The notes: generated by a model from the letters alone, not told the origin. A stretch of DNA of 64,000 nt from Syntrophorhabdaceae bacterium (GCA_026415675.1 JAOAGQ010000020.1:1-64000); one strand, 5' to 3'; counted from the first letter of the stretch, positions 1 to 64,000 are shown. Program-made: numbers and translations.

Positions 1-19
1 AGATGTGTATAAGAGACAG
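1..19. other. Tn5/Nextera mosaic-end adapter remnant
   Basis: Bases 1-19 read AGATGTGTATAAGAGACAG, which is the 19-bp Tn5 mosaic end used in Nextera libraries. It sits at the very first base and interrupts the cytochrome frame on the minus strand. It is therefore an untrimmed sequencing adapter at a contig end and not part of the organism's DNA. Confidence 0.96.
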
Positions 20-590
20 GTATATGGTATGCCCTTTTCAGACCGGTACCTGTTTTTCTCTCTTCGCCCCTGTATACATAAACAGGCCCTTTTTCATGGC
101 AGGCTGAACAGGGCGAAACCTTCTTTCCTGTATTATAATGGTGGCATTCATCACAACTATCGGATATCTCAATATGTTTTTTGTGGGGGAATTTAACAGG
201 ATTATAGATTCTCGCTATGGTTTTTATGTATATAGTTTCCAACCCTTTTTTCATGTCTTTGTGGCATCCCCCGCATGATACAGGACCACTTATTTTTTTG
301 TGACATCCAATACACATACCGTGGTATGCCTCTTTCAAAGGGGTACCCTTTTTTTGATCTACCCCATGGCATTTGATGCAAGGATGGGGCTCTTTATCCT
401 TGCTTCTGTGGTGGCATTCGCTGCAATTCGATTCTATTTCCATATGCTTTTCATGATCAAAGAGAACAGGGCCGTATACCTCTGCAAGCCTGCCGAGCTT
501 CATCGTATCGGACATGCCCTTCCCTTCTAAAAGGCCGAATATGACCGTTGAAATTATCAAAATGGGGATTAACTTAAAGTGAGGTTTCAT
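20..590 (-). CDS. Multiheme cytochrome c, class III (c3/c7)-like, 3'-truncated
   Basis: Secreted c-type cytochrome, last gene visible in the leftward operon. The minus-strand frame starts at ATG 590-588, preceded by AAGGGG, and begins with a signal peptide (MKPHFKLIPILIISTVIFG). It carries at least six heme motifs in about 190 residues: CSECH, CIKCH, CIGCH, CGGCH, CDECH and CSACH. FDHEKH and FPHKKH segments supply the likely distal histidines typical of cytochrome c3/c7. It follows the H-protein-like gene by 24 bases. Its likely role is the periplasmic electron acceptor or donor of the NrfD/FeS membrane complex encoded upstream. The C-terminus is missing because the contig ends in adapter, so the full heme number is unknown. 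No long frame is open on the plus strand here. Confidence 0.85.
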
Positions 591-614
591 CCTTTACCCC
601 TTTTTCTTTACAGA

Positions 615-1307
615 TCAATCGGTGAGAAAAATCTTTTTTAACTCCTCGTTCCATCTTTCACCGAAGAGCATCTTTCCCATTCCCGTGACAGGGGTACCCC
701 CATCTGCATAGAGAATCCCCAGACCATTCTCCATTTTTCTTTTAATTAAACCTATGGAGAGATCAAGCCAGCTCCTTGCGAGTCTTCCCGTAAGAAGGTG
801 TTTGAAATCCGTCCTTATATCGTAAGGCTTTACAAGAAAGAGCCATCCTCTGCCGTAGGGGTCATCGTTTACAACCTTTGGGTTATCAAGGGCCTCCCTG
901 TTCACTTCTATTACCTCACCCCTAACAGGGGATAACATATCGACCGTCGCCGAATCTATTTTGAACCTAAAGGCAGGCTTACCCTGTTCTACTTTTGAGC
1001 CGATAGAAGGGGTCTCCACTTTCTCTATATGACCCATCATCTTTTGGGCAAAATCATCTATCCCTACCTTTATGAATCCACCCTGTTCTGCTGCCCAACT
1101 GTGCCCCTGATGGTAATAAAGAGAGTCGGGTAGATTAAACCAATCATCTATCATCGTTGATGTGTCTTCTGTCTCTGCCTCAGAAGTATTTACAGCAGGT
1201 CTATGGAGCATACGCCAGAAAAGCATCAACATAAGAAGAAAGGCGATCACCAAAAGATACTCTAAGTGTTTCGTTGCAAATATGTCTTCATACCTGAATC
1301 CTGACAT
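615..1307 (-). CDS. Membrane-anchored glycine-cleavage H-protein-like subunit
   Basis: 230 aa. An N-terminal transmembrane helix (about residues 15-33, YLLVIAFLLMLMLFW) is followed by a GcvH/lipoyl-like domain (about 50-150). Recognisable H-protein features are the WAAEQGGFIKVGIDDFAQKMMG segment, SPVRGEVIEVN and DPYGRGWLFLVKP. The residue aligning with the lipoylated lysine of GcvH (ESVKAASD) is serine in KIDSATVDM, so lipoylation is not expected. The C-terminus carries an ADGG motif (LGILYADGG) also found in two neighbours. It lies between the NrfD-like and cytochrome genes of one operon. The function is inferred to be structural or electron-transfer related within the complex and is not glycine catabolism; no gcvT or gcvP is present. 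Confidence 0.75.
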   Translation of the reverse strand: MSGFRYEDIFATKHLEYLLVIAFLLMLMLFWRMLHRPAVNTSEAETEDTSTMIDDWFNLPDSLYYHQGHSWAAEQGGFIKVGIDDFAQKMMGHIEKVETPSIGSKVEQGKPAFRFKIDSATVDMLSPVRGEVIEVNREALDNPKVVNDDPYGRGWLFLVKPYDIRTDFKHLLTGRLARSWLDLSIGLIKRKMENGLGILYADGGTPVTGMGKMLFGERWNEELKKIFLTD

Positions 1308-1358
1308 GTTAACCTCCGTTTATTTTAGCCCGATAGATATTCTCTATGTGGCCACCTA

Positions 1359-2552
1359 TTAGGTACTTTCTCTCAAAACAGGCATTCTGTTCACAATCCA
1401 TCGGAATACCCATATCTCGGCAAAAACTATAGCAAGGGTTATTACAATTTCCGATATGCTTGGGAAATACCTTTCCGATAGCGGCAGGTACCACTTGTAT
1501 GCGATAAATACATAGTTGAAGCGGTTTATTATGATTCCCACCATACTTAGAACCGCAGCAACCCGTACTACCTTCAAATTTCTGTATCTCCCCCCATTTA
1601 GAAAGAGAAAGCAGGGGAATAGGACAAAACCTATCACCTCAACCATATACCATAGCCCCATTCCGGAAAAAATATAAACCCAGTGTTTTCCGTGGATGAA
1701 AACAAGGAGCTTCAAGAAAAAATAGCCGAAGAGGGCTCCTGCACAGGCCCTGGAAAGGCTTAAGATAATATCGTCCACCTCTTTTTTGTGTTCTTCGTTT
1801 AATTGTTCACTAAACACCTTATGACTTATAGAACTCTCCACAATAACCATTGAAAGACCGGCAAAAATACTGGACACAAAAAATAGAATGGGTATAAATT
1901 CCGTATACCATAAGGGATGGATGTTCGGTTTCGCCATCATGACCAGGGCCCCTAAACCCGATTGATGGAGGGTAGAGAGGGTGATACCAAAAATTACGGT
2001 TCCCACCGTTAAAGCTGAGAGTACCTTTTTTGCCTTCTGTAAATTAAGCCACTCAGCAATGACAGGGGAAAATTCTATAAATTCGGCGATCATGTAAAGG
2101 AGGAAGTGCCAAGCCACAAGAAACAGCACAGAATTTACACCGAAATGGTTTCCTATCAAGGGGTTTAATATGTTCCACCATCTACCGAGATCAAGAAAGA
2201 TCGCCCCTGCATAGAACACATAGGCGAGAAATCCATTTAAAACGGTCGCCCTTATGATTAAGTGGTATTTCTTTGCATTGAGTATATATACGACAAAGGT
2301 TAATACATAGGCCCCCCCAGCAAAGGCAACCCCTGTCATTACATCAAACCCTATCCATATGCCCCAGGGGAAACTCTGGGAAAGGTTTGTCGTTGCCCCA
2401 AGACCATAAAATATCCTGTAAAAAATGAGAAAGGCCCCGGCTATTATTATTGGTAGGGTAACTACATTAAACACTGTGAATATTTTTCCTTTTGGTTTAA
2501 GTTCATTCAGAAGAAATCTTTTTAAATTTATCTCTGCTTCCATCATTTTCAA
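1359..2552 (-). CDS. NrfD/HybB-like polytopic membrane subunit
   Basis: 397 aa with about ten hydrophobic helices. The opening FPWGIWIGFDVMTGVAFAGGA and the FLDLGRWWNI segment are typical of the NrfD/PsrC/HybB family, the quinone-interacting membrane anchors of complex iron-sulfur enzymes. The start overlaps the upstream iron-sulfur gene by four bases (ATGA), which implies translational coupling. Family knowledge says such proteins exchange electrons between the menaquinone pool and a periplasmic FeS subunit. Here the FeS partner is the preceding gene, and the cytochrome at 20-590 is the probable outer partner. No catalytic molybdopterin subunit is in the visible operon. Confidence 0.9.
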   Translation of the reverse strand: MKMMEAEINLKRFLLNELKPKGKIFTVFNVVTLPIIIAGAFLIFYRIFYGLGATTNLSQSFPWGIWIGFDVMTGVAFAGGAYVLTFVVYILNAKKYHLIIRATVLNGFLAYVFYAGAIFLDLGRWWNILNPLIGNHFGVNSVLFLVAWHFLLYMIAEFIEFSPVIAEWLNLQKAKKVLSALTVGTVIFGITLSTLHQSGLGALVMMAKPNIHPLWYTEFIPILFFVSSIFAGLSMVIVESSISHKVFSEQLNEEHKKEVDDIILSLSRACAGALFGYFFLKLLVFIHGKHWVYIFSGMGLWYMVEVIGFVLFPCFLFLNGGRYRNLKVVRVAAVLSMVGIIINRFNYVFIAYKWYLPLSERYFPSISEIVITLAIVFAEIWVFRWIVNRMPVLREST

Positions 2553-3451
2553 TCTTCTCTCTTTGTTATCCTATTGACGGCTAATAGAAATAAAGGCCAC
2601 AATACAAGCACAAAAGGCACAGAATAGAGAAAACCTGTTGTATATTCAGGCAAAGGGGTGTTTCCCATATCAGTTCTAAAACCTATCTCCTCAAAAGGGA
2701 CACTAGATAGATATAGCCAGCATGTTCCTCCTACCTCATGCTCCCCGAATATGTAGTGGTAATATTTTGATGGATGTTTATATATTCTCGTCCTTGCCTC
2801 TTCTATCAAATCCCTTTTCGTACCGAACAACAGCGCCTCTTGAGGACAGGCCATAACACATGCCGGATACCCCCCGACCTTTATCCTGTCCCAGCACATA
2901 CTGCATTTTTCTATAGTTGGATAGGCACTTTCATACTCAAATTTGGGGATATCGAAAGGACAAGAAAACATACAGAGGCGGCATCCCATACAGTTTTTAT
3001 CCCATGTAACAGGGCCTTCCTCTCTCTTTCTCATCGCTTTTACGAGACAAGCCGATACACATGCCGGAAGGGCACAGTGCATGCATTGTCTTTTTACGAA
3101 TACATCCCCTGCCCTTGTCTTATACCTGTTCACTACCGTCCACTGTTTTACGGTGGTATCCCTTTTTTTATCGAAAATATTTTTATCTTCTGTATCGGGG
3201 GAAGGATGATTGTTCGCCTCTGCACAGGCAAATTCACAGGCCCTGCACCCTATACAACGGGTCGTATCACAGAGAACCCCGTAAAATTCTTTTTCAGCCC
3301 CTTGGGATTTCTTAGGGCCAAACAGGTTGCATAGCATAAAGCCGAAAACACCACTTCCGGTTAGTCTAAAGAAATCCCTTCGACCAATCTTTATGTCGGT
3401 ACTTTTCTTTATCCCCTTCCTTTTTTTTATAACCCTATCCATTGAATGCAT
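2549..3451 (-). CDS. Tat-exported 4Fe-4S protein, HybA/DsrO-like, with C-terminal membrane anchor
   Basis: About 300 aa from the ATG at 3451, which has AGGTG five bases upstream and lies 19 bases after the preceding stop; an ATG at 3487 would overlap that gene by 17 bases. A twin-arginine signal (GRRDFFRLTGSGVFGFML) precedes four ferredoxin-type cysteine groups: CIGCRACEFAC, CMHCALPACVSAC, CMGCRLCMFSC and CSMCW...CVMAC, giving four probable [4Fe-4S] clusters. A C-terminal helix (LYSVPFVLVLWPLFLLAV) anchors it as in HybA. It is the periplasmic electron-wire subunit pairing with the NrfD-like protein that follows with a 4-base overlap. Confidence 0.88.
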   Translation of the reverse strand: MHSMDRVIKKRKGIKKSTDIKIGRRDFFRLTGSGVFGFMLCNLFGPKKSQGAEKEFYGVLCDTTRCIGCRACEFACAEANNHPSPDTEDKNIFDKKRDTTVKQWTVVNRYKTRAGDVFVKRQCMHCALPACVSACLVKAMRKREEGPVTWDKNCMGCRLCMFSCPFDIPKFEYESAYPTIEKCSMCWDRIKVGGYPACVMACPQEALLFGTKRDLIEEARTRIYKHPSKYYHYIFGEHEVGGTCWLYLSSVPFEEIGFRTDMGNTPLPEYTTGFLYSVPFVLVLWPLFLLAVNRITKRED

Positions 3452-3470
3452 AAAAACACCTATATCAGAA

Positions 3471-3719
3471 TCATCTCTTCTTTTCATCCCTTCTCTCACC
3501 ACCATCCGCCATTGTAAGGCCAAGGTCGGGATCTACCATAACCGTTGCCCCTTCCCTATATTCCTTCTCCAGCTTTTTTCTTTTGAATGCATAAGACCAG
3601 AGAATTTGAAATCCACCGCCGATAGTCCTCCCAAGAGGGAAGAAGACAAGATAGAACATATAAATCAGTATTAAAAAGGCCAGTATCGAACCGGCTATAA
3701 GCAAAAAAGTTGAACCCAT
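3471..3719 (-). CDS. Small single-span membrane protein with C-terminal ADGG motif
   Basis: 82 aa. One hydrophobic helix (about residues 5-27) is followed by a basic cytoplasmic-type stretch and the tail DPDLGLTMADGGERRDE. The ADGG tail resembles the C-terminal motif of both H-protein-like proteins in the operon (GVTVADGGE, GILYADGG). It lies 13 bases after the 3733-4629 gene and 19 bases before the iron-sulfur gene, so it is part of the same transcript. I do not recognise a named family. A small accessory or assembly subunit of the NrfD complex is the most natural inference. Confidence 0.7.
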   Translation of the reverse strand: MGSTFLLIAGSILAFLILIYMFYLVFFPLGRTIGGGFQILWSYAFKRKKLEKEYREGATVMVDPDLGLTMADGGERRDEKKR

Positions 3720-3732
3720 GGTTTCCTCCTTT

Positions 3733-4629
3733 CTATGAAAAAAACATTTTAATCAGTAGGTTGCCCTTTATGCCCAGGGCATCCCTTAAGCCCCTCCATA
3801 TCTCCCCACCATCGGCTACGGTAACGCCTATCTCACTTTCGATAAAGTGTCTCAATTTGAAGGCTTCCTGCTCTAACCATGCCTTTGCCTTTTCGCCGTA
3901 AAAGATAGATTCATTGTTCTCAATAGATTTAAAACCGGAATAAGGGACCATCTCCACAAGCCATCCATCACCATAAGGGTCGAGGTTAATGAGTGTTCCA
4001 TTTGAAGAAACGGCATCGTTAACATTGTTTATGTAACCTTTTACAGGAAAATCCAGTATCACCACACCGTCATCGGTTTTTAATGTTACGAAGACATTTT
4101 TTGGGTGGTTCCACCTTCCCTTTTCCGGTAACAACACCTCTTTTATCGGGCCCATTATAAACTGTCCAAAATCATCGATACCAATCTTTATCCCATCAAA
4201 ACTTCTCTTTATCCACAGATGGTTACTGCAATAATAGGCTTCCCTTTCCATTATAAATCCCTGAACTTTTTCCGTATCGGTATCCGCTTCTTTAAACTCC
4301 TTGTAATACCTGCAGTCTCTATATGCATTGCTGCTGCATGGATTTAATAATTTGAGGCTGTAGACAGGGACATACTTTTTTACAGGGGATAAATCACAGT
4401 AAAGCATGTTCTCGGTACCCAAAAAATAGCATATACTCATCTCTGTCATGGTCTCAGGGGCGTGCTTCTGATAAATCGGGCATGTTCTGTACGATTTATT
4501 GAAACAAAGGTTCTCATCCTCAAAAAGCCTATCGAGGGGAAGCATCTTTTTAAGAGGGTACGCCTTGCAGTAAACGACCTTTTTTTCTTTCAAAAAAGGA
4601 CAATCCTCAAACCTTTTTTTATCGTCCAT
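3733..4629 (-). CDS. Duplicated four-cysteine module fused to a lysine-less H-protein-like domain
   Basis: 298 aa, first gene of the leftward operon. Residues 10-50 and 67-106 form two matching modules with cysteines at 10/21/42/50 and 67/78/98/106, near-identical spacing, and shared CxFL, YC, PxKK and YRxC words; each could bind a metal or FeS cluster. Residues about 130-235 match the GcvH fold (WIKRSFDGIKIGIDDFGQFIMG, DPYGDGWLVEMVP). The position of the lipoyl lysine is occupied by aspartate (KTDDGVVILDFPVKG), so it should not carry lipoate. The C-terminus holds GVTVADGGE. No signal peptide or membrane helix is seen, so it is probably cytoplasmic. Function unknown; context points to the membrane redox complex. 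Confidence 0.72.
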   Translation of the reverse strand: MDDKKRFEDCPFLKEKKVVYCKAYPLKKMLPLDRLFEDENLCFNKSYRTCPIYQKHAPETMTEMSICYFLGTENMLYCDLSPVKKYVPVYSLKLLNPCSSNAYRDCRYYKEFKEADTDTEKVQGFIMEREAYYCSNHLWIKRSFDGIKIGIDDFGQFIMGPIKEVLLPEKGRWNHPKNVFVTLKTDDGVVILDFPVKGYINNVNDAVSSNGTLINLDPYGDGWLVEMVPYSGFKSIENNESIFYGEKAKAWLEQEAFKLRHFIESEIGVTVADGGEIWRGLRDALGIKGNLLIKMFFS

Positions 4630-4653
4630 TGTTCATCACCCTATGGTTTTTAA

Positions 4654-4670
4654 GCAAAATCCATGCCGCC
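4654..4670 (-). promoter_or_regulatory. Candidate sigma-54 (-24/-12) promoter of the NrfD operon
   Basis: Read on the minus strand the sequence is GGCGGCATGGATTTTGCTT. It has GG and GC separated by exactly 10 bases, the defining spacing of RpoN promoters (consensus TGGCAC-N5-TTGCW). It lies 25 bases upstream of the first operon gene. The -24 element is imperfect (CGGCATG), and no activator site was identified. Confidence 0.45.
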
Positions 4671-4812
4671 TTCTTAAAAACGTTAATCTGCTAATTATTT
4701 CAAGCTATTATGCTTCTGTTGTCTAAGTCATTTTAGTTAAACTGAAAAATTAAGGCCCCTTTAGTGATGATATTTTCAACAGTAGAATTGAATTTTTCAT
4801 CACATATTGAGC

Positions 4813-5370
4813 CTATTTGGCGCTATTCTTTTTGATTTTATCGATCATACTATGAAGAAGATTTAAACATGCGGTGCAGAAGTTCAGGCTCTTTTTATCA
4901 ACGTCTATTATATTATTAGCTAAGGCCATTACGCATGCCCTATCCTTACAGTGGAGTAAACCAAAGGTATGGCCAAGCTCGTGTTTTATCTCCTTTATTA
5001 ACCTTCTATGTAGTAATAGGTGATTCTGGGGTAAACCATAATAGCCCTGTTCGAGACGGGCCGTTGACACAACGGCAACTTTCCCGTTTAACTGGGCCTC
5101 CCCAAATACAAAAGTTAAAATGGGTATGAAAAGGTCGAAAGGTACTATGCCCACCATTTTTAACGTATTTTCCGGTGTATTGTTTAATATTTCTTTTAAA
5201 ATACTCGTGGAATGGTATTGTCTTCTATTTTTGTCGTAAAAAGATTCGGGAGAGATGGGGAGATCAAGTTTTCTAATAGGGAAACCGAAATCCCTTACGA
5301 GACTCTCTTCAATTTCCTTTACCCACAATCGTTTTTCCAATTCGGCTGTAAGGGCTATATAAATTATCAA
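4813..5370 (-). CDS. amzA: Archaemetzincin family zinc metalloprotease
   Basis: 185 aa. The extended zinc-binding motif HELGHTFGLLHC (HExxHxxGxxHC, about residues 129-140) is followed by CVM and a CxxC pair (NFCTACLNL). This is the archaemetzincin arrangement, in which four cysteines bind a second structural zinc. No signal peptide is seen, so it is presumably cytoplasmic. Family members are putative aminopeptidases whose bacterial substrates are not established. It is transcribed leftward as a single gene between the NrfD operon and the cytochrome cluster. There is no evident functional link to either. Confidence 0.9.
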   Translation of the reverse strand: MIIYIALTAELEKRLWVKEIEESLVRDFGFPIRKLDLPISPESFYDKNRRQYHSTSILKEILNNTPENTLKMVGIVPFDLFIPILTFVFGEAQLNGKVAVVSTARLEQGYYGLPQNHLLLHRRLIKEIKHELGHTFGLLHCKDRACVMALANNIIDVDKKSLNFCTACLNLLHSMIDKIKKNSAK

Positions 5371-5464
5371 TTCACATTCCCGGGGTCATGTCTCTCGATA
5401 TGATTATAGCAGATAAATGTTAAAGGGGTCATGTATATTTTTTCAACATTTATTCTATTTTTAC

Positions 5465-5493
5465 TTGACAAGATTGGGCATAAATATTTTAAT
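5465..5493 (+). promoter_or_regulatory. Sigma-70-type promoter for the first multiheme cytochrome operon
   Basis: TTGACA (5465-5470), a 17-base spacer, and TTTAAT (5488-5493). It lies 32 bases before the chosen ATG at 5525, which itself has a strong AAGGAAGGGA ribosome site. It fits only the 5525 start, because the more distal in-frame ATG at 5417 lies upstream of the promoter. Confidence 0.6.
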
Positions 5494-5524
5494 TTCAAAA
5501 TCACATAGTTGGGGAAGGAAGGGA

Positions 5525-7480
5525 ATGGTATTAAGGATACTACTTCTGCTTATTATTTTTTTATCGGGCCAACCTCTACTCGGGATAGAGAACAAAGAAT
5601 GTTTTGATTGTCACGGGAATAAAGACATCCTAAAGATGTCCGAAGAAGAGAGAGATGCCATGGTGGTAACACCGAAACAGAAACATAAACCCCGGGAGAG
5701 GAAGTACAACCTTTACATAGCGGAAGGTACTTTCAACAGATCGTCCCACAGCACCCTGTACTGCACGGATTGTCACATAAGCATAAGAGATATACCCCAT
5801 AATAAATGGACAGAACCGGTAAGCTGCCAAAGATGCCATCCAGCAACAACAAAGCAATATGCCCTAAGCAACCATTATAAAATAAGTAATGCCAAATGCT
5901 ACGATTGCCATAATCCCCACGAATCAAGAACATACAGAGAACTATCTGTGAAAGAAAGGTCGAATATCTGCCTTGGTTGTCATAAAAAAGGGGGTCACCA
6001 ATGGCTCCCTGAAAGAGAGCTCCACTTCAGCAGTCTCGAATGCTCCATCTGCCACTCCCCGTCCGCGGAAAAAGAGATGGTCCTCTTTATCTCTCCCTCA
6101 AAAAACAGAAGACCCTTAACCTACGATGAAATAAAAAAGGCCCTCCCTGGACTTAAAGGTTCCATCGAAAATATCTTAGATACACATTCGAATAAAAACA
6201 TCGATACAGAAGAGATAAAAGCGTTTCTTTCCAATCTGGAGAAGGGGGGAATAAAATCACCGAGGCTTGCCGGAGACGGGCTCGTAACAAAAACATCCCA
6301 TGATTTCACGAGGATTATACCGGAAGCAAGAGACTGCACCATGTGCCATAAACCTTTCGTTTATTTTTACTCAAAGGTCTCAATGAAAATACCGACCAAA
6401 GAAGGTTGGAAGACTTTTTCCGCAGACAAAGAAATAATCAACAAGCTCCCTGTGATTCCTGCGAAAGACGCATATTTCGGGACCGTTCATAGAAAAAATG
6501 GTGTTGAATGTATCGAATGTCATGCCTATCAAAGTGTCATAAGAGAAGCGGAGAAGTTTAAACTCAAAGAAATGAAAGAGCTTGTATGTGGTACGAGATG
6601 TCATAAAGAGATCATGGATGAGTATAAAGGGAGTATCCACTACAAGGTCCACGAAAATTTCTGTCTCGACTGTCATGAACCCCATCCAAGTGTCCCTTAT
6701 GTAAGACTCAACACCGAACAGAGAAGGGCAATTTGTATAAAATGTCATAAGGAAACGGAGAAACAACATAGATGGCAGGCGCAGCAGACGCTCCACTGTA
6801 GATATGTAGAATGTACCATGTGCCACTCCCCGAAAGCGAAAAAGGGGATTGTTTTGTATCTGAGAGGGATTGACCACAAAGGATCGGAAAGGCAGCTTGA
6901 AAGCAATGATATACTCGAACTTATCGGTTCAAAGCATCGTGATCTGCAAAAGGTAATAGATAGAGATGGCAATAAAATCCTCGATGAGCATGAAGTCGCA
7001 TATTTCATCAAATTACTGAATAGACCCGAAATATTAAAAAGAAAGGGTCTCGATAGGGTAGAGATGGGTATCAATCTATCTGTTATAAGACCCTACCATA
7101 ATTTTACCGAAAAATTATCAAAGGCAAAGGACTGCTCCCTCTGCCACTCCGCAAGTGGTGAAGGTCTCGAGAGTCTCGTCCTCCAGATACCGGATACAGA
7201 TAAAAAGAGTTTGACCATTCCAATAGAAAAAGATGCGATTGTGGCCTTTCTCGCTATGCCGGGTTTGAGTAACTTCTATCTTTTGGGAGGTAAAAAAATC
7301 ACAAAACAGGATATACTCCTTTTCTGGGAGAAAGAGCCCAGAGAAGCCCTTATAAATTTGGGATTCAAGATGATAGATATCCTTGGGATGTTCTTTTTAG
7401 CGTCTGCCTTCCTCTTTGTTGGCATTCATGGAACGATAAGGATACTAACAAGACCTATGAGAAAAAATAAAAAGGATTAG
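5525..7480 (+). CDS. 13-motif multiheme cytochrome c with duplicated EF-hand-containing module
   Basis: 651 aa from ATG 5525, giving a clean signal peptide (MVLRILLLLIIFLSGQPLLG). An in-frame ATG 36 codons upstream is less likely. Twelve CxxCH motifs and one CxxxCH (CGTRCH) are visible. The protein is an internal duplication: each half ends its heme cluster with CSICHSP or CTMCHSP, then has an acidic loop resembling an EF-hand (DTHSNKNIDTEE about residue 219; DRDGNKILDEHE about residue 479), then a further CTMCH or CSLCH motif. A C-terminal helix (about 612-632) anchors it. It is probably a periplasmic electron conduit partnered by the b-type cytochrome that follows after 4 bases. Confidence 0.88.
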   Translation: MVLRILLLLIIFLSGQPLLGIENKECFDCHGNKDILKMSEEERDAMVVTPKQKHKPRERKYNLYIAEGTFNRSSHSTLYCTDCHISIRDIPHNKWTEPVSCQRCHPATTKQYALSNHYKISNAKCYDCHNPHESRTYRELSVKERSNICLGCHKKGGHQWLPERELHFSSLECSICHSPSAEKEMVLFISPSKNRRPLTYDEIKKALPGLKGSIENILDTHSNKNIDTEEIKAFLSNLEKGGIKSPRLAGDGLVTKTSHDFTRIIPEARDCTMCHKPFVYFYSKVSMKIPTKEGWKTFSADKEIINKLPVIPAKDAYFGTVHRKNGVECIECHAYQSVIREAEKFKLKEMKELVCGTRCHKEIMDEYKGSIHYKVHENFCLDCHEPHPSVPYVRLNTEQRRAICIKCHKETEKQHRWQAQQTLHCRYVECTMCHSPKAKKGIVLYLRGIDHKGSERQLESNDILELIGSKHRDLQKVIDRDGNKILDEHEVAYFIKLLNRPEILKRKGLDRVEMGINLSVIRPYHNFTEKLSKAKDCSLCHSASGEGLESLVLQIPDTDKKSLTIPIEKDAIVAFLAMPGLSNFYLLGGKKITKQDILLFWEKEPREALINLGFKMIDILGMFFLASAFLFVGIHGTIRILTRPMRKNKKD

Positions 7481-7484
7481 AGAC

Positions 7485-8111
7485 GTGTCAGAAAAACAGA
7501 TCAAAAAGGATAAGCTCGTTTCATTGACAATAAGAATATGGCATGTGATTCACGGAATTTCAATCTTTATACTGATTTTAACAGGTATCCACCTCAGATA
7601 TCCCGATCTCTTCGTTATCTTTGGTACTGTGAGAAAGGCGGTCCAGATTCACAATATAGTTGGTATTATTGTGACCCTCGACTATTTTCTCTGGTTTATC
7701 TATTATATCGTCAAAAAAGAGATGGTTCTCCATTATGTGCCCACCATATACGATTTTGGTAAGGGGACGATAAGGCAGGCTCAATATTATTTCTACCGTA
7801 TATTCTTCGGTGACCCCCCTCCTTTTCTCCCAACCCAAAAGAACAAATTCAACTCTCTACAGAAGATCACATACGCAGGTATAATGTTTATTTTTTTACC
7901 GATCCAGATTTTAACGGGGATACTCCTATGGGATATCGAACAGTTTTTGCCTGTGGTGGCGATCATGGGAGGTCTTAAGATCATAGATGCGGTCCATGTG
8001 ATAATCGGATATGTATTTGCCGCCTTTCTGATACTCCATATTTATCTTGCCACCTTAGGACATACCGTTCTTTCCCACTTTAAACTGATCATTTTCGGGT
8101 ACGAGGAATAG
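7485..8111 (+). CDS. Membrane b-type cytochrome (cytochrome b561/FdhI-like)
   Basis: 208 aa, GTG start 4 bases after the preceding stop. Four or five hydrophobic helices carry histidines at positions typical of di-heme b cytochromes: IWHVIHGISIF, VQIHNIVGI, IDAVHVIIGY and LILHIYLATLGH. The family oxidises menaquinol, or reduces it, and passes electrons to periplasmic cytochromes or dehydrogenases. Immediate coupling to the 13-motif cytochrome suggests a two-component quinone:cytochrome oxidoreductase. It is shorter and more divergent than the two paralogues at 9528 and 11269, lacking their HPLEYE tail. Confidence 0.85.
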   Translation: MSEKQIKKDKLVSLTIRIWHVIHGISIFILILTGIHLRYPDLFVIFGTVRKAVQIHNIVGIIVTLDYFLWFIYYIVKKEMVLHYVPTIYDFGKGTIRQAQYYFYRIFFGDPPPFLPTQKNKFNSLQKITYAGIMFIFLPIQILTGILLWDIEQFLPVVAIMGGLKIIDAVHVIIGYVFAAFLILHIYLATLGHTVLSHFKLIIFGYEE

Positions 8112-8195
8112 ATGTCAATAAAGGCAAAAAAAGAATGGTTCAACGTTTCTTTTTACAATTTTTCTTTATCGTTTAAGTATTGTTTGGAATTCATT

Positions 8196-8224
8196 TTGAC
8201 ATTGATATGCCCTTGTTATAGAAT
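8196..8224 (+). promoter_or_regulatory. Sigma-70-type promoter of the 8276-13741 cytochrome operon
   Basis: TTGACA (8196-8201), a 17-base spacer, and TAGAAT (8219-8224), close to consensus. It lies in the 164-base gap between the first cytochrome pair and the second, with the ATG 51 bases downstream. It implies that the second to fourth cytochromes can be transcribed separately from the first pair. Confidence 0.65.
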
Positions 8225-8275
8225 TCATATTCATTTCAGATTTATATGATAACAAAAAGGTAATATTTATCCGCT

Positions 8276-9541
8276 ATGATGATAGAAAAGATAAAGATAC
8301 TAAATAGAATGGGATTTAACTTTACCATTTTGATTTCATTTTTCATCTTTTTCTCCCCTTACCCCATGCTGGCCGTAAATGACGAGGTCTGTATATCCTG
8401 TCATGAAAAGAGACATACCGGGGAAGACAAAAAAGAGATGAGGTGGGGTACAGAATTTATAAAAAGGGACCTGAAAGGTTCTGTTCACAGACAACTCAAA
8501 TGCATCCAGTGCCACAGCGATGCCACCAGCATCCCCCATAAAAGGGGGCTATCAAAAGTCGATTGCACAAAATGCCACATGGATACAGGTAGATCCTTTT
8601 CAGAGAGTGTCCATGGAAGCTCTCTTTCTAAGGGGGAAAGGAACGCCCCCTCCTGTGTTACCTGTCACGGGGACCATAAGATACTAAAAATCACGGATCC
8701 GAGAGCCCCTGTCTTCAGGAACAACCAGTTGACACTATGCAGTGTATGCCATACGGACAAAGAGATACAGAAAAAATATAACCTTCCAGGCACTAAAGTG
8801 ATAAAGGCCTATGAAAGAAGTGTCCATGGCCGTATCATAAAAGAAGGTAAATCCATAAAGGCGGCGGTTTGTACGGACTGTCATGGGGCACATCTAATCC
8901 TTAAATCGAATGATACGAACTCAAAGACGAACAAGATGAATATACCCAATGTTTGCGGTAGATGCCATGTGGAGATATACAATGAATACAAATTGAGTAT
9001 CCATAGCAAGGCCTTAAAAGAGGGAAAGCTCGATAGCCCCAGTTGCACCGACTGCCACGGCGAACACACATTGACATTGGTCAGGGATCCCAATGCCACG
9101 GTCTATCTAAAAAATATACCTACCACCTGTGCAAAATGCCATGAGAATCAAGAATTGATAAAAAAATACCGTTTGCCTTCCGACCGTTATTCAAGTTATA
9201 TAGGGAGTTTTCACGGTGTTGCTTTAAAATATGGCAATGTAACAACCGCTAACTGTACAAGCTGTCATGAGGTTCACAGGATTCTCCCTGCTTCAGATCC
9301 TGAGTCGAGTATACATCCAAAAAACCTTTCCCTTACCTGTGGCAGATGCCATCCAGCAATGAAAAATGCAGCCAATATAGGAAAGATACACGTTGAGGCA
9401 AAAAAGGAGAGTTCCCTGGGTATGTACATCGTACGAAATTTCTACACATGGTTCATTGGGATAATGATGACACTCTTTGTGGCATACATTATACTCGATG
9501 TATACGGGATATTAAGGAGAAGGAGAAATGACAAAAAATAG
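8276..9541 (+). CDS. 11-motif multiheme cytochrome c with C-terminal membrane anchor
   Basis: 421 aa. A hydrophobic export signal (about residues 13-33) is followed by eleven CxxCH motifs (CISCH, CIQCH, CTKCH, CVTCH, CSVCH, CTDCH, CGRCH, CTDCH, CAKCH, CTSCH, CGRCH). There are many xSVHG or xSIHS segments that supply axial histidines, and a C-terminal helix (WFIGIMMTLFVAYIILDVYG). The ribosome site is poor, and an ATG at 8309 would also leave a signal peptide. The gene overlaps the next cytochrome b gene by 14 bases. It is similar in plan to the product of 10204-11259 (same SFHGVA, CASCHG/CTSCHE and DP-ST repeats), so the two probably arose by duplication. Confidence 0.88.
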   Translation: MMIEKIKILNRMGFNFTILISFFIFFSPYPMLAVNDEVCISCHEKRHTGEDKKEMRWGTEFIKRDLKGSVHRQLKCIQCHSDATSIPHKRGLSKVDCTKCHMDTGRSFSESVHGSSLSKGERNAPSCVTCHGDHKILKITDPRAPVFRNNQLTLCSVCHTDKEIQKKYNLPGTKVIKAYERSVHGRIIKEGKSIKAAVCTDCHGAHLILKSNDTNSKTNKMNIPNVCGRCHVEIYNEYKLSIHSKALKEGKLDSPSCTDCHGEHTLTLVRDPNATVYLKNIPTTCAKCHENQELIKKYRLPSDRYSSYIGSFHGVALKYGNVTTANCTSCHEVHRILPASDPESSIHPKNLSLTCGRCHPAMKNAANIGKIHVEAKKESSLGMYIVRNFYTWFIGIMMTLFVAYIILDVYGILRRRRNDKK

Positions 9542-10217
9542 GGAATATATAGAGCGCTTTACAGTTTCTGAGAGGATTATCCATATACTTCTATTCACTT
9601 CTCTGATCATCCTTAGCATAACAGGGCTCACCCTCAAATTCCACGAGACCTCCCTCGCCCAGTGGATCATAAAACTTGAAGGGGGTGTCCTTTTCAGGGG
9701 AAAAATTCACCGTTTTTTTGCATTAATTCTCATTGGGGTCTTCTTCTATCATATCCTAACAATAATGGTTACAAGAAGGGGTCATGAGTTTTTTCAAGAC
9801 ATGCTCTTTAAGAGAAAGGACCTGATAGACTGTAAGGGCCTGATTATGTACAATCTCGGATTGGTAAAAAATATGCCAAGATTTGGAAGATTTACCCCTA
9901 TACAGAAAATACAGTATTTCGCGGCAGGTGTCTCCGTTGTTATCCTTGGTTTATCAGGGTTTATGCTCTGGTTTGAGACGATTTTTATGATGATATTCCC
10001 GAAATGGGTTATCGATTTAAGCAGGATAGTCCATTCTTTTGAGGCAACCTTAGGTTTTATCATCCTCATAGTCTGGCATCTATACAACGTTCACCTAAAC
10101 CCCCAGGTCTTTCCAATGGATAAATCATGGCTCAATGGACTGATATCTAAAGAGGACCTAAGAGAGAGGCACCCCCTTGAATATGAGAGGATATACGGTA
10201 AAGATGAAGGCGCATAG
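9528..10217 (+). CDS. Membrane b-type cytochrome, FdhI/NapC-partner-like
   Basis: 229 aa, four predicted transmembrane helices. Histidines lie in ERIIHILLFTS, GKIHRFFALI, FFYHILTIM, RIVHSFEATLG and VWHLYNVHLNP. The C-terminal WLNGLISKEDLRERHPLEYERI is nearly repeated in the gene at 11269-12204, marking them as paralogues. Formate-dehydrogenase-gamma-type cytochromes b of this kind bind two hemes and interact with quinone. The start overlaps the upstream cytochrome by 14 bases and the end overlaps the downstream one by 14 bases. It therefore alternates with multiheme proteins as a translationally coupled unit. Confidence 0.87.
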   Translation: MTKNREYIERFTVSERIIHILLFTSLIILSITGLTLKFHETSLAQWIIKLEGGVLFRGKIHRFFALILIGVFFYHILTIMVTRRGHEFFQDMLFKRKDLIDCKGLIMYNLGLVKNMPRFGRFTPIQKIQYFAAGVSVVILGLSGFMLWFETIFMMIFPKWVIDLSRIVHSFEATLGFIILIVWHLYNVHLNPQVFPMDKSWLNGLISKEDLRERHPLEYERIYGKDEGA

Positions 10218-11259
10218 AATAGTTCTCCTTTTAATTTTCCTTGTAGTATTTCCTTCAATCCTTTCAGCACAGGAAAGGAGATGCTCTATCTGCCACGGAA
10301 AAAAAGATTTTAGTGTTAAAGATCCATCGGGGAAAACCCGCTCCCTATATGTTAATGAGAGTGTCTTATCGAATTCCTCTCACGGTAAACTGGCATGTAT
10401 GGATTGCCATACGGACGCCTTTGAGATCCCCCATGCAAAAAAACTGAAGAAGGTGGATTGCTCCGCCTGTCATGATAAGAGGCGTATCCTTGAAAAAGGA
10501 CCAGGCATTGACTATTTTCAATACCGGGAAAGCGTCCACGCAAAAGAACTAAAAAAGGGAAACAAGAAGGCCCCTGACTGTGCCTTATGCCATGGGAGTC
10601 ACGACATACTGAGTAAAAATGATATCAAATCAAGGGGCTACAGGCTAAACATTCCGGATAAAATATGCGGTAAATGCCACGAAAAGGCCCTATCAGAGTA
10701 TAGAAAGAGCGTTCATGGTTCATATACCACAAAAGGGGATATAACACCCCCTGTCTGTACAGACTGCCACACCGAACACGGTATAAAAAGGACCGCTGAT
10801 CCAACCTCGACGATATACGCCACAAACATAGTGGAGATGTGCGTGAAATGTCACGGGGATTACAGTATCATGCAAAAATACGGAAAGAAGACAGAGGAGG
10901 TTCAAACATACTATGAGAGCTTTCATGGTGTTGCAACAAAGTTTGGCGAAAAGAATATAGCCCACTGCGCGAGCTGTCATGGTTACCATGAGATTAGGTC
11001 AAAGGAGGATCCTCTATCCACCATTAATGTCAAAAACTTACCCGTTACGTGTGGACAGCCCAAATGCCACCCCGGAGCCACTGCAAACTTTGCCAAAGGA
11101 AAGGTTCATGTCAATCCAAAAAGTAGGGAGTCAGGTATCATTTTCTGGGTGGCCTTCGGGTTTAAATGGCTTACCATAACGGTTCTCATTGTACTCTTTG
11201 CCCATATTTTTTTAGATTTCCTAAGGAAGATGCAAGAGAAGAGAAAGAAGGGGATATAA
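10204..11259 (+). CDS. 9-motif multiheme cytochrome c with C-terminal membrane anchor
   Basis: 351 aa from ATG 10204, chosen because it gives a compact signal peptide (MKAHRIVLLLIFLVVFPSILSAQE); an ATG at 10177 adds nine residues. Eight CxxCH motifs plus one unusual Cx4CH (CGQPKCH, near residue 285) are visible. A C-terminal helix (FGFKWLTITVLIVLFAHIFLDF) matches the anchor of the 8276 cytochrome. Segments such as YESFHGVATKFG and DPTSTIYATNI are shared with that paralogue. It is presumably attached to the periplasmic face of the inner membrane and reduced by the adjacent b-type cytochromes. Confidence 0.87.
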   Translation: MKAHRIVLLLIFLVVFPSILSAQERRCSICHGKKDFSVKDPSGKTRSLYVNESVLSNSSHGKLACMDCHTDAFEIPHAKKLKKVDCSACHDKRRILEKGPGIDYFQYRESVHAKELKKGNKKAPDCALCHGSHDILSKNDIKSRGYRLNIPDKICGKCHEKALSEYRKSVHGSYTTKGDITPPVCTDCHTEHGIKRTADPTSTIYATNIVEMCVKCHGDYSIMQKYGKKTEEVQTYYESFHGVATKFGEKNIAHCASCHGYHEIRSKEDPLSTINVKNLPVTCGQPKCHPGATANFAKGKVHVNPKSRESGIIFWVAFGFKWLTITVLIVLFAHIFLDFLRKMQEKRKKGI

Positions 11260-11268
11260 CTACAGGAT

Positions 11269-12204
11269 ATGGAAGAAAACGAAAAAAAGAAGTGGCGCAT
11301 TGAGGCGATAGAAAGACTCCACAGGGAACTTGAAGAAGAGATAAAAGACGAAACAGGGTTTACCCTATCGGAAAAAGATTCAGAATGGATAAGGGATATT
11401 ATAAGAAGAGAGATCGGGGATAAGATAAAGACGAGATTCGAAGAGGTAAAAAGGGAGATATACGAAGAACTTACAAGAGATAGGAAGAGAGATATTTCAA
11501 AGGCCATAGAGGAAGGGGAGGTATTCTACAGGTTCGGCAAAAACATAAGGGCTCAACACTTTGTTTTGGCCGTAAGCACAACCCTTCTAATTATCACAGG
11601 CCTTCCTTTGAGGTTCCACGACTCTATAGTATTTAAATTTATCGTGTATCTTTTGGGGGGTATCCAAAATTCAACTTTTCTCCATAGGGTAGGGGCGGCA
11701 GGACTTATGTTCGTGTGCGTATGGCATATTTCATGGCTTGCCTTCACAAAGGAGGGGAGAAGAGAGTTTTTTGCCTTACTCCCAACACCGAAAGACCTGT
11801 TCGACATTATAAAAAACATTAAATATTTCCTTCGACTAAGCAACGAAAAGGCCAAATTCGACCGCTTCAGCTATATAGAGAAGTTCGATTACTGGGCCGT
11901 TTACTGGGGTGTTGTAATCATGGTGGGCTCCGGTCTTCTCCTTTGGTTTCAGGATGAGGCCCTCCTCTTTCTTCCAAAGTTCGTACTCGATGTGGCAAAA
12001 GAGATGCACAGGGATGAGGCCTTGCTCGCAACACTTGCCATCGTTATATGGCATATGTATAATGCCCATCTGAATCCTCACAAATTCCCAGGTACCCTTG
12101 TGATATGGAACGGCTTGATAACAAAAGAAGAGATGATGGAAGAGCATCCTCTCGAATACGAAAAAATCATCAAGAGACAGGAAGAAAAAGTTGGGGATAA
12201 TTAA
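11269..12204 (+). CDS. b-type cytochrome with charged N-terminal extension
   Basis: 311 aa. The first about 85 residues are highly charged and probably helical ([20 protein letters not shown] and following), then come four transmembrane segments. Heme-ligand candidates are in [27 protein letters not shown] and [16 protein letters not shown]. The C-terminal HPLEYEKI is shared with the 9528 gene. The cytoplasmic extension is absent from that paralogue and might be a docking surface or coiled coil. The gene begins 9 bases after the upstream stop, and its end overlaps the 15-motif cytochrome by 14 bases. Confidence 0.85.
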
Positions 12205-13741
12205 AACCTATAAGAGACACAAGAAGAAAATCCTGTATATTGGACTTACCATCGTCTTTGGTTATCTTGGGATCAATATCTTTTCCTACGGGGTTACCTA
12301 CAAACCGGAATCTTGCCTTGTGTGTCACATCATGCAACCCTATTATGAACAATGGAAGACATCGACTCATAACAAGGTGGGCTGTATAGAATGCCATCCT
12401 TATCGTCCAGGAACCATATTCCTATCAACCATCCGCTATATCACAGGGGCTTATCGCCTCCCCTTAAGGTCACACGTTGAGGATACGACCTGCACTACCT
12501 GCCACAGACTCGAATCGATCAAAGTTACAAATTATAAAGGCGTTCCCTTCAACCATACGGAACACATAAAAAAGTCAAAAAGGGGTAAGGCATTACACTG
12601 CACAAGCTGCCATTACTCCATCGTCCAGAGCAGTACCCATATAGATGTGGATAAGGACGTATGTATGCTCTGCCATTTTTATAATACCCCTATGGAATAT
12701 AACCAGAACTGTACTATATGCCACGGAGACAGAAGAAAAGAGGTAAAAATAGGGGAGGTCTCCTTTTCCCATGAGTTGTTTTTAAAAACAGGGGCCCGAT
12801 GCATAGAATGTCATAGTCAGACCTTAAAGGGTACAGGGGAAATCCCCGATGAAAGATGTCGGGGGTGTCATGTACAGAGAAAGGTGGAGGGAAGGGATGT
12901 AACAAGCCTTCACAAAACACATATATCGAAAAAGTACATAGACTGCTTTGAGTGTCATGGCAGGATGGAACATGGAAAAGAAACGACACATTTATCCAAA
13001 GCAATGGAACTCTCCTGTGGGGATTGCCATACAAACTCCCATAGTCCTGCCCAGGACATATATATGGGGATAGGGGCGAGGACCACAAAAAACCTGCCCT
13101 CCTCTATGTATCTATCAAAAGTCCGTTGTACAGGATGCCACACCCTTGATAAATCTATCCAGGAAAAGGAATCCCTTACCAAGACATGGGAGTCGAAAAA
13201 GAGGGCCTGCGTTTTCTGCCATCGGGAAGGCTTCGACAATATGGCTGAAGATTGGAAGAAGTCGATGGGTATATTAAACGATAACCTTACAAAATTAGTT
13301 CAAGAATACGGTGCAATGATAGAGCAGAAAAAAACCTCCCTTCCCGCAATCCTCGACTCATACAAAAAAGTTGAACATGACCTAAAACTAATAAAGACAG
13401 GAAGGGGTGAACACAACGTAAGGTATACATACGAGATCGGAAAAAATATCGTATCCACAATACAGGAAGGTTACAAAAAGATGGGTATTTCAAAGAAACT
13501 AAATATAACAAATTATTTATCAAAACCTGACGGCTACTGCTTGTTCTGCCATAATACTTTTAGACCCGAAAAAGATATCACCATAAAATCCATGTCCAAT
13601 CTTTCGTTTAACCATCAGATGCATGTAGAGATGGACATAGAATGTATAAAGTGTCACAATCCCAATTTACACAGGGCAGGTAGTTTAAATAAAACTGCGT
13701 GCAAAGAGTGCCATAAAGAGAATATATTGAGGGGAAAATAA
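12191..13741 (+). CDS. 15-motif cytochrome c with NapC/NirT-type N-terminus
   Basis: 516 aa, TTG start at 12191 overlapping the previous gene. A single N-terminal helix ([23 protein letters not shown]) is left uncleaved as a membrane anchor. [19 protein letters not shown] is characteristic of the NapC/NirT/NrfH quinol-dehydrogenase family. Fifteen CxxCH motifs are visible, far more than the usual four. Between motifs 12 and 13 lies a heme-free helical stretch of about 110 residues (about 350-450). It may receive electrons from quinol and store or relay them in the periplasm. It is the last gene of the operon, with a strong terminator starting at the stop codon. Confidence 0.87.
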
Positions 13742-13769
13742 AAAGACCCGAGGGAAACCTCGGGTCTTT
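13742..13769. terminator. Bidirectional intrinsic terminator between the cytochrome operon and acs
   Basis: A perfect 12-bp stem (AAAGACCCGAGG / CCTCGGGTCTTT) closes a GAAA tetraloop. The T-run on one side and A-run on the other make it usable from both strands. It directly follows the plus-strand stop and precedes the minus-strand acs stop at 13797. Confidence 0.93.
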
Positions 13770-13796
13770 AATCCTTACTGCCTTTCTATTTTAATC

Positions 13797-15791
13797 TTAC
13801 TGTCTTCCCTTTACGATTTCATCCACCACAGACGGATCCGCGAGGGTTGTTGTATCCCCTAACTGGTCGATTTCTCCGGAGGCGACCTTTCTCAGGATCC
13901 TTCTCATAATCTTTCCTGATCTTGTCTTCGGTAGACCTGGCACAAACTGGAGCTTTCCAGGAGATGCGATAGGTCCGATCTCTTTTCTAACATGTGCTAC
14001 AAGGTCTTTTTTGAGCTGATCACTGCCTTCATACCCTGTCTTCAAGATCACAAAGGCGTATAGGTCTTCCCCTTTTATATCATGGGGGAAACCAACAACG
14101 GCTGCTTCAGCCACTGCAGGATGGGAGACGAGGGCCGATTCCACCTCTGCGGTACCTATCCTGTGACCGGAAACGTTAACAACATCGTCTATACGGCCCA
14201 TGAGCCAGAAATAACCATCTTCGTCTTTTCTTGCACCATCCCCTGAGAAATAAAAACCAGGCTGCTGTACAAAATAGGTGTTATAGAATCTCTCGGGATC
14301 ACCGAAGACTCCCCTCATCATACCCGGCCATGACCTTCTAATACAGAGTTCACCACCTTCGTTTACACCGGCCTCTTCTGCAGGCGCATCTGCCGATGCC
14401 CTTGGTTTCAAGACGACAGGGTCAACACCGAAGAAAGGAAGGGTAGCTGAACCGGGTTTTGTAAACCAGGCTCCTGGAAGGGGTGTAATAAGGATACCTC
14501 CTGTCTCTGTCTGCCACCAGGTATCCACTATGGGGCATCTCTCTTTTCCTATATACGTATGGTACCACATCCATGCTTCAGGATTAATGGGCTCACCCAC
14601 TGAACCTAAAAGCCTAAGGGATGAGAGATCCCTACCATTGGGCCACTTTTCCCCTTCTTTCATCAATGCCCTGATAGCGGTAGGGGCCGTGTAGAATATA
14701 CTAACCTTAAACTTTTCTACAATCTGCCAGAATCTATCCGGATTGGGGAAGGTTGGAACCGATTCGAAGACGATTGATGTGGCGCCATTCGCAAGAGGCC
14801 CGTATACAATATAGGAATGGCCTGTTACCCAGCCTATATCTGCTGTCCAGAAGTATATGTTTTTGGCTTTATAATCAAATATGTATTTAAAGGTCAAATA
14901 TGTATAGAGCATGTATCCCCCAGTGGTATGGAGGACCCCCTTGGGCTTTCCTGTTGATCCTGAAGTATAGAGGATAAAGAGTGGATCTTCCGCATCCATC
15001 TCTTCCGCAGGGCATACATCGCTTATATCGGATGCAGCCATCTCCTCGTGCCACCAGGTATCCCTACCTTCCTTCATGGGTACTTCAAAGTTATCAAGTC
15101 TTTTAACCACAATGACCTTGTCAACGGTCTGTCCCTGTTTTGCACAGAGTTCACATGCAAGATCAGCGTTGGCCTTTGAGCTCACGTGCTTTCCCGATCT
15201 CCAGTAGCCGTTTGCGGTGATCAATATTTTTGCACCGGCATCGAGTATCCTGTCCCTCAAGGCCTCTGCAGAGAATCCACCGAATACTATAGTATGGATT
15301 GCACCTATCCTTGCGCAGGCAAGCATCGCTATGGGCAACTCTGCGATCATGGGGAGATAGATCGCAACCCTATCACCCTTCTTTACCCCTTTCTTCTTAA
15401 GCACGTTCGCAAACTTAGAGACTTCCTTTAGTAGCTGTGAATATGTATATTTTTTCACATCATCTTCTGGCTCACCCTGGAATATGATGGCTACCTTATC
15501 CCCTTTTCCTTTTGAGATCTGATAATCAAGGCAATTATAAGATATATTGGTCTTTCCTCCTATAAACCACTCGATCTTTGCCTTAGCAAACTCTTCCCTA
15601 TTCACCTTAAGCCATGGCCTGAACCAGTATAGTTCTTTAGCCACATTGCCCCAGAAGGTATCAGGATCATCCAGGGATTGTTTCCACATCTTCTCGTACT
15701 CTTCCCTGCTTTTAATATAGGCCTGTTCAACAAACTCTTTTGGTGGTGGGAACTTACGAGTCTCCTCCATCATAGATTTTATTTCTGCCAT
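13797..15791 (-). CDS. acs: Acetyl-CoA synthetase (AMP-forming)
   Basis: 664 aa, normal family length. It activates acetate with ATP and CoA to acetyl-CoA in the cytoplasm. Seen in the sequence are the AMP-binding P-loop [15 protein letters not shown], the WWQTETGG motif, [27 protein letters not shown], and the C-terminal [11 protein letters not shown], whose lysine (about residue 627) is the catalytic and acetylation-controlled residue in this family. The start has a strong GAGGAGG site. It is a single gene behind its own promoter. An AcuC-type deacetylase at 33001-34116 could reactivate an acetylated form; that link is inference. Confidence 0.97.
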
Positions 15792-15858
15792 ATTAAACCT
15801 CCTCCTCTGTTATTTTTTGATATTTTTGACGTGCCTAAACCTCATGTAAAGTTTGTTT

Positions 15859-15887
15859 ATTCTAAACATATAAATATTTATTGTCAA
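15859..15887 (-). promoter_or_regulatory. Sigma-70-type promoter of acs
   Basis: On the minus strand: TTGACA (15887-15882), a 17-base spacer, and TAGAAT (15864-15859). This is a near-consensus promoter with a leader of about 60 bases to the acs ATG. Confidence 0.72.
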
Positions 15888-15893
15888 CAAAAA

Positions 15894-15911
15894 TTGTTAA
15901 TATTTTCACAA
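15894..15911. promoter_or_regulatory. Rex-like redox operator candidate
   Basis: TTGTTAATATTTTCACAA agrees with the Rex palindrome (TTGTKAA-N4-TTMACAA) except for asymmetry between the half-sites. It lies 6 bases upstream of the acs -35 hexamer. Rex senses NADH/NAD+ in many anaerobes. No rex gene is in the window, so the assignment is by motif only. Confidence 0.4.
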
Positions 15912-16079
15912 TTATAATTTTAATTTTTATCTAAATCAAGATTTAACTTGTACGATTTTATCTATTCGTAATCATTATTATTTTATTACATTATCAGCCT
16001 CTCCCATGTATACAAGAATTATCTAAAAAGTTGAAGTTTTTCCCTGTACGCCATTATTGATCTTTATGTCAAAAACATC

Positions 16080-16108
16080 TTGACAGAGGATAAAAATATC
16101 AGGAAAAT
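16080..16108 (+). promoter_or_regulatory. Possible promoter of the aldolase-archease-rtcB group
   Basis: TTGACA (16080-16085), a 17-base spacer, and GAAAAT (16103-16108). The -35 is perfect and the -10 weak. It lies 80 bases upstream of the preferred ATG at 16189. Confidence 0.4.
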
Positions 16109-16188
16109 TGAGATATGCCCTCTGAATGGCGATAAAGAAAGATTTTGAGGGAGATGGATTTAAATATACAGAAGATGGGAGGGGTAAA

Positions 16189-17043
16189 ATGGAATTAAAA
16201 GAAGTCAGGCTCAAATCACTATTTAAGACCTACGGCAGGACATTGATTCTCCCGTATGACCAGGGCTTAGAGCACGGTCCAAAAGATTTTTTCGATGCCC
16301 ATTTTGCCCGGGATCCCATGTATATTATCGATATTGCAAAAAAAGCAAGATACGATGCCATAGCGATGCACATAGGAAACGCAAGACGTTACTTCAAGGA
16401 TTACTATGGGGAAATACCCATCATTCTAAAAGTCAACGGAAAGACGGATATCCCCCCAGATAGCGAACCCCTCTCTCCTGTTACGGCAACGATAGAAGAC
16501 GCCCTATCCTTATCCGCTATTGCCATCGGGTATACGTTATATGTGGGTTCACCGAGGCAGGATGAGGATATCTCTCAGTTTTCACAGATAAGAGAAAAGG
16601 CGCACAGGTTTGGTCTTCCGGTAATTGTATGGGCATACCCCAGGGGAAAGGCCATAGAAGAAAAGGGGGGAAAGGATAGCCTTTTTGCCATAGAATACGC
16701 AGGTAGAGTCGCCGCTGAGCTTGGGGCAGATATGGTAAAGCTGAACGTACCCAATGTCCTCACCAATGATAAGTTGCCAGAGCCTTACAGGAACTACAAA
16801 ACAACCCTCGAAGATGCTATAAAAAGGATAATAGCCTCAACAGGAGGTGTCCCCGTAATATTTGCAGGGGGTGGGATGGCTTCAGATGAAGATGTGATTG
16901 AAAAGGCAGAAATCTGTATAAAATCAGGGGCTTCAGGCCTTATATTCGGAAGAAATATATGGCAGAGGCCTCAAGAAGAGGCAATAGAGATCACAAACAG
17001 GATTAGAGATATCATAAAGAAAGAAAAGATTAAGAAAAAATAG
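16189..17043 (+). CDS. Class I fructose-bisphosphate aldolase, DhnA/archaeal type
   Basis: 284 aa from ATG 16189, which has GGGAGGGG upstream. The segment TLILPYDQGLEHGPKDFF and the Schiff-base region VIVWAYPRGKAIEEKGGKD, with its lysine in YPRGK, identify the DhnA/archaeal-type class I aldolase. FAGGGMASDEDV and GLIFGRNIWQRP form the phosphate-binding end. It catalyses reversible cleavage of fructose-1,6-bisphosphate in glycolysis or gluconeogenesis; some relatives act in aromatic amino acid precursor synthesis (ADH synthase), which sequence alone does not exclude. The archease gene begins 1 base after its stop. Confidence 0.88.
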   Translation: MELKEVRLKSLFKTYGRTLILPYDQGLEHGPKDFFDAHFARDPMYIIDIAKKARYDAIAMHIGNARRYFKDYYGEIPIILKVNGKTDIPPDSEPLSPVTATIEDALSLSAIAIGYTLYVGSPRQDEDISQFSQIREKAHRFGLPVIVWAYPRGKAIEEKGGKDSLFAIEYAGRVAAELGADMVKLNVPNVLTNDKLPEPYRNYKTTLEDAIKRIIASTGGVPVIFAGGGMASDEDVIEKAEICIKSGASGLIFGRNIWQRPQEEAIEITNRIRDIIKKEKIKKK

Positions 17044-17044
17044 G

Positions 17045-17464
17045 ATGGATATTAACGAACGATATAAAATCATTGACCATGAGGCCGATGTAGGCTTTGA
17101 GGTGTACGGCGAATCCCTTGAGGGGTTATACAAAAACGCAACAGAGGCCCTCTTTTCCCTTATCCTTGAGAGAGGTACTGATGTGCCCTCTGAAAAAGGT
17201 AAACGGATAGACCTAAAAGACGGGGAGACCCTTCTCGTATCATTCCTAAACGAGCTTCTATATATGTGGGAGACAGAGGGTTTCATACCAAGGGAACTCT
17301 CATTAAAAGTAAAGGAAAACCAGGTAACGGGGAGTATCATCGGTGCCATTTTCGATCCCACAAGGGATAATATCATAAGGGAAGTAAAAGCTGTTACATA
17401 CCATACCTTCTCTCTTACTTGTGAAAACGGTATCTATAGGGCGAAAATCATCGTTGATATATGA
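17045..17464 (+). CDS. Archease, RtcB ligase activator
   Basis: 139 aa, the usual length. It begins with the family hallmark IDHEADVGFEVYGESLEGLY, and acidic metal-binding residues continue to the end (GIYRAKIIVDI). Archease accelerates guanylylation of RtcB and allows it multiple turnovers. It lies directly upstream of the rtcB gene (60-base gap), the standard partnership. The presence of an activator argues that the downstream RtcB is functional despite its internal TGA codon. Confidence 0.95.
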   Translation: MDINERYKIIDHEADVGFEVYGESLEGLYKNATEALFSLILERGTDVPSEKGKRIDLKDGETLLVSFLNELLYMWETEGFIPRELSLKVKENQVTGSIIGAIFDPTRDNIIREVKAVTYHTFSLTCENGIYRAKIIVDI

Positions 17465-17524
17465 TATATCTTTAACATTCCAGATGAGACAAAAAATTCC
17501 TATAATAAAAGCATAAGGTGAAAT

Positions 17525-18964
17525 ATGGAAGACCCGAGGGAATATATAACAAAAATAGATGAGAACAGATATATGATAAAAAGGCACGGAAAGATGCTGA
17601 CCGACGGTATCCTGTATCTCAATGATGAACTGTTCCATCTGATGGGGAAGGATGAAAGTATAAAACAGGTGGAAAACGTTGCCTGCCTCCCAGGTATCGT
17701 CGGCTATTCGATGGCAATGCCCGATATCCACTGGGGATACGGTTTTCCCATAGGAGGGGTGGCAGCATTCTCTGCGGAGGATGGGATAATTTCTCCAGGG
17801 GGAGTAGGTTATGACATAAACTGAGGGGTTAGGCTGATGCGCTCAAGTTTGAGCGTAAAGGATATAAAGGGGAAGTTAGAGCAACTTATAGACAGTATAT
17901 TTCTCAATGTCCCGAGCGGGGTTGGTTCAAGGAGAAAGGATTTCAAGCTGTCGAAAGGGGATTTGAGAAAGGTTCTCGAAAAAGGGGCCTTATGGGCAGT
18001 TGAACACGGTTATGGCAGAAAAGAGGACTTAGAATTTATAGAAGATAACGGAAATATCCAATTTGCTTCCCCCGATGATGTGTCCGATAAGGCGTATGAA
18101 AGAGGAAAAGACCAGCTTGGCACCCTCGGCTCGGGGAATCATTTCATAGAGATAGGATATGTACAGGAAATCTATCATAATGAAATCGCCCAGACGTTTG
18201 GCCTTTATAAAGACCAGATTACAATCATGATACACACAGGCTCGAGGGGGCTTGGTTACCAGGTATGTGACGATTACATAAAGGAGATGATGAAGACTTC
18301 AGAGAAATATGGGATTTATCTCCCCGACAGGCAACTCTGCTGTGCTCCCCTATCGTCCCGTGAAGGGGATAGATACCTATCCGCCATGGCAGCTGCGGCA
18401 AACTACGCCTTTGCCAATAGACAGATGATAAGCCACTGGGTTAGAGAGAGCTTTGAAAGATTCTTCAATATGGGTTTGGAAAAACTGGGTCTTAATCTTG
18501 TCTACGATGTCTGTCATAATATCGCAAAAATAGAATGGCATAAAGGCAAGAAACTCTGCGTTCATAGAAAGGGTGCCACAAGGGCATATCCCCCAGGACA
18601 TAAGCTACTGCCCGAGAAATATAGAAAATCAGGGCAGCCTGTATTGATCCCAGGGGATATGGGCAGGGCCTCTTATGTCCTTGCCGGTACAGAGAGGGCA
18701 ATGGAGGAGACCTTCGGGAGCACATCCCACGGCGCAGGCAGGGTTATGAGCAGGAATGAGGCGATAAAGGCAACTAAAGGGCGTTCTGTGGCGCAGGAGA
18801 TGGAATCAAGGGGTATAATCGTCAGGGCGGCCAGTAAAATGACCCTCGTTGAAGAGATACCTGAGGCATACAAAGATGTATCCAAGGTTGTTCAGGTTGT
18901 CCACAATGCCGGTATCTCCTGCCTTGTGGCAAAAATCATACCGCTCGGTGTGGTAAAGGGTTGA
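17525..18964 (+). CDS. rtcB: RNA-splicing ligase RtcB with in-frame TGA (probable selenocysteine)
   Basis: 479 codons, read through a TGA at 17822-17824 (codon 100). RtcB joins 2',3'-cyclic phosphate and 5'-OH RNA ends using GTP and Mn2+. Upstream of the TGA are [23 protein letters not shown] and GGVGYDIN; downstream are [52 protein letters not shown] and [10 protein letters not shown], whose His (about 402) is the guanylylated residue. In family members the codon is cysteine of GYDINCGVR, a metal ligand. The frame is otherwise intact and starts at ATG 17525 with AAGGTG. The simplest reading is selenocysteine; a nonsense mutation is the alternative. The ATG at 17837 should not be taken as a start. 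Confidence 0.88.
17838..17857 (+). promoter_or_regulatory. Candidate bacterial SECIS hairpin in rtcB
   Basis: CGCTCAAGTTTGAGCG (17840-17855) is a perfect inverted repeat that extends by a G-U and a U-A pair to 17838-17857. With eight pairs the apical tetraloop is AGUU, containing the GU expected of bacterial SECIS loops. The loop begins about 20 bases after the in-frame TGA, within the usual SelB spacing. The hairpin is coding sequence (LMRSSLSV), so it meets both constraints at once. Confidence 0.65.
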
Positions 18965-19021
18965 TATTTATGCCCTCACAGGAAAATTAATGCTTTACTC
19001 TAAAGACAATCAGGAGGACTG

Positions 19022-19747
19022 ATGAGCCAGAAAGAAAAAATCATCCTTGCCCTCGACGTAGAACATTTTGAAGAGGCCCAGAGGATCGTGATGGAGTTTA
19101 AAGACCACGTGGGTATGTTCAAAGTTGGCAAACAACTCTTCACCCACTGCGGACCTAAAATAGTCGATTTCATTAACATGAAAAACTCGAGGGTATTTTT
19201 AGACCTCAAATACCACGATATTCCCAATACTGTGTCTAAGGCTTTGATAGAGGCGGCAAAACTCGGCGTCGATATGGTAAATATACACGCCTTGGGGGGG
19301 TTCAGCATGATGAGGGAGGCAAAGATAAACCTCGTCAACACTATAAAAAAATTAAACTTACCAAGACCAAAGGTTATTGCTGTTACTGTTCTGACAAGCA
19401 TAGATGACTCGGAACTCGAAAGGATGGGTATCGACGTACCCGTTTCAGTACTCACCAGGAACCTCACCTTGCTTGCAAAAGAGGCAGGTCTTGACGGTGT
19501 CGTTGCCGCCGGAAGCGATATAGAGATGATAAGGGGGTTATGCGGTAAGGATTTTATTATAGTCACCCCTGGGGTCAGGATAGATGATAAACAGGGAGAC
19601 CAAAGAAGGGTGATTACTCCTTTTGAGGCGATAAAGAAAGGGGCCTCTTATATTGTCTTAGGGAGGACCATTATGGAGAATGAAAACCCGAAGGCAAAGC
19701 TCGAAGAGTTATGGAGAGAGCTAGAAAATGGCAATATTAACCAATAG
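19022..19747 (+). CDS. pyrF: Orotidine 5'-phosphate decarboxylase
   Basis: 241 aa. It converts OMP to UMP, the last step of de novo pyrimidine synthesis. The opening ILALDVEHFEEA, the catalytic D-K-x-x-D block FLDLKYHDIPNTV, and the phosphate-binding end VTPGVRIDDKQGDQRRV...YIVLGRTIM are all present. A strong CAGGAGG ribosome site precedes ATG 19022. The 3' end overlaps the methyltransferase gene by 20 bases. It heads a tightly packed run of four genes that share no obvious pathway. Confidence 0.96.
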   Translation: MSQKEKIILALDVEHFEEAQRIVMEFKDHVGMFKVGKQLFTHCGPKIVDFINMKNSRVFLDLKYHDIPNTVSKALIEAAKLGVDMVNIHALGGFSMMREAKINLVNTIKKLNLPRPKVIAVTVLTSIDDSELERMGIDVPVSVLTRNLTLLAKEAGLDGVVAAGSDIEMIRGLCGKDFIIVTPGVRIDDKQGDQRRVITPFEAIKKGASYIVLGRTIMENENPKAKLEELWRELENGNINQ

Positions 19748-20483
19748 GAACAGTATCTTAGAGGCTATCAGAAACAACCCTGCCTCTGTGAGAAGGCTCT
19801 GGATAGAATCGGGTTTTGAGAACGTCTCCGAGGAATTAATAGAAGAGGCGAAAAAATACGGTATCTCCTTTAGAATCTTGCCGAAAGAGGCGTTTATAAG
19901 ACAGTTTAAGGATATAAAGTCCCATGTCTGTCTTGAAAGGGGGGAAATAGAATATAGCGATCCTGACGGTTTTCTGGGGGAAATAAGTGTTATGCGAACC
20001 CCTTTTGTATGTGTTTTAGATGCGATTTACGATCCCCAGAATTTTGGCAATATCATAAGAACCGCTGCCTGTTTTGACGTAACCGGCATTATCTTACCAA
20101 AAGACCGTTCCTGCAGTGTAACCCCCTCGGTTATATCGGTCTCGAGAGGTGGGATAGAACGTATAAAACTCATCAGGGTGGTCAACATATCAAGGTATAT
20201 TGAGGAATTGAAAAGAATCGGCATCTTCTGTTATGCCCTCGATGAAAAGGGGGAAAAATCGATATGGATGACTGACCTTACAGGGCCTTTATGTCTCGTC
20301 TTCGGTGCGGAAAAGGGTATAAGGCAACTGACAAAGAAGAAGTGTGATGAAATTATAAAGATACCCACGGCAGTAAATTTTCCCTCTCTGAATGTGGCAT
20401 CTTCATTTGCGATAGCGGTATCAGAGGCAAGAAGACAACAAATTGCAGGAAGGAGGACCCATGATAGAGAAATGGATCGATGA
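19728..20483 (+). CDS. SpoU/TrmH-family RNA 2'-O-ribose methyltransferase
   Basis: 251 aa. An N-terminal RNA-binding substrate domain (about 1-95) is followed by the SPOUT knot: motif 1 LDAIYDPQNFGNIIRTA, motif 2 LVFGAEKGI and motif 3 IPTAVNFPSLNVASSFAIAV. It uses S-adenosylmethionine to methylate ribose 2'-OH in rRNA or tRNA. It most resembles the RlmB (23S G2251) type, although motif 2 and 3 residues are slightly divergent (SLNVASS for SLNVSVA), so the target nucleotide is not certain. It overlaps pyrF at its start and the MoaE-like gene at its end. Confidence 0.88.
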   Translation: MAILTNRNSILEAIRNNPASVRRLWIESGFENVSEELIEEAKKYGISFRILPKEAFIRQFKDIKSHVCLERGEIEYSDPDGFLGEISVMRTPFVCVLDAIYDPQNFGNIIRTAACFDVTGIILPKDRSCSVTPSVISVSRGGIERIKLIRVVNISRYIEELKRIGIFCYALDEKGEKSIWMTDLTGPLCLVFGAEKGIRQLTKKKCDEIIKIPTAVNFPSLNVASSFAIAVSEARRQQIAGRRTHDREMDR

Positions 20484-20814
20484 GATTAAGGCAAAGGTAA
20501 ACAAAGATGAGCTTGGCATGATCCTTGTTCACAACGGTGTTGTAAGGGGCACATCAAAGGACGGCAGGCGTGTATCAGGAATGGAACTCTCCTATGATAG
20601 GGAGAAACTTTTAAAAACCGTAGAAAATATGAAGGGGGAGGAGGGCATAGTAGAAATAAAGACATGGATCAACGAGGGGCAGTTAAAAGTCGGGGATGAC
20701 ATAATGTATGTCTTGGTTGCAGGACGGTTCAGGACACAGGTCATATCCGTTCTCGAAAGGATCCTCAATATCATAAAAAAAGAGGTCGTCATTGAAAAGG
20801 AGATACCTCTATGA
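20461..20814 (+). CDS. MoaE-like protein (molybdopterin synthase large-subunit family)
   Basis: 117 aa from ATG 20461, preceded by AGGAAGGAGG. The GMILVHNGVVRGTSKDGRRV opening, the middle acidic region and VGRFR-type ending (VAGRFRTQVISVLERIL) place it in the MoaE-like group. It is shorter than true MoaE (about 150 aa), and the catalytic lysine pair of MoaE is not clearly present. It may be a divergent molybdopterin synthase subunit or a related metabolic protein. It overlaps rlmB-like and DUF1847 genes. The Mo/W transporter nearby makes a cofactor role plausible. Confidence 0.68.
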   Translation: MIEKWIDEIKAKVNKDELGMILVHNGVVRGTSKDGRRVSGMELSYDREKLLKTVENMKGEEGIVEIKTWINEGQLKVGDDIMYVLVAGRFRTQVISVLERILNIIKKEVVIEKEIPL

Positions 20815-21485
20815 GAAATAAGAGCTATGCTCAATGTGGGAGCTGTCCCTATATAGCAAAAGAAAAACTCTGTATGAATAGAGAAGGCAAGGCAGGCAAA
20901 TCGTGCCCGACGGTCACAAAAAAAGACCTCATCGAAAAAGCCCAGAGAAAATATAAAAGAGATACCCTTGAATTTGCACGACAGGCTTCCATTCAGGAAG
21001 CAGAATGTTATGCAGGTAGGGGAGAGAGGCCTTATGTGATGCGGGCAACAAAGCCAAGGATAGTTGAGATATACGAATTTGCCAAAAAAATGGGATACAA
21101 AAGGCTTGGCCTTATCTTCTGTGTAGGTCTATCGAAAGAGGCCTCTATCGTAAACCGCATTTTAATAAAGCAGGGCTTTGAGGTGGTGTCCGTTGCATGC
21201 AAGGTAGGTTGTATCCCAAAAGAAACTATAGGGATAAAAGAGGAGGAGAAGATTTTTATCGGGGAACAAGAAACCATGTGCAACCCCATACTTCAGGCAG
21301 AGATCGTAAACGATGCAGAAACGGACTTCAATATCCTCCTCGGCCTCTGTGTGGGCCATGATTCTCTCTTCTTTAAATACGGAAAGGCCCCCACAACGGT
21401 TCTCGCTGTAAAAGACAGACTCACAGGTCATAATCCCTTAGGCCCTTTATACCTCTCTGAAAACTACTATGCCTGGCTGAAATAA
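20811..21485 (+). CDS. DUF1847 cysteine-rich metal-binding protein
   Basis: 224 aa, start overlapping the preceding stop by four bases (ATGA). N-terminal cysteines lie in YAQCGSCPYIAKEKLCM and KSCPTV. A central region reads RLGLIFCVGLSKEASIV and VACKVGCIPKETIG, followed by ETMCNPILQAEIVN, LLGLCVGHDSLFFKYGKAP and GHNPLGPLYLS. These are hallmarks of the DUF1847 family common in anaerobes and predicted to bind a metal or FeS cluster. Function is unknown. No membrane segment is visible, so it is probably cytoplasmic. Confidence 0.85.
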   Translation: MRNKSYAQCGSCPYIAKEKLCMNREGKAGKSCPTVTKKDLIEKAQRKYKRDTLEFARQASIQEAECYAGRGERPYVMRATKPRIVEIYEFAKKMGYKRLGLIFCVGLSKEASIVNRILIKQGFEVVSVACKVGCIPKETIGIKEEEKIFIGEQETMCNPILQAEIVNDAETDFNILLGLCVGHDSLFFKYGKAPTTVLAVKDRLTGHNPLGPLYLSENYYAWLK

Positions 21486-21553
21486 AGAATAGGTGGACTC
21501 TGTTAATCCTGTATGATATTAAAATTAAAAAAATGGTCGAGAAGGAGGGTCCC

Positions 21554-22291
21554 ATGACAGCATCTATTTTCATTATCGTTTTTGTTTTTCTTTTCGGTGT
21601 TTTCTCCGTTTCTGCCCAGGATTCTTTAGAAAAAGATACCATCGATACCTCTTCCGGTCCCCTTGAGATCACCTTTATAGGCCACGGCTCGTTGATGATG
21701 AAGTTTAAAGGAAAGATCATACACATAGACCCTGTCACAAAAGAGACGGATTACACGAAGCTTCCAAAGGCGGACTTGATCCTTATCACCCACGAACATT
21801 ACGACCATCTTGATCAGAAGGCCATCGATATACTGAAAACCAATAGTACTCAGATAGTAATCTCAAAGAGTTGCGCCGATAAGGTATCGGGAGGGTTGGT
21901 GATGGGAAATGGTGATGTAAAACAGTTGATGGATATCAAAATTGAGGCTGTCCCCGCATACAACTTAGTCCATAAAAGGGAAAACGGCATGCCCTTCCAC
22001 ACAAAGGGTCAAGGAAATGGATATGTTTTAACCTTTGGGGACAAAAGGGTATATATTGCCGGGGATACGGAGAATACCCCGGAGATGAAGGCTTTAAAAA
22101 ATATAGATTATGCCTTCTTACCGATGAATCTTCCTTTTACCATGACACCGGAGATGGTAGCGGATGCGGCTAAAGCATTTAAGCCAAAAGTCCTTTATCC
22201 CTATCATTACGGGGAAACAGATACATCTAAGCTCATCTCCCTCTTAAAGGATACGCCCGATATAGAGATCCGCATCCGCAAAATGAAATGA
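21554..22291 (+). CDS. Exported metallo-beta-lactamase-fold hydrolase (UlaG-like)
   Basis: 245 aa from ATG 21554 behind AGAAGGAGGG. The N-terminus is a signal peptide (MTASIFIIVFVFLFGVFSVSAQ). The zinc motif THEHYDHLDQ, with GHGSLMMKF upstream and AGDTENTPEM and PYHYGET downstream, is that of the UlaG/L-ascorbate lactonase-like MBL group. The substrate cannot be read from the sequence. The export signal is notable because most UlaG-like proteins are cytoplasmic. It stands alone between DUF1847 and the convergent chemoreceptor. Confidence 0.85.
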   Translation: MTASIFIIVFVFLFGVFSVSAQDSLEKDTIDTSSGPLEITFIGHGSLMMKFKGKIIHIDPVTKETDYTKLPKADLILITHEHYDHLDQKAIDILKTNSTQIVISKSCADKVSGGLVMGNGDVKQLMDIKIEAVPAYNLVHKRENGMPFHTKGQGNGYVLTFGDKRVYIAGDTENTPEMKALKNIDYAFLPMNLPFTMTPEMVADAAKAFKPKVLYPYHYGETDTSKLISLLKDTPDIEIRIRKMK

Positions 22292-22307
22292 CCCATGCCA
22301 CTCCCTT

Positions 22308-22354
22308 TTCAGGAATCCATCATTAAATTTTAAAGAATCGGATGGATTCCTGAA
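22308..22354. repeat. 14-bp perfect inverted repeat at convergent gene ends
   Basis: TTCAGGAATCCATC (22308-22321) and GATGGATTCCTGAA (22341-22354) pair perfectly around a 19-base AT-rich loop. The right arm lies inside the last codons of the chemoreceptor gene. It may act as a transcript end for one or both genes, but the long loop and lack of a clean T-run make it atypical. Confidence 0.65.
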
Positions 22355-23954
22355 GGCTTGTGGCAAGCCTCGATAAGGATACTGCAGACTGGGCCGTCTC
22401 CTGGGAGCTCTGGGTAGTCTCTTTCCCGGCGTTTGCGATATCTACTATTTCTCTACTGATCTGCTCTGCAGAGGCGGACATCTGTTCTGTCGCGGAGGCG
22501 ATCTGCTGTATCATAAGCTGGAGGTTATCTGACACTTTAACGATGTCCTTTAAGGCATCCCCTGCCTTTGATGTAAGATCAACCCCGATATTCACCTTTT
22601 CCGTTGCGTTCCCCATAATATCTACGGCCTTATTTACCTCTTCCTGAATGGCCTTTATCATACCTCCGATCTCCGCCGTTGCCTGGGCTGTCCTTTCTGC
22701 GAGTTTCCTCACCTCATCTGCAACAACGGCAAACCCCCTGCCCTGTTCCCCTGCCCTTGCCGCCTCAATGGCCGCATTTAAGGCAAGGAGGTTCGTCTGA
22801 TCCGCTATGTCATTTATAGTATTCACAATATCCCCTATCTCCATAGACCTTCTCCCGAGGGACTTTACAAACCCCGCCGTCTCGTTCACGGTCTCCGCTA
22901 TGTTTTTTACCTCGTTTACCGACTTTTCCACGATTTTATTTCCATCCTGGGCAGTCTCAAGGGCATTTTTTGCCGTATCCGCTATCCCTGCCGTGTTCTT
23001 AGCGATATCGATAACCGTCTGGGACATCTCTTCAGAGGCCGTTGCCACTGAGTTTGCCTTCTCCGATGAGTTCTCCGCAGTTCTCGACATCTCTTCTGCA
23101 ATGGCGGATAGTTGGGTTGCAGAAGAGGTAAGGGAGTGGATGCCATCTACAATCCCGTTTACAATCTTCTTAAGATTGTTGTTCAATGTATCCATCGCCC
23201 TCGCTATATCTCCCAGTTCATCCTTCCTCGCGATGGCGTTTTTCGATATGGAAAACGAAAAGTCCCCCTCTGCCATCAGGCTCATCTGTTCCGCTGCCTT
23301 AGCAATAGGGGCTTTAATATTTTTTGTAATCTTGATGGATAGGAAAATAGCTGTGATCACCGATAGGGCCCCTATTATCATGGAGATGAGAAATAACCTG
23401 TTGTTAACATTGTATAGATTTTGGGCCCTGTCAAATAATGCCTTCTGCTCGTAATCCATAAGTTTATTCAGTTCATCCATCAACCTTTTTGTAGTCTCCG
23501 TCGTCTCTTTAGCGTAAAGGTACTGGGCTTCCTCCTTCTCCCCGCTCTCTACAAGACTCATTATCTTATTATTCACCTCGGCCCCTTTTGCAACGGCCTC
23601 TTTGAACTGCTGAATAATATTCTTTCCTGTTCCGCTTTCCTCCAACTTTTCAAGGGTACTTAAGGCCTCCTTATACTGTTGCCTGAGAGACATAATCTGG
23701 TTCTTTTCCTGCTCAAACTGTTCTTTTGTTAAAAACGGTGATCTTCCGATAGCCCTTGTTATCTCCTGGATCGCAACGGCTACCTTATAGGTGGAATCGA
23801 TCTTTTTGAGATCCACGTTGTTTAATGTGTATGATAAATTTTTTACACTGAAAGAATTTATAGCGTTTAAAATGCCGACTATGATGATGAAAGCCACAAC
23901 TATCCCAAAGCCGATTCCAAGCTTCTTCCCTATCTTAATATTATCGAAATTCAT
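22323..23954 (-). CDS. Methyl-accepting chemotaxis protein
   Basis: 543 aa. A transmembrane helix at about 13-32, a periplasmic four-helix-bundle sensor region of about 150 residues, a second helix near 188-208 ([18 protein letters not shown]), a HAMP domain ([23 protein letters not shown]) and a long signalling coiled coil. The kinase-contact tip [47 protein letters not shown] is canonical in content (positions about 380-425). The GGGAGGTTTT site supports the ATG at 23954. The ligand is unknown. No che genes are in the window. Confidence 0.95.
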
Positions 23955-24070
23955 AAAACCTCCCTGAATAGATTAGATAGATAGAATTTCTTATTCGAAA
24001 AATTTATCGGAATAAAAAGGTAAAAACTTAAATAAAATTTTCACATTCTGGGGTGATTAACAATAAAATA

Positions 24071-25123
24071 TCATTCGGCCTCAAAATGCTTGAGTCTTCT
24101 AAGTTTTACTATCACATGGACACTCTGTCCGAGTTTAAGCCCCATCTCATCCACCGTATCCGTCAGCATCTCGGCATAGAGTCTGTTTCCCCCTACTAAA
24201 ACCCCAATTCTACTTATTGAGCCAATGGGGATGATCTCGAAAATCTCCCCTGTATAACGGTTGAGTGCAGGCCCTGGCGGTTTTTTGTCAGATATATAGA
24301 TGTCGTGAGGGGGGATCGCTATCTTCTTTATTGAGGCCCCTTCATAGGGCAGGATTATCTTCATACCGTTACATACCGTTTCTACAAGACCTGATGTAAG
24401 GACCAAACAACTCTCGCAGTTAAGTATATTGGGGGTTCCGGTAAACTCCTTTACTGCCTGGGAGGCAGGGTTAAAAAAGATATCCTCTGGTCTGCCTATC
24501 TGTTCAACCCTGCCCTGATGGATGATCGCAATTCTGTCGGCAATTTCCTCTGCCCCCATTAAGTCATGGGTGACGAGTATAGCGGTTATTCCCAACTTTT
24601 TCAACAGAGACCTCAATTCGAATCTCAAGTATTTCCCTGTCTGGCCGTCGAGGCTTGCCGTTGGCTCATCGAGTAACACAATATTATAGAAGGGGGCAAG
24701 GGTCCTTGCTATGGCAACCCTCTGTTTTTCTCCCCCACTTAAGTTTGCGGGGTATCTATCCTTTAGCTTGCCTATACGTAGTGCGTCTATCATCTCGTTT
24801 ACCCTTTTTTCCCTTATGGCCCCATCTACCCTTTTTATCTTTAAACCATAGGAGATGTTGTCAAACACATTGAGATGGGGAAATAGGGCGAGATCCTGAA
24901 AGAGATAGCCTACACCCCTTCTATGGGGAGGCGTGCGATTCATATTTACGCCATCGAAATAGACCTCTCCTTCATAATCTATTAGACCTGCTATTATATT
25001 GAGCAACGTGGACTTGCCTGCTCCGTTGGGACCTATAAGGGCAACGATCTCCCCTTCCTCTACAGTCAAATTTAGATTCTTTAACACGAATTTCGATATA
25101 TTTCTCAGTTCAATCCGGGGCAT
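24071..25123 (-). CDS. modC: Molybdate/tungstate ABC transporter ATP-binding protein
   Basis: 350 aa from ATG 25123; a GTG at 25168 would extend into the end of the permease gene. It has Walker A GPNGAGKST, Q-loop FQDLALFPHLNVFDN, signature LSGGEKQRVAIARTLA, Walker B IVLLDEPTAS and H-loop VTHD. A C-terminal TOBE domain (about 285-345, TGEIFEIIPIGSISRIGV) is typical of ModC/WtpC. It energises uptake through the permease at 25150-25923. Whether molybdate or tungstate is the main substrate cannot be decided here. Confidence 0.88.
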   Translation of the reverse strand: MPRIELRNISKFVLKNLNLTVEEGEIVALIGPNGAGKSTLLNIIAGLIDYEGEVYFDGVNMNRTPPHRRGVGYLFQDLALFPHLNVFDNISYGLKIKRVDGAIREKRVNEMIDALRIGKLKDRYPANLSGGEKQRVAIARTLAPFYNIVLLDEPTASLDGQTGKYLRFELRSLLKKLGITAILVTHDLMGAEEIADRIAIIHQGRVEQIGRPEDIFFNPASQAVKEFTGTPNILNCESCLVLTSGLVETVCNGMKIILPYEGASIKKIAIPPHDIYISDKKPPGPALNRYTGEIFEIIPIGSISRIGVLVGGNRLYAEMLTDTVDEMGLKLGQSVHVIVKLRRLKHFEAE

Positions 25124-25149
25124 ATCTGTTTCTCTTTTTTGGTTTACTT

Positions 25150-25923
25150 CTACGTATAACCACGCCACAAACCGAATACCCTCACCCCGTAAAGGATGAG
25201 GATCCCTATCCCGATTAAAATAAGGACATGGACGGCAGCCCCCTCGATATCAGCGCCTGCAAGCCTCATAAAGATGGCTATGGGTAACGTCTCTGTCTTC
25301 ATCGCCATAGAACCTGCTACCGTTATCGTGGCACCGAATTCCCCTAAGGCCTTTGCCCATGTAAGGATCCCCGAGGCGATTATGCCTTTTTTACTCAAAG
25401 GAAGGGTGATGGTAAAAAAGACCTTAAGAGGGGATGCCCCCAGGGTCTTTGCCGCCTCCTCGTATCTTACAGGTATTTCATCCATAACGGTCTTTATGAG
25501 TCTCGTTGTTATCCCTAAGGTTGTCACAAACTGGGCTACAAGGATACCGTAAAAAGTAAAAATGATCTCGATGCCCCTTTTTTGAATAAAAGTGCCGAAA
25601 GGGGTATTCAGGGAGATGAGGATCAAGGCTCCAAGGGCAACGGGGGAGATTATCATGGGGAGTTCGAGCATGGTATCTATTAGCTGCCTACCAAAAAATC
25701 TGTACCGGGAAAGGCCATACGCAGCAGGTATGGCAAAAAAAAGGGATACTATGGATACAATCGTTGCGGTGATTACGCTCAGCCTAAGGGAAAAGAGAAG
25801 TCTATCCGATGTGAGTATGCCAAGAAAAAGACCGCCGCTATAAAAATAGAAGAGAGAGGCGATTAGGCCTCCATATATGAAAAAGGTTAGGAGGCAGAAA
25901 AAGATCGTTAACCGTCGAAACAT
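25150..25923 (-). CDS. modB: Molybdate/tungstate ABC transporter permease
   Basis: 257 aa from ATG 25923, which has GGAAGG seven bases upstream (an in-frame ATG at 25938 is weaker). There are five to six transmembrane helices and the EAA loop RYEEAAKTLGASPLKVFFTITLPL, which contacts the ATPase; AKALGEFGATITVAGSM is typical of ModB/CysW-like permeases. Its start overlaps the binding-protein gene by 16 bases. It is the middle gene of the transporter operon. Confidence 0.9.
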   Translation of the reverse strand: MFRRLTIFFCLLTFFIYGGLIASLFYFYSGGLFLGILTSDRLLFSLRLSVITATIVSIVSLFFAIPAAYGLSRYRFFGRQLIDTMLELPMIISPVALGALILISLNTPFGTFIQKRGIEIIFTFYGILVAQFVTTLGITTRLIKTVMDEIPVRYEEAAKTLGASPLKVFFTITLPLSKKGIIASGILTWAKALGEFGATITVAGSMAMKTETLPIAIFMRLAGADIEGAAVHVLILIGIGILILYGVRVFGLWRGYT

Positions 25924-26774
25924 CCCATTGCCTTCCATCCAGGGGGCAAAATATATTCACCCCCTATCGGTTTTTTCCCTCCCACAAAAGCCCAAGCCTC
26001 TTCGGGGTTCACAAAATAATTAAAGGACTTGAATATCTCCTTCCCCTCCTTGGAAGATAGAAAATCGATGAACCTCTCCGCGTTTTTTCTGTTTTTTGTG
26101 AACGGGGACACGGCCAAAGGGATATAACCTATCCTCAATATCTCCTCCTTTTTCAGAGGAACCGTTTCGATCCTTTCTGGATCCCAGTATTGAAAGACGC
26201 TCCATCCTATAACCGCATCAACAGCCTTTAAAGATACGGCAGTTGCGGTCTTCTCACAGCTTTCCGTATAATTTATTAAATTCTTTTTCAGGGCATTCTT
26301 CTCTTCTTTATTCATGTTTTTCTCTATAATTTCTACTGCGTACAGACCAACACATACGCTTTCGGGGCTCGCAATGGCTATTCTAATACCTTTTTTTGTG
26401 AGATCCTTTAAGGATTTTATGTTCTTTGGATTACCCTTCTGCACGTTTATCGCAGGTACAAGGTAAACAACTCTCTTTTCTGTTTCGGGGAAAACAAGGT
26501 TCTTCTTTTTTGCGATCTCCATAAAGTCGGATGAACCGGGAAAGTATACGTCTCCTTTTTTTGCAATGGCCATCTGGGAGAGCACAAAACCCGATCCACC
26601 GAAACTCAGATTCACCTTTATACCTGTCTTTCTTTGAAAGATTTCCGCTACCTTTTCTGCAGGGGGTTTACTCGCCGCCCCTGCGAATACCAGCAATTCT
26701 TCGGAAGCGATACCGTTTTCTTCGGAGAGAAAAAACAAAAAAAGCACAAAGAGACAGAGTATACGAAAGGGCAT
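25908..26774 (-). CDS. modA: ABC transporter substrate-binding protein, ModA/WtpA family
   Basis: 288 aa. A signal peptide (MPFRILCLFVLFLFFLSEENGIA) precedes LLVFAGAASKPPAEKVAEIF, the oxyanion-binding opening of ModA-like proteins. SFGGSGFVLSQMAIAKKGDVYFPGS and ASPESVCVGLYAVEIIEK line the ligand cleft. It is the first gene of the operon, with its promoter and a ModE-like box just upstream. It captures molybdate or tungstate in the periplasm; a related oxyanion such as sulfate cannot be excluded, but the ModE-like box favours Mo/W. Confidence 0.85.
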   Translation of the reverse strand: MPFRILCLFVLFLFFLSEENGIASEELLVFAGAASKPPAEKVAEIFQRKTGIKVNLSFGGSGFVLSQMAIAKKGDVYFPGSSDFMEIAKKKNLVFPETEKRVVYLVPAINVQKGNPKNIKSLKDLTKKGIRIAIASPESVCVGLYAVEIIEKNMNKEEKNALKKNLINYTESCEKTATAVSLKAVDAVIGWSVFQYWDPERIETVPLKKEEILRIGYIPLAVSPFTKNRKNAERFIDFLSSKEGKEIFKSFNYFVNPEEAWAFVGGKKPIGGEYILPPGWKAMGCFDG

Positions 26775-26800
26775 TCAAATGACCTCCAGCCTTATATTTT

Positions 26801-26824
26801 CGTTGTATATTTATGTATATAACG
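26801..26824. promoter_or_regulatory. ModE-like operator
   Basis: A near-perfect palindrome, CGTTGTATA-N6-TATATAACG, matches the known ModE box pattern (CGxTATATA-N6-TATATAACG type) with one change. It lies just downstream of the modA -10 hexamer, where a molybdate-loaded repressor would block transcription start. No modE gene is in the window. Confidence 0.65.
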
Positions 26825-26825
26825 A

Positions 26826-26854
26826 ATTTTAAATAAAAATACCCTTTCGGTCAA
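26826..26854 (-). promoter_or_regulatory. Promoter of the modABC operon
   Basis: On the minus strand: TTGACC (26854-26849), a 17-base spacer, and TAAAAT (26831-26826). Its -35 faces the divergent -35 of the 26933 gene, and together they form a GTCAACA/TGTTGAC inverted pair. Confidence 0.6.
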
Positions 26855-26874
26855 CATATTTTTATATCTTTTTG

Positions 26875-26902
26875 TTGACAAGTCTCTCCTATTGGATAGA
26901 AT
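26875..26902 (+). promoter_or_regulatory. Promoter of the 26933 small protein gene
   Basis: TTGACA (26875-26880), a 16-base spacer, and TAGAAT (26897-26902). It lies 31 bases before the ATG, which has an AAAGGGGG ribosome site. Confidence 0.62.
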
Positions 26903-26932
26903 AATATACATATTAAATAAAGGGGGTTTTAA

Positions 26933-27187
26933 ATGGCCAATAAAAAAGCAGAGGCAAAAACAGTAGCTTCAAAGGCAGAAAAGGCAACATCAAATCCCGG
27001 GGAAAATAAGACCAAAACATCCACCCGCCGTTGTGGAACAAGAAAAAAAGCGGCAAAGGAAGCCATAAAGGTTGGCAGCAAATTTGAATGCGCTGCTTGC
27101 GGTCTTATCGTAACAGTAGATACCCCTTGCAACTGCGCAGAGACCCAGTTGATATGCTGCGGCAGCCCAATGGACGTTAAAAAATAG
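26933..27187 (+). CDS. Small protein with Lys/Ala-rich N-terminus and desulforedoxin-like Cys knuckle
   Basis: 84 aa. Residues 1-48 are rich in lysine, alanine, serine and threonine (KKAEAKTVASKAEKATS) and look disordered and DNA-binding-like. Residues 49-84 contain FECAACGLIV, TPCNCAE and ICCGSPM. The CxxCG...CCGxPM pattern is that of the desulforedoxin domain (compare [10 protein letters not shown]...CCNQPM at 45745). Two extra cysteines (CNC) sit between the pairs. It probably binds one iron or zinc. It has its own promoter and a strong ribosome site. I do not recognise a characterised homologue with this layout. Confidence 0.72.
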   Translation: MANKKAEAKTVASKAEKATSNPGENKTKTSTRRCGTRKKAAKEAIKVGSKFECAACGLIVTVDTPCNCAETQLICCGSPMDVKK

Positions 27188-27215
27188 ATTTAGACTTTTA
27201 TTCCTTCCATCCTTA

Positions 27216-27245
27216 TTGACATCAATCGACTTTATAGGGGATAAT
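27216..27245 (+). promoter_or_regulatory. Promoter of the UvrD-like helicase gene
   Basis: TTGACA (27216-27221), an 18-base spacer, and GATAAT (27240-27245), with the ATG 41 bases downstream. Confidence 0.55.
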
Positions 27246-27285
27246 TTATCCTCGTTATCCCTGTTTGTAACATTATGTTTATATT

Positions 27286-29271
27286 ATGAAAAGATACACA
27301 ATAAAAAAGGATTCCTTTGGAAAAGCCTCCTACATAGATTACGAAAAGGCATTGAACGAGGAACAGCGGAATGTTGTCTTTGCTGAGAATGGCCCTATTC
27401 TGGTCATCGCAGGGGCAGGAAGTGGAAAAACAAGGGTTGTCACCTACAGGGTGGCACGCCTTTTAGAGCTCGGGGTATCTCCTACGAACATACTCCTCCT
27501 TACCTTTACAAACAAGGCGGCAAGGGAAATGTTGAACCGTGTTCAACAGGCGATAAAGATGGATACCCGGTACATCTGGGGTGGCACGTTCCATCATATA
27601 GCCAATATGATCTTAAGAAACCATGGGGATTTAATCGGGTTTAAGAGGAATTTTACCATCCTTGACAACGAAGATGCCAAAGATTTCATTGAGCTTGTGG
27701 TGAAAGAACTGGGGCTCGACAGAAAGGAGAGGAGATTTCCAAAGGGCTCTGTCTTAAAAGATATTTTGAGCTACTCTATAAATACCATGCAACCTTTAGA
27801 AGACTGTATAAAAGAGAAATACCCCTTTTTCTACGATATAATCGATCCGATATACGCTGTAAATAAAGCCTACACCGAGAAAAAAAGGTTGTCCAATGCC
27901 ATGGACTTCGATGACCTCCTGTTTTACTGGCATAAACTCTTTGTAGAGAATGAGGATATCCGTAAATATTATGCCATAGTCTTCTCCCACATACTTGTCG
28001 ATGAGTATCAGGATACCAATAAGATCCAGGCTGAGATAGTTGATTCTATTGGGCTCATAAACAGAAATGTGATGGTTGTAGGGGATGATGCACAGAGTAT
28101 TTACTCCTTCAGGGGGGCAAACTTTCAGAACATCATTGAATTTCCGAAAAGGTACAAAGATGCTAGGATCTTTAAACTGGAGACGAACTACAGAAGTACC
28201 GATGAAATCCTATTCCTTGCCAACGACTCCATTTCAAAAAACAAGAAACAGTTCTCCAAACGTCTAAAGAGCATCCGTGGTTCGGGGGCAATCCCCGTTA
28301 TAGCAAATTTGAGGGATGTCCTCCAACAGGCGGAGTTTGTTGCCCAGAGGATTCTTGAACTGAGAAGGGAAGGGATCCCTTTAAACGAAATCGCTGTCCT
28401 CTACAGGGCCCATTACCACTCAATGGAGCTACAGATGGAACTTACAAGAAGGGACATCCCCTTTGAGGTCAGAAGTGGTCTTAAATTTTTCGAGCAGGCC
28501 CACATAAAGGATGTGATTTCGTTTTTAAGGGTGATGGTCAACAACCACGACGAGATATCCTGGAAAAGAATGTTGAAACTCTTTCCAAAGATCGGCTCAA
28601 AAACTGCAGGGCGTATGTATGAGTATATAAAAAGGCAGGAAAACCCCGTTGATCTCTTTATTACAAAGGCGATCTGGGACCATCTAAACATCGTCCCAAG
28701 AGAGAACGGTGAAATTCTATCGAGACTATTTAGAGAGCTTAAAGAACTCCTTGAAAAAGAAGCGATCTCCGAGATGATATCCGCGGTTTTAAAACACGGT
28801 TATACGGAGTATTTAAAGTTCAATTACCCAAACCCCGATTCTCGACTTGAAGACATAGGTCAATTGATCACCTTCTCCACAAGGTATCAATCCCTTGAAT
28901 CTTTTTTAAGTGAACTCTCCCTCCTAAGCGGTATAAGCGGGGAAGAGATTTTCTCCACCGAAAAGGAGACAGAGGGGAGGCTTGTTTTAAGCACCATCCA
29001 TCAGGCAAAGGGGCTTGAATGGAGGGTCGTCTTCTTAATATGGTGTGCCGAGGGAAGGTTTCCCAACCCAAAGGCCCTGGAGGATGGAAACTTAGAAGAG
29101 GAGAGAAGGCTTTTCTATGTCGCCATAACAAGGGCTATGGATGAGCTCTACCTTTGTTATCCTCTACTTATTTTCGATAAACAGATAGGCCATGTCATCC
29201 TTAAGCCGTCAAGGTTCATCTCCGAGCTTAAACGCTCGACCTATGAAGAATGGCATGTTTCTGAAAGTTAA
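27286..29271 (+). CDS. UvrD/PcrA-type superfamily 1 DNA helicase
   Basis: 661 aa. Walker A is GAGSGKT (residues 43-49), motif Ia LLLTFTNKAAREM, motif II VDEYQDTN, motif III VVGDDAQSIYSFRGA, motif IV LETNYRST, motif V STIHQAKGLEWRVVFL and motif VI VAITRAMDELYL. It unwinds DNA 3' to 5' in repair, replication restart or transcription-coupled repair. The first 20 residues are an unusual leader before the Q motif (LNEEQRNVVF). It is a little shorter than typical UvrD/PcrA (about 720 aa), mostly at the C-terminus, where the RNA-polymerase-binding Tudor region appears absent. Confidence 0.93.
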   Translation: MKRYTIKKDSFGKASYIDYEKALNEEQRNVVFAENGPILVIAGAGSGKTRVVTYRVARLLELGVSPTNILLLTFTNKAAREMLNRVQQAIKMDTRYIWGGTFHHIANMILRNHGDLIGFKRNFTILDNEDAKDFIELVVKELGLDRKERRFPKGSVLKDILSYSINTMQPLEDCIKEKYPFFYDIIDPIYAVNKAYTEKKRLSNAMDFDDLLFYWHKLFVENEDIRKYYAIVFSHILVDEYQDTNKIQAEIVDSIGLINRNVMVVGDDAQSIYSFRGANFQNIIEFPKRYKDARIFKLETNYRSTDEILFLANDSISKNKKQFSKRLKSIRGSGAIPVIANLRDVLQQAEFVAQRILELRREGIPLNEIAVLYRAHYHSMELQMELTRRDIPFEVRSGLKFFEQAHIKDVISFLRVMVNNHDEISWKRMLKLFPKIGSKTAGRMYEYIKRQENPVDLFITKAIWDHLNIVPRENGEILSRLFRELKELLEKEAISEMISAVLKHGYTEYLKFNYPNPDSRLEDIGQLITFSTRYQSLESFLSELSLLSGISGEEIFSTEKETEGRLVLSTIHQAKGLEWRVVFLIWCAEGRFPNPKALEDGNLEEERRLFYVAITRAMDELYLCYPLLIFDKQIGHVILKPSRFISELKRSTYEEWHVSES

Positions 29272-29288
29272 ATGGGAGTTAAATACTT

Positions 29289-30320
29289 TCAGTTTATATA
29301 GACCCTTCTGTACTTTCCCATATCCTCAAGGGTCATCCCTGCCCCCATTACAACGGAAAATAACGGTTCATCCGTTACCCTTACCCTTACCCCTGTTTCC
29401 GCCTCAATCCTCTGATCAAGACCTCTTAACAATGCCCCTCCCCCTGTCAATACCATGCCCGAATCATTCAAATCTGAAACGAATTCGGGAGGGAGCCTCT
29501 CAAGGGTTCTCCTGATCGCATCAACGATCGCTGCAACGGGCTCTTCTATCGCCTCCCTCACCTCTTCTTCAGAAATCCTGATGGTCTTCGGGATACCTGT
29601 TAACATATCCTTTCCCACCAATGTCACCGGGACGTTCTTAAAACTCGCAGGGGCAACAGAGGCCACCTCCATTTTTATCCTCTCCGCCGCTATAACACCT
29701 ATGGCAATCTGGTGCTTTTTCTGAAGGTACCTTATGATCGCCTCATCGAGTTCATCCCCTGCCACCCTCAGAGATTCGCTATGGGCAATTGCGGAGAGGC
29801 TTATTATGGCAACTTCTGTCGTTCCCCCTCCGATATCTATCACCATGTTTGCCCTCGGAAGTTCAATAGGCATATTCGCCCCTATCGCCGCTGCCATCGG
29901 TTCTTCTATCAGAAAGACATTTCTTATACCGACCTGAAAACACGCATCTACCACCGCCTTTTTCTCAACCTGGGTGATCCCCGAGGGAACACCCACAACC
30001 ATCTTGGGCTTTGAAACCTTTCTATCCTTCCTTATAACGGTAAGGAAATACTTTATCATTGCCTTTGTCACATCGAAATCGGCGATCACCCCGTCTTTCA
30101 AAGGTCTTATCGCATTGATGTTAGGGGGGGTTCGACCTATGTATTCCTTTGCCTCCCTCCCCACCGCAATAACCTTAGAGGTATTGTTGTCAATGGCAAC
30201 AACGGATGGTTCATTTAGTATAACCCCCTCCCCTTTCAGGTAGATAAGGGTGTTTGCCGTACCAAGATCCATGGCCAAATGCGTTGAAAACAAACCGAAC
30301 ATCTTACTGAAAAAACCCAT
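29289..30320 (-). CDS. mreB: Rod-shape-determining actin homologue MreB
   Basis: 343 aa from ATG 30320, which has GAGGAGGGGG upstream; an earlier ATG at 30335 lies in the overlapping end of the upstream gene. AMDLGTANTLIYLKGEG (phosphate 1), VIDIGGGTTEVAIISL (phosphate 2) and VLTGGGALLRGLDQRI (adenosine site) are typical MreB/actin-fold motifs. It directs cell-wall elongation on the inner membrane. mreC and mreD do not follow, unlike in most bacteria; the next gene downstream is the convergent helicase. It is coupled to a GAF/GGDEF-like gene upstream. Confidence 0.96.
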   Translation of the reverse strand: MGFFSKMFGLFSTHLAMDLGTANTLIYLKGEGVILNEPSVVAIDNNTSKVIAVGREAKEYIGRTPPNINAIRPLKDGVIADFDVTKAMIKYFLTVIRKDRKVSKPKMVVGVPSGITQVEKKAVVDACFQVGIRNVFLIEEPMAAAIGANMPIELPRANMVIDIGGGTTEVAIISLSAIAHSESLRVAGDELDEAIIRYLQKKHQIAIGVIAAERIKMEVASVAPASFKNVPVTLVGKDMLTGIPKTIRISEEEVREAIEEPVAAIVDAIRRTLERLPPEFVSDLNDSGMVLTGGGALLRGLDQRIEAETGVRVRVTDEPLFSVVMGAGMTLEDMGKYRRVYIN

Positions 30321-30331
30321 ATACCCCCTCC

Positions 30332-31711
30332 TCATTCACCAGTACTTAAACTTTTTCCGTTCTTTTTATCGATAAATTCCCAGAGATCGCAGAAGCCATC
30401 ATCCGGTAATATCCTCACCCAAGCCTCGACCCCTCTGTAACAATCCTCTATTTTCTGTTCCGCCATATATTTTTTGATAGTATAACCTATAATCTTCAGA
30501 ATATTCTGCATTTTATTTCTATCCCGATTTTTAGATACCACGTAAAAATGGCCACCACCCCTCCTCGAGATCATACTATATCCATCTACACAAAACTTTA
30601 TAATCTCTGAAACCCTCTTTAAAAGGTTGTTTGTAAATTCAAAACCGAGAAGCTCATTGAACCTTCTGACACCCTTTATCTTCACGGATAAAAGGGAAAA
30701 CCTCTCACCCTTTTTTATAAAATCTGTAACCTTCTCGACAAAAATGGGAAACTGGGTTGAATCGGTGACTGTTTCAAAACTCTGTGCCTTTTTTACATAT
30801 TCCTTCATCAAAATAAAGGAAAAATACAGAGAGAGGAGGTTTGCAACCATCCTGAGTGTAGGGATTGACTCCTCTTTCAGTCTCTTTTCGGTGAGGGATA
30901 TGAAACCTACCACACCATAGGGGGTATCCTCTGCGGTCAACGGGAATCCAAAGAGTTGTCTCGGCCTTAACCCTTCGCCTGTGAAAAAAAGGGGTCTTTC
31001 TCTTAAAAGACCGCTGTTGAATGGAAGGAGTAGTTCTCTTCCCCCGTTTACCACCATTGCAGCGATACTCTCATTCCTTGAGCATCTCTTCTTTTCGTAT
31101 AACGTAGGGTCAACACCTACAACATGGACAACCGACACTAAACCGTCTTCTTCAACCCCTATGAACGCCCCATCTCCCCCACAAAAGCCAAGACCCTCGA
31201 GCAACACATCCTTGACCGATATGTTTCCTCTCCAGAGTTCTCCAAAGAGATGAAACACCCTCCTTTCGTTATAAATCTCTGCAAGACCTTCGTTCTCCTT
31301 AAAAAAGACGCTTTCTCTGTCGAGCTCTTCGAGTATCATGGAGATAAAGAGGTGTAACATCTTCTTCTCTTTGTCTGTAAAACCCCACTTCTTTTTGCTG
31401 TCAACGACAAGCACGCCCCTGTCCTCGATGGGGTAACCCATAAAGGCCTTTATGCCTTCGGTGGATGTATAATAGCCGAGGGTTGACTCATCCTTATCGA
31501 AATTGGGGATAACCAGTTGGGTGTTATGTTTTACAACCCATCCTGGTAGGGTGTTTTCAATCTGTATCGTCTGTGTTTTGTTAAAATGGGTTGAAAAGGT
31601 CATTGAAGAGCGGCATTTTAAAGTGGTGTTCCCCTCTTTTAAAAAAACGGCAACGGTATATGCCTCGTATACATTAAAGATGAGATTTGAGATGGTGTCG
31701 ATAAGGGCCAT
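30332..31711 (-). CDS. GAF-domain protein with degenerate GGDEF domain
   Basis: 459 aa. A GAF-like sensory domain (about 15-130), a second GAF-like region (about 165-310), then a GGDEF-fold domain (about 325-455). Its signature is RRGGGHFYVV (GGGHF at 385-389) in place of GG(D/E)EF, so diguanylate cyclase activity is unlikely and it may bind c-di-GMP/GTP or act only structurally. No membrane helix is seen. It ends 11 bases before the mreB ATG and is probably cotranscribed with it. A role in signalling to cell-shape control is inference from adjacency. Confidence 0.72.
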   Translation of the reverse strand: MALIDTISNLIFNVYEAYTVAVFLKEGNTTLKCRSSMTFSTHFNKTQTIQIENTLPGWVVKHNTQLVIPNFDKDESTLGYYTSTEGIKAFMGYPIEDRGVLVVDSKKKWGFTDKEKKMLHLFISMILEELDRESVFFKENEGLAEIYNERRVFHLFGELWRGNISVKDVLLEGLGFCGGDGAFIGVEEDGLVSVVHVVGVDPTLYEKKRCSRNESIAAMVVNGGRELLLPFNSGLLRERPLFFTGEGLRPRQLFGFPLTAEDTPYGVVGFISLTEKRLKEESIPTLRMVANLLSLYFSFILMKEYVKKAQSFETVTDSTQFPIFVEKVTDFIKKGERFSLLSVKIKGVRRFNELLGFEFTNNLLKRVSEIIKFCVDGYSMISRRGGGHFYVVSKNRDRNKMQNILKIIGYTIKKYMAEQKIEDCYRGVEAWVRILPDDGFCDLWEFIDKKNGKSLSTGE

Positions 31712-31746
31712 ATAATTTCCATTATGTCATCAAAGATAAAGAACTG

Positions 31747-32691
31747 TCAAGCCTCTTCGGGGTTGTACTCTATAAAGGCGATCTGTTTTGACGTATCTGA
31801 CTTCTCCATGAGTCTACACATCGCACACCTTAATCCCCGGGCAGGATAGCCGCAGACTTCACACACCCCCATCCCTTTTCCATCCCCCTCTTCCTCAAAT
31901 GCCTTCCTTTTCTTCAACATTTTCAGATACCCCTTTACAAAGGCTATCTTTGTCCCTGGGGAGATCTCTTCAATCCTGTTTAACACCTCTTTATAGACTA
32001 ACGATTTCGCATCAAAAGATAACGGGCACTCTTCGTATATATAATCGATCCTGGAAACTATCGCGTAGGCGGCGGTCTCCCTCTCGGAACATAAAAACAG
32101 GGGCTTTGCCTTTCTCGATAGACGGCCATCTTTTTCTTCAAGGGTAAGGTCCTTCTTCCATAGGTAACCCTCCCTCCAGTATAAAAGATTGCCAAATAAG
32201 GCGGATGCCTCATCGTCCAGGTTATGTCCTGTGAGAACAACATCGTATCCCATATCAAGACACACCCTATTCATCACATAACGTTTAACCATTCCACAGG
32301 CAGAACAGGGAACCCTCTTCATGATCCTTGCTATTCCTTCTATATTTTTTCCTACGATTTCGCACACGTCAAAGATGTAGACCTTTCTATTCAGTCTCTG
32401 GGCCATTTTCTTCACCTTTTCCAGGGAATTGAGGGAATATTCGCCAATGCCCAAGTTCACATAAATCCCGTCTGCCGCTACGCCCAATTTGTTTAGAATG
32501 TACCAAAGGGTTAGGCTGTCTTTTCCCCCCGATACGGCCACAATCGGCCTTCCGTTCTTTAAAAGGGAATACTTTCTTATTGTCTCCTCAACCCTTTTTT
32601 CGAAAAATGAGATGAAATCATCGGCACATAGTGAGGTATTATATGCCTTGAGTTTGATGACCGCTTCTCTGCCACAGACCTTGCATTTCAT
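31747..32691 (-). CDS. ttuA: TtuA/Ncs6-type tRNA 2-thiolation enzyme
   Basis: 314 aa. An N-terminal zinc finger (CKVCG...CADDF), the PP-loop ATP site VAVSGGKDSLTLWY, the catalytic cysteine region VPCSACGMVKR with a further Cys in EECPLSFDAKS (FeS-binding in the family), and a C-terminal zinc finger (CEVCGYPARGLRCAMC). TtuA adenylates a tRNA uridine and inserts sulfur; in thermophiles the product is 5-methyl-2-thiouridine at position 54, while related enzymes act at position 34. Its start overlaps the TtuB-like gene by four bases, which supports the TtuA assignment over TtcA. Confidence 0.85.
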   Translation of the reverse strand: MKCKVCGREAVIKLKAYNTSLCADDFISFFEKRVEETIRKYSLLKNGRPIVAVSGGKDSLTLWYILNKLGVAADGIYVNLGIGEYSLNSLEKVKKMAQRLNRKVYIFDVCEIVGKNIEGIARIMKRVPCSACGMVKRYVMNRVCLDMGYDVVLTGHNLDDEASALFGNLLYWREGYLWKKDLTLEEKDGRLSRKAKPLFLCSERETAAYAIVSRIDYIYEECPLSFDAKSLVYKEVLNRIEEISPGTKIAFVKGYLKMLKKRKAFEEEGDGKGMGVCEVCGYPARGLRCAMCRLMEKSDTSKQIAFIEYNPEEA

Positions 32692-32876
32692 CCGCCTGAC
32701 ACTACCCTTATCAACCTCACATGGTCCCCCGGCAACAATCTATGGTCCTCGGTAACAAGTCTATCATTGACTACCACAAGGTAGGTCTCCCTGTTTAACG
32801 ATAGCTTCTCCAGCAACTTGTATACGAGTATAGGCCTGTCCAATTCCATTACCTTTCCGTCGTATTCTATCTTCAT
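32688..32876 (-). CDS. ttuB: Ubiquitin-like sulfur-carrier protein (TtuB/ThiS family)
   Basis: 62 aa with a beta-grasp pattern and the terminal VVSGG. The di-glycine end is adenylated and thiocarboxylated to donate sulfur. It is directly upstream of and overlapping ttuA, so it is the likely sulfur donor for tRNA thiolation, as in the Thermus TtuA/TtuB pair. Its activating E1-like enzyme may be the MoeB/HesA homologue at 37551-38363. ThiS is an alternative name by sequence alone, but no thiamin genes are nearby. Confidence 0.82.
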   Translation of the reverse strand: MKIEYDGKVMELDRPILVYKLLEKLSLNRETYLVVVNDRLVTEDHRLLPGDHVRLIRVVSGG

Positions 32877-33000
32877 CCATTATTTTAATATCACATCCTT
32901 AACTGTTCCGTCAAAAACAATCGGGGAAAACCGATAAATATCCTCTGTATGATCAGCAATTTTTCTCGCCATAACCTATAACAGATGGTATACTAAGGCC

Positions 33001-34116
33001 ATGATAAACACGATCATATACTCTTATGAATTAAGCAATATGGAATTTAAGCCAAACCACCCCTTCAAACCCATCAGATCCAAGATACTTATGGAGCTCC
33101 TGAACAGGTATGACCTTTTGAACCATAAAAATCAGATGGTTGTTGAACCTCTCCCTTTGAAAGAAGAACTCCTGTATCTATTCCATGAGAGAAAGTACAT
33201 AGAACTCTTAAGGAGGGCATCGAAAGGGGAATTCTCTATCGACATCTTTTATGCAGGCATAGGGACAGAGGATAATCCTATTTTCGAATCTATGTACGAA
33301 TTTTCCATCCTCGCAGCAGGGGGAACATTTCAGGGGGCCGAGATCCTCCTAAGCGGTACAAGCAGGGTGGTTTTTAACCCCATAGGGGGCTTCCATCATG
33401 CAGGGAAAGGCCACGCAGAAGGCTTCTGTTATATAAACGACATAGCCATCACCATCACCGACCTCATACAGAAAGGTCACAGGGTTGCCTGTATAGACAT
33501 AGATGCCCACCACGGTAACGGTGTCCAGGACGCATTCTACGACACGGACAAGGTCCTGACCATCTCCCTCCACGAATCGGGGGAAACCCTCTATCCCGGG
33601 GGAGGGTTTGAAACAGAATTGGGTAAAGGTAAGGGGGAGGGATATAACGTGAATATACCACTACTTAACGATACAGATGATGATGTCTATGTTTATGCGT
33701 TTGACTCCATCGTACCCCCCTTGATTGAGCGTTACAAACCTGATTTTGTGGTGGCGGTGATCGGCAGCGATACCCATAAGGATGATCCTTTAACCCATAT
33801 GAAACTCACAACAAACGGATATAAAAAGGTCATAGCCACGATAAACGATATCTCCCCAAAGATACTTGCCCTCGGCGCAGGAGGCTACAATATATATAAA
33901 ACAACGGCCATGTGGGCCCTTGCATGGGCCACCTTCTGTGGCCTTACACCAACAGACCTATTCGCCGGGGTCATCGGGGGGTTCATGTATGGTCCTGAAG
34001 CAGGGGCCGGGACCCTTGACGATCCCCCTTTCTCATCACCCCCGGAGGAGAAAAAGAGGTGTTTAGACCATGCAAACAGGGTCGTCTCCTTTCTGAAAGA
34101 GAGACTATCCCTTTGA
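33001..34116 (+). CDS. AcuC/histone-deacetylase family protein
   Basis: 371 aa. The deacetylase fold is marked by GGFHHAGKGHAEGFCYIND (active-site histidine pair), CIDIDAHHGNGVQDAFY (zinc ligands D and H), SDTHKDDPLTHM (third zinc-ligand Asp) and LGAGGYNI near the end. Bacterial members include AcuC, which deacetylates and so reactivates acetyl-CoA synthetase, and polyamine deacetylases. The acs gene in this window, with an intact PKTRSGK site, makes an AcuC role plausible. The gene stands alone, divergent from ttuB. Confidence 0.85.
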   Translation: MINTIIYSYELSNMEFKPNHPFKPIRSKILMELLNRYDLLNHKNQMVVEPLPLKEELLYLFHERKYIELLRRASKGEFSIDIFYAGIGTEDNPIFESMYEFSILAAGGTFQGAEILLSGTSRVVFNPIGGFHHAGKGHAEGFCYINDIAITITDLIQKGHRVACIDIDAHHGNGVQDAFYDTDKVLTISLHESGETLYPGGGFETELGKGKGEGYNVNIPLLNDTDDDVYVYAFDSIVPPLIERYKPDFVVAVIGSDTHKDDPLTHMKLTTNGYKKVIATINDISPKILALGAGGYNIYKTTAMWALAWATFCGLTPTDLFAGVIGGFMYGPEAGAGTLDDPPFSSPPEEKKRCLDHANRVVSFLKERLSL

Positions 34117-34131
34117 CAGGATTGGTAATCT

Positions 34132-34377
34132 TTATACTATTCTCTTTAATGTTTCATCGTCTATAGGGATAGAGATGAGTTTTTTTCTCTCCTTCTCCCC
34201 TTTTAGTATCTTTATCTCTGATCTTTTCACACCGAATGTCTCGGAGAGATAGTCTACCAGTTCACTGTTGGCCCTACCTTCTTGCGGCAAAGATAATACC
34301 TTTACCTTTAGTCCTTTTCCTTCCCTTTTTATCTCCCTTTTTTTAGCGTTTACCACAACCTTAACTTCTATATTCAT
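34132..34377 (-). CDS. DUF167/YggU-family protein
   Basis: 81 aa, the normal length. The core reads LKVKVLSLPQEGRANSELVDYLSE followed by KRSEIKILKGEKERKKLISI, which is the YggU (DUF167) signature (PxxGxANxxL...G...R.K...I). Molecular function is not established. It follows the YggT-family gene by six bases, a pairing seen widely in bacteria. Confidence 0.88.
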   Translation of the reverse strand: MNIEVKVVVNAKKREIKREGKGLKVKVLSLPQEGRANSELVDYLSETFGVKRSEIKILKGEKERKKLISIPIDDETLKRIV

Positions 34378-34383
34378 CTCTCA

Positions 34384-34683
34384 TCATCTGATCCTCATCC
34401 CTATATCGGCGATTGTGGCAATAAGAAACCTCTGGATAAATACAACTATAAGCATGAGTATAAAGGGGGCAAGGTCGATTGCCCCTATACGGGTGGGGAT
34501 GATTCGGGAAATTCTATACGTTAAAGGGTCAACGAGCCTACATATCGTTCTGACGATAGGGTTGAAAGGGTCAGGCCTGACCCATGAGAGAACCGCCCTG
34601 GCAAAAATTACCCAGAAATATAAGTCAAGAATAAGATTCAAAATATAGGCAACACTCGAAAAAAGATTACCGACTACAAACAT
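34384..34683 (-). CDS. YggT-family membrane protein
   Basis: 99 aa with two hydrophobic segments (about 8-30 and 68-92) flanking SWVRPDPFNPIVRTICRLVDPLTYRISRIIPTRIG in outline. This is the YggT family, implicated in cell shape or division and ion homeostasis in different bacteria. It is coupled to the DUF167 gene downstream and lies 68 bases after mtaB's start side. Confidence 0.9.
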   Translation of the reverse strand: MFVVGNLFSSVAYILNLILDLYFWVIFARAVLSWVRPDPFNPIVRTICRLVDPLTYRISRIIPTRIGAIDLAPFILMLIVVFIQRFLIATIADIGMRIR

Positions 34684-34751
34684 TAGACCTCCATCTTATC
34701 CAGAATAAACCTTATAACCGTCTCAAAAATAGTCTGTTTCAGGTTAAACGT

Positions 34752-36023
34752 CTAAAAACTGACAACTTCTCCCATGGGAAGATTCTCCACCATTTTCTTT
34801 ATTTTAACCTTTATCAACTTATTTTCAAGGCCTTTTTCAAAGGGGACATAGATGGGGATGTAGTTGCTCGTATAGCCCCTTAAATATTTCTCCCTGTACG
34901 TTTTACCCTCACAGAGGACAACCTGCTCGGTATTTAAAAATCTTTTATAAAATTTGACCCTTTTTTCTGTATCGAGCTTTTTTAGCCTCCGTACCCTCTC
35001 CTTTTTTATGGACTCCGGTACTTTCCCATCCATCGAGTACGCCTCTGTCCCCTTTCTCGGGGAAAAAGGGAAGGCATGGAAATAGTAAATCTCTAGACCC
35101 TCCAAAAGTTCGTATGTTTCTCTAAAATCTTCTTCCTCTTCTCCGGGAAAACCTGCAATCACATCAATACCAATGCCTATCTCTCTACTTTTATCGGTGA
35201 TGTTTAAAACGATTTCTTTTATCTGCTCTTTTGTGTAAGGCCTCTTCATTCTTTTGAGGATTTTGTCGGAGCCGCTCTGGATAGGGAGGTGGAGACTCTT
35301 CATGATTTTTTTAGATGAAGAGATCCTATCGATAAATGGATCATCTATATATAGAGGGTCGACAGAACTGATCCTTATCCTCTCCGGGGTCTTTTCATTC
35401 TCAAGGATCCCCAAAAGGCCTTTTAAATCTATCCCTTCATCCCTATCGTAATATGAAGCAATCTCAATACCTGTCAATACAACCTCTTTTATACCCTTAT
35501 CCTTCAATAGCCCCATCGTCTCCACCACATCCCTTACAGGTCTACTCCTCGGATTCCCCCTTGCGTAAGGAACAATGCAATAGCTACAGAACCTTTTACA
35601 ACCATCCTGAATCTTAAAGAAAAATCTCGTTTTCCCCGATGGCAGGTTTTTGATGGGGCCCTCCTCCAGAATAGGGGAACTCTCCGCTGAGATAATCTTC
35701 CCTTTTTCTTTTAGGTAGTTTTCCCCTATGAACTTATCCTTTTGACCCAGTACGAGTTCCACCCCAAAGTTATCGTCATGGTACACCTGGGCATAACACC
35801 CAACAAGGACAATCCTCGCCTTTTCGTTTTCCCTCTTACATCTATTTATAAAACGCCTTATCTCTCTCTCCGCACCTTCTGTTACCGTACAGGCATTTAT
35901 TACGATAACGTCCGATTCCTTTAAGCTCTCGGGACGCATCCCTATGCTTTTGAGCCTTTCAGATATAACATAGGAATCCCACTGGTTTGCCTTACAACCT
36001 GTCGTGTATATAAAGAACCTCAT
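34752..36023 (-). CDS. mtaB: MtaB-type tRNA methylthiotransferase
   Basis: 423 aa. The N-terminal UPF0004 domain has cysteines in YTTGCKANQWDSY, VINACTVTEGAE and VGCYAQV (second FeS cluster). The radical-SAM motif is CKRFCSYC (Cx3Cx2C), and a C-terminal TRAM-like region follows. The GCKANQ variant and overall length fit MtaB, which converts t6A37 to ms2t6A37 in tRNAs reading ANN codons, better than MiaB or RimO. It precedes a gamma carbonic anhydrase-like gene in reverse order (18-base gap). Confidence 0.9.
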   Translation of the reverse strand: MRFFIYTTGCKANQWDSYVISERLKSIGMRPESLKESDVIVINACTVTEGAEREIRRFINRCKRENEKARIVLVGCYAQVYHDDNFGVELVLGQKDKFIGENYLKEKGKIISAESSPILEEGPIKNLPSGKTRFFFKIQDGCKRFCSYCIVPYARGNPRSRPVRDVVETMGLLKDKGIKEVVLTGIEIASYYDRDEGIDLKGLLGILENEKTPERIRISSVDPLYIDDPFIDRISSSKKIMKSLHLPIQSGSDKILKRMKRPYTKEQIKEIVLNITDKSREIGIGIDVIAGFPGEEEEDFRETYELLEGLEIYYFHAFPFSPRKGTEAYSMDGKVPESIKKERVRRLKKLDTEKRVKFYKRFLNTEQVVLCEGKTYREKYLRGYTSNYIPIYVPFEKGLENKLIKVKIKKMVENLPMGEVVSF

Positions 36024-36041
36024 CGAAGCAAGTCCTGATCT

Positions 36042-36569
36042 TTACTCTTCAATCTTTTTTAGACCCACCAGAAGGTACCTCTTAGCGAGATCCATGTAAA
36101 GCCTATTCGAGTATGACCAAAATTCCCTGTCTTTTTCGTCTATATCCCTTATTTTCCTCGCGGGATTTCCGGCAACCACCGTTTTTTCTTTTACCTTTTG
36201 TTTCTGTTTAACGACAGTTCCCTCGGCAACAACGGCCATATCCCCTACCTCGGATCTTATACTTAAGACCGCACCCATCCCTACCCCTGCATTTTTTCCC
36301 ACCCTTTTTGCATGGATTATGGCGCCATGGCCTATAACCGCCCTTTCCTCTATGGTACATGCCTCATCGGGGGGCGCATGGATAATGACCCCCTCTTCAA
36401 TTACCACCGAATCCCCTATCTCTATCCGCCCGTAGTCCCCCCTCAATATCGCTCCGTGGCCGATGTAACAGTTATCACCTATTTTAACATCGCCTATTAA
36501 GATGGCGGTTTCACTTACATAGCTCTTTTTACCTATAAAGGGCCTTTTCCCGTCGAATCCGTAAAGCAT
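36042..36569 (-). CDS. Gamma-carbonic anhydrase-like hexapeptide-repeat protein
   Basis: 175 aa of left-handed beta-helix repeats (IGDVKIGDNCYIGHGAILRGD, IEIGDSVVIEEGVIIH). Candidate zinc histidines are in VIIHAPPDE, VIGHGAIIHAKRVG; the family's three-His site appears present. Members are gamma carbonic anhydrases or acyltransferase-like YrdA/PaaY proteins. Activity cannot be settled from sequence. It is probably cotranscribed with mtaB downstream. Confidence 0.87.
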   Translation of the reverse strand: MLYGFDGKRPFIGKKSYVSETAILIGDVKIGDNCYIGHGAILRGDYGRIEIGDSVVIEEGVIIHAPPDEACTIEERAVIGHGAIIHAKRVGKNAGVGMGAVLSIRSEVGDMAVVAEGTVVKQKQKVKEKTVVAGNPARKIRDIDEKDREFWSYSNRLYMDLAKRYLLVGLKKIEE

Positions 36570-36634
36570 CCCTCCTCCTATGGCTCTTAATTTTTATCTA
36601 CCGTTTAATCGGGGTCGATGATCCTTAATCATAA

Positions 36635-37255
36635 CTATCGGTTCTTCGATAAAAAAGAATTGCCTACTATGTCCTCTTTCTGGCCTTTAACTAAAAGAAG
36701 ATGGTCATATTCGGGAAGATATGTATATTTAAAGTATCCCCGGGGCCCATCGGGACTCTCCCCGGAACAACCTTCCGTACTTTCCCATACTATAAGCACA
36801 AAGACATCGGGGATACCGTTATCGTTCCCATCGGGGGCGATGAAATGACTTCTGTTACAGCCCCTTAAAAAATGGCATTTCCCTATCCTACGCCCTTTCT
36901 CTTCCGGGTCTTTTGGGTAAAAATAGAGTTCGTAACGGGGGAAAACCCCTGTCCACCATAACTCTATCCTCTCTCCTGATTCTGCCCTTATAGGTGCACC
37001 AACGATACCCCTTTTCGACAAAAACCCCTTTTCCATGGTCCGGATACCGTACTTAAACAGGTCAGTCCCTTCTATTCGTGTTAATTTTTCGTATAGAATC
37101 ACATCATCGTAAAAGGCGGTAGATAGGGCCTTGCCTTCCCTCTCATCAGCGCCAAAGGCGCTCATATATCCTGTTGTAACGCACATCGTTGAAAGAACAA
37201 AAAATAGGGTAAACCTGAAAAAGAGAGTAACCATCCTGAAGGGTTGCCTAAACAT
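36635..37255 (-). CDS. Exported protein of unknown function
   Basis: 206 aa. A hydrophobic N-terminus (VTLFFRFTLFFVLSTMCVTTGYM) ending in AFGA suggests a signal peptide; an ATG at 37234 would shorten the leader by seven residues. The mature part has two cysteine pairs (CHFLRGCNRSHF and EGCSGES) and a DGNDNGIPDVFV acidic loop resembling a calcium-binding motif. I recognise no family. It lies between the carbonic anhydrase-like and MoaD-like genes with spaced starts, so it may be its own unit. Confidence 0.6.
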   Translation of the reverse strand: MFRQPFRMVTLFFRFTLFFVLSTMCVTTGYMSAFGADEREGKALSTAFYDDVILYEKLTRIEGTDLFKYGIRTMEKGFLSKRGIVGAPIRAESGERIELWWTGVFPRYELYFYPKDPEEKGRRIGKCHFLRGCNRSHFIAPDGNDNGIPDVFVLIVWESTEGCSGESPDGPRGYFKYTYLPEYDHLLLVKGQKEDIVGNSFLSKNR

Positions 37256-37287
37256 TTAACCGCAGTTTTGGCAAAAAAGGATTCGGT

Positions 37288-37554
37288 TCATCCCCCGGAA
37301 AGAAAGACGAGAACAGCCATAGAATCGCCGTCCTGAACGGGATATTCAAGCTCAAGGGGTGTTGTCCCCTTCCCGTTTACCAGCACTTCAATAAAACCCT
37401 TTAGCTTTCCGTTTTTATCAAATAACTTCTTCTCCATATGGGGGTATTCTTTAATTACCGCCTTCAGGCATTCCCTCACGGTTTTTCCTTCGACATCCAT
37501 TTTTACCTCAACCCCGTCATGAAGGTATGGATGAAGGGTAACGTTTATACTCAT
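37288..37554 (-). CDS. MoaD/ThiS-like sulfur-carrier protein
   Basis: 88 aa ending in VFLSGG, the C-terminal di-glycine of sulfur carriers. The beta-grasp core (VEGKTVRECLKAVIKEYPHMEKKL and IEVLVNGKG) matches the MoaD family. Its start overlaps the end of the MoeB/HesA-like gene by four bases, giving a carrier-activator pair. It could serve molybdopterin or tungstopterin, cysteine or another sulfur pathway. A second carrier (32688-32876) exists in the window. Confidence 0.85.
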   Translation of the reverse strand: MSINVTLHPYLHDGVEVKMDVEGKTVRECLKAVIKEYPHMEKKLFDKNGKLKGFIEVLVNGKGTTPLELEYPVQDGDSMAVLVFLSGG

Positions 37555-38363
37555 GATTTTCCTCCACTACAGATTTTACATTCGTTCTTTTTTTCTATTT
37601 TGATAATCGTAAACTCCATGGTCTCCCCACTGAAATAGAGCATCCTCCCCGCCAGGAGTTCTCCGAAGCCTGCCAGTAACTTTATCGCCTCCATAGACTG
37701 CAAAGAGGCGATAAAGGCCGGGGTGGCACCGAAAACAGGAAATGGTTTTTTTCCCTCTATGCCCCTTGGAAAAATGCACTCAAGACAGGGTGTCTTTCCC
37801 GGAATGATAGTTGTTATCTGCCCTTCAAGTCCCCTAATACCACCGAAGATAAAAGGTATACCCCTTTTCACACACGCCTCATTTATGATAAATCGCGTCG
37901 CCATGTTGTCCATACAATCGATAACCAAATCGCAGTCAGCTATGAGTCCATCTACATTCTCATCGGTAATACGTGTATGGAGAGGGATAACCTCAACGTT
38001 TGGGTTCATCCTCTTTAGCTTTTCTGCCCCGGAGTATACCTTTTCCTGGTTTATGTTCTCCTCCCAGTGGAGGGATTGTCTGTTGAGGTTTGACAGTTCC
38101 ACAACATCACAATCCACAACTGTTATTTTTCCAATTCCAGCATACACAAGGTTTATTGCGTTTGGTGAGCCGAGCCCTCCTGTCCCCGCAATAAGTACAT
38201 GGGAACCCTTTAGCTTTAACTGACCTTCTTCACCAAAATCACCGTATATAATCTGACGGTTATATCTGATCTTTTCCCTTTCGTTTAAAGACAGACCCTT
38301 TTCTCTATATGAAATCATCGCTTGCTTATTGTAATCCATAGACCCTTGCTTTTCAACATCCAT
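37551..38363 (-). CDS. MoeB/HesA/ThiF-type E1-like adenylyltransferase
   Basis: 270 aa. The nucleotide site is VLIAGTGGLGSPNAINLVYAG, followed by DCDVVELSNLNRQSLH, DCMDNMATRF and the zinc cysteine pairs TPCLECIFP and NECKICSGG. It adenylates the C-terminal glycine of MoaD/ThiS/TtuB-like carriers. The catalytic-loop position has no extra rhodanese domain, as in MoeB and HesA. It is divergent from the hdr operon and coupled to its carrier. Confidence 0.9.
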   Translation of the reverse strand: MDVEKQGSMDYNKQAMISYREKGLSLNEREKIRYNRQIIYGDFGEEGQLKLKGSHVLIAGTGGLGSPNAINLVYAGIGKITVVDCDVVELSNLNRQSLHWEENINQEKVYSGAEKLKRMNPNVEVIPLHTRITDENVDGLIADCDLVIDCMDNMATRFIINEACVKRGIPFIFGGIRGLEGQITTIIPGKTPCLECIFPRGIEGKKPFPVFGATPAFIASLQSMEAIKLLAGFGELLAGRMLYFSGETMEFTIIKIEKKNECKICSGGKS

Positions 38364-38388
38364 TCCAAAAATTTTTTATTTTTTGCTG

Positions 38389-38417
38389 TTGACATGATTT
38401 TTATGATTATGTTATAA
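38389..38417 (+). promoter_or_regulatory. Promoter of the hdrCBA-flxDCBA operon
   Basis: TTGACA (38389-38394), a 17-base spacer, and TTATAA (38412-38417), 53 bases before the hdrC ATG. It is the only good promoter in the 107-base divergent gap. Confidence 0.6.
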
Positions 38418-38470
38418 AAGCCAAAGTTTAATTTTTGATTTTAATTTCCGTTAATTATTTTTGATGGCTT

Positions 38471-39037
38471 ATGGATGCAATCAACCTGACAGAGACGATT
38501 GACACAGATTTTATAAAGGAAGTTGCAAAGGAAAGCGGGGAGAATCCCTCCCTATGCTACCAGTGTGGTAACTGTACCGCAGGTTGTCCCTATACCCATT
38601 TTTTTGATTACCCCGTAAGTATGGTAATGAGGCTTCTCCAGACAGGACAGAAAGAAACGATCCTTACGTCAAAGGCGATTTGGCTCTGTGCCACATGCGA
38701 GACCTGTACAACAAGGTGTCCCTGTAATATAGATGTGGCCCATATAATGGATACACTGAGGATCATGGCAAGAAGGGAAGGGAAAGTCTCTGAAAAAGAC
38801 ATCAGGCTCTTCTATGATACGTTCTTGAGTTCGATGAGACAGTTTGGAAGGATATACGAGGTCGGCCTTCTCCTCTCCTACAATCTAAAGTCGGGGCACC
38901 TCATGGCAGATGCCGATTTAGGGCCCAAGGTTTTAAGTAGAGGGAAGATACATTTTCTGCCTAAAAAGATAAAAGGGGCCGGTGAAGTGGCAAAAATTTT
39001 CGAAAGATTTGAAGGAAAATCAGACAGGCATGGTTGA
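38471..39037 (+). CDS. hdrC: Heterodisulfide reductase-like subunit C
   Basis: 188 aa. Two [4Fe-4S] motifs, CYQCGNCTAGCP and CATCETCTTRCP, in the standard HdrC order. HdrC passes electrons from HdrA to the HdrB active site. The C-terminal part is longer than the about 150 aa of simple HdrC but follows the bacterial (Qmo/Flx-associated) form. The gene is first in the operon and overlaps hdrB by eight bases. Confidence 0.93.
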   Translation: MDAINLTETIDTDFIKEVAKESGENPSLCYQCGNCTAGCPYTHFFDYPVSMVMRLLQTGQKETILTSKAIWLCATCETCTTRCPCNIDVAHIMDTLRIMARREGKVSEKDIRLFYDTFLSSMRQFGRIYEVGLLLSYNLKSGHLMADADLGPKVLSRGKIHFLPKKIKGAGEVAKIFERFEGKSDRHG

Positions 39038-40010
39038 GAAAGAATACGGGTATTATGCAGGATGCTCCCTTGAAGGCACTGCGAGTGAATACGATACTTC
39101 CCTTAGAGTGGTCTTAAATACCCTCGGGGTAAAATTCAGAGAACCTGACGACTGGAGTTGCTGCGGTTCAACCCCTGCCCATACTGTAGACCATGTACTT
39201 GCTGCAGCCCTTGCGGCAAGAAACCTTTCAATCGTTGAAAAAAGCGGGCTCGATACGATTATAGCTCCATGTCCTTCCTGTATGACCGTATTGAAAAAGG
39301 CCCAGTACAATATGAAGGGAAGCGATGACTTTGCAGCAAAGGTAAACCAACTTCTCGACGAACCATATAACTTAGGGGTTGAGACAAAATCGGCCTTGCA
39401 GATTTTACTCGAAGATGTAGGCCTTGAGGCGATAGAAAAAAAGGTTACCCATATCTTCCCTGATCTAAAGGTTGCACCCTATTATGGTTGTATTCTCACA
39501 AGGCCCCCACAACTGGCACAGTTCGACGACCCGGAAAATCCCGTATCCATGGATAAGATTCTTTCTGCGGCAAAGATAAACGTATGTGACTTTGCCTTTA
39601 AACTCGAATGCTGCGGGGCAGCCTTTGGTGTACCAAAACGGGATATGGTAAACAGGCTTACATATAAGGTCCTTTCAATGGCTATCGATGCTGGGGCAAA
39701 CTGTATAGCAGTTGCCTGCCCCCTATGCCAGCAGAACCTTGACCTCCGTCAGGAACAGGTCAATAGAACCATGGGTTCATCTTTTAACATCCCGGTACTC
39801 TATTTTTCTCAGATATTAGGCCTTGCCTTTGGCTTTTCCCCAAAAGAGGTGGCCCTGGATAAACTCGTTGTGGGCGCCGATAACCTACTGAAAAACAGGT
39901 TAACTGTTGAGGAATGGGAGAAGATGAGGGAGGCCGAAGCCCAGGCAAAAAAACAGAAAGGCAAAAAGGCGATTGAAAAAGACGAACAGTCCACAGAGGA
40001 GACAGAATAG
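39030..40010 (+). CDS. hdrB: Heterodisulfide reductase-like subunit B
   Basis: 326 aa from ATG 39030, eight bases before the hdrC stop. Two CCG domains: DDWSCCGSTPAH with APCPSCM, and LECCGAAFG with AVACPLCQQN. These ligate the paired noncubane [4Fe-4S] clusters that reduce disulfides. The C-terminal 30 residues are a charged extension (AEAQAKKQKGKKAIEKDEQS), absent from most HdrB. The natural disulfide in bacteria is not CoM-S-S-CoB, since methanogenesis genes are absent; DsrC or another thiol is a candidate by analogy. Confidence 0.92.
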   Translation: MVEKEYGYYAGCSLEGTASEYDTSLRVVLNTLGVKFREPDDWSCCGSTPAHTVDHVLAAALAARNLSIVEKSGLDTIIAPCPSCMTVLKKAQYNMKGSDDFAAKVNQLLDEPYNLGVETKSALQILLEDVGLEAIEKKVTHIFPDLKVAPYYGCILTRPPQLAQFDDPENPVSMDKILSAAKINVCDFAFKLECCGAAFGVPKRDMVNRLTYKVLSMAIDAGANCIAVACPLCQQNLDLRQEQVNRTMGSSFNIPVLYFSQILGLAFGFSPKEVALDKLVVGADNLLKNRLTVEEWEKMREAEAQAKKQKGKKAIEKDEQSTEETE

Positions 40011-41972
40011 ATGCGTGTAGGGGTTTTTATCTGCCACTGCGGAAACAATATTGCAGGTACCGTTGATGTGGCAAAGGTAGCGGAAGAGACGAGGAAGATA
40101 CCTGGAGTGGCATATGCAACCACATACATGTATACCTGTTCTGAGCCTGGTCAAGAAGAGATAAAAGAGGCAATAAAAAGGGAGAAGCTCGATAGAATAG
40201 TTGTTGCCGCATGTTCCCCGAGGATGCACGAACTGACCTTTAGAAGAACTATAGAAAAGGCAGGCCTCAACAGATATTTCTTCGAGATGGCAAACATAAG
40301 GGAACACGTTTCCTGGATCGGGGAAAACAGGGAACTGAACACAAAAAAGGCAATAGAAGCGGTCAGGATGGCCGTTGCTAAGGTTATGCAGAATAAGCCC
40401 CTTTACTCTTCTTCCTTTAAGATAAACAAAAGGGTACTTGTGATCGGAGGAGGGGTTGCAGGGATGCAGGCTGCCCTTGACTGTGCAGACGGAGGCCTTG
40501 AGGTTGTCCTTGTAGAAAAAAGTCCAAGTGTCGGCGGGATGATGGCCCGCCTCGACAAGACCTTCCCGACAGTAGACTGTTCTATATGTATCTTGGGCCC
40601 TAAAATGGTCGATGTGGCCCAGCATGAGAAGATAAAGCTCTATGCCTTCTCCGAGATAGAGGATATCAAAGGGTATGTAGGAAATTATCAGATCAAGATA
40701 AAGAAAAAGGCAACATATGTGGACTGGTCTAAATGTACAGGGTGCGGGGCCTGTATGGAGAAGTGTCCCTCAAAAAACGCATACGATGCATTCAACTTCG
40801 GGGTTGCCCCGACAAGGGCTATAAACATACCATTCCCCCAGGCGATACCTAAAAAGGCAAAGATAGACCCAAAATACTGCAGGCAGTTTACAAAAGGTAA
40901 ATGCGGGGTATGTGCAAAGATATGCCCCACAAAGGCGATAAACTACGAAATGGTGGACGAGATAGTCACAGAGGAAGTAGGGGCTATCATTGTAGCAACG
41001 GGGTATAGCTTAATAGATATGGAAAAACTCCCCGAATATGGGGGTGGTAAGTACCCTGATGTGATATCCGGTATCCAGTATGAGAGGCTTTTAAATGCAT
41101 CGGGACCTACGGCAGGCCATATTGTAAGGCCCTCTGACCATGAAGAACCTAAGACCATCGTCTTTGTCTCCTGTGCAGGTTCCCGAGACAAATCCATAGG
41201 CATTCCATACTGTTCCAACTTCTGCTGTATGTACATAGCAAAACAGGCGATACTCACTAAAGATCATATCCCCGATTCCCAGTCCTATGTCTTCTACATG
41301 GATATACGCTCCCCGGGAAAGGGATATGACGAGTTCACAAGAAGGGCACAGGAAGAATATGGTGTCCATTATATAAGGGGAAGGGTATCGAGGATATACC
41401 CAAAGGGTAAAAAAATGGTAGTGAGGGGAGCGGATACACTCCTTGGTACCCAAGTTGAGATTGAGGCTGATCTCGTAGTGCTCGGCACAGCGGTAGTAGC
41501 AAATAGTGACGCTGCCCATATGGCAGAGAAACTCCACATATCCTATGACACCTCAGGCTTCTATGTGGAGAGTCACCCAAAATTAAGACCCGTTGAGACA
41601 AATACTTCCGGGGTATTCCTTGCCGGTGCCTGTCAGGGCCCTAAAGACATACCTGCCTCCGTTGGCCAGGGCAGTGCCGCTGCAAGTAAAGTTCAGGCTC
41701 TATTCTCTAAGGATATGCTCGAATCGGATCCTGCGATTGCGAGGGTGAATATAAATACGTGTGTAGGATGTCTTAAGTGCGTTTCAACCTGTCCCTTCCA
41801 GGCGATAAAAGATAAGGAGCTAAAGGATGGCAGGGTCGTTGCGGATGTGATCGAGACGGTCTGCGCCGGATGCGGCGTCTGTACTTCTACCTGTCCCTGC
41901 GGTGCCATTCAGCTACAGCATTTTACAGATAACCAGCTATTAGCGGAGGTCAATGCCCTATGCCAGATGTAG
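40011..41972 (+). CDS. hdrA: Heterodisulfide reductase-like subunit A (flavoprotein)
   Basis: 653 aa, the normal length. FAD site VLVIGGGVAGMQAALDCADGGL and SVGGMMARLDKTFPTVDCSICILGP; ferredoxin-type clusters CTGCGACMEKCP, CGVCAKICP, CVGCLKCVSTCP and CAGCGVCTSTCP. HdrA is the bifurcating flavin subunit: it splits electron pairs from FlxABCD between ferredoxin and HdrB. It starts directly after the hdrB stop. The commonly seen selenocysteine position is occupied by cysteine here. Confidence 0.96.
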   Translation: MRVGVFICHCGNNIAGTVDVAKVAEETRKIPGVAYATTYMYTCSEPGQEEIKEAIKREKLDRIVVAACSPRMHELTFRRTIEKAGLNRYFFEMANIREHVSWIGENRELNTKKAIEAVRMAVAKVMQNKPLYSSSFKINKRVLVIGGGVAGMQAALDCADGGLEVVLVEKSPSVGGMMARLDKTFPTVDCSICILGPKMVDVAQHEKIKLYAFSEIEDIKGYVGNYQIKIKKKATYVDWSKCTGCGACMEKCPSKNAYDAFNFGVAPTRAINIPFPQAIPKKAKIDPKYCRQFTKGKCGVCAKICPTKAINYEMVDEIVTEEVGAIIVATGYSLIDMEKLPEYGGGKYPDVISGIQYERLLNASGPTAGHIVRPSDHEEPKTIVFVSCAGSRDKSIGIPYCSNFCCMYIAKQAILTKDHIPDSQSYVFYMDIRSPGKGYDEFTRRAQEEYGVHYIRGRVSRIYPKGKKMVVRGADTLLGTQVEIEADLVVLGTAVVANSDAAHMAEKLHISYDTSGFYVESHPKLRPVETNTSGVFLAGACQGPKDIPASVGQGSAAASKVQALFSKDMLESDPAIARVNINTCVGCLKCVSTCPFQAIKDKELKDGRVVADVIETVCAGCGVCTSTCPCGAIQLQHFTDNQLLAEVNALCQM

Positions 41973-42394
41973 CCCTTCAGCAGGAGTTGAGGATAATAGG
42001 TTTTTTGTGCAACTGGTGTTCATACGGAGGAGCTGACACAGCAGGGGTATCCCGTTTCAAACAGCCAACGGACTTAAGGATCATTAGGGTTCCGTGCTCA
42101 GGCAGGGTGGATCCTTTATTTGTGGTTAAAGCCCTTCTGAACGGTGCCGACGGTGTCCTTGTGTCCGGTTGTCATCCAAGGGATTGCCATTACTCCGATG
42201 GGAATTTCTATGCGAGGAGAAGGCTTGAGATGTTAAAAAGGCTCCTTCCTTTTTTAGGGATAGACGATAGGAGATTCCACTACACCTGGGTATCAGCCTC
42301 TGAAGGGGCAAGATGGCAGGAAACGGTAACAAATTTTACAAAAAGACTCCACGAATTGGGACCCCTCCAGCTTAAAAAGGAGGTTTCTTCTTGA
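41960..42394 (+). CDS. flxD: MvhD/FlxD-type iron-sulfur subunit
   Basis: 144 aa. GFLCNWCSYGGADTAG near the start and VLVSGCHPRDCHYSDGNFYARRR define the MvhD/FlxD [2Fe-2S] protein. It carries electrons to HdrA. The GGAGGT site lies upstream of ATG 41960, and its end overlaps flxC by four bases. Cysteines replace the selenocysteine found at the CHPxDC site in some methanogens. Confidence 0.95.
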   Translation: MPDVALQQELRIIGFLCNWCSYGGADTAGVSRFKQPTDLRIIRVPCSGRVDPLFVVKALLNGADGVLVSGCHPRDCHYSDGNFYARRRLEMLKRLLPFLGIDDRRFHYTWVSASEGARWQETVTNFTKRLHELGPLQLKKEVSS

Positions 42395-43347
42395 GTATAG
42401 AGGCACTAAAAGAGACCATAGGTAAAGTATTAAAAGATGTGGATGTGGTGATCGCATACAAAGAGGGCTTTGATGCCCTCCATAGTACACCCCATTTTAT
42501 AACATCCCCGGAACAGATAGATAAGATGATCTGGAATCCTCTATGTGTACACAACCTTACCACCTACCTCCCTTCAATGAAAAATAAGAAGGTCGGGGTC
42601 GTGGTGAAAGGGTGTGATAGCAGAACGATCATACAATTCATCCAGGAAGGTCTGATCGAGAGGGGCAAGGTAGTCGTAATAGGTATACCGTGCAAAGGGG
42701 TAATAAGCGTTGCCAAGGTATTAAAAGCGATTGACCATAAACCGATCGAAAATATCTCTTTCAGCGATAATGGGGACATAACCATCACATCAGAGGGAGA
42801 AAAAAAGGTCTTATCGTTGAATGATGTATCCCCTGATAAGTGTACCACCTGCCAGTACCCTACCCCTTTGATATACGACCATCTCATCGGAGAAGAGATA
42901 AAGACGGAAAAACCTGCTGAGAGCGTCTACGGAGACATCAGAGAGTTTGAAAAATTGAGTCTCGAAGAGAGGCTAAAATACTGGCAGGGAGAATTCGATC
43001 GTTGTATCCGGTGTTATGCCTGCCGTAACGCATGTCCCATGTGTGTATGCCAGGATAGCTGTATTGCGGAAACAAGGGATCCCCACTGGATAAGCCAGAG
43101 GTTAAACCTCACCGAGAAGTTCATGTTCCACATGATCCATGCGTTACATCTCGCAGGGAGGTGTGTAGAGTGTGGTGAATGTGAAAGGGTATGTCCTATG
43201 GGAATACCAGTAAATAAACTCAAGAGAAAGATAAACCTCGATATGAAGGAACTCTTTGACTACGAACCAGGTGTTAAACTGGATGAAAAGCCCCCCATGT
43301 TCGTCTTCAACGTGGAAGAGGCGAAGATAAAGGAGCATAAGATTTGA
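42391..43347 (+). CDS. flxC: FlxC: 4Fe-4S dicluster protein of the Flx module
   Basis: 318 aa with a TTG start behind AAAAAGGAGG. The N-terminal half is FrhB/FdhB-like (VVVKGCDSRTIIQFIQEG, IGIPCKGV). Two ferredoxin motifs, CIRCYACRNACPMCVCQ and CVECGECERVCP, follow, the first with additional cysteines. By analogy with the Desulfovibrio FlxABCD-HdrABC complex it relays electrons between FlxA/B and FlxD. Gene order hdrC-B-A-flxD-C-B-A is preserved. Confidence 0.87.
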   Translation: MSIEALKETIGKVLKDVDVVIAYKEGFDALHSTPHFITSPEQIDKMIWNPLCVHNLTTYLPSMKNKKVGVVVKGCDSRTIIQFIQEGLIERGKVVVIGIPCKGVISVAKVLKAIDHKPIENISFSDNGDITITSEGEKKVLSLNDVSPDKCTTCQYPTPLIYDHLIGEEIKTEKPAESVYGDIREFEKLSLEERLKYWQGEFDRCIRCYACRNACPMCVCQDSCIAETRDPHWISQRLNLTEKFMFHMIHALHLAGRCVECGECERVCPMGIPVNKLKRKINLDMKELFDYEPGVKLDEKPPMFVFNVEEAKIKEHKI

Positions 43348-44402
43348 TGGCCCCTGCTGGTTTTCTTTCAAAAAAAAGGATGGAAGATTTCTTAAAGGAG
43401 ATTGGAAAGGACGCATTAGTCCATGTACCTGTCCTCGAGGGGAATGTTGTGGTATTTAGGCCCTATGGCCAGAACCAAACGATAAACCTTGAAAGACCCG
43501 CCAATGCCCCTCCGAAGGCCGTTATCTTCCCCCAGAGTGATACATTTTTTACCTTTCGCTTTATAAAAGACCCCCAAGACCCCAAAAAGGTATCCGTTGA
43601 GATAAATCCTCCTTCAGACTTTCCCGAGGCCATAATCTTCGGATGCCGTCCCTGTGACGCAAAAGGTTTTAAGATATACGATAAGGTATATATAGAGGCA
43701 AATGGCCCTGATCCATACTATATGGGAAGAAGGGAGAAAACAACGATCATCACCCTCGCCTGCCCTGCCCCATCTGCCGGATGCTTCTGTACCGCTTTAG
43801 GGGGCGGTCCTGCCGAAAAAGACGGGTCTGACATCCTGATGACCGACGTAGGGGAAGGTTTCTATCTGGAGCCTGTTACGGAAAAAGGGGATAAGCTTCT
43901 GAAGGCACAAGGGGTAGCTCAACTCATAGAGGACGGCGCCAAATACGGTCAAGAGGCGACAAAAAGACAGAAAGACACCCACGATTCGGTAAAAAAACCA
44001 TTTGAATCGATAAATTACAGAGATTTATCGAGAGACCTCTTCGATGATGACAGGTTCTGGGAAGAGATGGTCAGCAAATGTATAAGTTGTGGGGCATGCA
44101 CATACCTCTGTCCAACCTGTTATTGTTTCAATATAACGGACGAAAAGACCCTCGAACAGGGGGAGAGGCTTCGCAGCTGGGATTCGTGTATGTTCAAACA
44201 TTTTACCCTTGAGGCGAGCGGGCACAACCCGAGACCAACGAAGTTTAAGAGATACAAAAACAGGATAGGCCATAAGTTTTTATGGTATCCTGAAAAATAC
44301 GAGGAGATCATCGCATGCTGCGGCTGCGGTAGATGTATCAGATACTGCCCTGTTTCTGTAGACATAAGTGAAATCGTATCAAACCTTAGAAAGACGGAGT
44401 AG
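43347..44402 (+). CDS. flxB: FlxB: 4Fe-4S dicluster (HydB/AsrA-like) subunit
   Basis: 351 aa from the ATG at 43347, overlapping the flxC stop by one base. A domain like anaerobic sulfite reductase subunit A and sulfhydrogenase beta (FGCRPCDAKGFKIYD, CPAPSAGCFCTALGGGP) is followed by the clusters CISCGACTYLCPTCYCFN and CGCGRCIRYCPV. It links the NAD(P)H-oxidising FlxA to FlxC. The presence of both FlxB and FlxC is the full-length version of the complex. Confidence 0.9.
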   Translation: MAPAGFLSKKRMEDFLKEIGKDALVHVPVLEGNVVVFRPYGQNQTINLERPANAPPKAVIFPQSDTFFTFRFIKDPQDPKKVSVEINPPSDFPEAIIFGCRPCDAKGFKIYDKVYIEANGPDPYYMGRREKTTIITLACPAPSAGCFCTALGGGPAEKDGSDILMTDVGEGFYLEPVTEKGDKLLKAQGVAQLIEDGAKYGQEATKRQKDTHDSVKKPFESINYRDLSRDLFDDDRFWEEMVSKCISCGACTYLCPTCYCFNITDEKTLEQGERLRSWDSCMFKHFTLEASGHNPRPTKFKRYKNRIGHKFLWYPEKYEEIIACCGCGRCIRYCPVSVDISEIVSNLRKTE

Positions 44403-44408
44403 CTGAAG

Positions 44409-45245
44409 ATGGATCAAATGAAGAACCCTTACCTCCCTGAACTCGCCACTGTTGTCAAAATCATAGATGAAACACCCAATATAAAATCCCTTCAGGTGGT
44501 CTTCAACGATCCTGAGAAGATGAAGAACTTCCGTTTTGAACCGGGTCAGGTGGGACAGTTATCCATATTCGGGGTTGGCGAATCTACCTTTGTTATCAAT
44601 TCACCCCCCACAAGGATGGATTATCTACAGTTCAGTGTCATGAAGGCAGGAGAGGTAACGGCAGCGATCCACGAACTCCACGAAGGGGATGTCATAGGGG
44701 TCAGGGCACCACTCGGTAACTGGTTCCCCTATAATGAAATGAAGGGAAAGAAGATACTCTTCATCGGTGGTGGTATCGGTCTTGCCCCACTTAGGACTCT
44801 TATACTATATATGCTCGACAACAGGGCTGATTACGGGGATATTACGATTATATACGGTTCAAGAACACCCCCTGATCTCTGCTATAAATACGATTTAGAA
44901 GACTGGGCATCAAGGAAGGATGTGGAACTGATACTCACCGTTGATAATGAGTATCCAGGATGGGATAAGAGGACAGGTTTTGTCCCTACCGTGCTAAACG
45001 AAGTGGCCCCATCTCCGGAAAATACGATAGCGATCACATGTGGGCCCCCCATCATGATAAAATTCGTATTACAGAATCTGGCTAAACTCAACTTCAATGA
45101 TGACCACATCATAACGACCCTGGAAGCAAGGATGAAATGCGGTATAGGTATTTGTGGAAGGTGCAACATAGGCACTAATTATATCTGCAAGGATGGACCG
45201 GTATTCTCTCTTGCCAAACTGAAGGCTCTTCGGGCAGAGATATAG
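44409..45245 (+). CDS. flxA: FlxA: FAD/NAD(P)H-binding oxidoreductase
   Basis: 278 aa. A ferredoxin-NADP reductase fold: FAD site near RMDYLQFSVMKAGEVTAAIHEL, the nucleotide motif ILFIGGGIGLAPLRTLI, and CGPPIMIKFVL. The C-terminal cluster MKCGIGICGRCNIGTNYICKDGP holds a [2Fe-2S] centre, as in PyrK and sulfhydrogenase gamma. It oxidises NADH (or reduces NAD+) and feeds the Hdr bifurcation module. It is the last clear gene of the operon. Confidence 0.92.
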   Translation: MDQMKNPYLPELATVVKIIDETPNIKSLQVVFNDPEKMKNFRFEPGQVGQLSIFGVGESTFVINSPPTRMDYLQFSVMKAGEVTAAIHELHEGDVIGVRAPLGNWFPYNEMKGKKILFIGGGIGLAPLRTLILYMLDNRADYGDITIIYGSRTPPDLCYKYDLEDWASRKDVELILTVDNEYPGWDKRTGFVPTVLNEVAPSPENTIAITCGPPIMIKFVLQNLAKLNFNDDHIITTLEARMKCGIGICGRCNIGTNYICKDGPVFSLAKLKALRAEI

Positions 45246-45267
45246 AATTTTATCAAACCACAAAAAA

Positions 45268-45594
45268 ATGGCAGATGACATCAAAAAACCGTTATTAAAG
45301 GTTTTTGTTGATAAGGATGTTATAAACCTGATGCCAGAATTTCTTGAGAACAGGGTCAAGGATATAAGTAGAATAAAAAGGGCCCTCGAAAGGGGAGACT
45401 TCAATTCCATAAGTTCAATAGGTCATAATATGAAAGGTAGTGGAGGTAGTTACGGCCTCACCATGATATCTGAACTGGGAAAGCAGATTGAAGTGGCGGC
45501 ATCACAGAGAGATGTTGAGGCGATAAAATGGCTCACGGAAAAATTGAGTACCTATCTAAACACCATTGAAATCTTAGAAAAAAACGATAGTTGA
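45268..45594 (+). CDS. Stand-alone HPt (histidine phosphotransfer) protein
   Basis: 108 aa, all helical. The phosphorylatable histidine is in SIGHNMKGSGGSYGL (HxxKGSG, about residue 51-57), typical of Hpt domains. It follows flxA by 22 bases on the same strand and may be cotranscribed. A phosphorelay partner is not visible. Domain identity is clear, but the pathway is unknown. Confidence 0.85.
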   Translation: MADDIKKPLLKVFVDKDVINLMPEFLENRVKDISRIKRALERGDFNSISSIGHNMKGSGGSYGLTMISELGKQIEVAASQRDVEAIKWLTEKLSTYLNTIEILEKNDS

Positions 45595-45677
45595 CCACCG
45601 TAGTAGGATAGGCGATAAAGACCTTCTCTTTGGCGTTTAAACCTTAAAAGATGGAGACAATAAATTTTTATGTTTTG

Positions 45678-45706
45678 TTGACAACCTCATATTAGTGTAT
45701 TATTTT
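45678..45706 (+). promoter_or_regulatory. Promoter of the desulfoferrodoxin/rubrerythrin genes
   Basis: TTGACA (45678-45683), a 17-base spacer, and TATTTT (45701-45706), 38 bases before the ATG. Confidence 0.5.
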
Positions 45707-45744
45707 CATAAAACAGACAAAAATTATAAAAAAGGAGGATGGTT

Positions 45745-46119
45745 ATGGCAGAGAGATTTGAAGTATACAAGTGTGATATATGCGGAAATATTGTTGAGGT
45801 TCTAAATGGTGGAAAGGGTCAGATGTCCTGTTGCAATCAGCCGATGACCCTCTTAAAGGAAAACACGGTGGATGCATCCCTTGAAAAACATGTACCGGTT
45901 ATAGAAAAGACTTTAGATGGTATCAAGGTGAAGGTCGGCTCTGTACCCCATCCTATGGAGGAGAAACATTACATCCAGTGGATCGAGGTTATCGCTGATG
46001 GTAAGGCCTACCATAGATTTCTATCCCCAGGGGAGGTTCCGGAGGCATTCTTTTCGATAAAAGAAGAAAATGTTACTGCAAGAGAGTACTGCAATCTCCA
46101 TGGCCTATGGAAGGCATAA
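45745..46119 (+). CDS. dfx: Desulfoferrodoxin (superoxide reductase)
   Basis: 124 aa from ATG 45745, which is spaced six bases from AAAGGAGG. The N-terminal desulforedoxin centre is [10 protein letters not shown]...MSCCNQPM; the superoxide-reductase centre has EKHVP (Glu/His ligands), [19 protein letters not shown] and the final CNLHGLW with the axial Cys and His. It reduces superoxide to peroxide in anaerobes. Rubrerythrin follows after 36 bases and removes the peroxide. Confidence 0.96.
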
Positions 46120-46155
46120 CAATTTTGGGAATCAAGTATTTTACGGAGGTAAGAA

Positions 46156-46731
46156 ATGAAGAGTGTAAAGGGAACTGAGACGGAAAAAAATCTCCTCAAG
46201 GCATTCGCCGGCGAATCCCAGGCAAGAAACAGATACACCTACTTTGCCTCTCAGGCAAAGAAAGAGAATTTTGAACAGATCTCCTGGATATTCACCGATA
46301 CGGCGGATAACGAAAAAGAACACGCTAAAAGGTTTTTCAAATTTCTCGAGGGTGGGGATGTGGAGATCACCGCCTCTTACCCCGCAGGGGTTATAGGGAC
46401 AACCTTAGAAAATCTAAAGGCCGCTGCGGCAGGGGAAAATCTCGAATGGAGCACCCTCTACCCCGAATTTGCAAAGGTTGCCGATGAAGAGGGTTTCCCT
46501 GAGATAGCGCAAGTCTTCAGGGAAGTCGCAAAGGTGGAAGTGGAGCACGAGAAGAGATACCTGAAGCTACTTAAAAACGTAGAAACAGGTACTGTATTCA
46601 AAAAGGAGAGTGTGGTAAAATGGCACTGCCGTAACTGTGGATATATATACGAAGGAACGGAGGCCCCCATTGAGTGTCCTGCATGCGCCCATCCCCAATC
46701 CTATTATGAACTGATGGCGGAAAACTACTGA
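46156..46731 (+). CDS. rbr: Rubrerythrin
   Basis: 191 aa. The ferritin-like diiron domain shows [34 protein letters not shown] and [13 protein letters not shown] (ExxH pairs). The C-terminal rubredoxin-type site is [10 protein letters not shown]...[11 protein letters not shown]. It is an NAD(P)H-linked peroxidase of oxygen-sensitive organisms. It is transcribed with dfx; an inverted repeat lies just after the stop. Confidence 0.97.
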
Positions 46732-46742
46732 AAAGAGAAAAA

Positions 46743-46782
46743 ATGGGATAACCTCATTTTCCTTGACATGGGGTTATCCCAT
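46743..46782. terminator. Long hairpin after rubrerythrin (probable terminator)
   Basis: ATGGGATAACC (46743-46753) pairs perfectly with GGTTATCCCAT (46772-46782) and continues inward by four more pairs including one G-T, giving about 15 bp around a 10-base loop. No T-run follows, so it may be a factor-dependent end or an mRNA-stability element rather than a classical terminator. Confidence 0.6.
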
Positions 46783-46802
46783 CTGTTAGTTTTCAGTTTG
46801 CC

Positions 46803-47423
46803 GTGGAAAAAGAACAGATTAAAAAGATATACAGTCGATATTCATCGGTGTATGACTTCGTCTTTTCCCAGTTGTTTCTACCCCGAATAAAACTGGGCAT
46901 AGAAAAGATAGGGATAAAAAAGGGGGACAGGATCATCGAAATAGGGATTGGGACAGGCATATCCCTATCCCTCTATCCCGATTTCTGTAATGTTGTAGGT
47001 ATCGATATAACGAGAAAAATGCTTTCAAAGGCCAAGGCCAAAAAGGAAAAATTGAAACTCGGTAAGGTTCATCTCTTTGAGATGGATGCAGAAAATCTTA
47101 CGTTTAATGATAACAGTTTTGACCATGCATTGATGCCCTTTGTAATAAGTGTTGTCCCTAACCTTGAGAAGGTTATGTCAGAGGTTAAAAGGGTAACGAA
47201 AAATAATGGCAAAATCGTTATTATAAACCACCTCTGCAGTCAGAATCCCCTCCTTTCCAGGTTTGAGAAATTCATCACGCCCTTATCCATGAGACTCGGG
47301 TGGAGGTCCGATATTTCCCTCAACGTTCTCTCTAACCATTGTAAGATCCATATTAAAGAGGTAACCAAAAAGACCCCTTTTGATCCTTGGTATATAATAA
47401 ATGCGGTGAATATCAAGGAGTGA
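46803..47423 (+). CDS. Class I SAM-dependent methyltransferase (UbiE/PmtA-like)
   Basis: 206 aa with a GTG start. Motif I is IIEIGIGTGISLSLYP, with VVGIDITRKMLSKAK, FEMDAENLTF, DHALMPFVISVVPN and NGKIVIINHL. The profile resembles phosphatidylethanolamine N-methyltransferase PmtA as well as UbiE/COQ5. The N-terminal KIYSRYSSVYDFVF is typical of this group. The substrate is not determinable. It ends 19 bases before the nitrilase-like gene. Confidence 0.85.
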   Translation: MEKEQIKKIYSRYSSVYDFVFSQLFLPRIKLGIEKIGIKKGDRIIEIGIGTGISLSLYPDFCNVVGIDITRKMLSKAKAKKEKLKLGKVHLFEMDAENLTFNDNSFDHALMPFVISVVPNLEKVMSEVKRVTKNNGKIVIINHLCSQNPLLSRFEKFITPLSMRLGWRSDISLNVLSNHCKIHIKEVTKKTPFDPWYIINAVNIKE

Positions 47424-47442
47424 ATAAAGCGGAAGGTTATCG

Positions 47443-48264
47443 ATGAGGATCGCAGGGATTCAGTTTGCCTGTTCAAAGGAAAAAAATATCAATATAGAAA
47501 AATCCTTAAAACTCGCTGATGTGGCGATCAAGGAAGGGGCAAAAATCATCTCCTTTCAGGAAATCTTTAACCTCCAGTGGTTTCCAAGAGATCGGTATGG
47601 CGATGTCTCTTCCCTTGCCGATGAAGTAAAGGGCGAAACCATCGGTATATTCAAAAGCAAGGCAAAAGTTTCAGAGGTCGTCTTTATACTGCCTGTCTTC
47701 GAAAGATACAAATCTAATTTTTATAACAGTACCTTTGTTATAGATGCCGATGGCGTTATAAAAGGTATATACAGAAAGATGCACCTCCCCGATATCCCCT
47801 TTTTTGAGGAAAAATACTATTTTTCTCCTGGAAACACAGGATTTCCCGTATTCGAAACGAGATATGCCAAAATAGGGGTTCAACACTCCTGGGATAACCT
47901 CTTCCCCGAAGGCTCAAGGATACTCGCCTTGAAGGGGGCGGAGATCATCTTTGCCCCAACGGCCTGTGCATTTAAAACCCAACATATCTGGCAAACGGTG
48001 ATTTCAGGGAATGCGATTGCAAACGGTCTCTTTATCATGAGGGTAAACAGGGTGGGGAGCGAGGAAGGGCTCGACTTCTACGGTATGAGTTTCTGTGTAA
48101 ATCCCGAAGGGGAGATGGTAAGCGGGATTGCAGGGGCTTCGGATGGTATACTCCTCTCTGACATAAATTTCGATACGTTAAAGGACTTCAGACGGGAGTG
48201 GCCCCTATTCAAAGAGAGGAGACCTAAATCTTATAGAGAAATTATAAAGGAGACAAAATGGTAG
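47443..48264 (+). CDS. Carbon-nitrogen hydrolase-superfamily protein with Ser at catalytic Cys
   Basis: 273 aa. The nitrilase fold and two of the three catalytic residues are clear: Glu in IISFQEIF and Lys in YRKMHLPD, plus FPEGSRILALKGAEIIFAPTA. The nucleophile position, normally IGVxIC(W/Y)Dxx(W/F)PE, reads IGVQHSWDNLFPE, that is Ser149 (TCC). The best-matching relatives are N-carbamoylputrescine amidases, but with serine the enzyme may be inactive, altered or a binding protein. Its end overlaps a small Cys-rich gene by seven bases. Confidence 0.82.
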   Translation: MRIAGIQFACSKEKNINIEKSLKLADVAIKEGAKIISFQEIFNLQWFPRDRYGDVSSLADEVKGETIGIFKSKAKVSEVVFILPVFERYKSNFYNSTFVIDADGVIKGIYRKMHLPDIPFFEEKYYFSPGNTGFPVFETRYAKIGVQHSWDNLFPEGSRILALKGAEIIFAPTACAFKTQHIWQTVISGNAIANGLFIMRVNRVGSEEGLDFYGMSFCVNPEGEMVSGIAGASDGILLSDINFDTLKDFRREWPLFKERRPKSYREIIKETKW

Positions 48265-48431
48265 ACGAACCATCCCTTTGTATCGTATGTGCGTGGAGGG
48301 AAAATTGCCAGAAAAGGTTTTTAAAGGCAAAAGAGACAAACTTAAGATGCCCTGATTTTACCAGAGATTTGACGATTAAGAGCACGGAGAGTTCTGATGA
48401 TAAAAAAAAGGATAGCGGAGCTAATAAATGA
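48258..48431 (+). CDS. Small cysteine-motif protein
   Basis: 57 aa. It starts at ATG 48258 behind AAAGGAGACAAA, overlaps the nitrilase-like stop by seven bases, and overlaps argS by 35 bases. Cysteines lie in LCIVCAWRENCQKRF and LRCPDFTRD (C8, C11, C17, C31), a probable zinc or FeS knuckle, followed by a polar tail. The strong ribosome site and the cysteine pattern argue for a real gene. I do not recall a characterised function. Confidence 0.7.
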   Translation: MVDEPSLCIVCAWRENCQKRFLKAKETNLRCPDFTRDLTIKSTESSDDKKKDSGANK

Positions 48432-50094
48432 AGCCATTGAAGAATCTAAAAGAAAAGGGGATCTCCCCTCTGAACTGGAGATAACACCGATCATCGAGAT
48501 CCCCCGAGAAGAGGGCTTCGGAGACTATTCAACAAACGTAGCTTTTCAGCTTGCCCCAAAGCTCAGAAAAAGTCCACAGGAAATAGCGACAAAGCTCAAA
48601 GATAGGCTTGAGGCTTACGGTATATGTAGCAGAATAGAGATAGCAGGAAAGGGTTTTATAAACTTTTACGTGAGAGAGGACATATGGCGTAATGCCTTAG
48701 AGGATGTATGCTTAAAAGGGGTGGACAGCTTCCTCCCCGATATCGGGGATAACAGAAAGGTGCTGATCGAGTTTGTAAGTTCAAACCCAACAGGCCCCCT
48801 TCATATAGGACATGGGAGGGGTGCTGCTGTTGGTGATGTCCTATCGAATATACTGAAAGTTACAGGACACAAGGTTTTTAAGGAATACTACGTAAACGAT
48901 GCAGGGAAACAGATAGAGACCCTCGGGGCATCCACATACGCCCGTCTCCTTGAGATGAAGGGGATCGAAACCCCCTTTGAAGCACATTTCTATCAGGGTT
49001 CATATGTAAAGGATATAGCGGCAGTTACGATCAAACAGGGGATACCGGTTCCAACAGAAAAAAAGGAGGCGATAAAATTTCTTGCCCGGTTTGCAAGCGA
49101 TCTTGTCCTGGAAGGTATAAAGGATGACCTAATGGACTTTGGGGTGGTCTTCGACAACTATTTTAGGGAGTCTTCCCTCTATACAAATGGTTCTGTCGAC
49201 GATACCCTTGAACTGCTGAAAGATAAGGGGTACACATACGAGAAAGATGGGGCGTTATGGTTCAAAACAAGTCTCTTCGAGAACGATGAAGACAGGGTGC
49301 TTATCAAATCTGACGGTGAGAAGACCTATTTCGCCTCGGACATCTCCTATCACAGGGATAAATTCCTCCGCTCCTTCGACACATTAATAGATATATGGGG
49401 TTCAGACCATCATGGCTATATACCGAGGATGAAGGCGGCCGTACAGGCAATAGGGGGACGAAAAGAGGATTTAAAGATAGTCCTCATACAGTTTGTTACA
49501 TTGATAAAGGATGGAAAACCCGTAGGGATGTCGACAAGATCAGGGCAGTTCACCACACTGAGAGAGGTGATTCAAGAGGTGGGGAAAGATGTGGCCCGTT
49601 TCTTCTTTCTCATGAGAAAGAGCGACGCCCACCTCGAATTTGACCTTGACCTCGCAAAGAAGACGACGAATGAAAACCCTGTCTACTATGTTCAGTATGC
49701 CCATGCGAGGATAGAGAGTATATTTAAGCATGCCGAAACCTATGGAATAGATATGGATTGGATAAGGGCTCAGGGGTCAAACCTCGATTCGTTAGGGACT
49801 GGAGAAAAGATAGACCTTACCCCCCTCACCCAAAAAGAGGAGCTGGACCTGATCAAAGGTATTCTCCATTTTTACGATGTCCTTGAGGGAAGTGCAAAAA
49901 GCCTTGAACCACACAGGTTGACCTTCTACCTTATTGATCTTGTTGGAAAATTCCACAGTTACTATAATAGAACCCGGATATTGAAAAACGAAACCAACAT
50001 GACCCTGGCGAGACTTACCCTTTTATCGATACTCAAAAAGGTGATCAAAAAGGGGCTTGACATACTCGGTGTATCCGCGCCGGAAGTTATGTAG
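48397..50094 (+). CDS. argS: Arginyl-tRNA synthetase
   Basis: 565 aa. Class I synthetase: VEFVSSNPTGPLHIGHGRGAAVGD holds the HIGH signature, and the KMSK region is represented by GMSTRSGQF, a usual ArgRS variant. The N-terminal additional domain (residues 1-115) and C-terminal anticodon-binding domain (LPVYYVQYAHARI region onward) are present. It charges tRNA-Arg in the cytoplasm. The many AGA/AGG arginine codons in the window fit an intact arginine system. Confidence 0.97.
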   Translation: MIKKRIAELINEAIEESKRKGDLPSELEITPIIEIPREEGFGDYSTNVAFQLAPKLRKSPQEIATKLKDRLEAYGICSRIEIAGKGFINFYVREDIWRNALEDVCLKGVDSFLPDIGDNRKVLIEFVSSNPTGPLHIGHGRGAAVGDVLSNILKVTGHKVFKEYYVNDAGKQIETLGASTYARLLEMKGIETPFEAHFYQGSYVKDIAAVTIKQGIPVPTEKKEAIKFLARFASDLVLEGIKDDLMDFGVVFDNYFRESSLYTNGSVDDTLELLKDKGYTYEKDGALWFKTSLFENDEDRVLIKSDGEKTYFASDISYHRDKFLRSFDTLIDIWGSDHHGYIPRMKAAVQAIGGRKEDLKIVLIQFVTLIKDGKPVGMSTRSGQFTTLREVIQEVGKDVARFFFLMRKSDAHLEFDLDLAKKTTNENPVYYVQYAHARIESIFKHAETYGIDMDWIRAQGSNLDSLGTGEKIDLTPLTQKEELDLIKGILHFYDVLEGSAKSLEPHRLTFYLIDLVGKFHSYYNRTRILKNETNMTLARLTLLSILKKVIKKGLDILGVSAPEVM

Positions 50095-50127
50095 AACGAA
50101 AGAGAGGATGAGTAAAAGGGAGAAGAG

Positions 50128-50754
50128 ATGGAGAAGAAAGAGAAGAGTAAAACGAGAGAATATGTAGAATCATTCATAATCGCTGCCCTGATCGCACTCT
50201 TTGTAAGGAGTTTCTTCGTTCAGGCATTTAAAATACCGTCGAGTTCGATGGAACCCACACTCCTTGTAGGGGACCACCTCCTGGTAAATAGACTCAGCTA
50301 TGTGGTCAAGGTCCCCTTCGTAGATTCTATTATCTTCACGATAGATACCCCAAAAAAAGACGATGTGATAGTCTTCCGCTATCCCCAGGACCCCGATAAG
50401 GATTTTATAAAGAGGGTTATAGCCACAGAAGGGGATACGATAGAGATAAAAGACAAGGTGATTTACGTAAACGGTAAGAAGATCGAAGACAGATGGGGTT
50501 ATTACTCTGATTACAGTATCATCCCAGGAGATGTACAGCCAAGGGACAATTTCGGTCCCTACAAGGTACCAAAAGATTCATATTTTGTGATGGGGGATAA
50601 CAGAGACAGGAGTCTTGACAGCAGGTACTGGGGGGTTGTGAAGAAGGAACATCTCGTTGGCAAGGCCTTTATACTCTATTTTTCATGGAATAACAAGGCA
50701 GAGGACATACTCAACCATGTCCGGTGGAATAGGATCGGGAAGCTTATAAAATAA
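50128..50754 (+). CDS. lepB: Signal peptidase I
   Basis: 208 aa. One N-terminal transmembrane helix (about 11-30) precedes the catalytic serine in PSSSMEPTLLVGDHLLVNRL and the catalytic lysine in DFIKRVIATEGDTIEI. YFVMGDNRDRSLDSRYWG is the conserved box. It removes signal peptides from exported proteins, of which the window has many (cytochromes, ModA). It lies 34 bases after argS; cotranscription with the following TPR gene is possible. Confidence 0.96.
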   Translation: MEKKEKSKTREYVESFIIAALIALFVRSFFVQAFKIPSSSMEPTLLVGDHLLVNRLSYVVKVPFVDSIIFTIDTPKKDDVIVFRYPQDPDKDFIKRVIATEGDTIEIKDKVIYVNGKKIEDRWGYYSDYSIIPGDVQPRDNFGPYKVPKDSYFVMGDNRDRSLDSRYWGVVKKEHLVGKAFILYFSWNNKAEDILNHVRWNRIGKLIK

Positions 50755-50797
50755 AAGGCAAATGGATTAAAGCCTTATAGTGTGGTATTATAAACGT

Positions 50798-52459
50798 ATG
50801 AAAAGATGTATAATCGCATGTTTGATATTTATTATCCCCACCTTACTCTCGGCAGATGACTATTCCTCATCAATATTTTATTTTCTAAGGGGATATAGAA
50901 GCGATACACAGGGAAGAACCGACGAGGCGATGGGGTACTATAAGGAGGCCTTAAAACAGAACCCAAAGTCGGTGGAGATAAGGAACGAGATCGCCTTTTC
51001 ATACATTAAAAAGGGGGACCTGGCAGAGGCGGAAAAGATACTGAAAGAGGCCCTGGAGTTAGACAGTAATAACAGAAATAGCCTTGTGATTTTAGGGGGT
51101 ATTTACTCTGCGAAGGGTGAACTGGCAAAGGCAAGGGAAATCTACGAAAGATGTATCTCAAACAATCCTGAGGACACAGAAGCCTATCTCCTCCTCGGAT
51201 CCGTGTATATAGGGGAGAAGGATCTAAAGAATGCCGTAAAGACCTATGAGAAGATCATATCCTACGAGAACGATAACATCATGGCCTTATATTATCTCGG
51301 AAAGCTTAAGACCGAACTGAAGGAATACGAAGACGCCAAAGGCTATTACTTGAGGGTCATTAAACTGAAACACAATTTTGAACCTGCCCTCATCGACCTT
51401 GCCCAGATATACGAGATTCAAGGGGATAACAAAAAAGCGGTTGAGTATTACCAGAAGGTGATCGCCATAAACCCCGGCAACCGGAAAGCGAGGAACAACC
51501 TTGCCAATCTGTTCATTAAGGAGAAGGAATACGAGAATGCGATAAAGGAATTGGAAGATACATACGAGATTAACAGGGAGGATATCTCAATAAGGTTCAA
51601 AATAGGCCTTTTGAAGCTCGAACAGGGTAAATACGACGAGGCTATAAGAGAATTCAACATTGTGCTCGCCCGTTCACCGAATAACGATTCTGTTAGGTTC
51701 TACCTTGCCTGGGCGTACAGGGAAAAACAGAATTATCATAAGGCTATAGAGGAATTGTTGAAGATAAAGGGAGATTCTGAGGAATTCGTCCCTTCAATCA
51801 AATCCCTTACCGCTATTTTCATAAAGGCAGGGATGATAGAGGAAGGGATTAAGACCCTGGAGAAGCTCCTCGCTGAAAAAAAACATACATTCCATATATA
51901 CACGATGCTCTCCTCCCTCTATGAGGAGAAGTCGGACTACCAAAAAAGTATCGATGCCCTCGAGGAGGCAAGGAAAATAGAACCGAAGAATACGGATGTC
52001 CTCTACCAGATAGGGGTTTTATACGAGAAAAAGGGGAATGTTGAGAAGGCCATCTCTTGTATGGAGGAAATACTGAAAATAGACCCGGAAAACCCCAATG
52101 CCATGAATTTTATCGGATACACCTGGGCGGATAAGGGTATCAACCTCGATAAGGCGGAGGAGTTGATAAAAAAAGCCCTTTCGAAAAAACCAGAAGATGG
52201 ATATATAATCGATAGCATGGGATGGGTATACTACAAAAAAGGGGATTTCAAAAATGCCCTCGAGAAACTCTTAAAGGCCCACGAGAAACTACCGGATGAC
52301 CCTATTATAGCGGAACATCTGGGGGATACGTATATAGGCCTCGGGGAGTACGGTAAGGCAATCGAACTATTTGAGAGGTCATTAAAAAACGAAACAAAAG
52401 AGGAGAGGAAAAGGGTCTTAGAACAAAAGATTAGGGATGTGGAAAAAAAGATAAAGTGA
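50798..52459 (+). CDS. Exported tetratricopeptide-repeat protein
   Basis: 553 aa from ATG 50798, the start of a signal peptide (MKRCIIACLIFIIPTLLSA); an upstream GTG at 50780 is less likely. At least thirteen TPR-like units follow, with the usual W/A/G-spaced pattern (NYRDEAIxYYKEALKxNP type). TPR proteins mediate protein contacts; in this position it could scaffold an outer or inner membrane assembly with the lipoprotein whose gene overlaps its end by four bases. No enzymatic motif is seen. Confidence 0.88.
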   Translation: MKRCIIACLIFIIPTLLSADDYSSSIFYFLRGYRSDTQGRTDEAMGYYKEALKQNPKSVEIRNEIAFSYIKKGDLAEAEKILKEALELDSNNRNSLVILGGIYSAKGELAKAREIYERCISNNPEDTEAYLLLGSVYIGEKDLKNAVKTYEKIISYENDNIMALYYLGKLKTELKEYEDAKGYYLRVIKLKHNFEPALIDLAQIYEIQGDNKKAVEYYQKVIAINPGNRKARNNLANLFIKEKEYENAIKELEDTYEINREDISIRFKIGLLKLEQGKYDEAIREFNIVLARSPNNDSVRFYLAWAYREKQNYHKAIEELLKIKGDSEEFVPSIKSLTAIFIKAGMIEEGIKTLEKLLAEKKHTFHIYTMLSSLYEEKSDYQKSIDALEEARKIEPKNTDVLYQIGVLYEKKGNVEKAISCMEEILKIDPENPNAMNFIGYTWADKGINLDKAEELIKKALSKKPEDGYIIDSMGWVYYKKGDFKNALEKLLKAHEKLPDDPIIAEHLGDTYIGLGEYGKAIELFERSLKNETKEERKRVLEQKIRDVEKKIK

Positions 52460-52995
52460 AAAAGAATATACGTCTTATCTCCATTATTCTCCTTTTCTCA
52501 TCGGTTTTTATTTCCTGTGCCCATCTTCAAAGAAAGAAGGGGATAGAATGGCCTAGTAGTGTTGATTATATGGAGGCCCTGGGCAATATCCATATGTCTT
52601 GGAGGGGCATGGAATATAATGGCACAATGGCCGTTAAAGTGAGATACCCCGATACATTCCGGATAGAGATTTATGGGCCCTTTGGAGAGACCCAGGTCAT
52701 GATAGATAAAAAGGGTGATGATTTTCTCTTTACAAGCAGGGACGAGATTATAAGGGATGAAAAGATGTTCGAAAAGAGATTCGGTATAACCCTTGGGAAT
52801 TTTATGGAGGATATAACTTTGAGACACTATAGAGATGAAAATAGTGACCAACCCTATGTATATGTGAAAAGAGAGGGCTATCTTCTCATGTATGAACTGA
52901 AAGGCCTAAAAGACAGGATATGCTGGAAGGGTGGGGACGGAAGTATCTGTCTTTCTTTCATTGAGGCGAATTTCCATCCTTCCAGGGGGGACTAA
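52456..52995 (+). CDS. Lipoprotein (DUF4292/LolA-like beta-rich)
   Basis: 179 aa, GTG start overlapping the TPR gene's stop. The lipobox is SSVFISCAHL with Cys about residue 21, so it is a lipid-anchored exported protein. The mature part, VRYPDTFRIEIYGPFGETQVM, resembles LolA/LolB-like or DUF4292 lipoproteins that bind hydrophobic ligands. The coupling to a TPR protein suggests outer-membrane biogenesis, but this is inference. Confidence 0.78.
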   Translation: MKKNIRLISIILLFSSVFISCAHLQRKKGIEWPSSVDYMEALGNIHMSWRGMEYNGTMAVKVRYPDTFRIEIYGPFGETQVMIDKKGDDFLFTSRDEIIRDEKMFEKRFGITLGNFMEDITLRHYRDENSDQPYVYVKREGYLLMYELKGLKDRICWKGGDGSICLSFIEANFHPSRGD

Positions 52996-53006
52996 TAGAC
53001 CAAAAG

Positions 53007-54455
53007 ATGGGCAAAAAGGACTCTATATACCGTGTTGAAAGGGATCTCCTCGGAAGTCTTGAGATACCTGCCGATAAATATTACGGTATCCACACCCAGA
53101 GGGCGATAGAGAACTTCTCCGTATCCGGGATGAAGGTCCATCCCGAATTGATTACCGCCTTTGCCATTGTCAAAAAGGCTGCCGCCCTTGCGAATAAAGA
53201 AATAGGTCTACTCGAGAAGAAGATAGCGGAGGCTATCATTTTGGCATCGGAAGATATTATAGGGGGCCATCTCCATGAGGATATCGTTGTAGATGCCTTT
53301 CAGGGAGGGGCAGGTACATCCCTGAACATGAATATAAATGAGGTTATAGCCAACAGGGCCATAGAGCTAATGGGCGGGCAAAAAGGTGATTACTCTCTGG
53401 TCGACCCTATAGACCATGTGAATTTAGGCCAGTCTACAAACGACACCTACCCTACCGCATTGAGGATAGCGGCAATAAAATTGATAAGGGAGGCAGCCTC
53501 CTCGATGGCCCATCTTCAGGGTGAACTCCAGGTCAAGGAAAAGGCTTATGCTTCTATCCTCAAGGTGGGAAGGACGGAGATGCAGGATGCCGTCCCTGTG
53601 ACTGTAGGACAGGAATTCGGGGCATGGGCAGAAGGGGTCGCCCGGGACTGGTGGAGATTATACAAGGCAGAAGAGAGGTTAAGGCAGGTAAATATAGGTG
53701 GTACCGCCGTTGGCACAGGCCTAAATGCCGGAAAAACATATATCTACAGGGTAATAGAGATCTTAAGGGATTTGACAGGTTTCGGTCTCGCCAGGGCGGA
53801 GAACCCCTTTGAGGCCACACAGAATGCCGATATATATGGTGAGGTCTCGGGTTTTTTGAAGGCCGCTGCGATCAATCTTGCAAAAATAGCATCCGATATT
53901 AGACTACTATCCTCAGGACCTAAGGCAGGGATAGGTGAATTAAAGCTCCCGGAGGTCCAGGCAGGCTCATCCATCATGCCGGGTAAGGTAAATCCTGTGA
54001 TAACAGAGATGGTAACAGAGTTGTCATACCAGATAATCGCCAATGATGTAGCGATAAGCATCGCCTCCGCATCGGGTCAGCTTGAGCTTAATCCCTTCAT
54101 GCCTTTAATCGCCCACTGTCTACTTGGATCTCTAACCCTTTTAAAGAACGGGGCAAGACTCTTTGCCGATAGATGTATAAAGGGCATCGTAGTCGATGAG
54201 GAAAAATGTAGTAGCCATTTCAAGGCAAGTCAGGGTATAGTAACCGCCTTCGCTCCATATATAGGCTATAAGAAGGCAACGGATATTGCTTTAAAGTCCT
54301 ATGAAAGAAATATCCCCGTAACTGAAATACTCATCGAAGAGGGACTGTTCACAGAAGATGAGATAGAAGCGATTTTAAAACCGGAAGAACTGACAACCCC
54401 TGGTATTGCAGGGGCAAAATATTTAAGGGAAAAGAGAAAAAAACATGAGTCTTGA
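53007..54455 (+). CDS. aspA: Aspartate ammonia-lyase
   Basis: 482 aa. The fumarase/aspartase signature GSSIMPGKVNPV is intact, along with GQSTNDTYPTALRIAAI and AGTSLNMNINEVIANRA. It deaminates L-aspartate to fumarate and ammonia. The start of hydF overlaps its end by 11 bases. aspA and hydF are found adjacent in other anaerobes, and ammonia is used in building the azadithiolate of the [FeFe] hydrogenase H-cluster, which might explain the coupling. Fumarate supply is an alternative. Confidence 0.93.
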   Translation: MGKKDSIYRVERDLLGSLEIPADKYYGIHTQRAIENFSVSGMKVHPELITAFAIVKKAAALANKEIGLLEKKIAEAIILASEDIIGGHLHEDIVVDAFQGGAGTSLNMNINEVIANRAIELMGGQKGDYSLVDPIDHVNLGQSTNDTYPTALRIAAIKLIREAASSMAHLQGELQVKEKAYASILKVGRTEMQDAVPVTVGQEFGAWAEGVARDWWRLYKAEERLRQVNIGGTAVGTGLNAGKTYIYRVIEILRDLTGFGLARAENPFEATQNADIYGEVSGFLKAAAINLAKIASDIRLLSSGPKAGIGELKLPEVQAGSSIMPGKVNPVITEMVTELSYQIIANDVAISIASASGQLELNPFMPLIAHCLLGSLTLLKNGARLFADRCIKGIVVDEEKCSSHFKASQGIVTAFAPYIGYKKATDIALKSYERNIPVTEILIEEGLFTEDEIEAILKPEELTTPGIAGAKYLREKRKKHES

Positions 54456-55725
54456 TTCAACTCCAAAGGGACAGCGTCTCCATATAGCGATCTTCGGAAG
54501 GAGAAACGCAGGCAAATCGAGTCTGATAAATGCCCTTACAGGGCAGGATATCGCCATAGTCTCCGATTTACCGGGGACGACCACAGACCCTGTGGCAAAG
54601 GCTATGGAGATCCTCCCGATAGGGCCTGTGATGCTCATCGATACCGCAGGTCTCGATGACACAGGATACCTTGGAAACTTAAGGGTAAAAAAGACCATTG
54701 AGGTATTCTCAAAGACGGATTTGGTTCTTCTCGTGATCGACCCCGAAAAGGGTTTTGACAGACTGGAAGAAGAGATCATAGAGAGGGCCCGCTCCTCTCA
54801 GATACCTGTGATATCCGTTATAAACAAGATAGATCTCTACCCGGATATAAAAGAGAAAGAAAAACTTACCGAACCCTGGGTTGCGGTCAGTGCAAAGACA
54901 GGTCAGGGTATCGATACCTTAAAGGGGATGATAGTCCGTAATGCCCCAAAGGACTGGTCTCTCCCTACGGTTGTGGGGGATCTGATCAGTCCTGGTGATA
55001 CGGCCATCCTCGTAATCCCCATAGATAAGGCAGCGCCAAAGGGGAGACTCATCCTCCCCCAGCAACAGGTGATAAGGGATATCCTCGAACATGACGGCAT
55101 ATCCGTGATGGTGAAGGAGAGGGAACTACGTCTTGTCATCGATAGAATGGTCACCAAGCCCAGGATAGTGATAACCGATGCCTCCGCATACCTAAAGGCC
55201 GTAGCGGATACACCTCCGGATGTCCTCTTTACCTCCTTCTCCATCCTTTTTGCCCGCTACAAAGGGGACCTGAACACCCTTGCAGCAGGGGTGGCTGCCA
55301 CAAAGGGATTAAAAGCCGGCGATAAGGTACTTATAGCAGAGGCATGTACCCATCACCCTGTAGCGGATGATATAGGAAGGGTTAAGATACCGAGATGGCT
55401 CAGGCAGAACGTAGGGGGGGAGCTTGACTTCCACGTAGTTTCCGGAGGGGGAAAACTTCCTGATAACATCACCGATTACAACCTGATCGTACACTGCGGT
55501 GCCTGTATGTTAAATAGAAGGGAGATGATGTCAAGGATTATCCAGGCAAAAGAGGCTGGGGTCCCGATTGTAAACTACGGTGTTTTGATGGCCCATATCC
55601 ACGGGGTATTAAAAAGGGCCCTCTCTCCATTTCCCCACACCTTAAGTCTGTTAAAGAGACTCCTCCAAGAAGAGGAGGATGATCTCTTCCCCGGATTATT
55701 CAAGGAGGTCCCGTCGGAACCTTAA
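54445..55725 (+). CDS. hydF: [FeFe]-hydrogenase maturation GTPase HydF
   Basis: 426 aa. The GTPase domain shows GRRNAGKSSLINAL (G1), DLPGTTTDP (G2), IDTAGLDD (G3) and INKID (G4). The C-terminal FeS domain contains AEACTHHPVADDIGR and HCGACMLNRREM, the CxH...HCGxC pattern of HydF. It is the scaffold that assembles the 2Fe H-cluster precursor and delivers it to the apo-hydrogenase. HydE, HydG and a hydrogenase are not in the window, so they must lie elsewhere if the pathway is complete. Confidence 0.96.
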   Translation: MSLDSTPKGQRLHIAIFGRRNAGKSSLINALTGQDIAIVSDLPGTTTDPVAKAMEILPIGPVMLIDTAGLDDTGYLGNLRVKKTIEVFSKTDLVLLVIDPEKGFDRLEEEIIERARSSQIPVISVINKIDLYPDIKEKEKLTEPWVAVSAKTGQGIDTLKGMIVRNAPKDWSLPTVVGDLISPGDTAILVIPIDKAAPKGRLILPQQQVIRDILEHDGISVMVKERELRLVIDRMVTKPRIVITDASAYLKAVADTPPDVLFTSFSILFARYKGDLNTLAAGVAATKGLKAGDKVLIAEACTHHPVADDIGRVKIPRWLRQNVGGELDFHVVSGGGKLPDNITDYNLIVHCGACMLNRREMMSRIIQAKEAGVPIVNYGVLMAHIHGVLKRALSPFPHTLSLLKRLLQEEEDDLFPGLFKEVPSEP

Positions 55726-55753
55726 AAATTTGGATTATCCGTCGGTACTGCCC

Positions 55754-56029
55754 TTACCTTTTTTCTCTTGTTAGCCTTATGGTAACAAGGTTATCCTTAT
55801 CGGGACAGCCAATCTCCAGTTCGTCTTTGTCCCACCACGGGGTGTTACCTCCGAACTGAAACATCATCAATACAGGAAACATATCATGATAGAAAAAGCC
55901 GCATAACCCCGCAGGGTTATGACAACTTATTTCAAAGGTGTCTCCTTTACGATGGCCTGCGTTGCAATTCCCTTTAACGCTGGTTATCGTGCCTATAACC
56001 TTGTAACCTATCTTTGGATCCTCCGCCAT
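55754..56029 (-). CDS. TIGR04076-family small cysteine protein
   Basis: 91 aa. It contains KGNCNAGHRKGDTFEIS, PAGLCGFFYHDMFPVLMMFQFGG and LEIGCPDKDN, the pattern of the TIGR04076 family common in anaerobes. Function unknown; three or four cysteines could bind metal. It is transcribed leftward from its own start, convergent with hydF. Confidence 0.85.
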   Translation of the reverse strand: MAEDPKIGYKVIGTITSVKGNCNAGHRKGDTFEISCHNPAGLCGFFYHDMFPVLMMFQFGGNTPWWDKDELEIGCPDKDNLVTIRLTREKR

Positions 56030-56124
56030 AGGCTCTATTATAACCCATGTTCAGGCCCATCACAATGGGAATAACCGTAGGGATTTTTATATCGCCTTAT
56101 CAACGCAAAACCGATTAAAAATTA

Positions 56125-56153
56125 TTGACAAATAAGATGTTTTTAGATTAAAT
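56125..56153 (+). promoter_or_regulatory. Promoter of the thiolase-crotonase-etf operon
   Basis: TTGACA (56125-56130), a 17-base spacer, and TTAAAT (56148-56153). The start codon at 56195 lies 42 bases downstream. Confidence 0.5.
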
Positions 56154-56155
56154 GT

Positions 56156-56173
56156 TTGTGAAATTTTTTTCAA
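56156..56173. promoter_or_regulatory. Rex-like site candidate downstream of the thiolase promoter
   Basis: TTGTGAA-N4-TTTTCAA matches the Rex palindrome (TTGTGAA-N4-TTCACAA) at 12 of 14 positions; the right half is degenerate. It sits just after the -10 element, where a repressor would act. A chance match in AT-rich DNA is possible. Confidence 0.28.
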
Positions 56174-56194
56174 ATGCATGGAAAGGAGTTTATT

Positions 56195-57478
56195 ATGAGA
56201 GAGGCCGTTATTGTTTCATGTGCAAGGACAGCAATAGGTCAGTTTGGTCAATCCTTAAAAGATGTCCCTGTAGTACAGTTGGGGGGGATCGTGATCAAAG
56301 AGGCGATAAAGAGGGCTGGGATTAGACCATCGAGAAACAAGGATAAAGATGTGGCCCCCGATATCTTCGGTGGAAATACCGACACCGAGCTTGAGGCAAA
56401 ATACTACGACTATGACAGCAGCCTGAAGGAAGTGATCATCGATGAGGTCATAATGGGGAACGTTCTCCAGGCAGGGCTCGGCCAGAATTCAGCAAGACAG
56501 GCGAGTATATACGGCGGAGTACCAAAGGAGACAGCCGCTTATACGGTGAATAAGGTCTGTTCATCGGGGCTCAGGGCCATTATCAACGGGATTCAGACTA
56601 TAGCCGTAGGGGATGGAGATGTGATCGTTGCCGGAGGGATGGAGAATATGAGCCTCGCCCCCTTTGCCCTACCCTCCTTGAGGTTCGGGGCAAGGATGTT
56701 TGATACAAAGGCGATAGACCTTATGGTACTCGATGGGGTCTGGGAGATATTCTATGGTTACCATATGGGCAACACCGCGGAAAATATAGCAGCAAAATAC
56801 GGTATTTCGAGGGAAGAGCAGGATAAATTCGGCCTCTTGAGTCATCAGAGGGCAAGAAAGGCGATAGCCGAAGGGATATTAAAACCAGAGATAGTCCCTG
56901 TTGTTATACCCCAGAAGAAAGGGGACCCAATAGTCTTCGATACCGATGAGAGACCCATGGAAACAACCCTTGAGAAGATGTTAAAACTCGCTCCTGCCTT
57001 CAAAAAGGATGGTACCGTAACCGCTGGAAACGCCTCAGGCTTAAACGATGCGGCCTCTGCAGTTGTTATAATGTCAAGGGAAAAGGCAAAAGAACTGGGT
57101 ATTAAACCACTGGCAAGGATGCTCTCTTGGGCGAATGGAGGGGTTGATCCCCAGTATATGGGCTTAGGACCAATCCCTGCAATAAGGAAAGCACTGAAGA
57201 AGGCGGGTCTTACCCTAGATCAGATAGACCTTATTGAGCTCAACGAGGCCTTTGCCTCTCAAGCGATAGCGTGTATCAGAGAACTGAAGATCGATATGGA
57301 GAGATGCAATATGTTCGGCGGCGGTATATCTCTCGGCCATCCCATCGGTTGCACAGGGGCAAGACTCGTAACCACTGCCTTAACCCAGATGAAAAGGCTC
57401 AATTTGAGATACGGCCTTGTCTCCATGTGTATAGGGGGAGGAATGGGGCTTGCCGCTGTCTTTGAAATGGAGAGGTAA
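56195..57478 (+). CDS. Acetyl-CoA acetyltransferase (thiolase)
   Basis: 427 aa from ATG 56195, which has GAAAGGAG upstream. Nucleophilic cysteine in NKVCSSGLRAI, the NEAFA box and GHPIGCTGAR plus CIGGGMG are intact. It condenses two acetyl-CoA to acetoacetyl-CoA or runs in reverse in beta-oxidation. It has an insertion of about 35 residues at about 46-80 between AGIRPS and IDEVIMGNVL that normal thiolases lack. It is followed 2 bases later by the crotonase gene. Confidence 0.93.
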   Translation: MREAVIVSCARTAIGQFGQSLKDVPVVQLGGIVIKEAIKRAGIRPSRNKDKDVAPDIFGGNTDTELEAKYYDYDSSLKEVIIDEVIMGNVLQAGLGQNSARQASIYGGVPKETAAYTVNKVCSSGLRAIINGIQTIAVGDGDVIVAGGMENMSLAPFALPSLRFGARMFDTKAIDLMVLDGVWEIFYGYHMGNTAENIAAKYGISREEQDKFGLLSHQRARKAIAEGILKPEIVPVVIPQKKGDPIVFDTDERPMETTLEKMLKLAPAFKKDGTVTAGNASGLNDAASAVVIMSREKAKELGIKPLARMLSWANGGVDPQYMGLGPIPAIRKALKKAGLTLDQIDLIELNEAFASQAIACIRELKIDMERCNMFGGGISLGHPIGCTGARLVTTALTQMKRLNLRYGLVSMCIGGGMGLAAVFEMER

Positions 57479-57480
57479 AG

Positions 57481-58263
57481 ATGGAATATAAAAACCTTAT
57501 CCTTGAAATAAAGGATGGCATCGCCATACTCAAAATCAATAGACCCAAGGCATTAAACGCCCTCAACACAGAGACCGTTCTTGAGATTATGGAGGCAGCG
57601 GAGTTTCTCGAGAACAACAATGAGGTGGCTGTGGTTGTCGTTACAGGAGAAGGGGATAAGGCCTTTGTGGCAGGGGCAGACATCCTCGAGATGAAACCCA
57701 TGAACGCCATCGAGGGCATGGAGTTTTCAAAAAAGGGGCACGATGCCCTCCTCAAAATTGAAAACATGAAAAAACCTGTTATAGCAGCGGTCAATGGGTT
57801 TGCCCTCGGAGGGGGTTTTGAGGTTGCCCTGGCATGCGATTTTATCTATGCCTCCGAGAAGGCAAAGCTCGGATTTCCCGAGACCACCCTCGGGATCATC
57901 CCCGGTTTTGGAGGAACCCAGAGAACGGCAAAGATCGTGGGTCTGGCAAAGGCAAAGGAGCTTATTCTCACAGGCAAGACAATCACCGCACAAGAGGCAT
58001 ACGAGATGGGCCTCGTCAACAAGGTTGTTCCCCATGAAGAACTGATGAAAGAAGTAATGGCTGTTGCCGAAAAGATAAAGGCAAACGGACCTGTTGCGGT
58101 TAGACTTGCGAAAGAATGTGTGAATAAGAGCCTCTCCCTTGATATGGATACAGGTTTGAGTTTTGAGGCGAAAAGCTTTGGCATATGTTTTTCCACAAAG
58201 GATCAAAAGGAAGGCATGACAGCGTTTACCGAGAAAAGAAAACCCACATACACGGGTGAATAA
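57481..58263 (+). CDS. Enoyl-CoA hydratase (crotonase family)
   Basis: 260 aa. The oxyanion-hole and catalytic region FVAGADILEMKPM, ALGGGFEVALACDFIYASEKAKLGFPE with glutamate, and TLGIIPGFGGTQR are those of enoyl-CoA hydratases, which hydrate crotonyl-CoA to 3-hydroxybutyryl-CoA. With the thiolase and EtfBA it forms a short-chain acyl-CoA module. A 3-hydroxybutyryl-CoA dehydrogenase and acyl-CoA dehydrogenase are not present here. Confidence 0.94.
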   Translation: MEYKNLILEIKDGIAILKINRPKALNALNTETVLEIMEAAEFLENNNEVAVVVVTGEGDKAFVAGADILEMKPMNAIEGMEFSKKGHDALLKIENMKKPVIAAVNGFALGGGFEVALACDFIYASEKAKLGFPETTLGIIPGFGGTQRTAKIVGLAKAKELILTGKTITAQEAYEMGLVNKVVPHEELMKEVMAVAEKIKANGPVAVRLAKECVNKSLSLDMDTGLSFEAKSFGICFSTKDQKEGMTAFTEKRKPTYTGE

Positions 58264-58283
58264 AAATATACAAGGAGGATACT

Positions 58284-59081
58284 GTGAAGATAGCTGTATG
58301 TATAAAACAGGTTCCAGACACTGAAGCGGAAATCAAATGGGACACTCAAAAAGGTGTGTTGAAAAGGGACAGCATAGACCCTATTACAAACCCATTTGAT
58401 GAATTTGCCCTTGAAGAAGCTCTATTAACAAGGGAGAACTACGATGGAGAGATTGTAGCGATCACGATGGGTCCTGAGAGGTCAAGCGATGTCTTAAGAA
58501 ATGCCCTTGCCCTTACAGTGAATGAGGTACACCGCTTGACGGATGATGCCTTTGCGGGTTCAGACACCTATGCTACTGCCTCTGTCCTTGCCGCTGCCAT
58601 CAAAAAGATAGGCGATGTGGATATCGTCTTCTGTGGGAAGCAGTCCACGGATGGGAACACCGGTGTTGTAGGGGCGGAGCTTGCGGCAATCCTCGGATTC
58701 AGCCCCCTCACATATGTTTCAAAAATCAGAACTATCGACGCAGCAAACAAAAAGATCGTTGTGGAAAGGGCTATTGAAGGGGGTACAGAGGTTATAGAGG
58801 CAAAACTCCCCGCGGTTGTTTCTGTCATAAAGGGTATAAATGAGCCGAGGCTCCCTAACCTCATGGGTATCAGAAAGGCAGCAAAGATGGAGATCCCTCA
58901 GTGGAATGCCGATGACTTAGGGGTAGATAAATCAAAGGTGGGTTCCGCAGGGTCATCGACAAAGGTCGTTGAGATAGCGGTTCCTCCACCAAGAGGGGCA
59001 GGAGAGATTTTAAAGGGTGAGATCGCAGATGTCGTCAACACCTTAACAGATAAATTGATAGACTTGAAAGTCATAAAATAA
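58284..59081 (+). CDS. etfB: Electron transfer flavoprotein beta subunit
   Basis: 265 aa. KIAVCIKQVPDTEAEIKW opening, PFDEFALEEAL, VFCGKQSTDGNTGVVGAELAA and the AMP/second-FAD-type region VEIAVPPPRGAGEI. The AMP-type site residues cannot be judged closely enough to say whether it is a bifurcating Etf. It carries electrons from acyl-CoA dehydrogenases. It has a good AAGGAGG site and a 17-base gap to etfA. Confidence 0.95.
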   Translation: MKIAVCIKQVPDTEAEIKWDTQKGVLKRDSIDPITNPFDEFALEEALLTRENYDGEIVAITMGPERSSDVLRNALALTVNEVHRLTDDAFAGSDTYATASVLAAAIKKIGDVDIVFCGKQSTDGNTGVVGAELAAILGFSPLTYVSKIRTIDAANKKIVVERAIEGGTEVIEAKLPAVVSVIKGINEPRLPNLMGIRKAAKMEIPQWNADDLGVDKSKVGSAGSSTKVVEIAVPPPRGAGEILKGEIADVVNTLTDKLIDLKVIK

Positions 59082-59098
59082 TTGGAGGAGGACGAAAG

Positions 59099-60085
59099 AT
59101 GGCTAACGATGTATGGGTATATATTGAACATAAAGAAGGGGAAGTCTCCCCTATGTCTTATGAGTTGCTCGGTATCGGAAAGACTTTGGCAAACGACTTC
59201 GGTTCATCCGTATGCGCCTTCGCCATAGGGGAAAACCTCGACAATATCTCAAAAGAGGCCTTCCAGTACGGTGCTTCAAAGGTCTATGGGATAGAAGGTG
59301 GGGTATACAAACATTTCAGGGCCGAGGCCTATTCAAAGGCTGCAAGTTTTCTTCTCGATAAGTACAAACCGGAAGTCGTCCTCTTCAGGGCAACAACCCA
59401 GGGTACCGATATTGCCGCAGCCTCCGCTGCCCGACTCGGCTTCGGACTGTGTACGGACTCCATAGGTTTAAAGGTGGAGGGCGGACAGTTAAAGATGACA
59501 AGGGCAGCCTTCGGCGGAAACTATACGGTAACCGTTGTCAACGAAAAGGCAAAACCTCAGATTGTTACCGTAAGACCGAAGGCATTTGCGATGCCGGAGA
59601 AGAATGCATCCGCTTCAGGGGAGGTTGTGAAGGAATCCTTCGCCTTGTCCGAAGACGAACTCGCCACAAAGTTTGTAGAGTTCATCAAATCCCAGGTCAC
59701 CGTAAACCTCGTTGAGGCGGACATTATCGTTTCCGGAGGAAGGGGTGTAGGTGGCGAGGAAGGCTTCAAGATACTCAAGGAACTCGCAGATACCTTAGGT
59801 GGTGCCGTCGGTGCCTCCCGTGCCGCTGTCGATTCGGGCTGGATACCCTATGAACATCAGGTCGGACAGACAGGTAAGACGGTAAAGCCTAAAATTTATA
59901 TCGCCTGCGGCATCTCAGGGGCGATACAGCATCTCGCCGGCATGAGGACATCGGACTGCATTGTCGCCATTAACAAGGACCCAGATGCCCCAATTTTTAA
60001 GAATGCCTCCTTCGGCATAGTCGGTGATTACAAACAGGTTGTTCCTCTGCTTGTAGAAAAATTCAAGGCCAAACTGAACAAATAG
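59099..60085 (+). CDS. etfA: Electron transfer flavoprotein alpha subunit
   Basis: 328 aa. The FAD-binding C-terminal domain contains [38 protein letters not shown] and [32 protein letters not shown], the standard EtfA signature. It pairs with EtfB and channels electrons between acyl-CoA oxidation and a membrane or bifurcating acceptor. It is last in its operon, ahead of a strong terminator. Confidence 0.97.
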
Positions 60086-60103
60086 AGCAGTTCATTTAAC
60101 ATC

Positions 60104-60132
60104 AAAGGGAGCCCCGAAGGCTCCCTTTTTTT
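60104..60132 (+). terminator. Intrinsic terminator after etfA
   Basis: GGGAGCC and GGCTCCC pair around CCGAA, with A-rich upstream and seven or more T bases downstream. It ends the thiolase-crotonase-etfBA transcript 19 bases after the etfA stop. Confidence 0.94.
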
Positions 60133-60150
60133 GTCTTTTTGTTTTTAAGG

Positions 60151-60167
60151 TAACACATTTTGTGTTA
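60151..60167. promoter_or_regulatory. 17-base palindrome upstream of the Cys-rich membrane gene
   Basis: TAACACATTTTGTGTTA is a perfect 7+3+7 palindrome, 33 bases before the ATG at 60201. It has the look of a dimeric repressor site. I do not know the regulator. Confidence 0.4.
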
Positions 60168-60200
60168 TTATCAAGGCGATTTTAAAATAATGGCGGTGGT

Positions 60201-60911
60201 ATGAGAAGTTTTTATATCAAAGGGCTTTCTCTTCTTGTAATCCTTTTTTTTGCCATCTTCTACCCTTCTTATCTCATCTCTTTTTTTACGTATGGGTTTT
60301 CCCCTGTGAAGGTATACCACCTACTGTGGTTTATAACCGTCCTTATCCTCTTAAAACGCTTTATCCCTAAATTCAATAAGAAAATCAACCTCGGGAAGAT
60401 CTACGGGAGAAACTTTGTCATGGCCGGGGAAGACAACCCTTCAAAAAAGAGGAGACTTATAGACTATGTGAAGAAGGTGAACGCCGGGGCAATAAGAACC
60501 GCCGTATACTGGATCGCCCTTCTGTTAACCATAGGATTCTGGAAGCTGGCAGGGCTTCTCGATACCATGTGGCTTTTGATAATCGTCTTCTTCTTCATAT
60601 TCATGGATCAGTTTTGTATAACCGTCTGGTGTCCGTTCCAGGCCATAATAGGCAACAAATGCTGTAACACCTGCAGGATCAACAACTGGGGTTATCTTAT
60701 GGCATTCTCCCCGATGGTGTACATCCCATCCTTTTGGACTTACTCCATCCTCGCCCTATCGGTTTTGGCGATCATCCAGTGGGAATATATATTCTATAGA
60801 CATCCCGAGAGGTTCTATGAACTCTACAATGCGAACCTTATGTGCCGGAACTGCTCAAAAAGGTGCAAGAGGAGAGAAAAGAAGAGGAGCAATGAACCAG
60901 GTTTAGATTGA
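60201..60911 (+). CDS. Cysteine-rich polytopic membrane protein, unknown function
   Basis: 236 aa, about five transmembrane helices. Cysteines cluster in two groups: a loop after helix 4 (CITVWCPFQAIIGNKCCNTC, positions about 140-159), and the C-terminal CRNCSKRCKRREKK. The CxxC and CPFQ words resemble ferredoxin-linked membrane proteins (NapH/4Fe-4S families), though no complete CxxCxxCxxxCP is present. It starts 36 bases after a palindrome and ends 34 bases before the DUF362 gene. I do not recognise a named family. Confidence 0.65.
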   Translation: MRSFYIKGLSLLVILFFAIFYPSYLISFFTYGFSPVKVYHLLWFITVLILLKRFIPKFNKKINLGKIYGRNFVMAGEDNPSKKRRLIDYVKKVNAGAIRTAVYWIALLLTIGFWKLAGLLDTMWLLIIVFFFIFMDQFCITVWCPFQAIIGNKCCNTCRINNWGYLMAFSPMVYIPSFWTYSILALSVLAIIQWEYIFYRHPERFYELYNANLMCRNCSKRCKRREKKRSNEPGLD

Positions 60912-60945
60912 CAAAGAAATAAAATGGTTTAAAATGTATAGTGTT

Positions 60946-61824
60946 ATGGACAGAAGGGATTTTATAAAATTTATCGGCTTAAATTTAATGCTTATAACAC
61001 AGGGCAAAAGGGCATCGGCAAAAGAGATGCCTGTTGTAGCCATATCGGAGGGAAAGGATTACGCCGCGATTACAAAAAATGCGATATCCGGTATTGGTGG
61101 TATAGGGGCATATGTAAAGAAAGGGGATGTCGTTGTCATAAAACCAAATATAGGCTGGGATAGAAAACCGGAATATGCCGCCAATACCCACCCCCTCGTT
61201 GTGAAATCCATAGCGGAAGAATGTTTGAAGGCCGGGGCAAAGAGGGTAAAGGTCTTTGACAATACGTGCAACGACCCGAGGAGATGCTATGAAAATAGCG
61301 GTATCCAGCCTGCCTTAAAAGGTATGAAAGATGTGGAGATGAAGCACGTGGAGGACGAACGTTTTGTCAAAACAAGGCTAAACGGCCGTTTTTTAAAGGA
61401 ATGGGAAATATACGACGAGGCGTTAAAGGCGGATGTATTCATAAACGTCCCCATAGCAAAACACCATAGCTTAACCCGCCTCACCCTCGCCTTGAAGAAT
61501 ATGCTTGGCATCATGGGGGGAAACAGGGGTTATCTCCATAGGGGTATGGAAGATGCCCTATCAGATATAAATTCTGTTGTGAAGAGCCATCTTGTCGTTA
61601 TTGACGCCACAAGGATACTTTTAGACCACGGCCCCCAGGGAGGGAGCCTCGGAGATGTTAAGGTTTTGAACAGAGTTATAGCATCTACGGATATTGTCGC
61701 CGCCGATGCCTATGCCACAACCCTCTTCAACCTAAAACCCCAGGATATCTCCACCACTGTGGTTGCATATAAAAGGGGCTTGGGGGAGATGGATTTGGGT
61801 AAGATAAAGCTGATAAAGACATAA
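60946..61824 (+). CDS. DUF362 protein with Tat-like leader
   Basis: 292 aa from ATG 60946. The N-terminus MDRRDFIKFIGLNLMLITQGKRASA looks like a twin-arginine signal (RRDFIKFIG). The body has DVVVIKPNIGWDRKPEYAANTHP, VFDNTCNDPRRCYENSG and MGGNRGYLHRGMEDALSDIN, which are DUF362 hallmarks. DUF362 proteins often associate with iron-sulfur membrane proteins; here they lie between a Cys-rich membrane protein and a polyferredoxin gene. No cysteine cluster is present in this one, only C-N-x-x-R-R-C. Confidence 0.82.
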   Translation: MDRRDFIKFIGLNLMLITQGKRASAKEMPVVAISEGKDYAAITKNAISGIGGIGAYVKKGDVVVIKPNIGWDRKPEYAANTHPLVVKSIAEECLKAGAKRVKVFDNTCNDPRRCYENSGIQPALKGMKDVEMKHVEDERFVKTRLNGRFLKEWEIYDEALKADVFINVPIAKHHSLTRLTLALKNMLGIMGGNRGYLHRGMEDALSDINSVVKSHLVVIDATRILLDHGPQGGSLGDVKVLNRVIASTDIVAADAYATTLFNLKPQDISTTVVAYKRGLGEMDLGKIKLIKT

Positions 61825-61846
61825 AACTTAAAAAAAGAGAACCTTT

Positions 61847-63034
61847 CTAATCATCCCTGAAGGCATATCTGAAATTAATCAGTACGACCAAGGTAAGGAG
61901 GCTGATCAAAAGGAAGAGGGTATCCTGACCGAAGAGGGCGTATGTTGAAGTGGCAATTACAGGCCCTACCGCGCTTCCTCCAAACCTCGAGGAGTTTATA
62001 ATCCCTATGACTGCCCCCCTTTTCTGACCTGCAAATATGGAAAATACAAGGGGTATAACGGCAGCGGTAAAATACGTCTGTCCCATCCTAATTATCGTAA
62101 AGCTGAAGAGTCCCTCCGGGAAGACGAGAAGTATCTGAAAAATAGTGGATAAAAACACCAAAAGTGTTATGAGTTTTATGAGTTCCATCTTTTTTGCTAA
62201 TCTTGTAAGGATAAAGCTGCCTATTGCGGCTGCTGCAGTGTATACCATGATCACGATACCTGCAAGCCTCAAAGCGTGGGAACTATAGAATTTAAACCCT
62301 TCGAGGATTTTAGGTAGGATACTCGGGAGAAAGACGAGTTGTATCTGCGCCACAACACATATCAACCACCCTGCGATCACCTTTCTGTCGATAAGGTGTC
62401 TTTCTTCTTTCTTCACCTGTCTTGGAAGTTTCGGTACATCGGTAACCTTAAATAAACAGAGTAGAACTGCCCCTGTAATTAAAAGAAAGCCGCAGATAAA
62501 GGCAGTCCTGTAGCCGAGGGTTGCTGCCATAAAAGAACCCAGGGGAGGGCCTGCAAGCTGACCCAGGGTAAGGCAGGACTGGAAAAAACCTATATTCAAG
62601 GGGAGCTTCTCTTTCGTCGATGAGGAGGAGACGAGGACAAGCCCTACCGTCGATACACCTCCGAAAACTCCCTGGAGGAGCTTCAGGACAAAAAGGAGGT
62701 GCAGGTTCGTTGTAAAACCTGTCAGGAGAAAGACAAGTCCATTGGCCATCTGAGCCCTCATATAGAGTATCTTTGGATTGAACCTGTGGGTCAATACCCC
62801 CCAAAGGGGTGCTGTGACCATGAGAAAAAAACCTACAACCCCCATGATGGCCCCAACCCAGAATAGCGTCTCCCTCTGTCCGTATGGACTCACCTTGAAG
62901 ATATAAAAGGGCATGATGGTATCTATAAAGGTAAATGAAATCGCTGAGGCGCACTGACATAACGATACAAACAGTACATTCCTCTGGCCTTCATCCTTCA
63001 GATAATCCCTATAAAGATATGACCAAGCCTTCAT
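61847..63034 (-). CDS. MFS transporter
   Basis: 395 aa with about twelve transmembrane helices. The loop between helices 2 and 3 (GVLTHRFNPKILYMRAQMANG) is typical of the major facilitator superfamily, and a charged cytoplasmic loop lies near residue 205. Family fit is drug/sugar efflux; the substrate is not determinable. It is transcribed leftward, convergent with DUF362, and is not evidently linked to its neighbours. Confidence 0.88.
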   Translation of the reverse strand: MKAWSYLYRDYLKDEGQRNVLFVSLCQCASAISFTFIDTIMPFYIFKVSPYGQRETLFWVGAIMGVVGFFLMVTAPLWGVLTHRFNPKILYMRAQMANGLVFLLTGFTTNLHLLFVLKLLQGVFGGVSTVGLVLVSSSSTKEKLPLNIGFFQSCLTLGQLAGPPLGSFMAATLGYRTAFICGFLLITGAVLLCLFKVTDVPKLPRQVKKEERHLIDRKVIAGWLICVVAQIQLVFLPSILPKILEGFKFYSSHALRLAGIVIMVYTAAAAIGSFILTRLAKKMELIKLITLLVFLSTIFQILLVFPEGLFSFTIIRMGQTYFTAAVIPLVFSIFAGQKRGAVIGIINSSRFGGSAVGPVIATSTYALFGQDTLFLLISLLTLVVLINFRYAFRDD

Positions 63035-63210
63035 CGAGTCCTATCAAACATTTATCTTAAGGCAAAACTCATCCCCTTGCCCGGAAAAGTCTATATATCA
63101 TACCATAGGGTCGCCCCTTCTTCATCTTATTTAACATGGAAAATATGTTTTCTATTGCATTGCCTTCATAATATGGTTAAATTTTGTAAACATACCCATC
63201 GAGGAATATA

Positions 63211-64000
63211 TTGAAGGTCAATACATCGAAAGTATCCCAGTTTTTCTTTCTGGTTGTCTTTTTCATCCTCTTTATTATGACGGAATACAGGGGTAAAGAC
63301 GATATCTTCTTTGCCATAAACGGTTTCTTCAGGGCAAACCCCCTTGTCGCAACAACCTACATATTATCCATGAAATCCATCACACCATTGATCCTCCCCG
63401 GTTTACTCCTCATCGTCTTCGCCTTTTTACTGGGGAGATTTTTCTGTGGATGGATATGCCCCCTCGGTACGATTATTGACCTCTTCACAGACAGGATAAA
63501 AAAGAAAGATACACCACCTTTTTTTAAGACGAGGTTTAAATATTATCTCCTACTCACACTCCTCTCCGCTTCTTTTTTCGGGGTCAATATATCGGGTCTA
63601 CTGGACCCTATAGGCATACTTGTAAGGGCGATGACCTTTTTCATCTATCCCCTCTTTGGCTTTACGATTAGGTCCGGCTGGACGGGGCTTTATTCCCTAT
63701 TCGGGGATAGTAGGGACTATATCGAACCTTTATACGGTTTTATAAGGGATCACATAATGCCCTTCAGGGAGACCTTTTACCCCCTTGCGTTTCTCTCAAC
63801 CCTCATGATTTTTACGATTATCCTCTTGGAAAGGTACGGGAGGAGAAACTGGTGTAGAAATATATGTCCCCTTGGAACCCTTCTTGGTCTATTTGGAAGA
63901 TTATCCATAGTAAAAAGGATACCGGTAAAGCTCTGTGGGGATTGCAGACAATGTAAAGATACCTGTCCAACAGGTTTTGATCAGGATATCCTCCAGAGAC
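63211..64000 (+). CDS. NapH/YccM-like membrane polyferredoxin, 3'-truncated
   Basis: At least 263 residues, TTG start behind GAGGAATATA; the window edge cuts the gene. Transmembrane helices (about 10-25, 60-77, 110-130, 195-212) surround FCGWICPLGTIIDLF and WCRNICPLGTLLGLFG, the two CxxxCP motifs of the NapH/RdxA-like family, followed by the ferredoxin-like LCGDCRQCKDTCPTG. It is probably an electron carrier at the inner membrane working with the DUF362 and Cys-rich genes upstream. The rest of its ferredoxin domain lies outside the window. Confidence 0.82.
   Translation, partial: MKVNTSKVSQFFFLVVFFILFIMTEYRGKDDIFFAINGFFRANPLVATTYILSMKSITPLILPGLLLIVFAFLLGRFFCGWICPLGTIIDLFTDRIKKKDTPPFFKTRFKYYLLLTLLSASFFGVNISGLLDPIGILVRAMTFFIYPLFGFTIRSGWTGLYSLFGDSRDYIEPLYGFIRDHIMPFRETFYPLAFLSTLMIFTIILLERYGRRNWCRNICPLGTLLGLFGRLSIVKRIPVKLCGDCRQCKDTCPTGFDQDILQR

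Follow-up and report, generated by a model that had tools for sequence, protein, structure and literature searches.

Why would an operon for a membrane redox complex encode two proteins with the fold of the glycine cleavage H protein (GcvH), neither of which carries the lysine to which lipoate is attached? The question is raised by a contig of a Syntrophorhabdaceae bacterium, of which we analysed a window of 64,000 nucleotides (GCA_026415675.1 JAOAGQ010000020.1:1-64000). The contig is 89,782 bases long and belongs to an assembly of 2.56 Mb with 99% completeness. The original prediction, made from the window alone, placed at 615-4629 an operon for NrfD, a Tat ferredoxin, a c3-like cytochrome, a small membrane protein and two GcvH-fold proteins. 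All of these genes were found, each but that of the small membrane protein with Pfam support, and the location is right, but the limits were drawn too tightly, as the operon reaches upstream to an archaemetzincin gene and the cytochrome gene lies beyond position 615.

Organization of the NrfD operon

All genes of the operon are on the minus strand. The archaemetzincin (peptidase M54; 5370-4813) is the first gene of the cluster, and transcription then proceeds through GcvHb (4629-3733), the small membrane protein sm82 (3719-3471), a four-cluster [4Fe-4S] protein (3523-2549), NrfD (2552-1359), GcvHa (1307-615) and a c3-type multiheme cytochrome (590-21). The product of sm82 has one helix, a C-terminal tail reading LGLTMADGGE, and neither a Pfam nor an NCBIfam match; its family (F8) is present in 8 loci. 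The cytochrome matches Pfam Cytochrom_CIII (7e-21) and contains six CxxCH motifs before its gene is cut at position 20, where the contig ends in adaptor sequence (a Nextera mosaic end, AGATGTGTATAAGAGACAG, at window positions 1-19). Genes beyond this contig end are unreadable, and the gene absences reported for the operon refer to genes within the contig. With this scope, the operon genes include no large or small subunit of NiFe hydrogenase, and those read include no HmcE- or HmcF-like gene, CCG gene or 16-heme HmcA. The absence of a catalytic molybdoenzyme, as originally predicted, holds for the operon and its adjoining genes.

H-fold proteins without the lipoyl lysine

Both H-fold proteins match Pfam GCV_H (E = 2.3e-24 for GcvHa and 1.6e-14 for GcvHb), and both fall below the GcvH equivalog cut-off of 115.85 bits, with 84.7 and 51.8 bits. 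Their AlphaFold models, with overall pLDDT values of 86 (GcvHa) and 87 (GcvHb) and 96-98 for the H domain of GcvHa, keep the H-fold, and Foldseek comparison with PDB 1onl gives target TM-scores of 0.92 and 0.90, which bears out the predicted fold for both. The N-terminal anchor expected of GcvHa appears in its model as a helix at residues 10-35, followed by the H domain and a C-terminal extension with the motif LGILYADGG (696-722). The two four-cysteine modules expected of GcvHb are both present ahead of its H domain, which is followed by a C-terminal helical extension with the motif GVTVADGG (3806-3828).

Alignment to solved H-proteins places Ser119 of GcvHa (bases 951-953) at the lipoyl position, with no gaps nearby against 1onl, and Asp187 of GcvHb (bases 4069-4071), with no gaps nearby against 3hgb and 1onl, in agreement with the replacements by Ser and Asp first noticed. 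Whether homologues retain the lysine was the first concern attached to the original prediction. Of 46 anchored homologues, 28 have Ser at this position, 8 Gly, 3 Ala, 3 Lys and 4 other residues, so that Ser, Gly or Ala accounts for 39/46; in H-like classes b and c the lipoyl lysine is likewise not conserved. The residue after the lipoyl position is Lys or Arg in 41/46 anchored proteins (Lys in 35/46), and Ala in GcvHa of the window (SAT). GcvP (GDC-P) and a canonical GcvH are absent from the 99% complete genome, and the best score for LipA is 20.6 bits against a cut-off of 310. As the lysine is not conserved and LipA, GcvP and canonical GcvH are missing from the genome, lipoylation of GcvHa or GcvHb is very unlikely. 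A relic of the glycine cleavage system was also considered and ruled out, given the lack of GcvP and LipA and the conservation of the operon across phyla.

A different use of the fold is suggested by five Bacteroidota loci, in which a membrane-anchored response-regulator receiver domain is fused to a GcvH-like domain. These fusions point to regulation, not structure alone.

The membrane core

NrfD, a member of the quinone-reactive membrane subunit family with about ten helices, matches Pfam NrfD (3.1e-10). The iron-sulfur protein is periplasmic, with a Tat motif (RRDFF) and a C-terminal helix, and matches Fer4_11 (1.5e-18); translation could begin at the ATG at 3487 instead of 3523. The nearest NCBIfam models are HmcC/HybB for NrfD and HmcB/HybA for the ferredoxin, with every score below cut-off (NF045714 HmcC, 393 bits against 550; NF045715 HmcB, 327 bits against 420). 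The ferredoxin is 30% identical to Escherichia coli HybA and NrfD is 28% identical to HybB.

In HybB, Asp109 and Ser129 have been assigned roles at the quinone, and Arg89, Tyr99, Glu148, His184 and Arg329 roles in proton movement (PMC8076601). Equivalents of all seven residues are kept in 57-58 of 58 NrfD homologues. In NrfD of the window, the acidic residue of the second transmembrane helix (Asp121) and the pocket serine (Ser141) correspond to the quinone residues, each kept in 57/58. The protein is 60-69% identical to its relatives in other phyla, and c3 or larger multiheme cytochromes lie beside NrfD in several lineages. Read from the encoded residues and motifs, the core comprises a Tat four-cluster ferredoxin, a c3-type cytochrome, and an NrfD with the quinone and proton-path residues of HybB.

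Recurrence across genomes

Searching with the alignment of anchored GcvHa proteins gave 232 relatives, and taxonomy was taken from the titles of the best 80. All of these 80 are metagenome-assembled genomes (MAGs), whose labels span about 16 phyla: Deltaproteobacteria, Gemmatimonadota, Bacteroidota with Ignavibacteria and Chlorobiota, Calditrichota, Planctomycetota, Nitrospinae, Nitrospirae, Acidobacteria, Rokubacteria, Schekmanbacteria, Zixibacteria, Krumholzibacteriia, Eisenbacteria, Glassbacteria, Lentisphaerae and Bdellovibrionales. Labels of MAGs may err, but it is implausible that all are wrong. No relative was found in the viral contigs searched.

NrfD and the ferredoxin are each present in 49 of the 50 loci that span 12 kb or more. 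At least two GcvH-like genes occur in 46 of these loci and a sigma-54 regulator likewise in 46; a histidine kinase is found in 43, an archaemetzincin in 42. The usual gene order is H-like, iron-sulfur protein, NrfD, GcvHa, GcvHb, kinase, regulator and M54. The association is thus not confined to one contig, which was the other concern raised at the outset. Co-inherited with the core are two to three H-fold proteins that do not conserve the lipoyl lysine, along with the diheme sensor kinase, the sigma-54 regulator and the archaemetzincin.

The kinase, the regulator and a promoter-like site

The sensor regions of the kinases contain CxxCH in 47/47 and CX4CH in 40/47, that is, paired c-heme motifs. 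One kinase weakly matches the Mcp40H-20 sensor family, which we take to consist of PAS-type c-heme sensors from Geobacter. The kinase and regulator of this genome are encoded together on another contig (C66). The first reading of the window had overlooked the sigma-54 regulator, the histidine kinase and the archaemetzincin.

A sigma-54-type -24/-12 promoter-like site, CGGCATGGATTTTGCT, immediately precedes GcvHb at 4653-4668 on the minus strand. By a simple weighting scheme of ours, based on the published consensus, it is the only site scoring at least 6 on either strand of the 64 kb (shuffle p = 0.0008). Sites of this type precede 14/51 related operons, compared to 1.3 expected.

A sister form with HdrA

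Elsewhere in the phylum, genes for GcvH-like proteins, M54, the kinase and the regulator accompany those for HdrA, MvhD or HdrB, and two HdrA proteins carry a GcvH-like domain at their end. Of 11 HdrA loci, 7 contain all four kinds of gene. The kinases differ between the two forms, with two helices and the heme pair in most of those at NrfD loci, whereas a heme motif is absent from those at HdrA loci, which hardly ever have a membrane helix either and are read as soluble.

The archaemetzincin and the tail motif

The archaemetzincin of the window scores above cut-off with NF033823 (166.6 bits against 145), matches Pfam M54 (6e-25), and contains the zinc and active-site motif HELGHTFGLLHC..CVM..CTAC, which is intact in 38/41 relatives. 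Across 395 genomes of the phylum, GcvH-like proteins and M54 co-occur with an odds ratio of 33.5 (p = 2.5e-40, without phylogenetic correction), and on 66/97 contigs compared M54 and a GcvH-like gene are no more than 10 kb apart. We know of no substrate assigned to a bacterial archaemetzincin.

A short motif, LGxTMADGG, provides a candidate link. In addition to the C-terminal extensions of GcvH-like proteins, it occurs in the tails of sm82 (GLTMADGG in the window, 3499-3521 on the minus strand, as are the GcvHa and GcvHb motifs) and at the C-terminal end of four NrfD proteins (loci L128, L132, L139 and L141, mostly Syntrophus-like). By the strict pattern [LIVMF]G.T[MLVA].DGG, the motif is found in 12/13 sm82 relatives and in 52 of 1157 open reading frames in the named loci, every one of which encodes a GcvH-like protein, sm82 or NrfD. 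Over 594,499 residues there are 85 matches to the forward pattern, which are not all independent because some loci sit in both sets, compared to one for the reversed pattern and none for the shuffled. As a DNA pattern the motif is not specific, with 7 matches in one genome, 2 of them in the operon, and the claim is therefore built on protein counts. In the AlphaFold model of GcvHa, the motif forms a loop between two helices at modest confidence (pLDDT 61-74).

The presence of one motif in unrelated proteins suggests a common reader, for which M54 is a candidate. Of 113 genomes with GcvH-like proteins, 15 gave no M54 match, and one genome without detected M54 (G412) retains the motif, so M54 is not the sole possible reader.

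Proposed mechanism and alternatives

The operon product would be a membrane-bound quinone/c-type-cytochrome oxidoreductase of the HybAB/HmcBC class. Since NrfD retains the quinone and proton residues of HybB, we predict an electron route that links menaquinone, on the periplasmic side of NrfD, with periplasmic cytochromes by way of the ferredoxin and is coupled to proton movement. Judged by the positive-inside rule and their lack of a signal peptide, the H-like proteins would lie at the cytoplasmic face, where the anchored GcvHa and the soluble, cysteine-rich GcvHb may act as cofactor-free docking or regulatory subunits. The kinase would sense the periplasmic redox state by its c-hemes and activate the operon by way of sigma-54; the Bacteroidota kinases may, in addition, directly target the membrane-anchored fusion of receiver and H-fold. 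In the weakest step of the proposal, the exposed LGxTMADGG tails could serve as a recognition element by which the archaemetzincin or another partner assembles, processes or removes subunits.

We favour a signal-controlled adaptor role for the H-fold proteins because of the HdrA-linked cassette, the differences between the kinases and the receiver-H fusions. An oxidoreductase of quinone and cytochrome c, with cofactor-less H-fold subunits as cytoplasmic, signal-controlled adaptors, is on balance the probable reading. The dedicated membrane redox complex of the original prediction, which reuses a cofactor-less H-fold, is supported in so far as the lysine is lost and the association recurs, but it was incomplete, leaving out the kinase, the regulator, the archaemetzincin, the HdrA sister form and the receiver fusions. 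More tentatively, the H-fold proteins, M54 and the kinase/sigma-54 pair could form a new redox-control cassette that plugs onto either of two unrelated kinds of electron-transfer machine, membrane NrfD complexes, where the kinase has a periplasmic diheme sensor, or cytosolic HdrA complexes, where it is soluble, with the LGxTMADGG tail as a portable tag read by M54 or another part.

The same observations can be arranged differently. The NrfD complex may be mainly a redox sensor, in which the H-fold proteins read electron flow and signal to the kinase and regulator, with respiration secondary. A dedicated kinase, regulator and peptidase at nearly every locus would fit such a sensor, as would the receiver-H fusions and the pairing of the same cassette with a different redox enzyme, HdrA, where the kinase is soluble and heme-free; the full set of quinone and proton-path residues in NrfD and the multiheme cytochromes that accompany it in several lineages argue for respiration, however, and we consider the sensor unlikely. 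Somewhat less credit is due to a purely structural or assembly role for the H-fold proteins, which would then have no part in signalling, the kinase, regulator and peptidase controlling only expression and turnover. The conserved fold, the anchoring helix of GcvHa and the position of its gene adjoining NrfD agree with this, but neither the receiver-H fusions nor the ties of H-like proteins to cytosolic HdrA loci would be expected.

We consider improbable a diverged transmembrane complex of Hmc type that passes electrons across to a cytoplasmic partner encoded elsewhere, such as HdrA, with the H-fold proteins as docking sites. HmcB and HmcC are the nearest models, and in sister loci H-like proteins recur adjoining, and fused to, HdrA; yet the Hmc cut-offs are not reached, no HmcE- or HmcF-like gene is in the operon, and neither the H-like proteins nor NrfD has a cofactor for carrying electrons across. 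Finally, the H-like proteins might still bear lipoate or another group, on the lysine of the next residue or on the cysteine modules of GcvHb. The Lys or Arg next to the lipoyl position in most anchored proteins and the modules themselves speak for this, but the window protein has Ala there, the genome lacks LipA, and classes b and c do not conserve the lysine. To our knowledge, a lysine displaced by one position in E2 domains is not lipoylated, which also counts against retained lipoate. We regard a retained cofactor as highly improbable, although the cysteine modules of GcvHb may bind a metal.

Comparison with known systems

The membrane core represents a variation on known complexes. With the Hmc complex of sulfate reducers (HmcBC), to which its nearest models belong, it shares the arrangement of periplasmic cytochrome, four-cluster ferredoxin and NrfD, but it falls below both cut-offs, lacks the 16-heme HmcA, HmcE and HmcF among the operon genes read, and adds H-fold proteins, a kinase, a regulator and a peptidase. 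With HybA and HybB of Hydrogenase-2 it has 28-30% identity and the quinone and proton-path residues in common, but a c3-type cytochrome takes the place of the hydrogenase subunits. Membership of either Hmc or Hyb was rejected on the scores below cut-off and the subunits missing from the operon.

The surrounding cassette matches nothing that we can name. In open-licence papers, we found no description of GcvH joined with NrfD, of NrfD with an archaemetzincin, or of the whole gene set, and no operon partnership of this kind for M54. The closest parallel is LbpA of sHdr sulfur oxidation, also a GcvH-like protein tied to a redox complex and not to glycine cleavage, and the sister form described here is Hdr-linked as well. 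The lipoyl lysine is strictly conserved in 95 LbpA proteins (PMC6067878), whereas it is not conserved in the present H-like proteins, and LbpA membership is thus ruled out. As the gene set is conserved in about 16 phylum labels and its NrfD is well conserved between phyla, it probably matters to uncultured anaerobes.

The archaemetzincins of these loci resemble other M54 peptidases in their active-site motif, and that of the window also in its NF033823 score above cut-off; bacterial members gain from this operon concrete candidate partners and a candidate recognition motif. The H-like proteins share with GcvH both fold and sequence family (PF01597) but, unlike GcvH, lack the lipoyl lysine and add a membrane helix or cysteine modules and a C-terminal extension with the DGG motif. 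An ancient carrier-protein fold has been retained with its cofactor site lost, and is now tied to respiration and signalling.

Fusions of the GcvH-like domain occur in related loci of other genomes. HdrA, which replaces NrfD in the sister form of the gene set, carries a C-terminal GcvH-like domain at L101:9433-12840 and L103:7652-11047, and these fused domains also lack the lipoyl lysine. Within the window, an HdrA-like flavin and iron-sulfur protein is encoded at 40011-41972, unlinked to the operon. In five Bacteroidota operons, the GcvH-like domain is fused to a response-regulator receiver domain (L123:828-2033, L144:6723-7907, L145:6656-7819, L149:3426-4589, and L195:6587-7786).

Adjoining the operon is a divergent multiheme cytochrome/b561 cluster (window 5417-13741), which encodes three membrane cytochromes of the b561 type together with four multiheme cytochromes that have 12, 11, 8, and 15 CxxCH motifs. 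Related genomes (L035, L088, L086, and L091) likewise have two members of this cluster flanking the operon, namely the gene for the 687-aa cytochrome and the first of the b561 genes. At the contig end, a Nextera mosaic-end adaptor, AGATGTGTATAAGAGACAG, remains at window 1-19 and cuts the c3 cytochrome, whose resulting C-terminus is false.

In some relatives of GcvHb, e.g., L128:4589-5404, the alternative four-Cys box CxWMxxGxxxYKLCDxxYxCxxCPFD stands in place of the Cys modules of the window protein; neither these modules nor the alternative box has a Pfam match. One genome (G049) contains three tandem GcvH-like genes without NrfD (L042:11002-13112), with Ala or Gly at the lipoyl position. At L192:6136-7824, a large N-terminal extracytoplasmic region, which has no Pfam match, and a membrane helix precede the GcvH-like domain, and this protein looks like a solute-binding protein.
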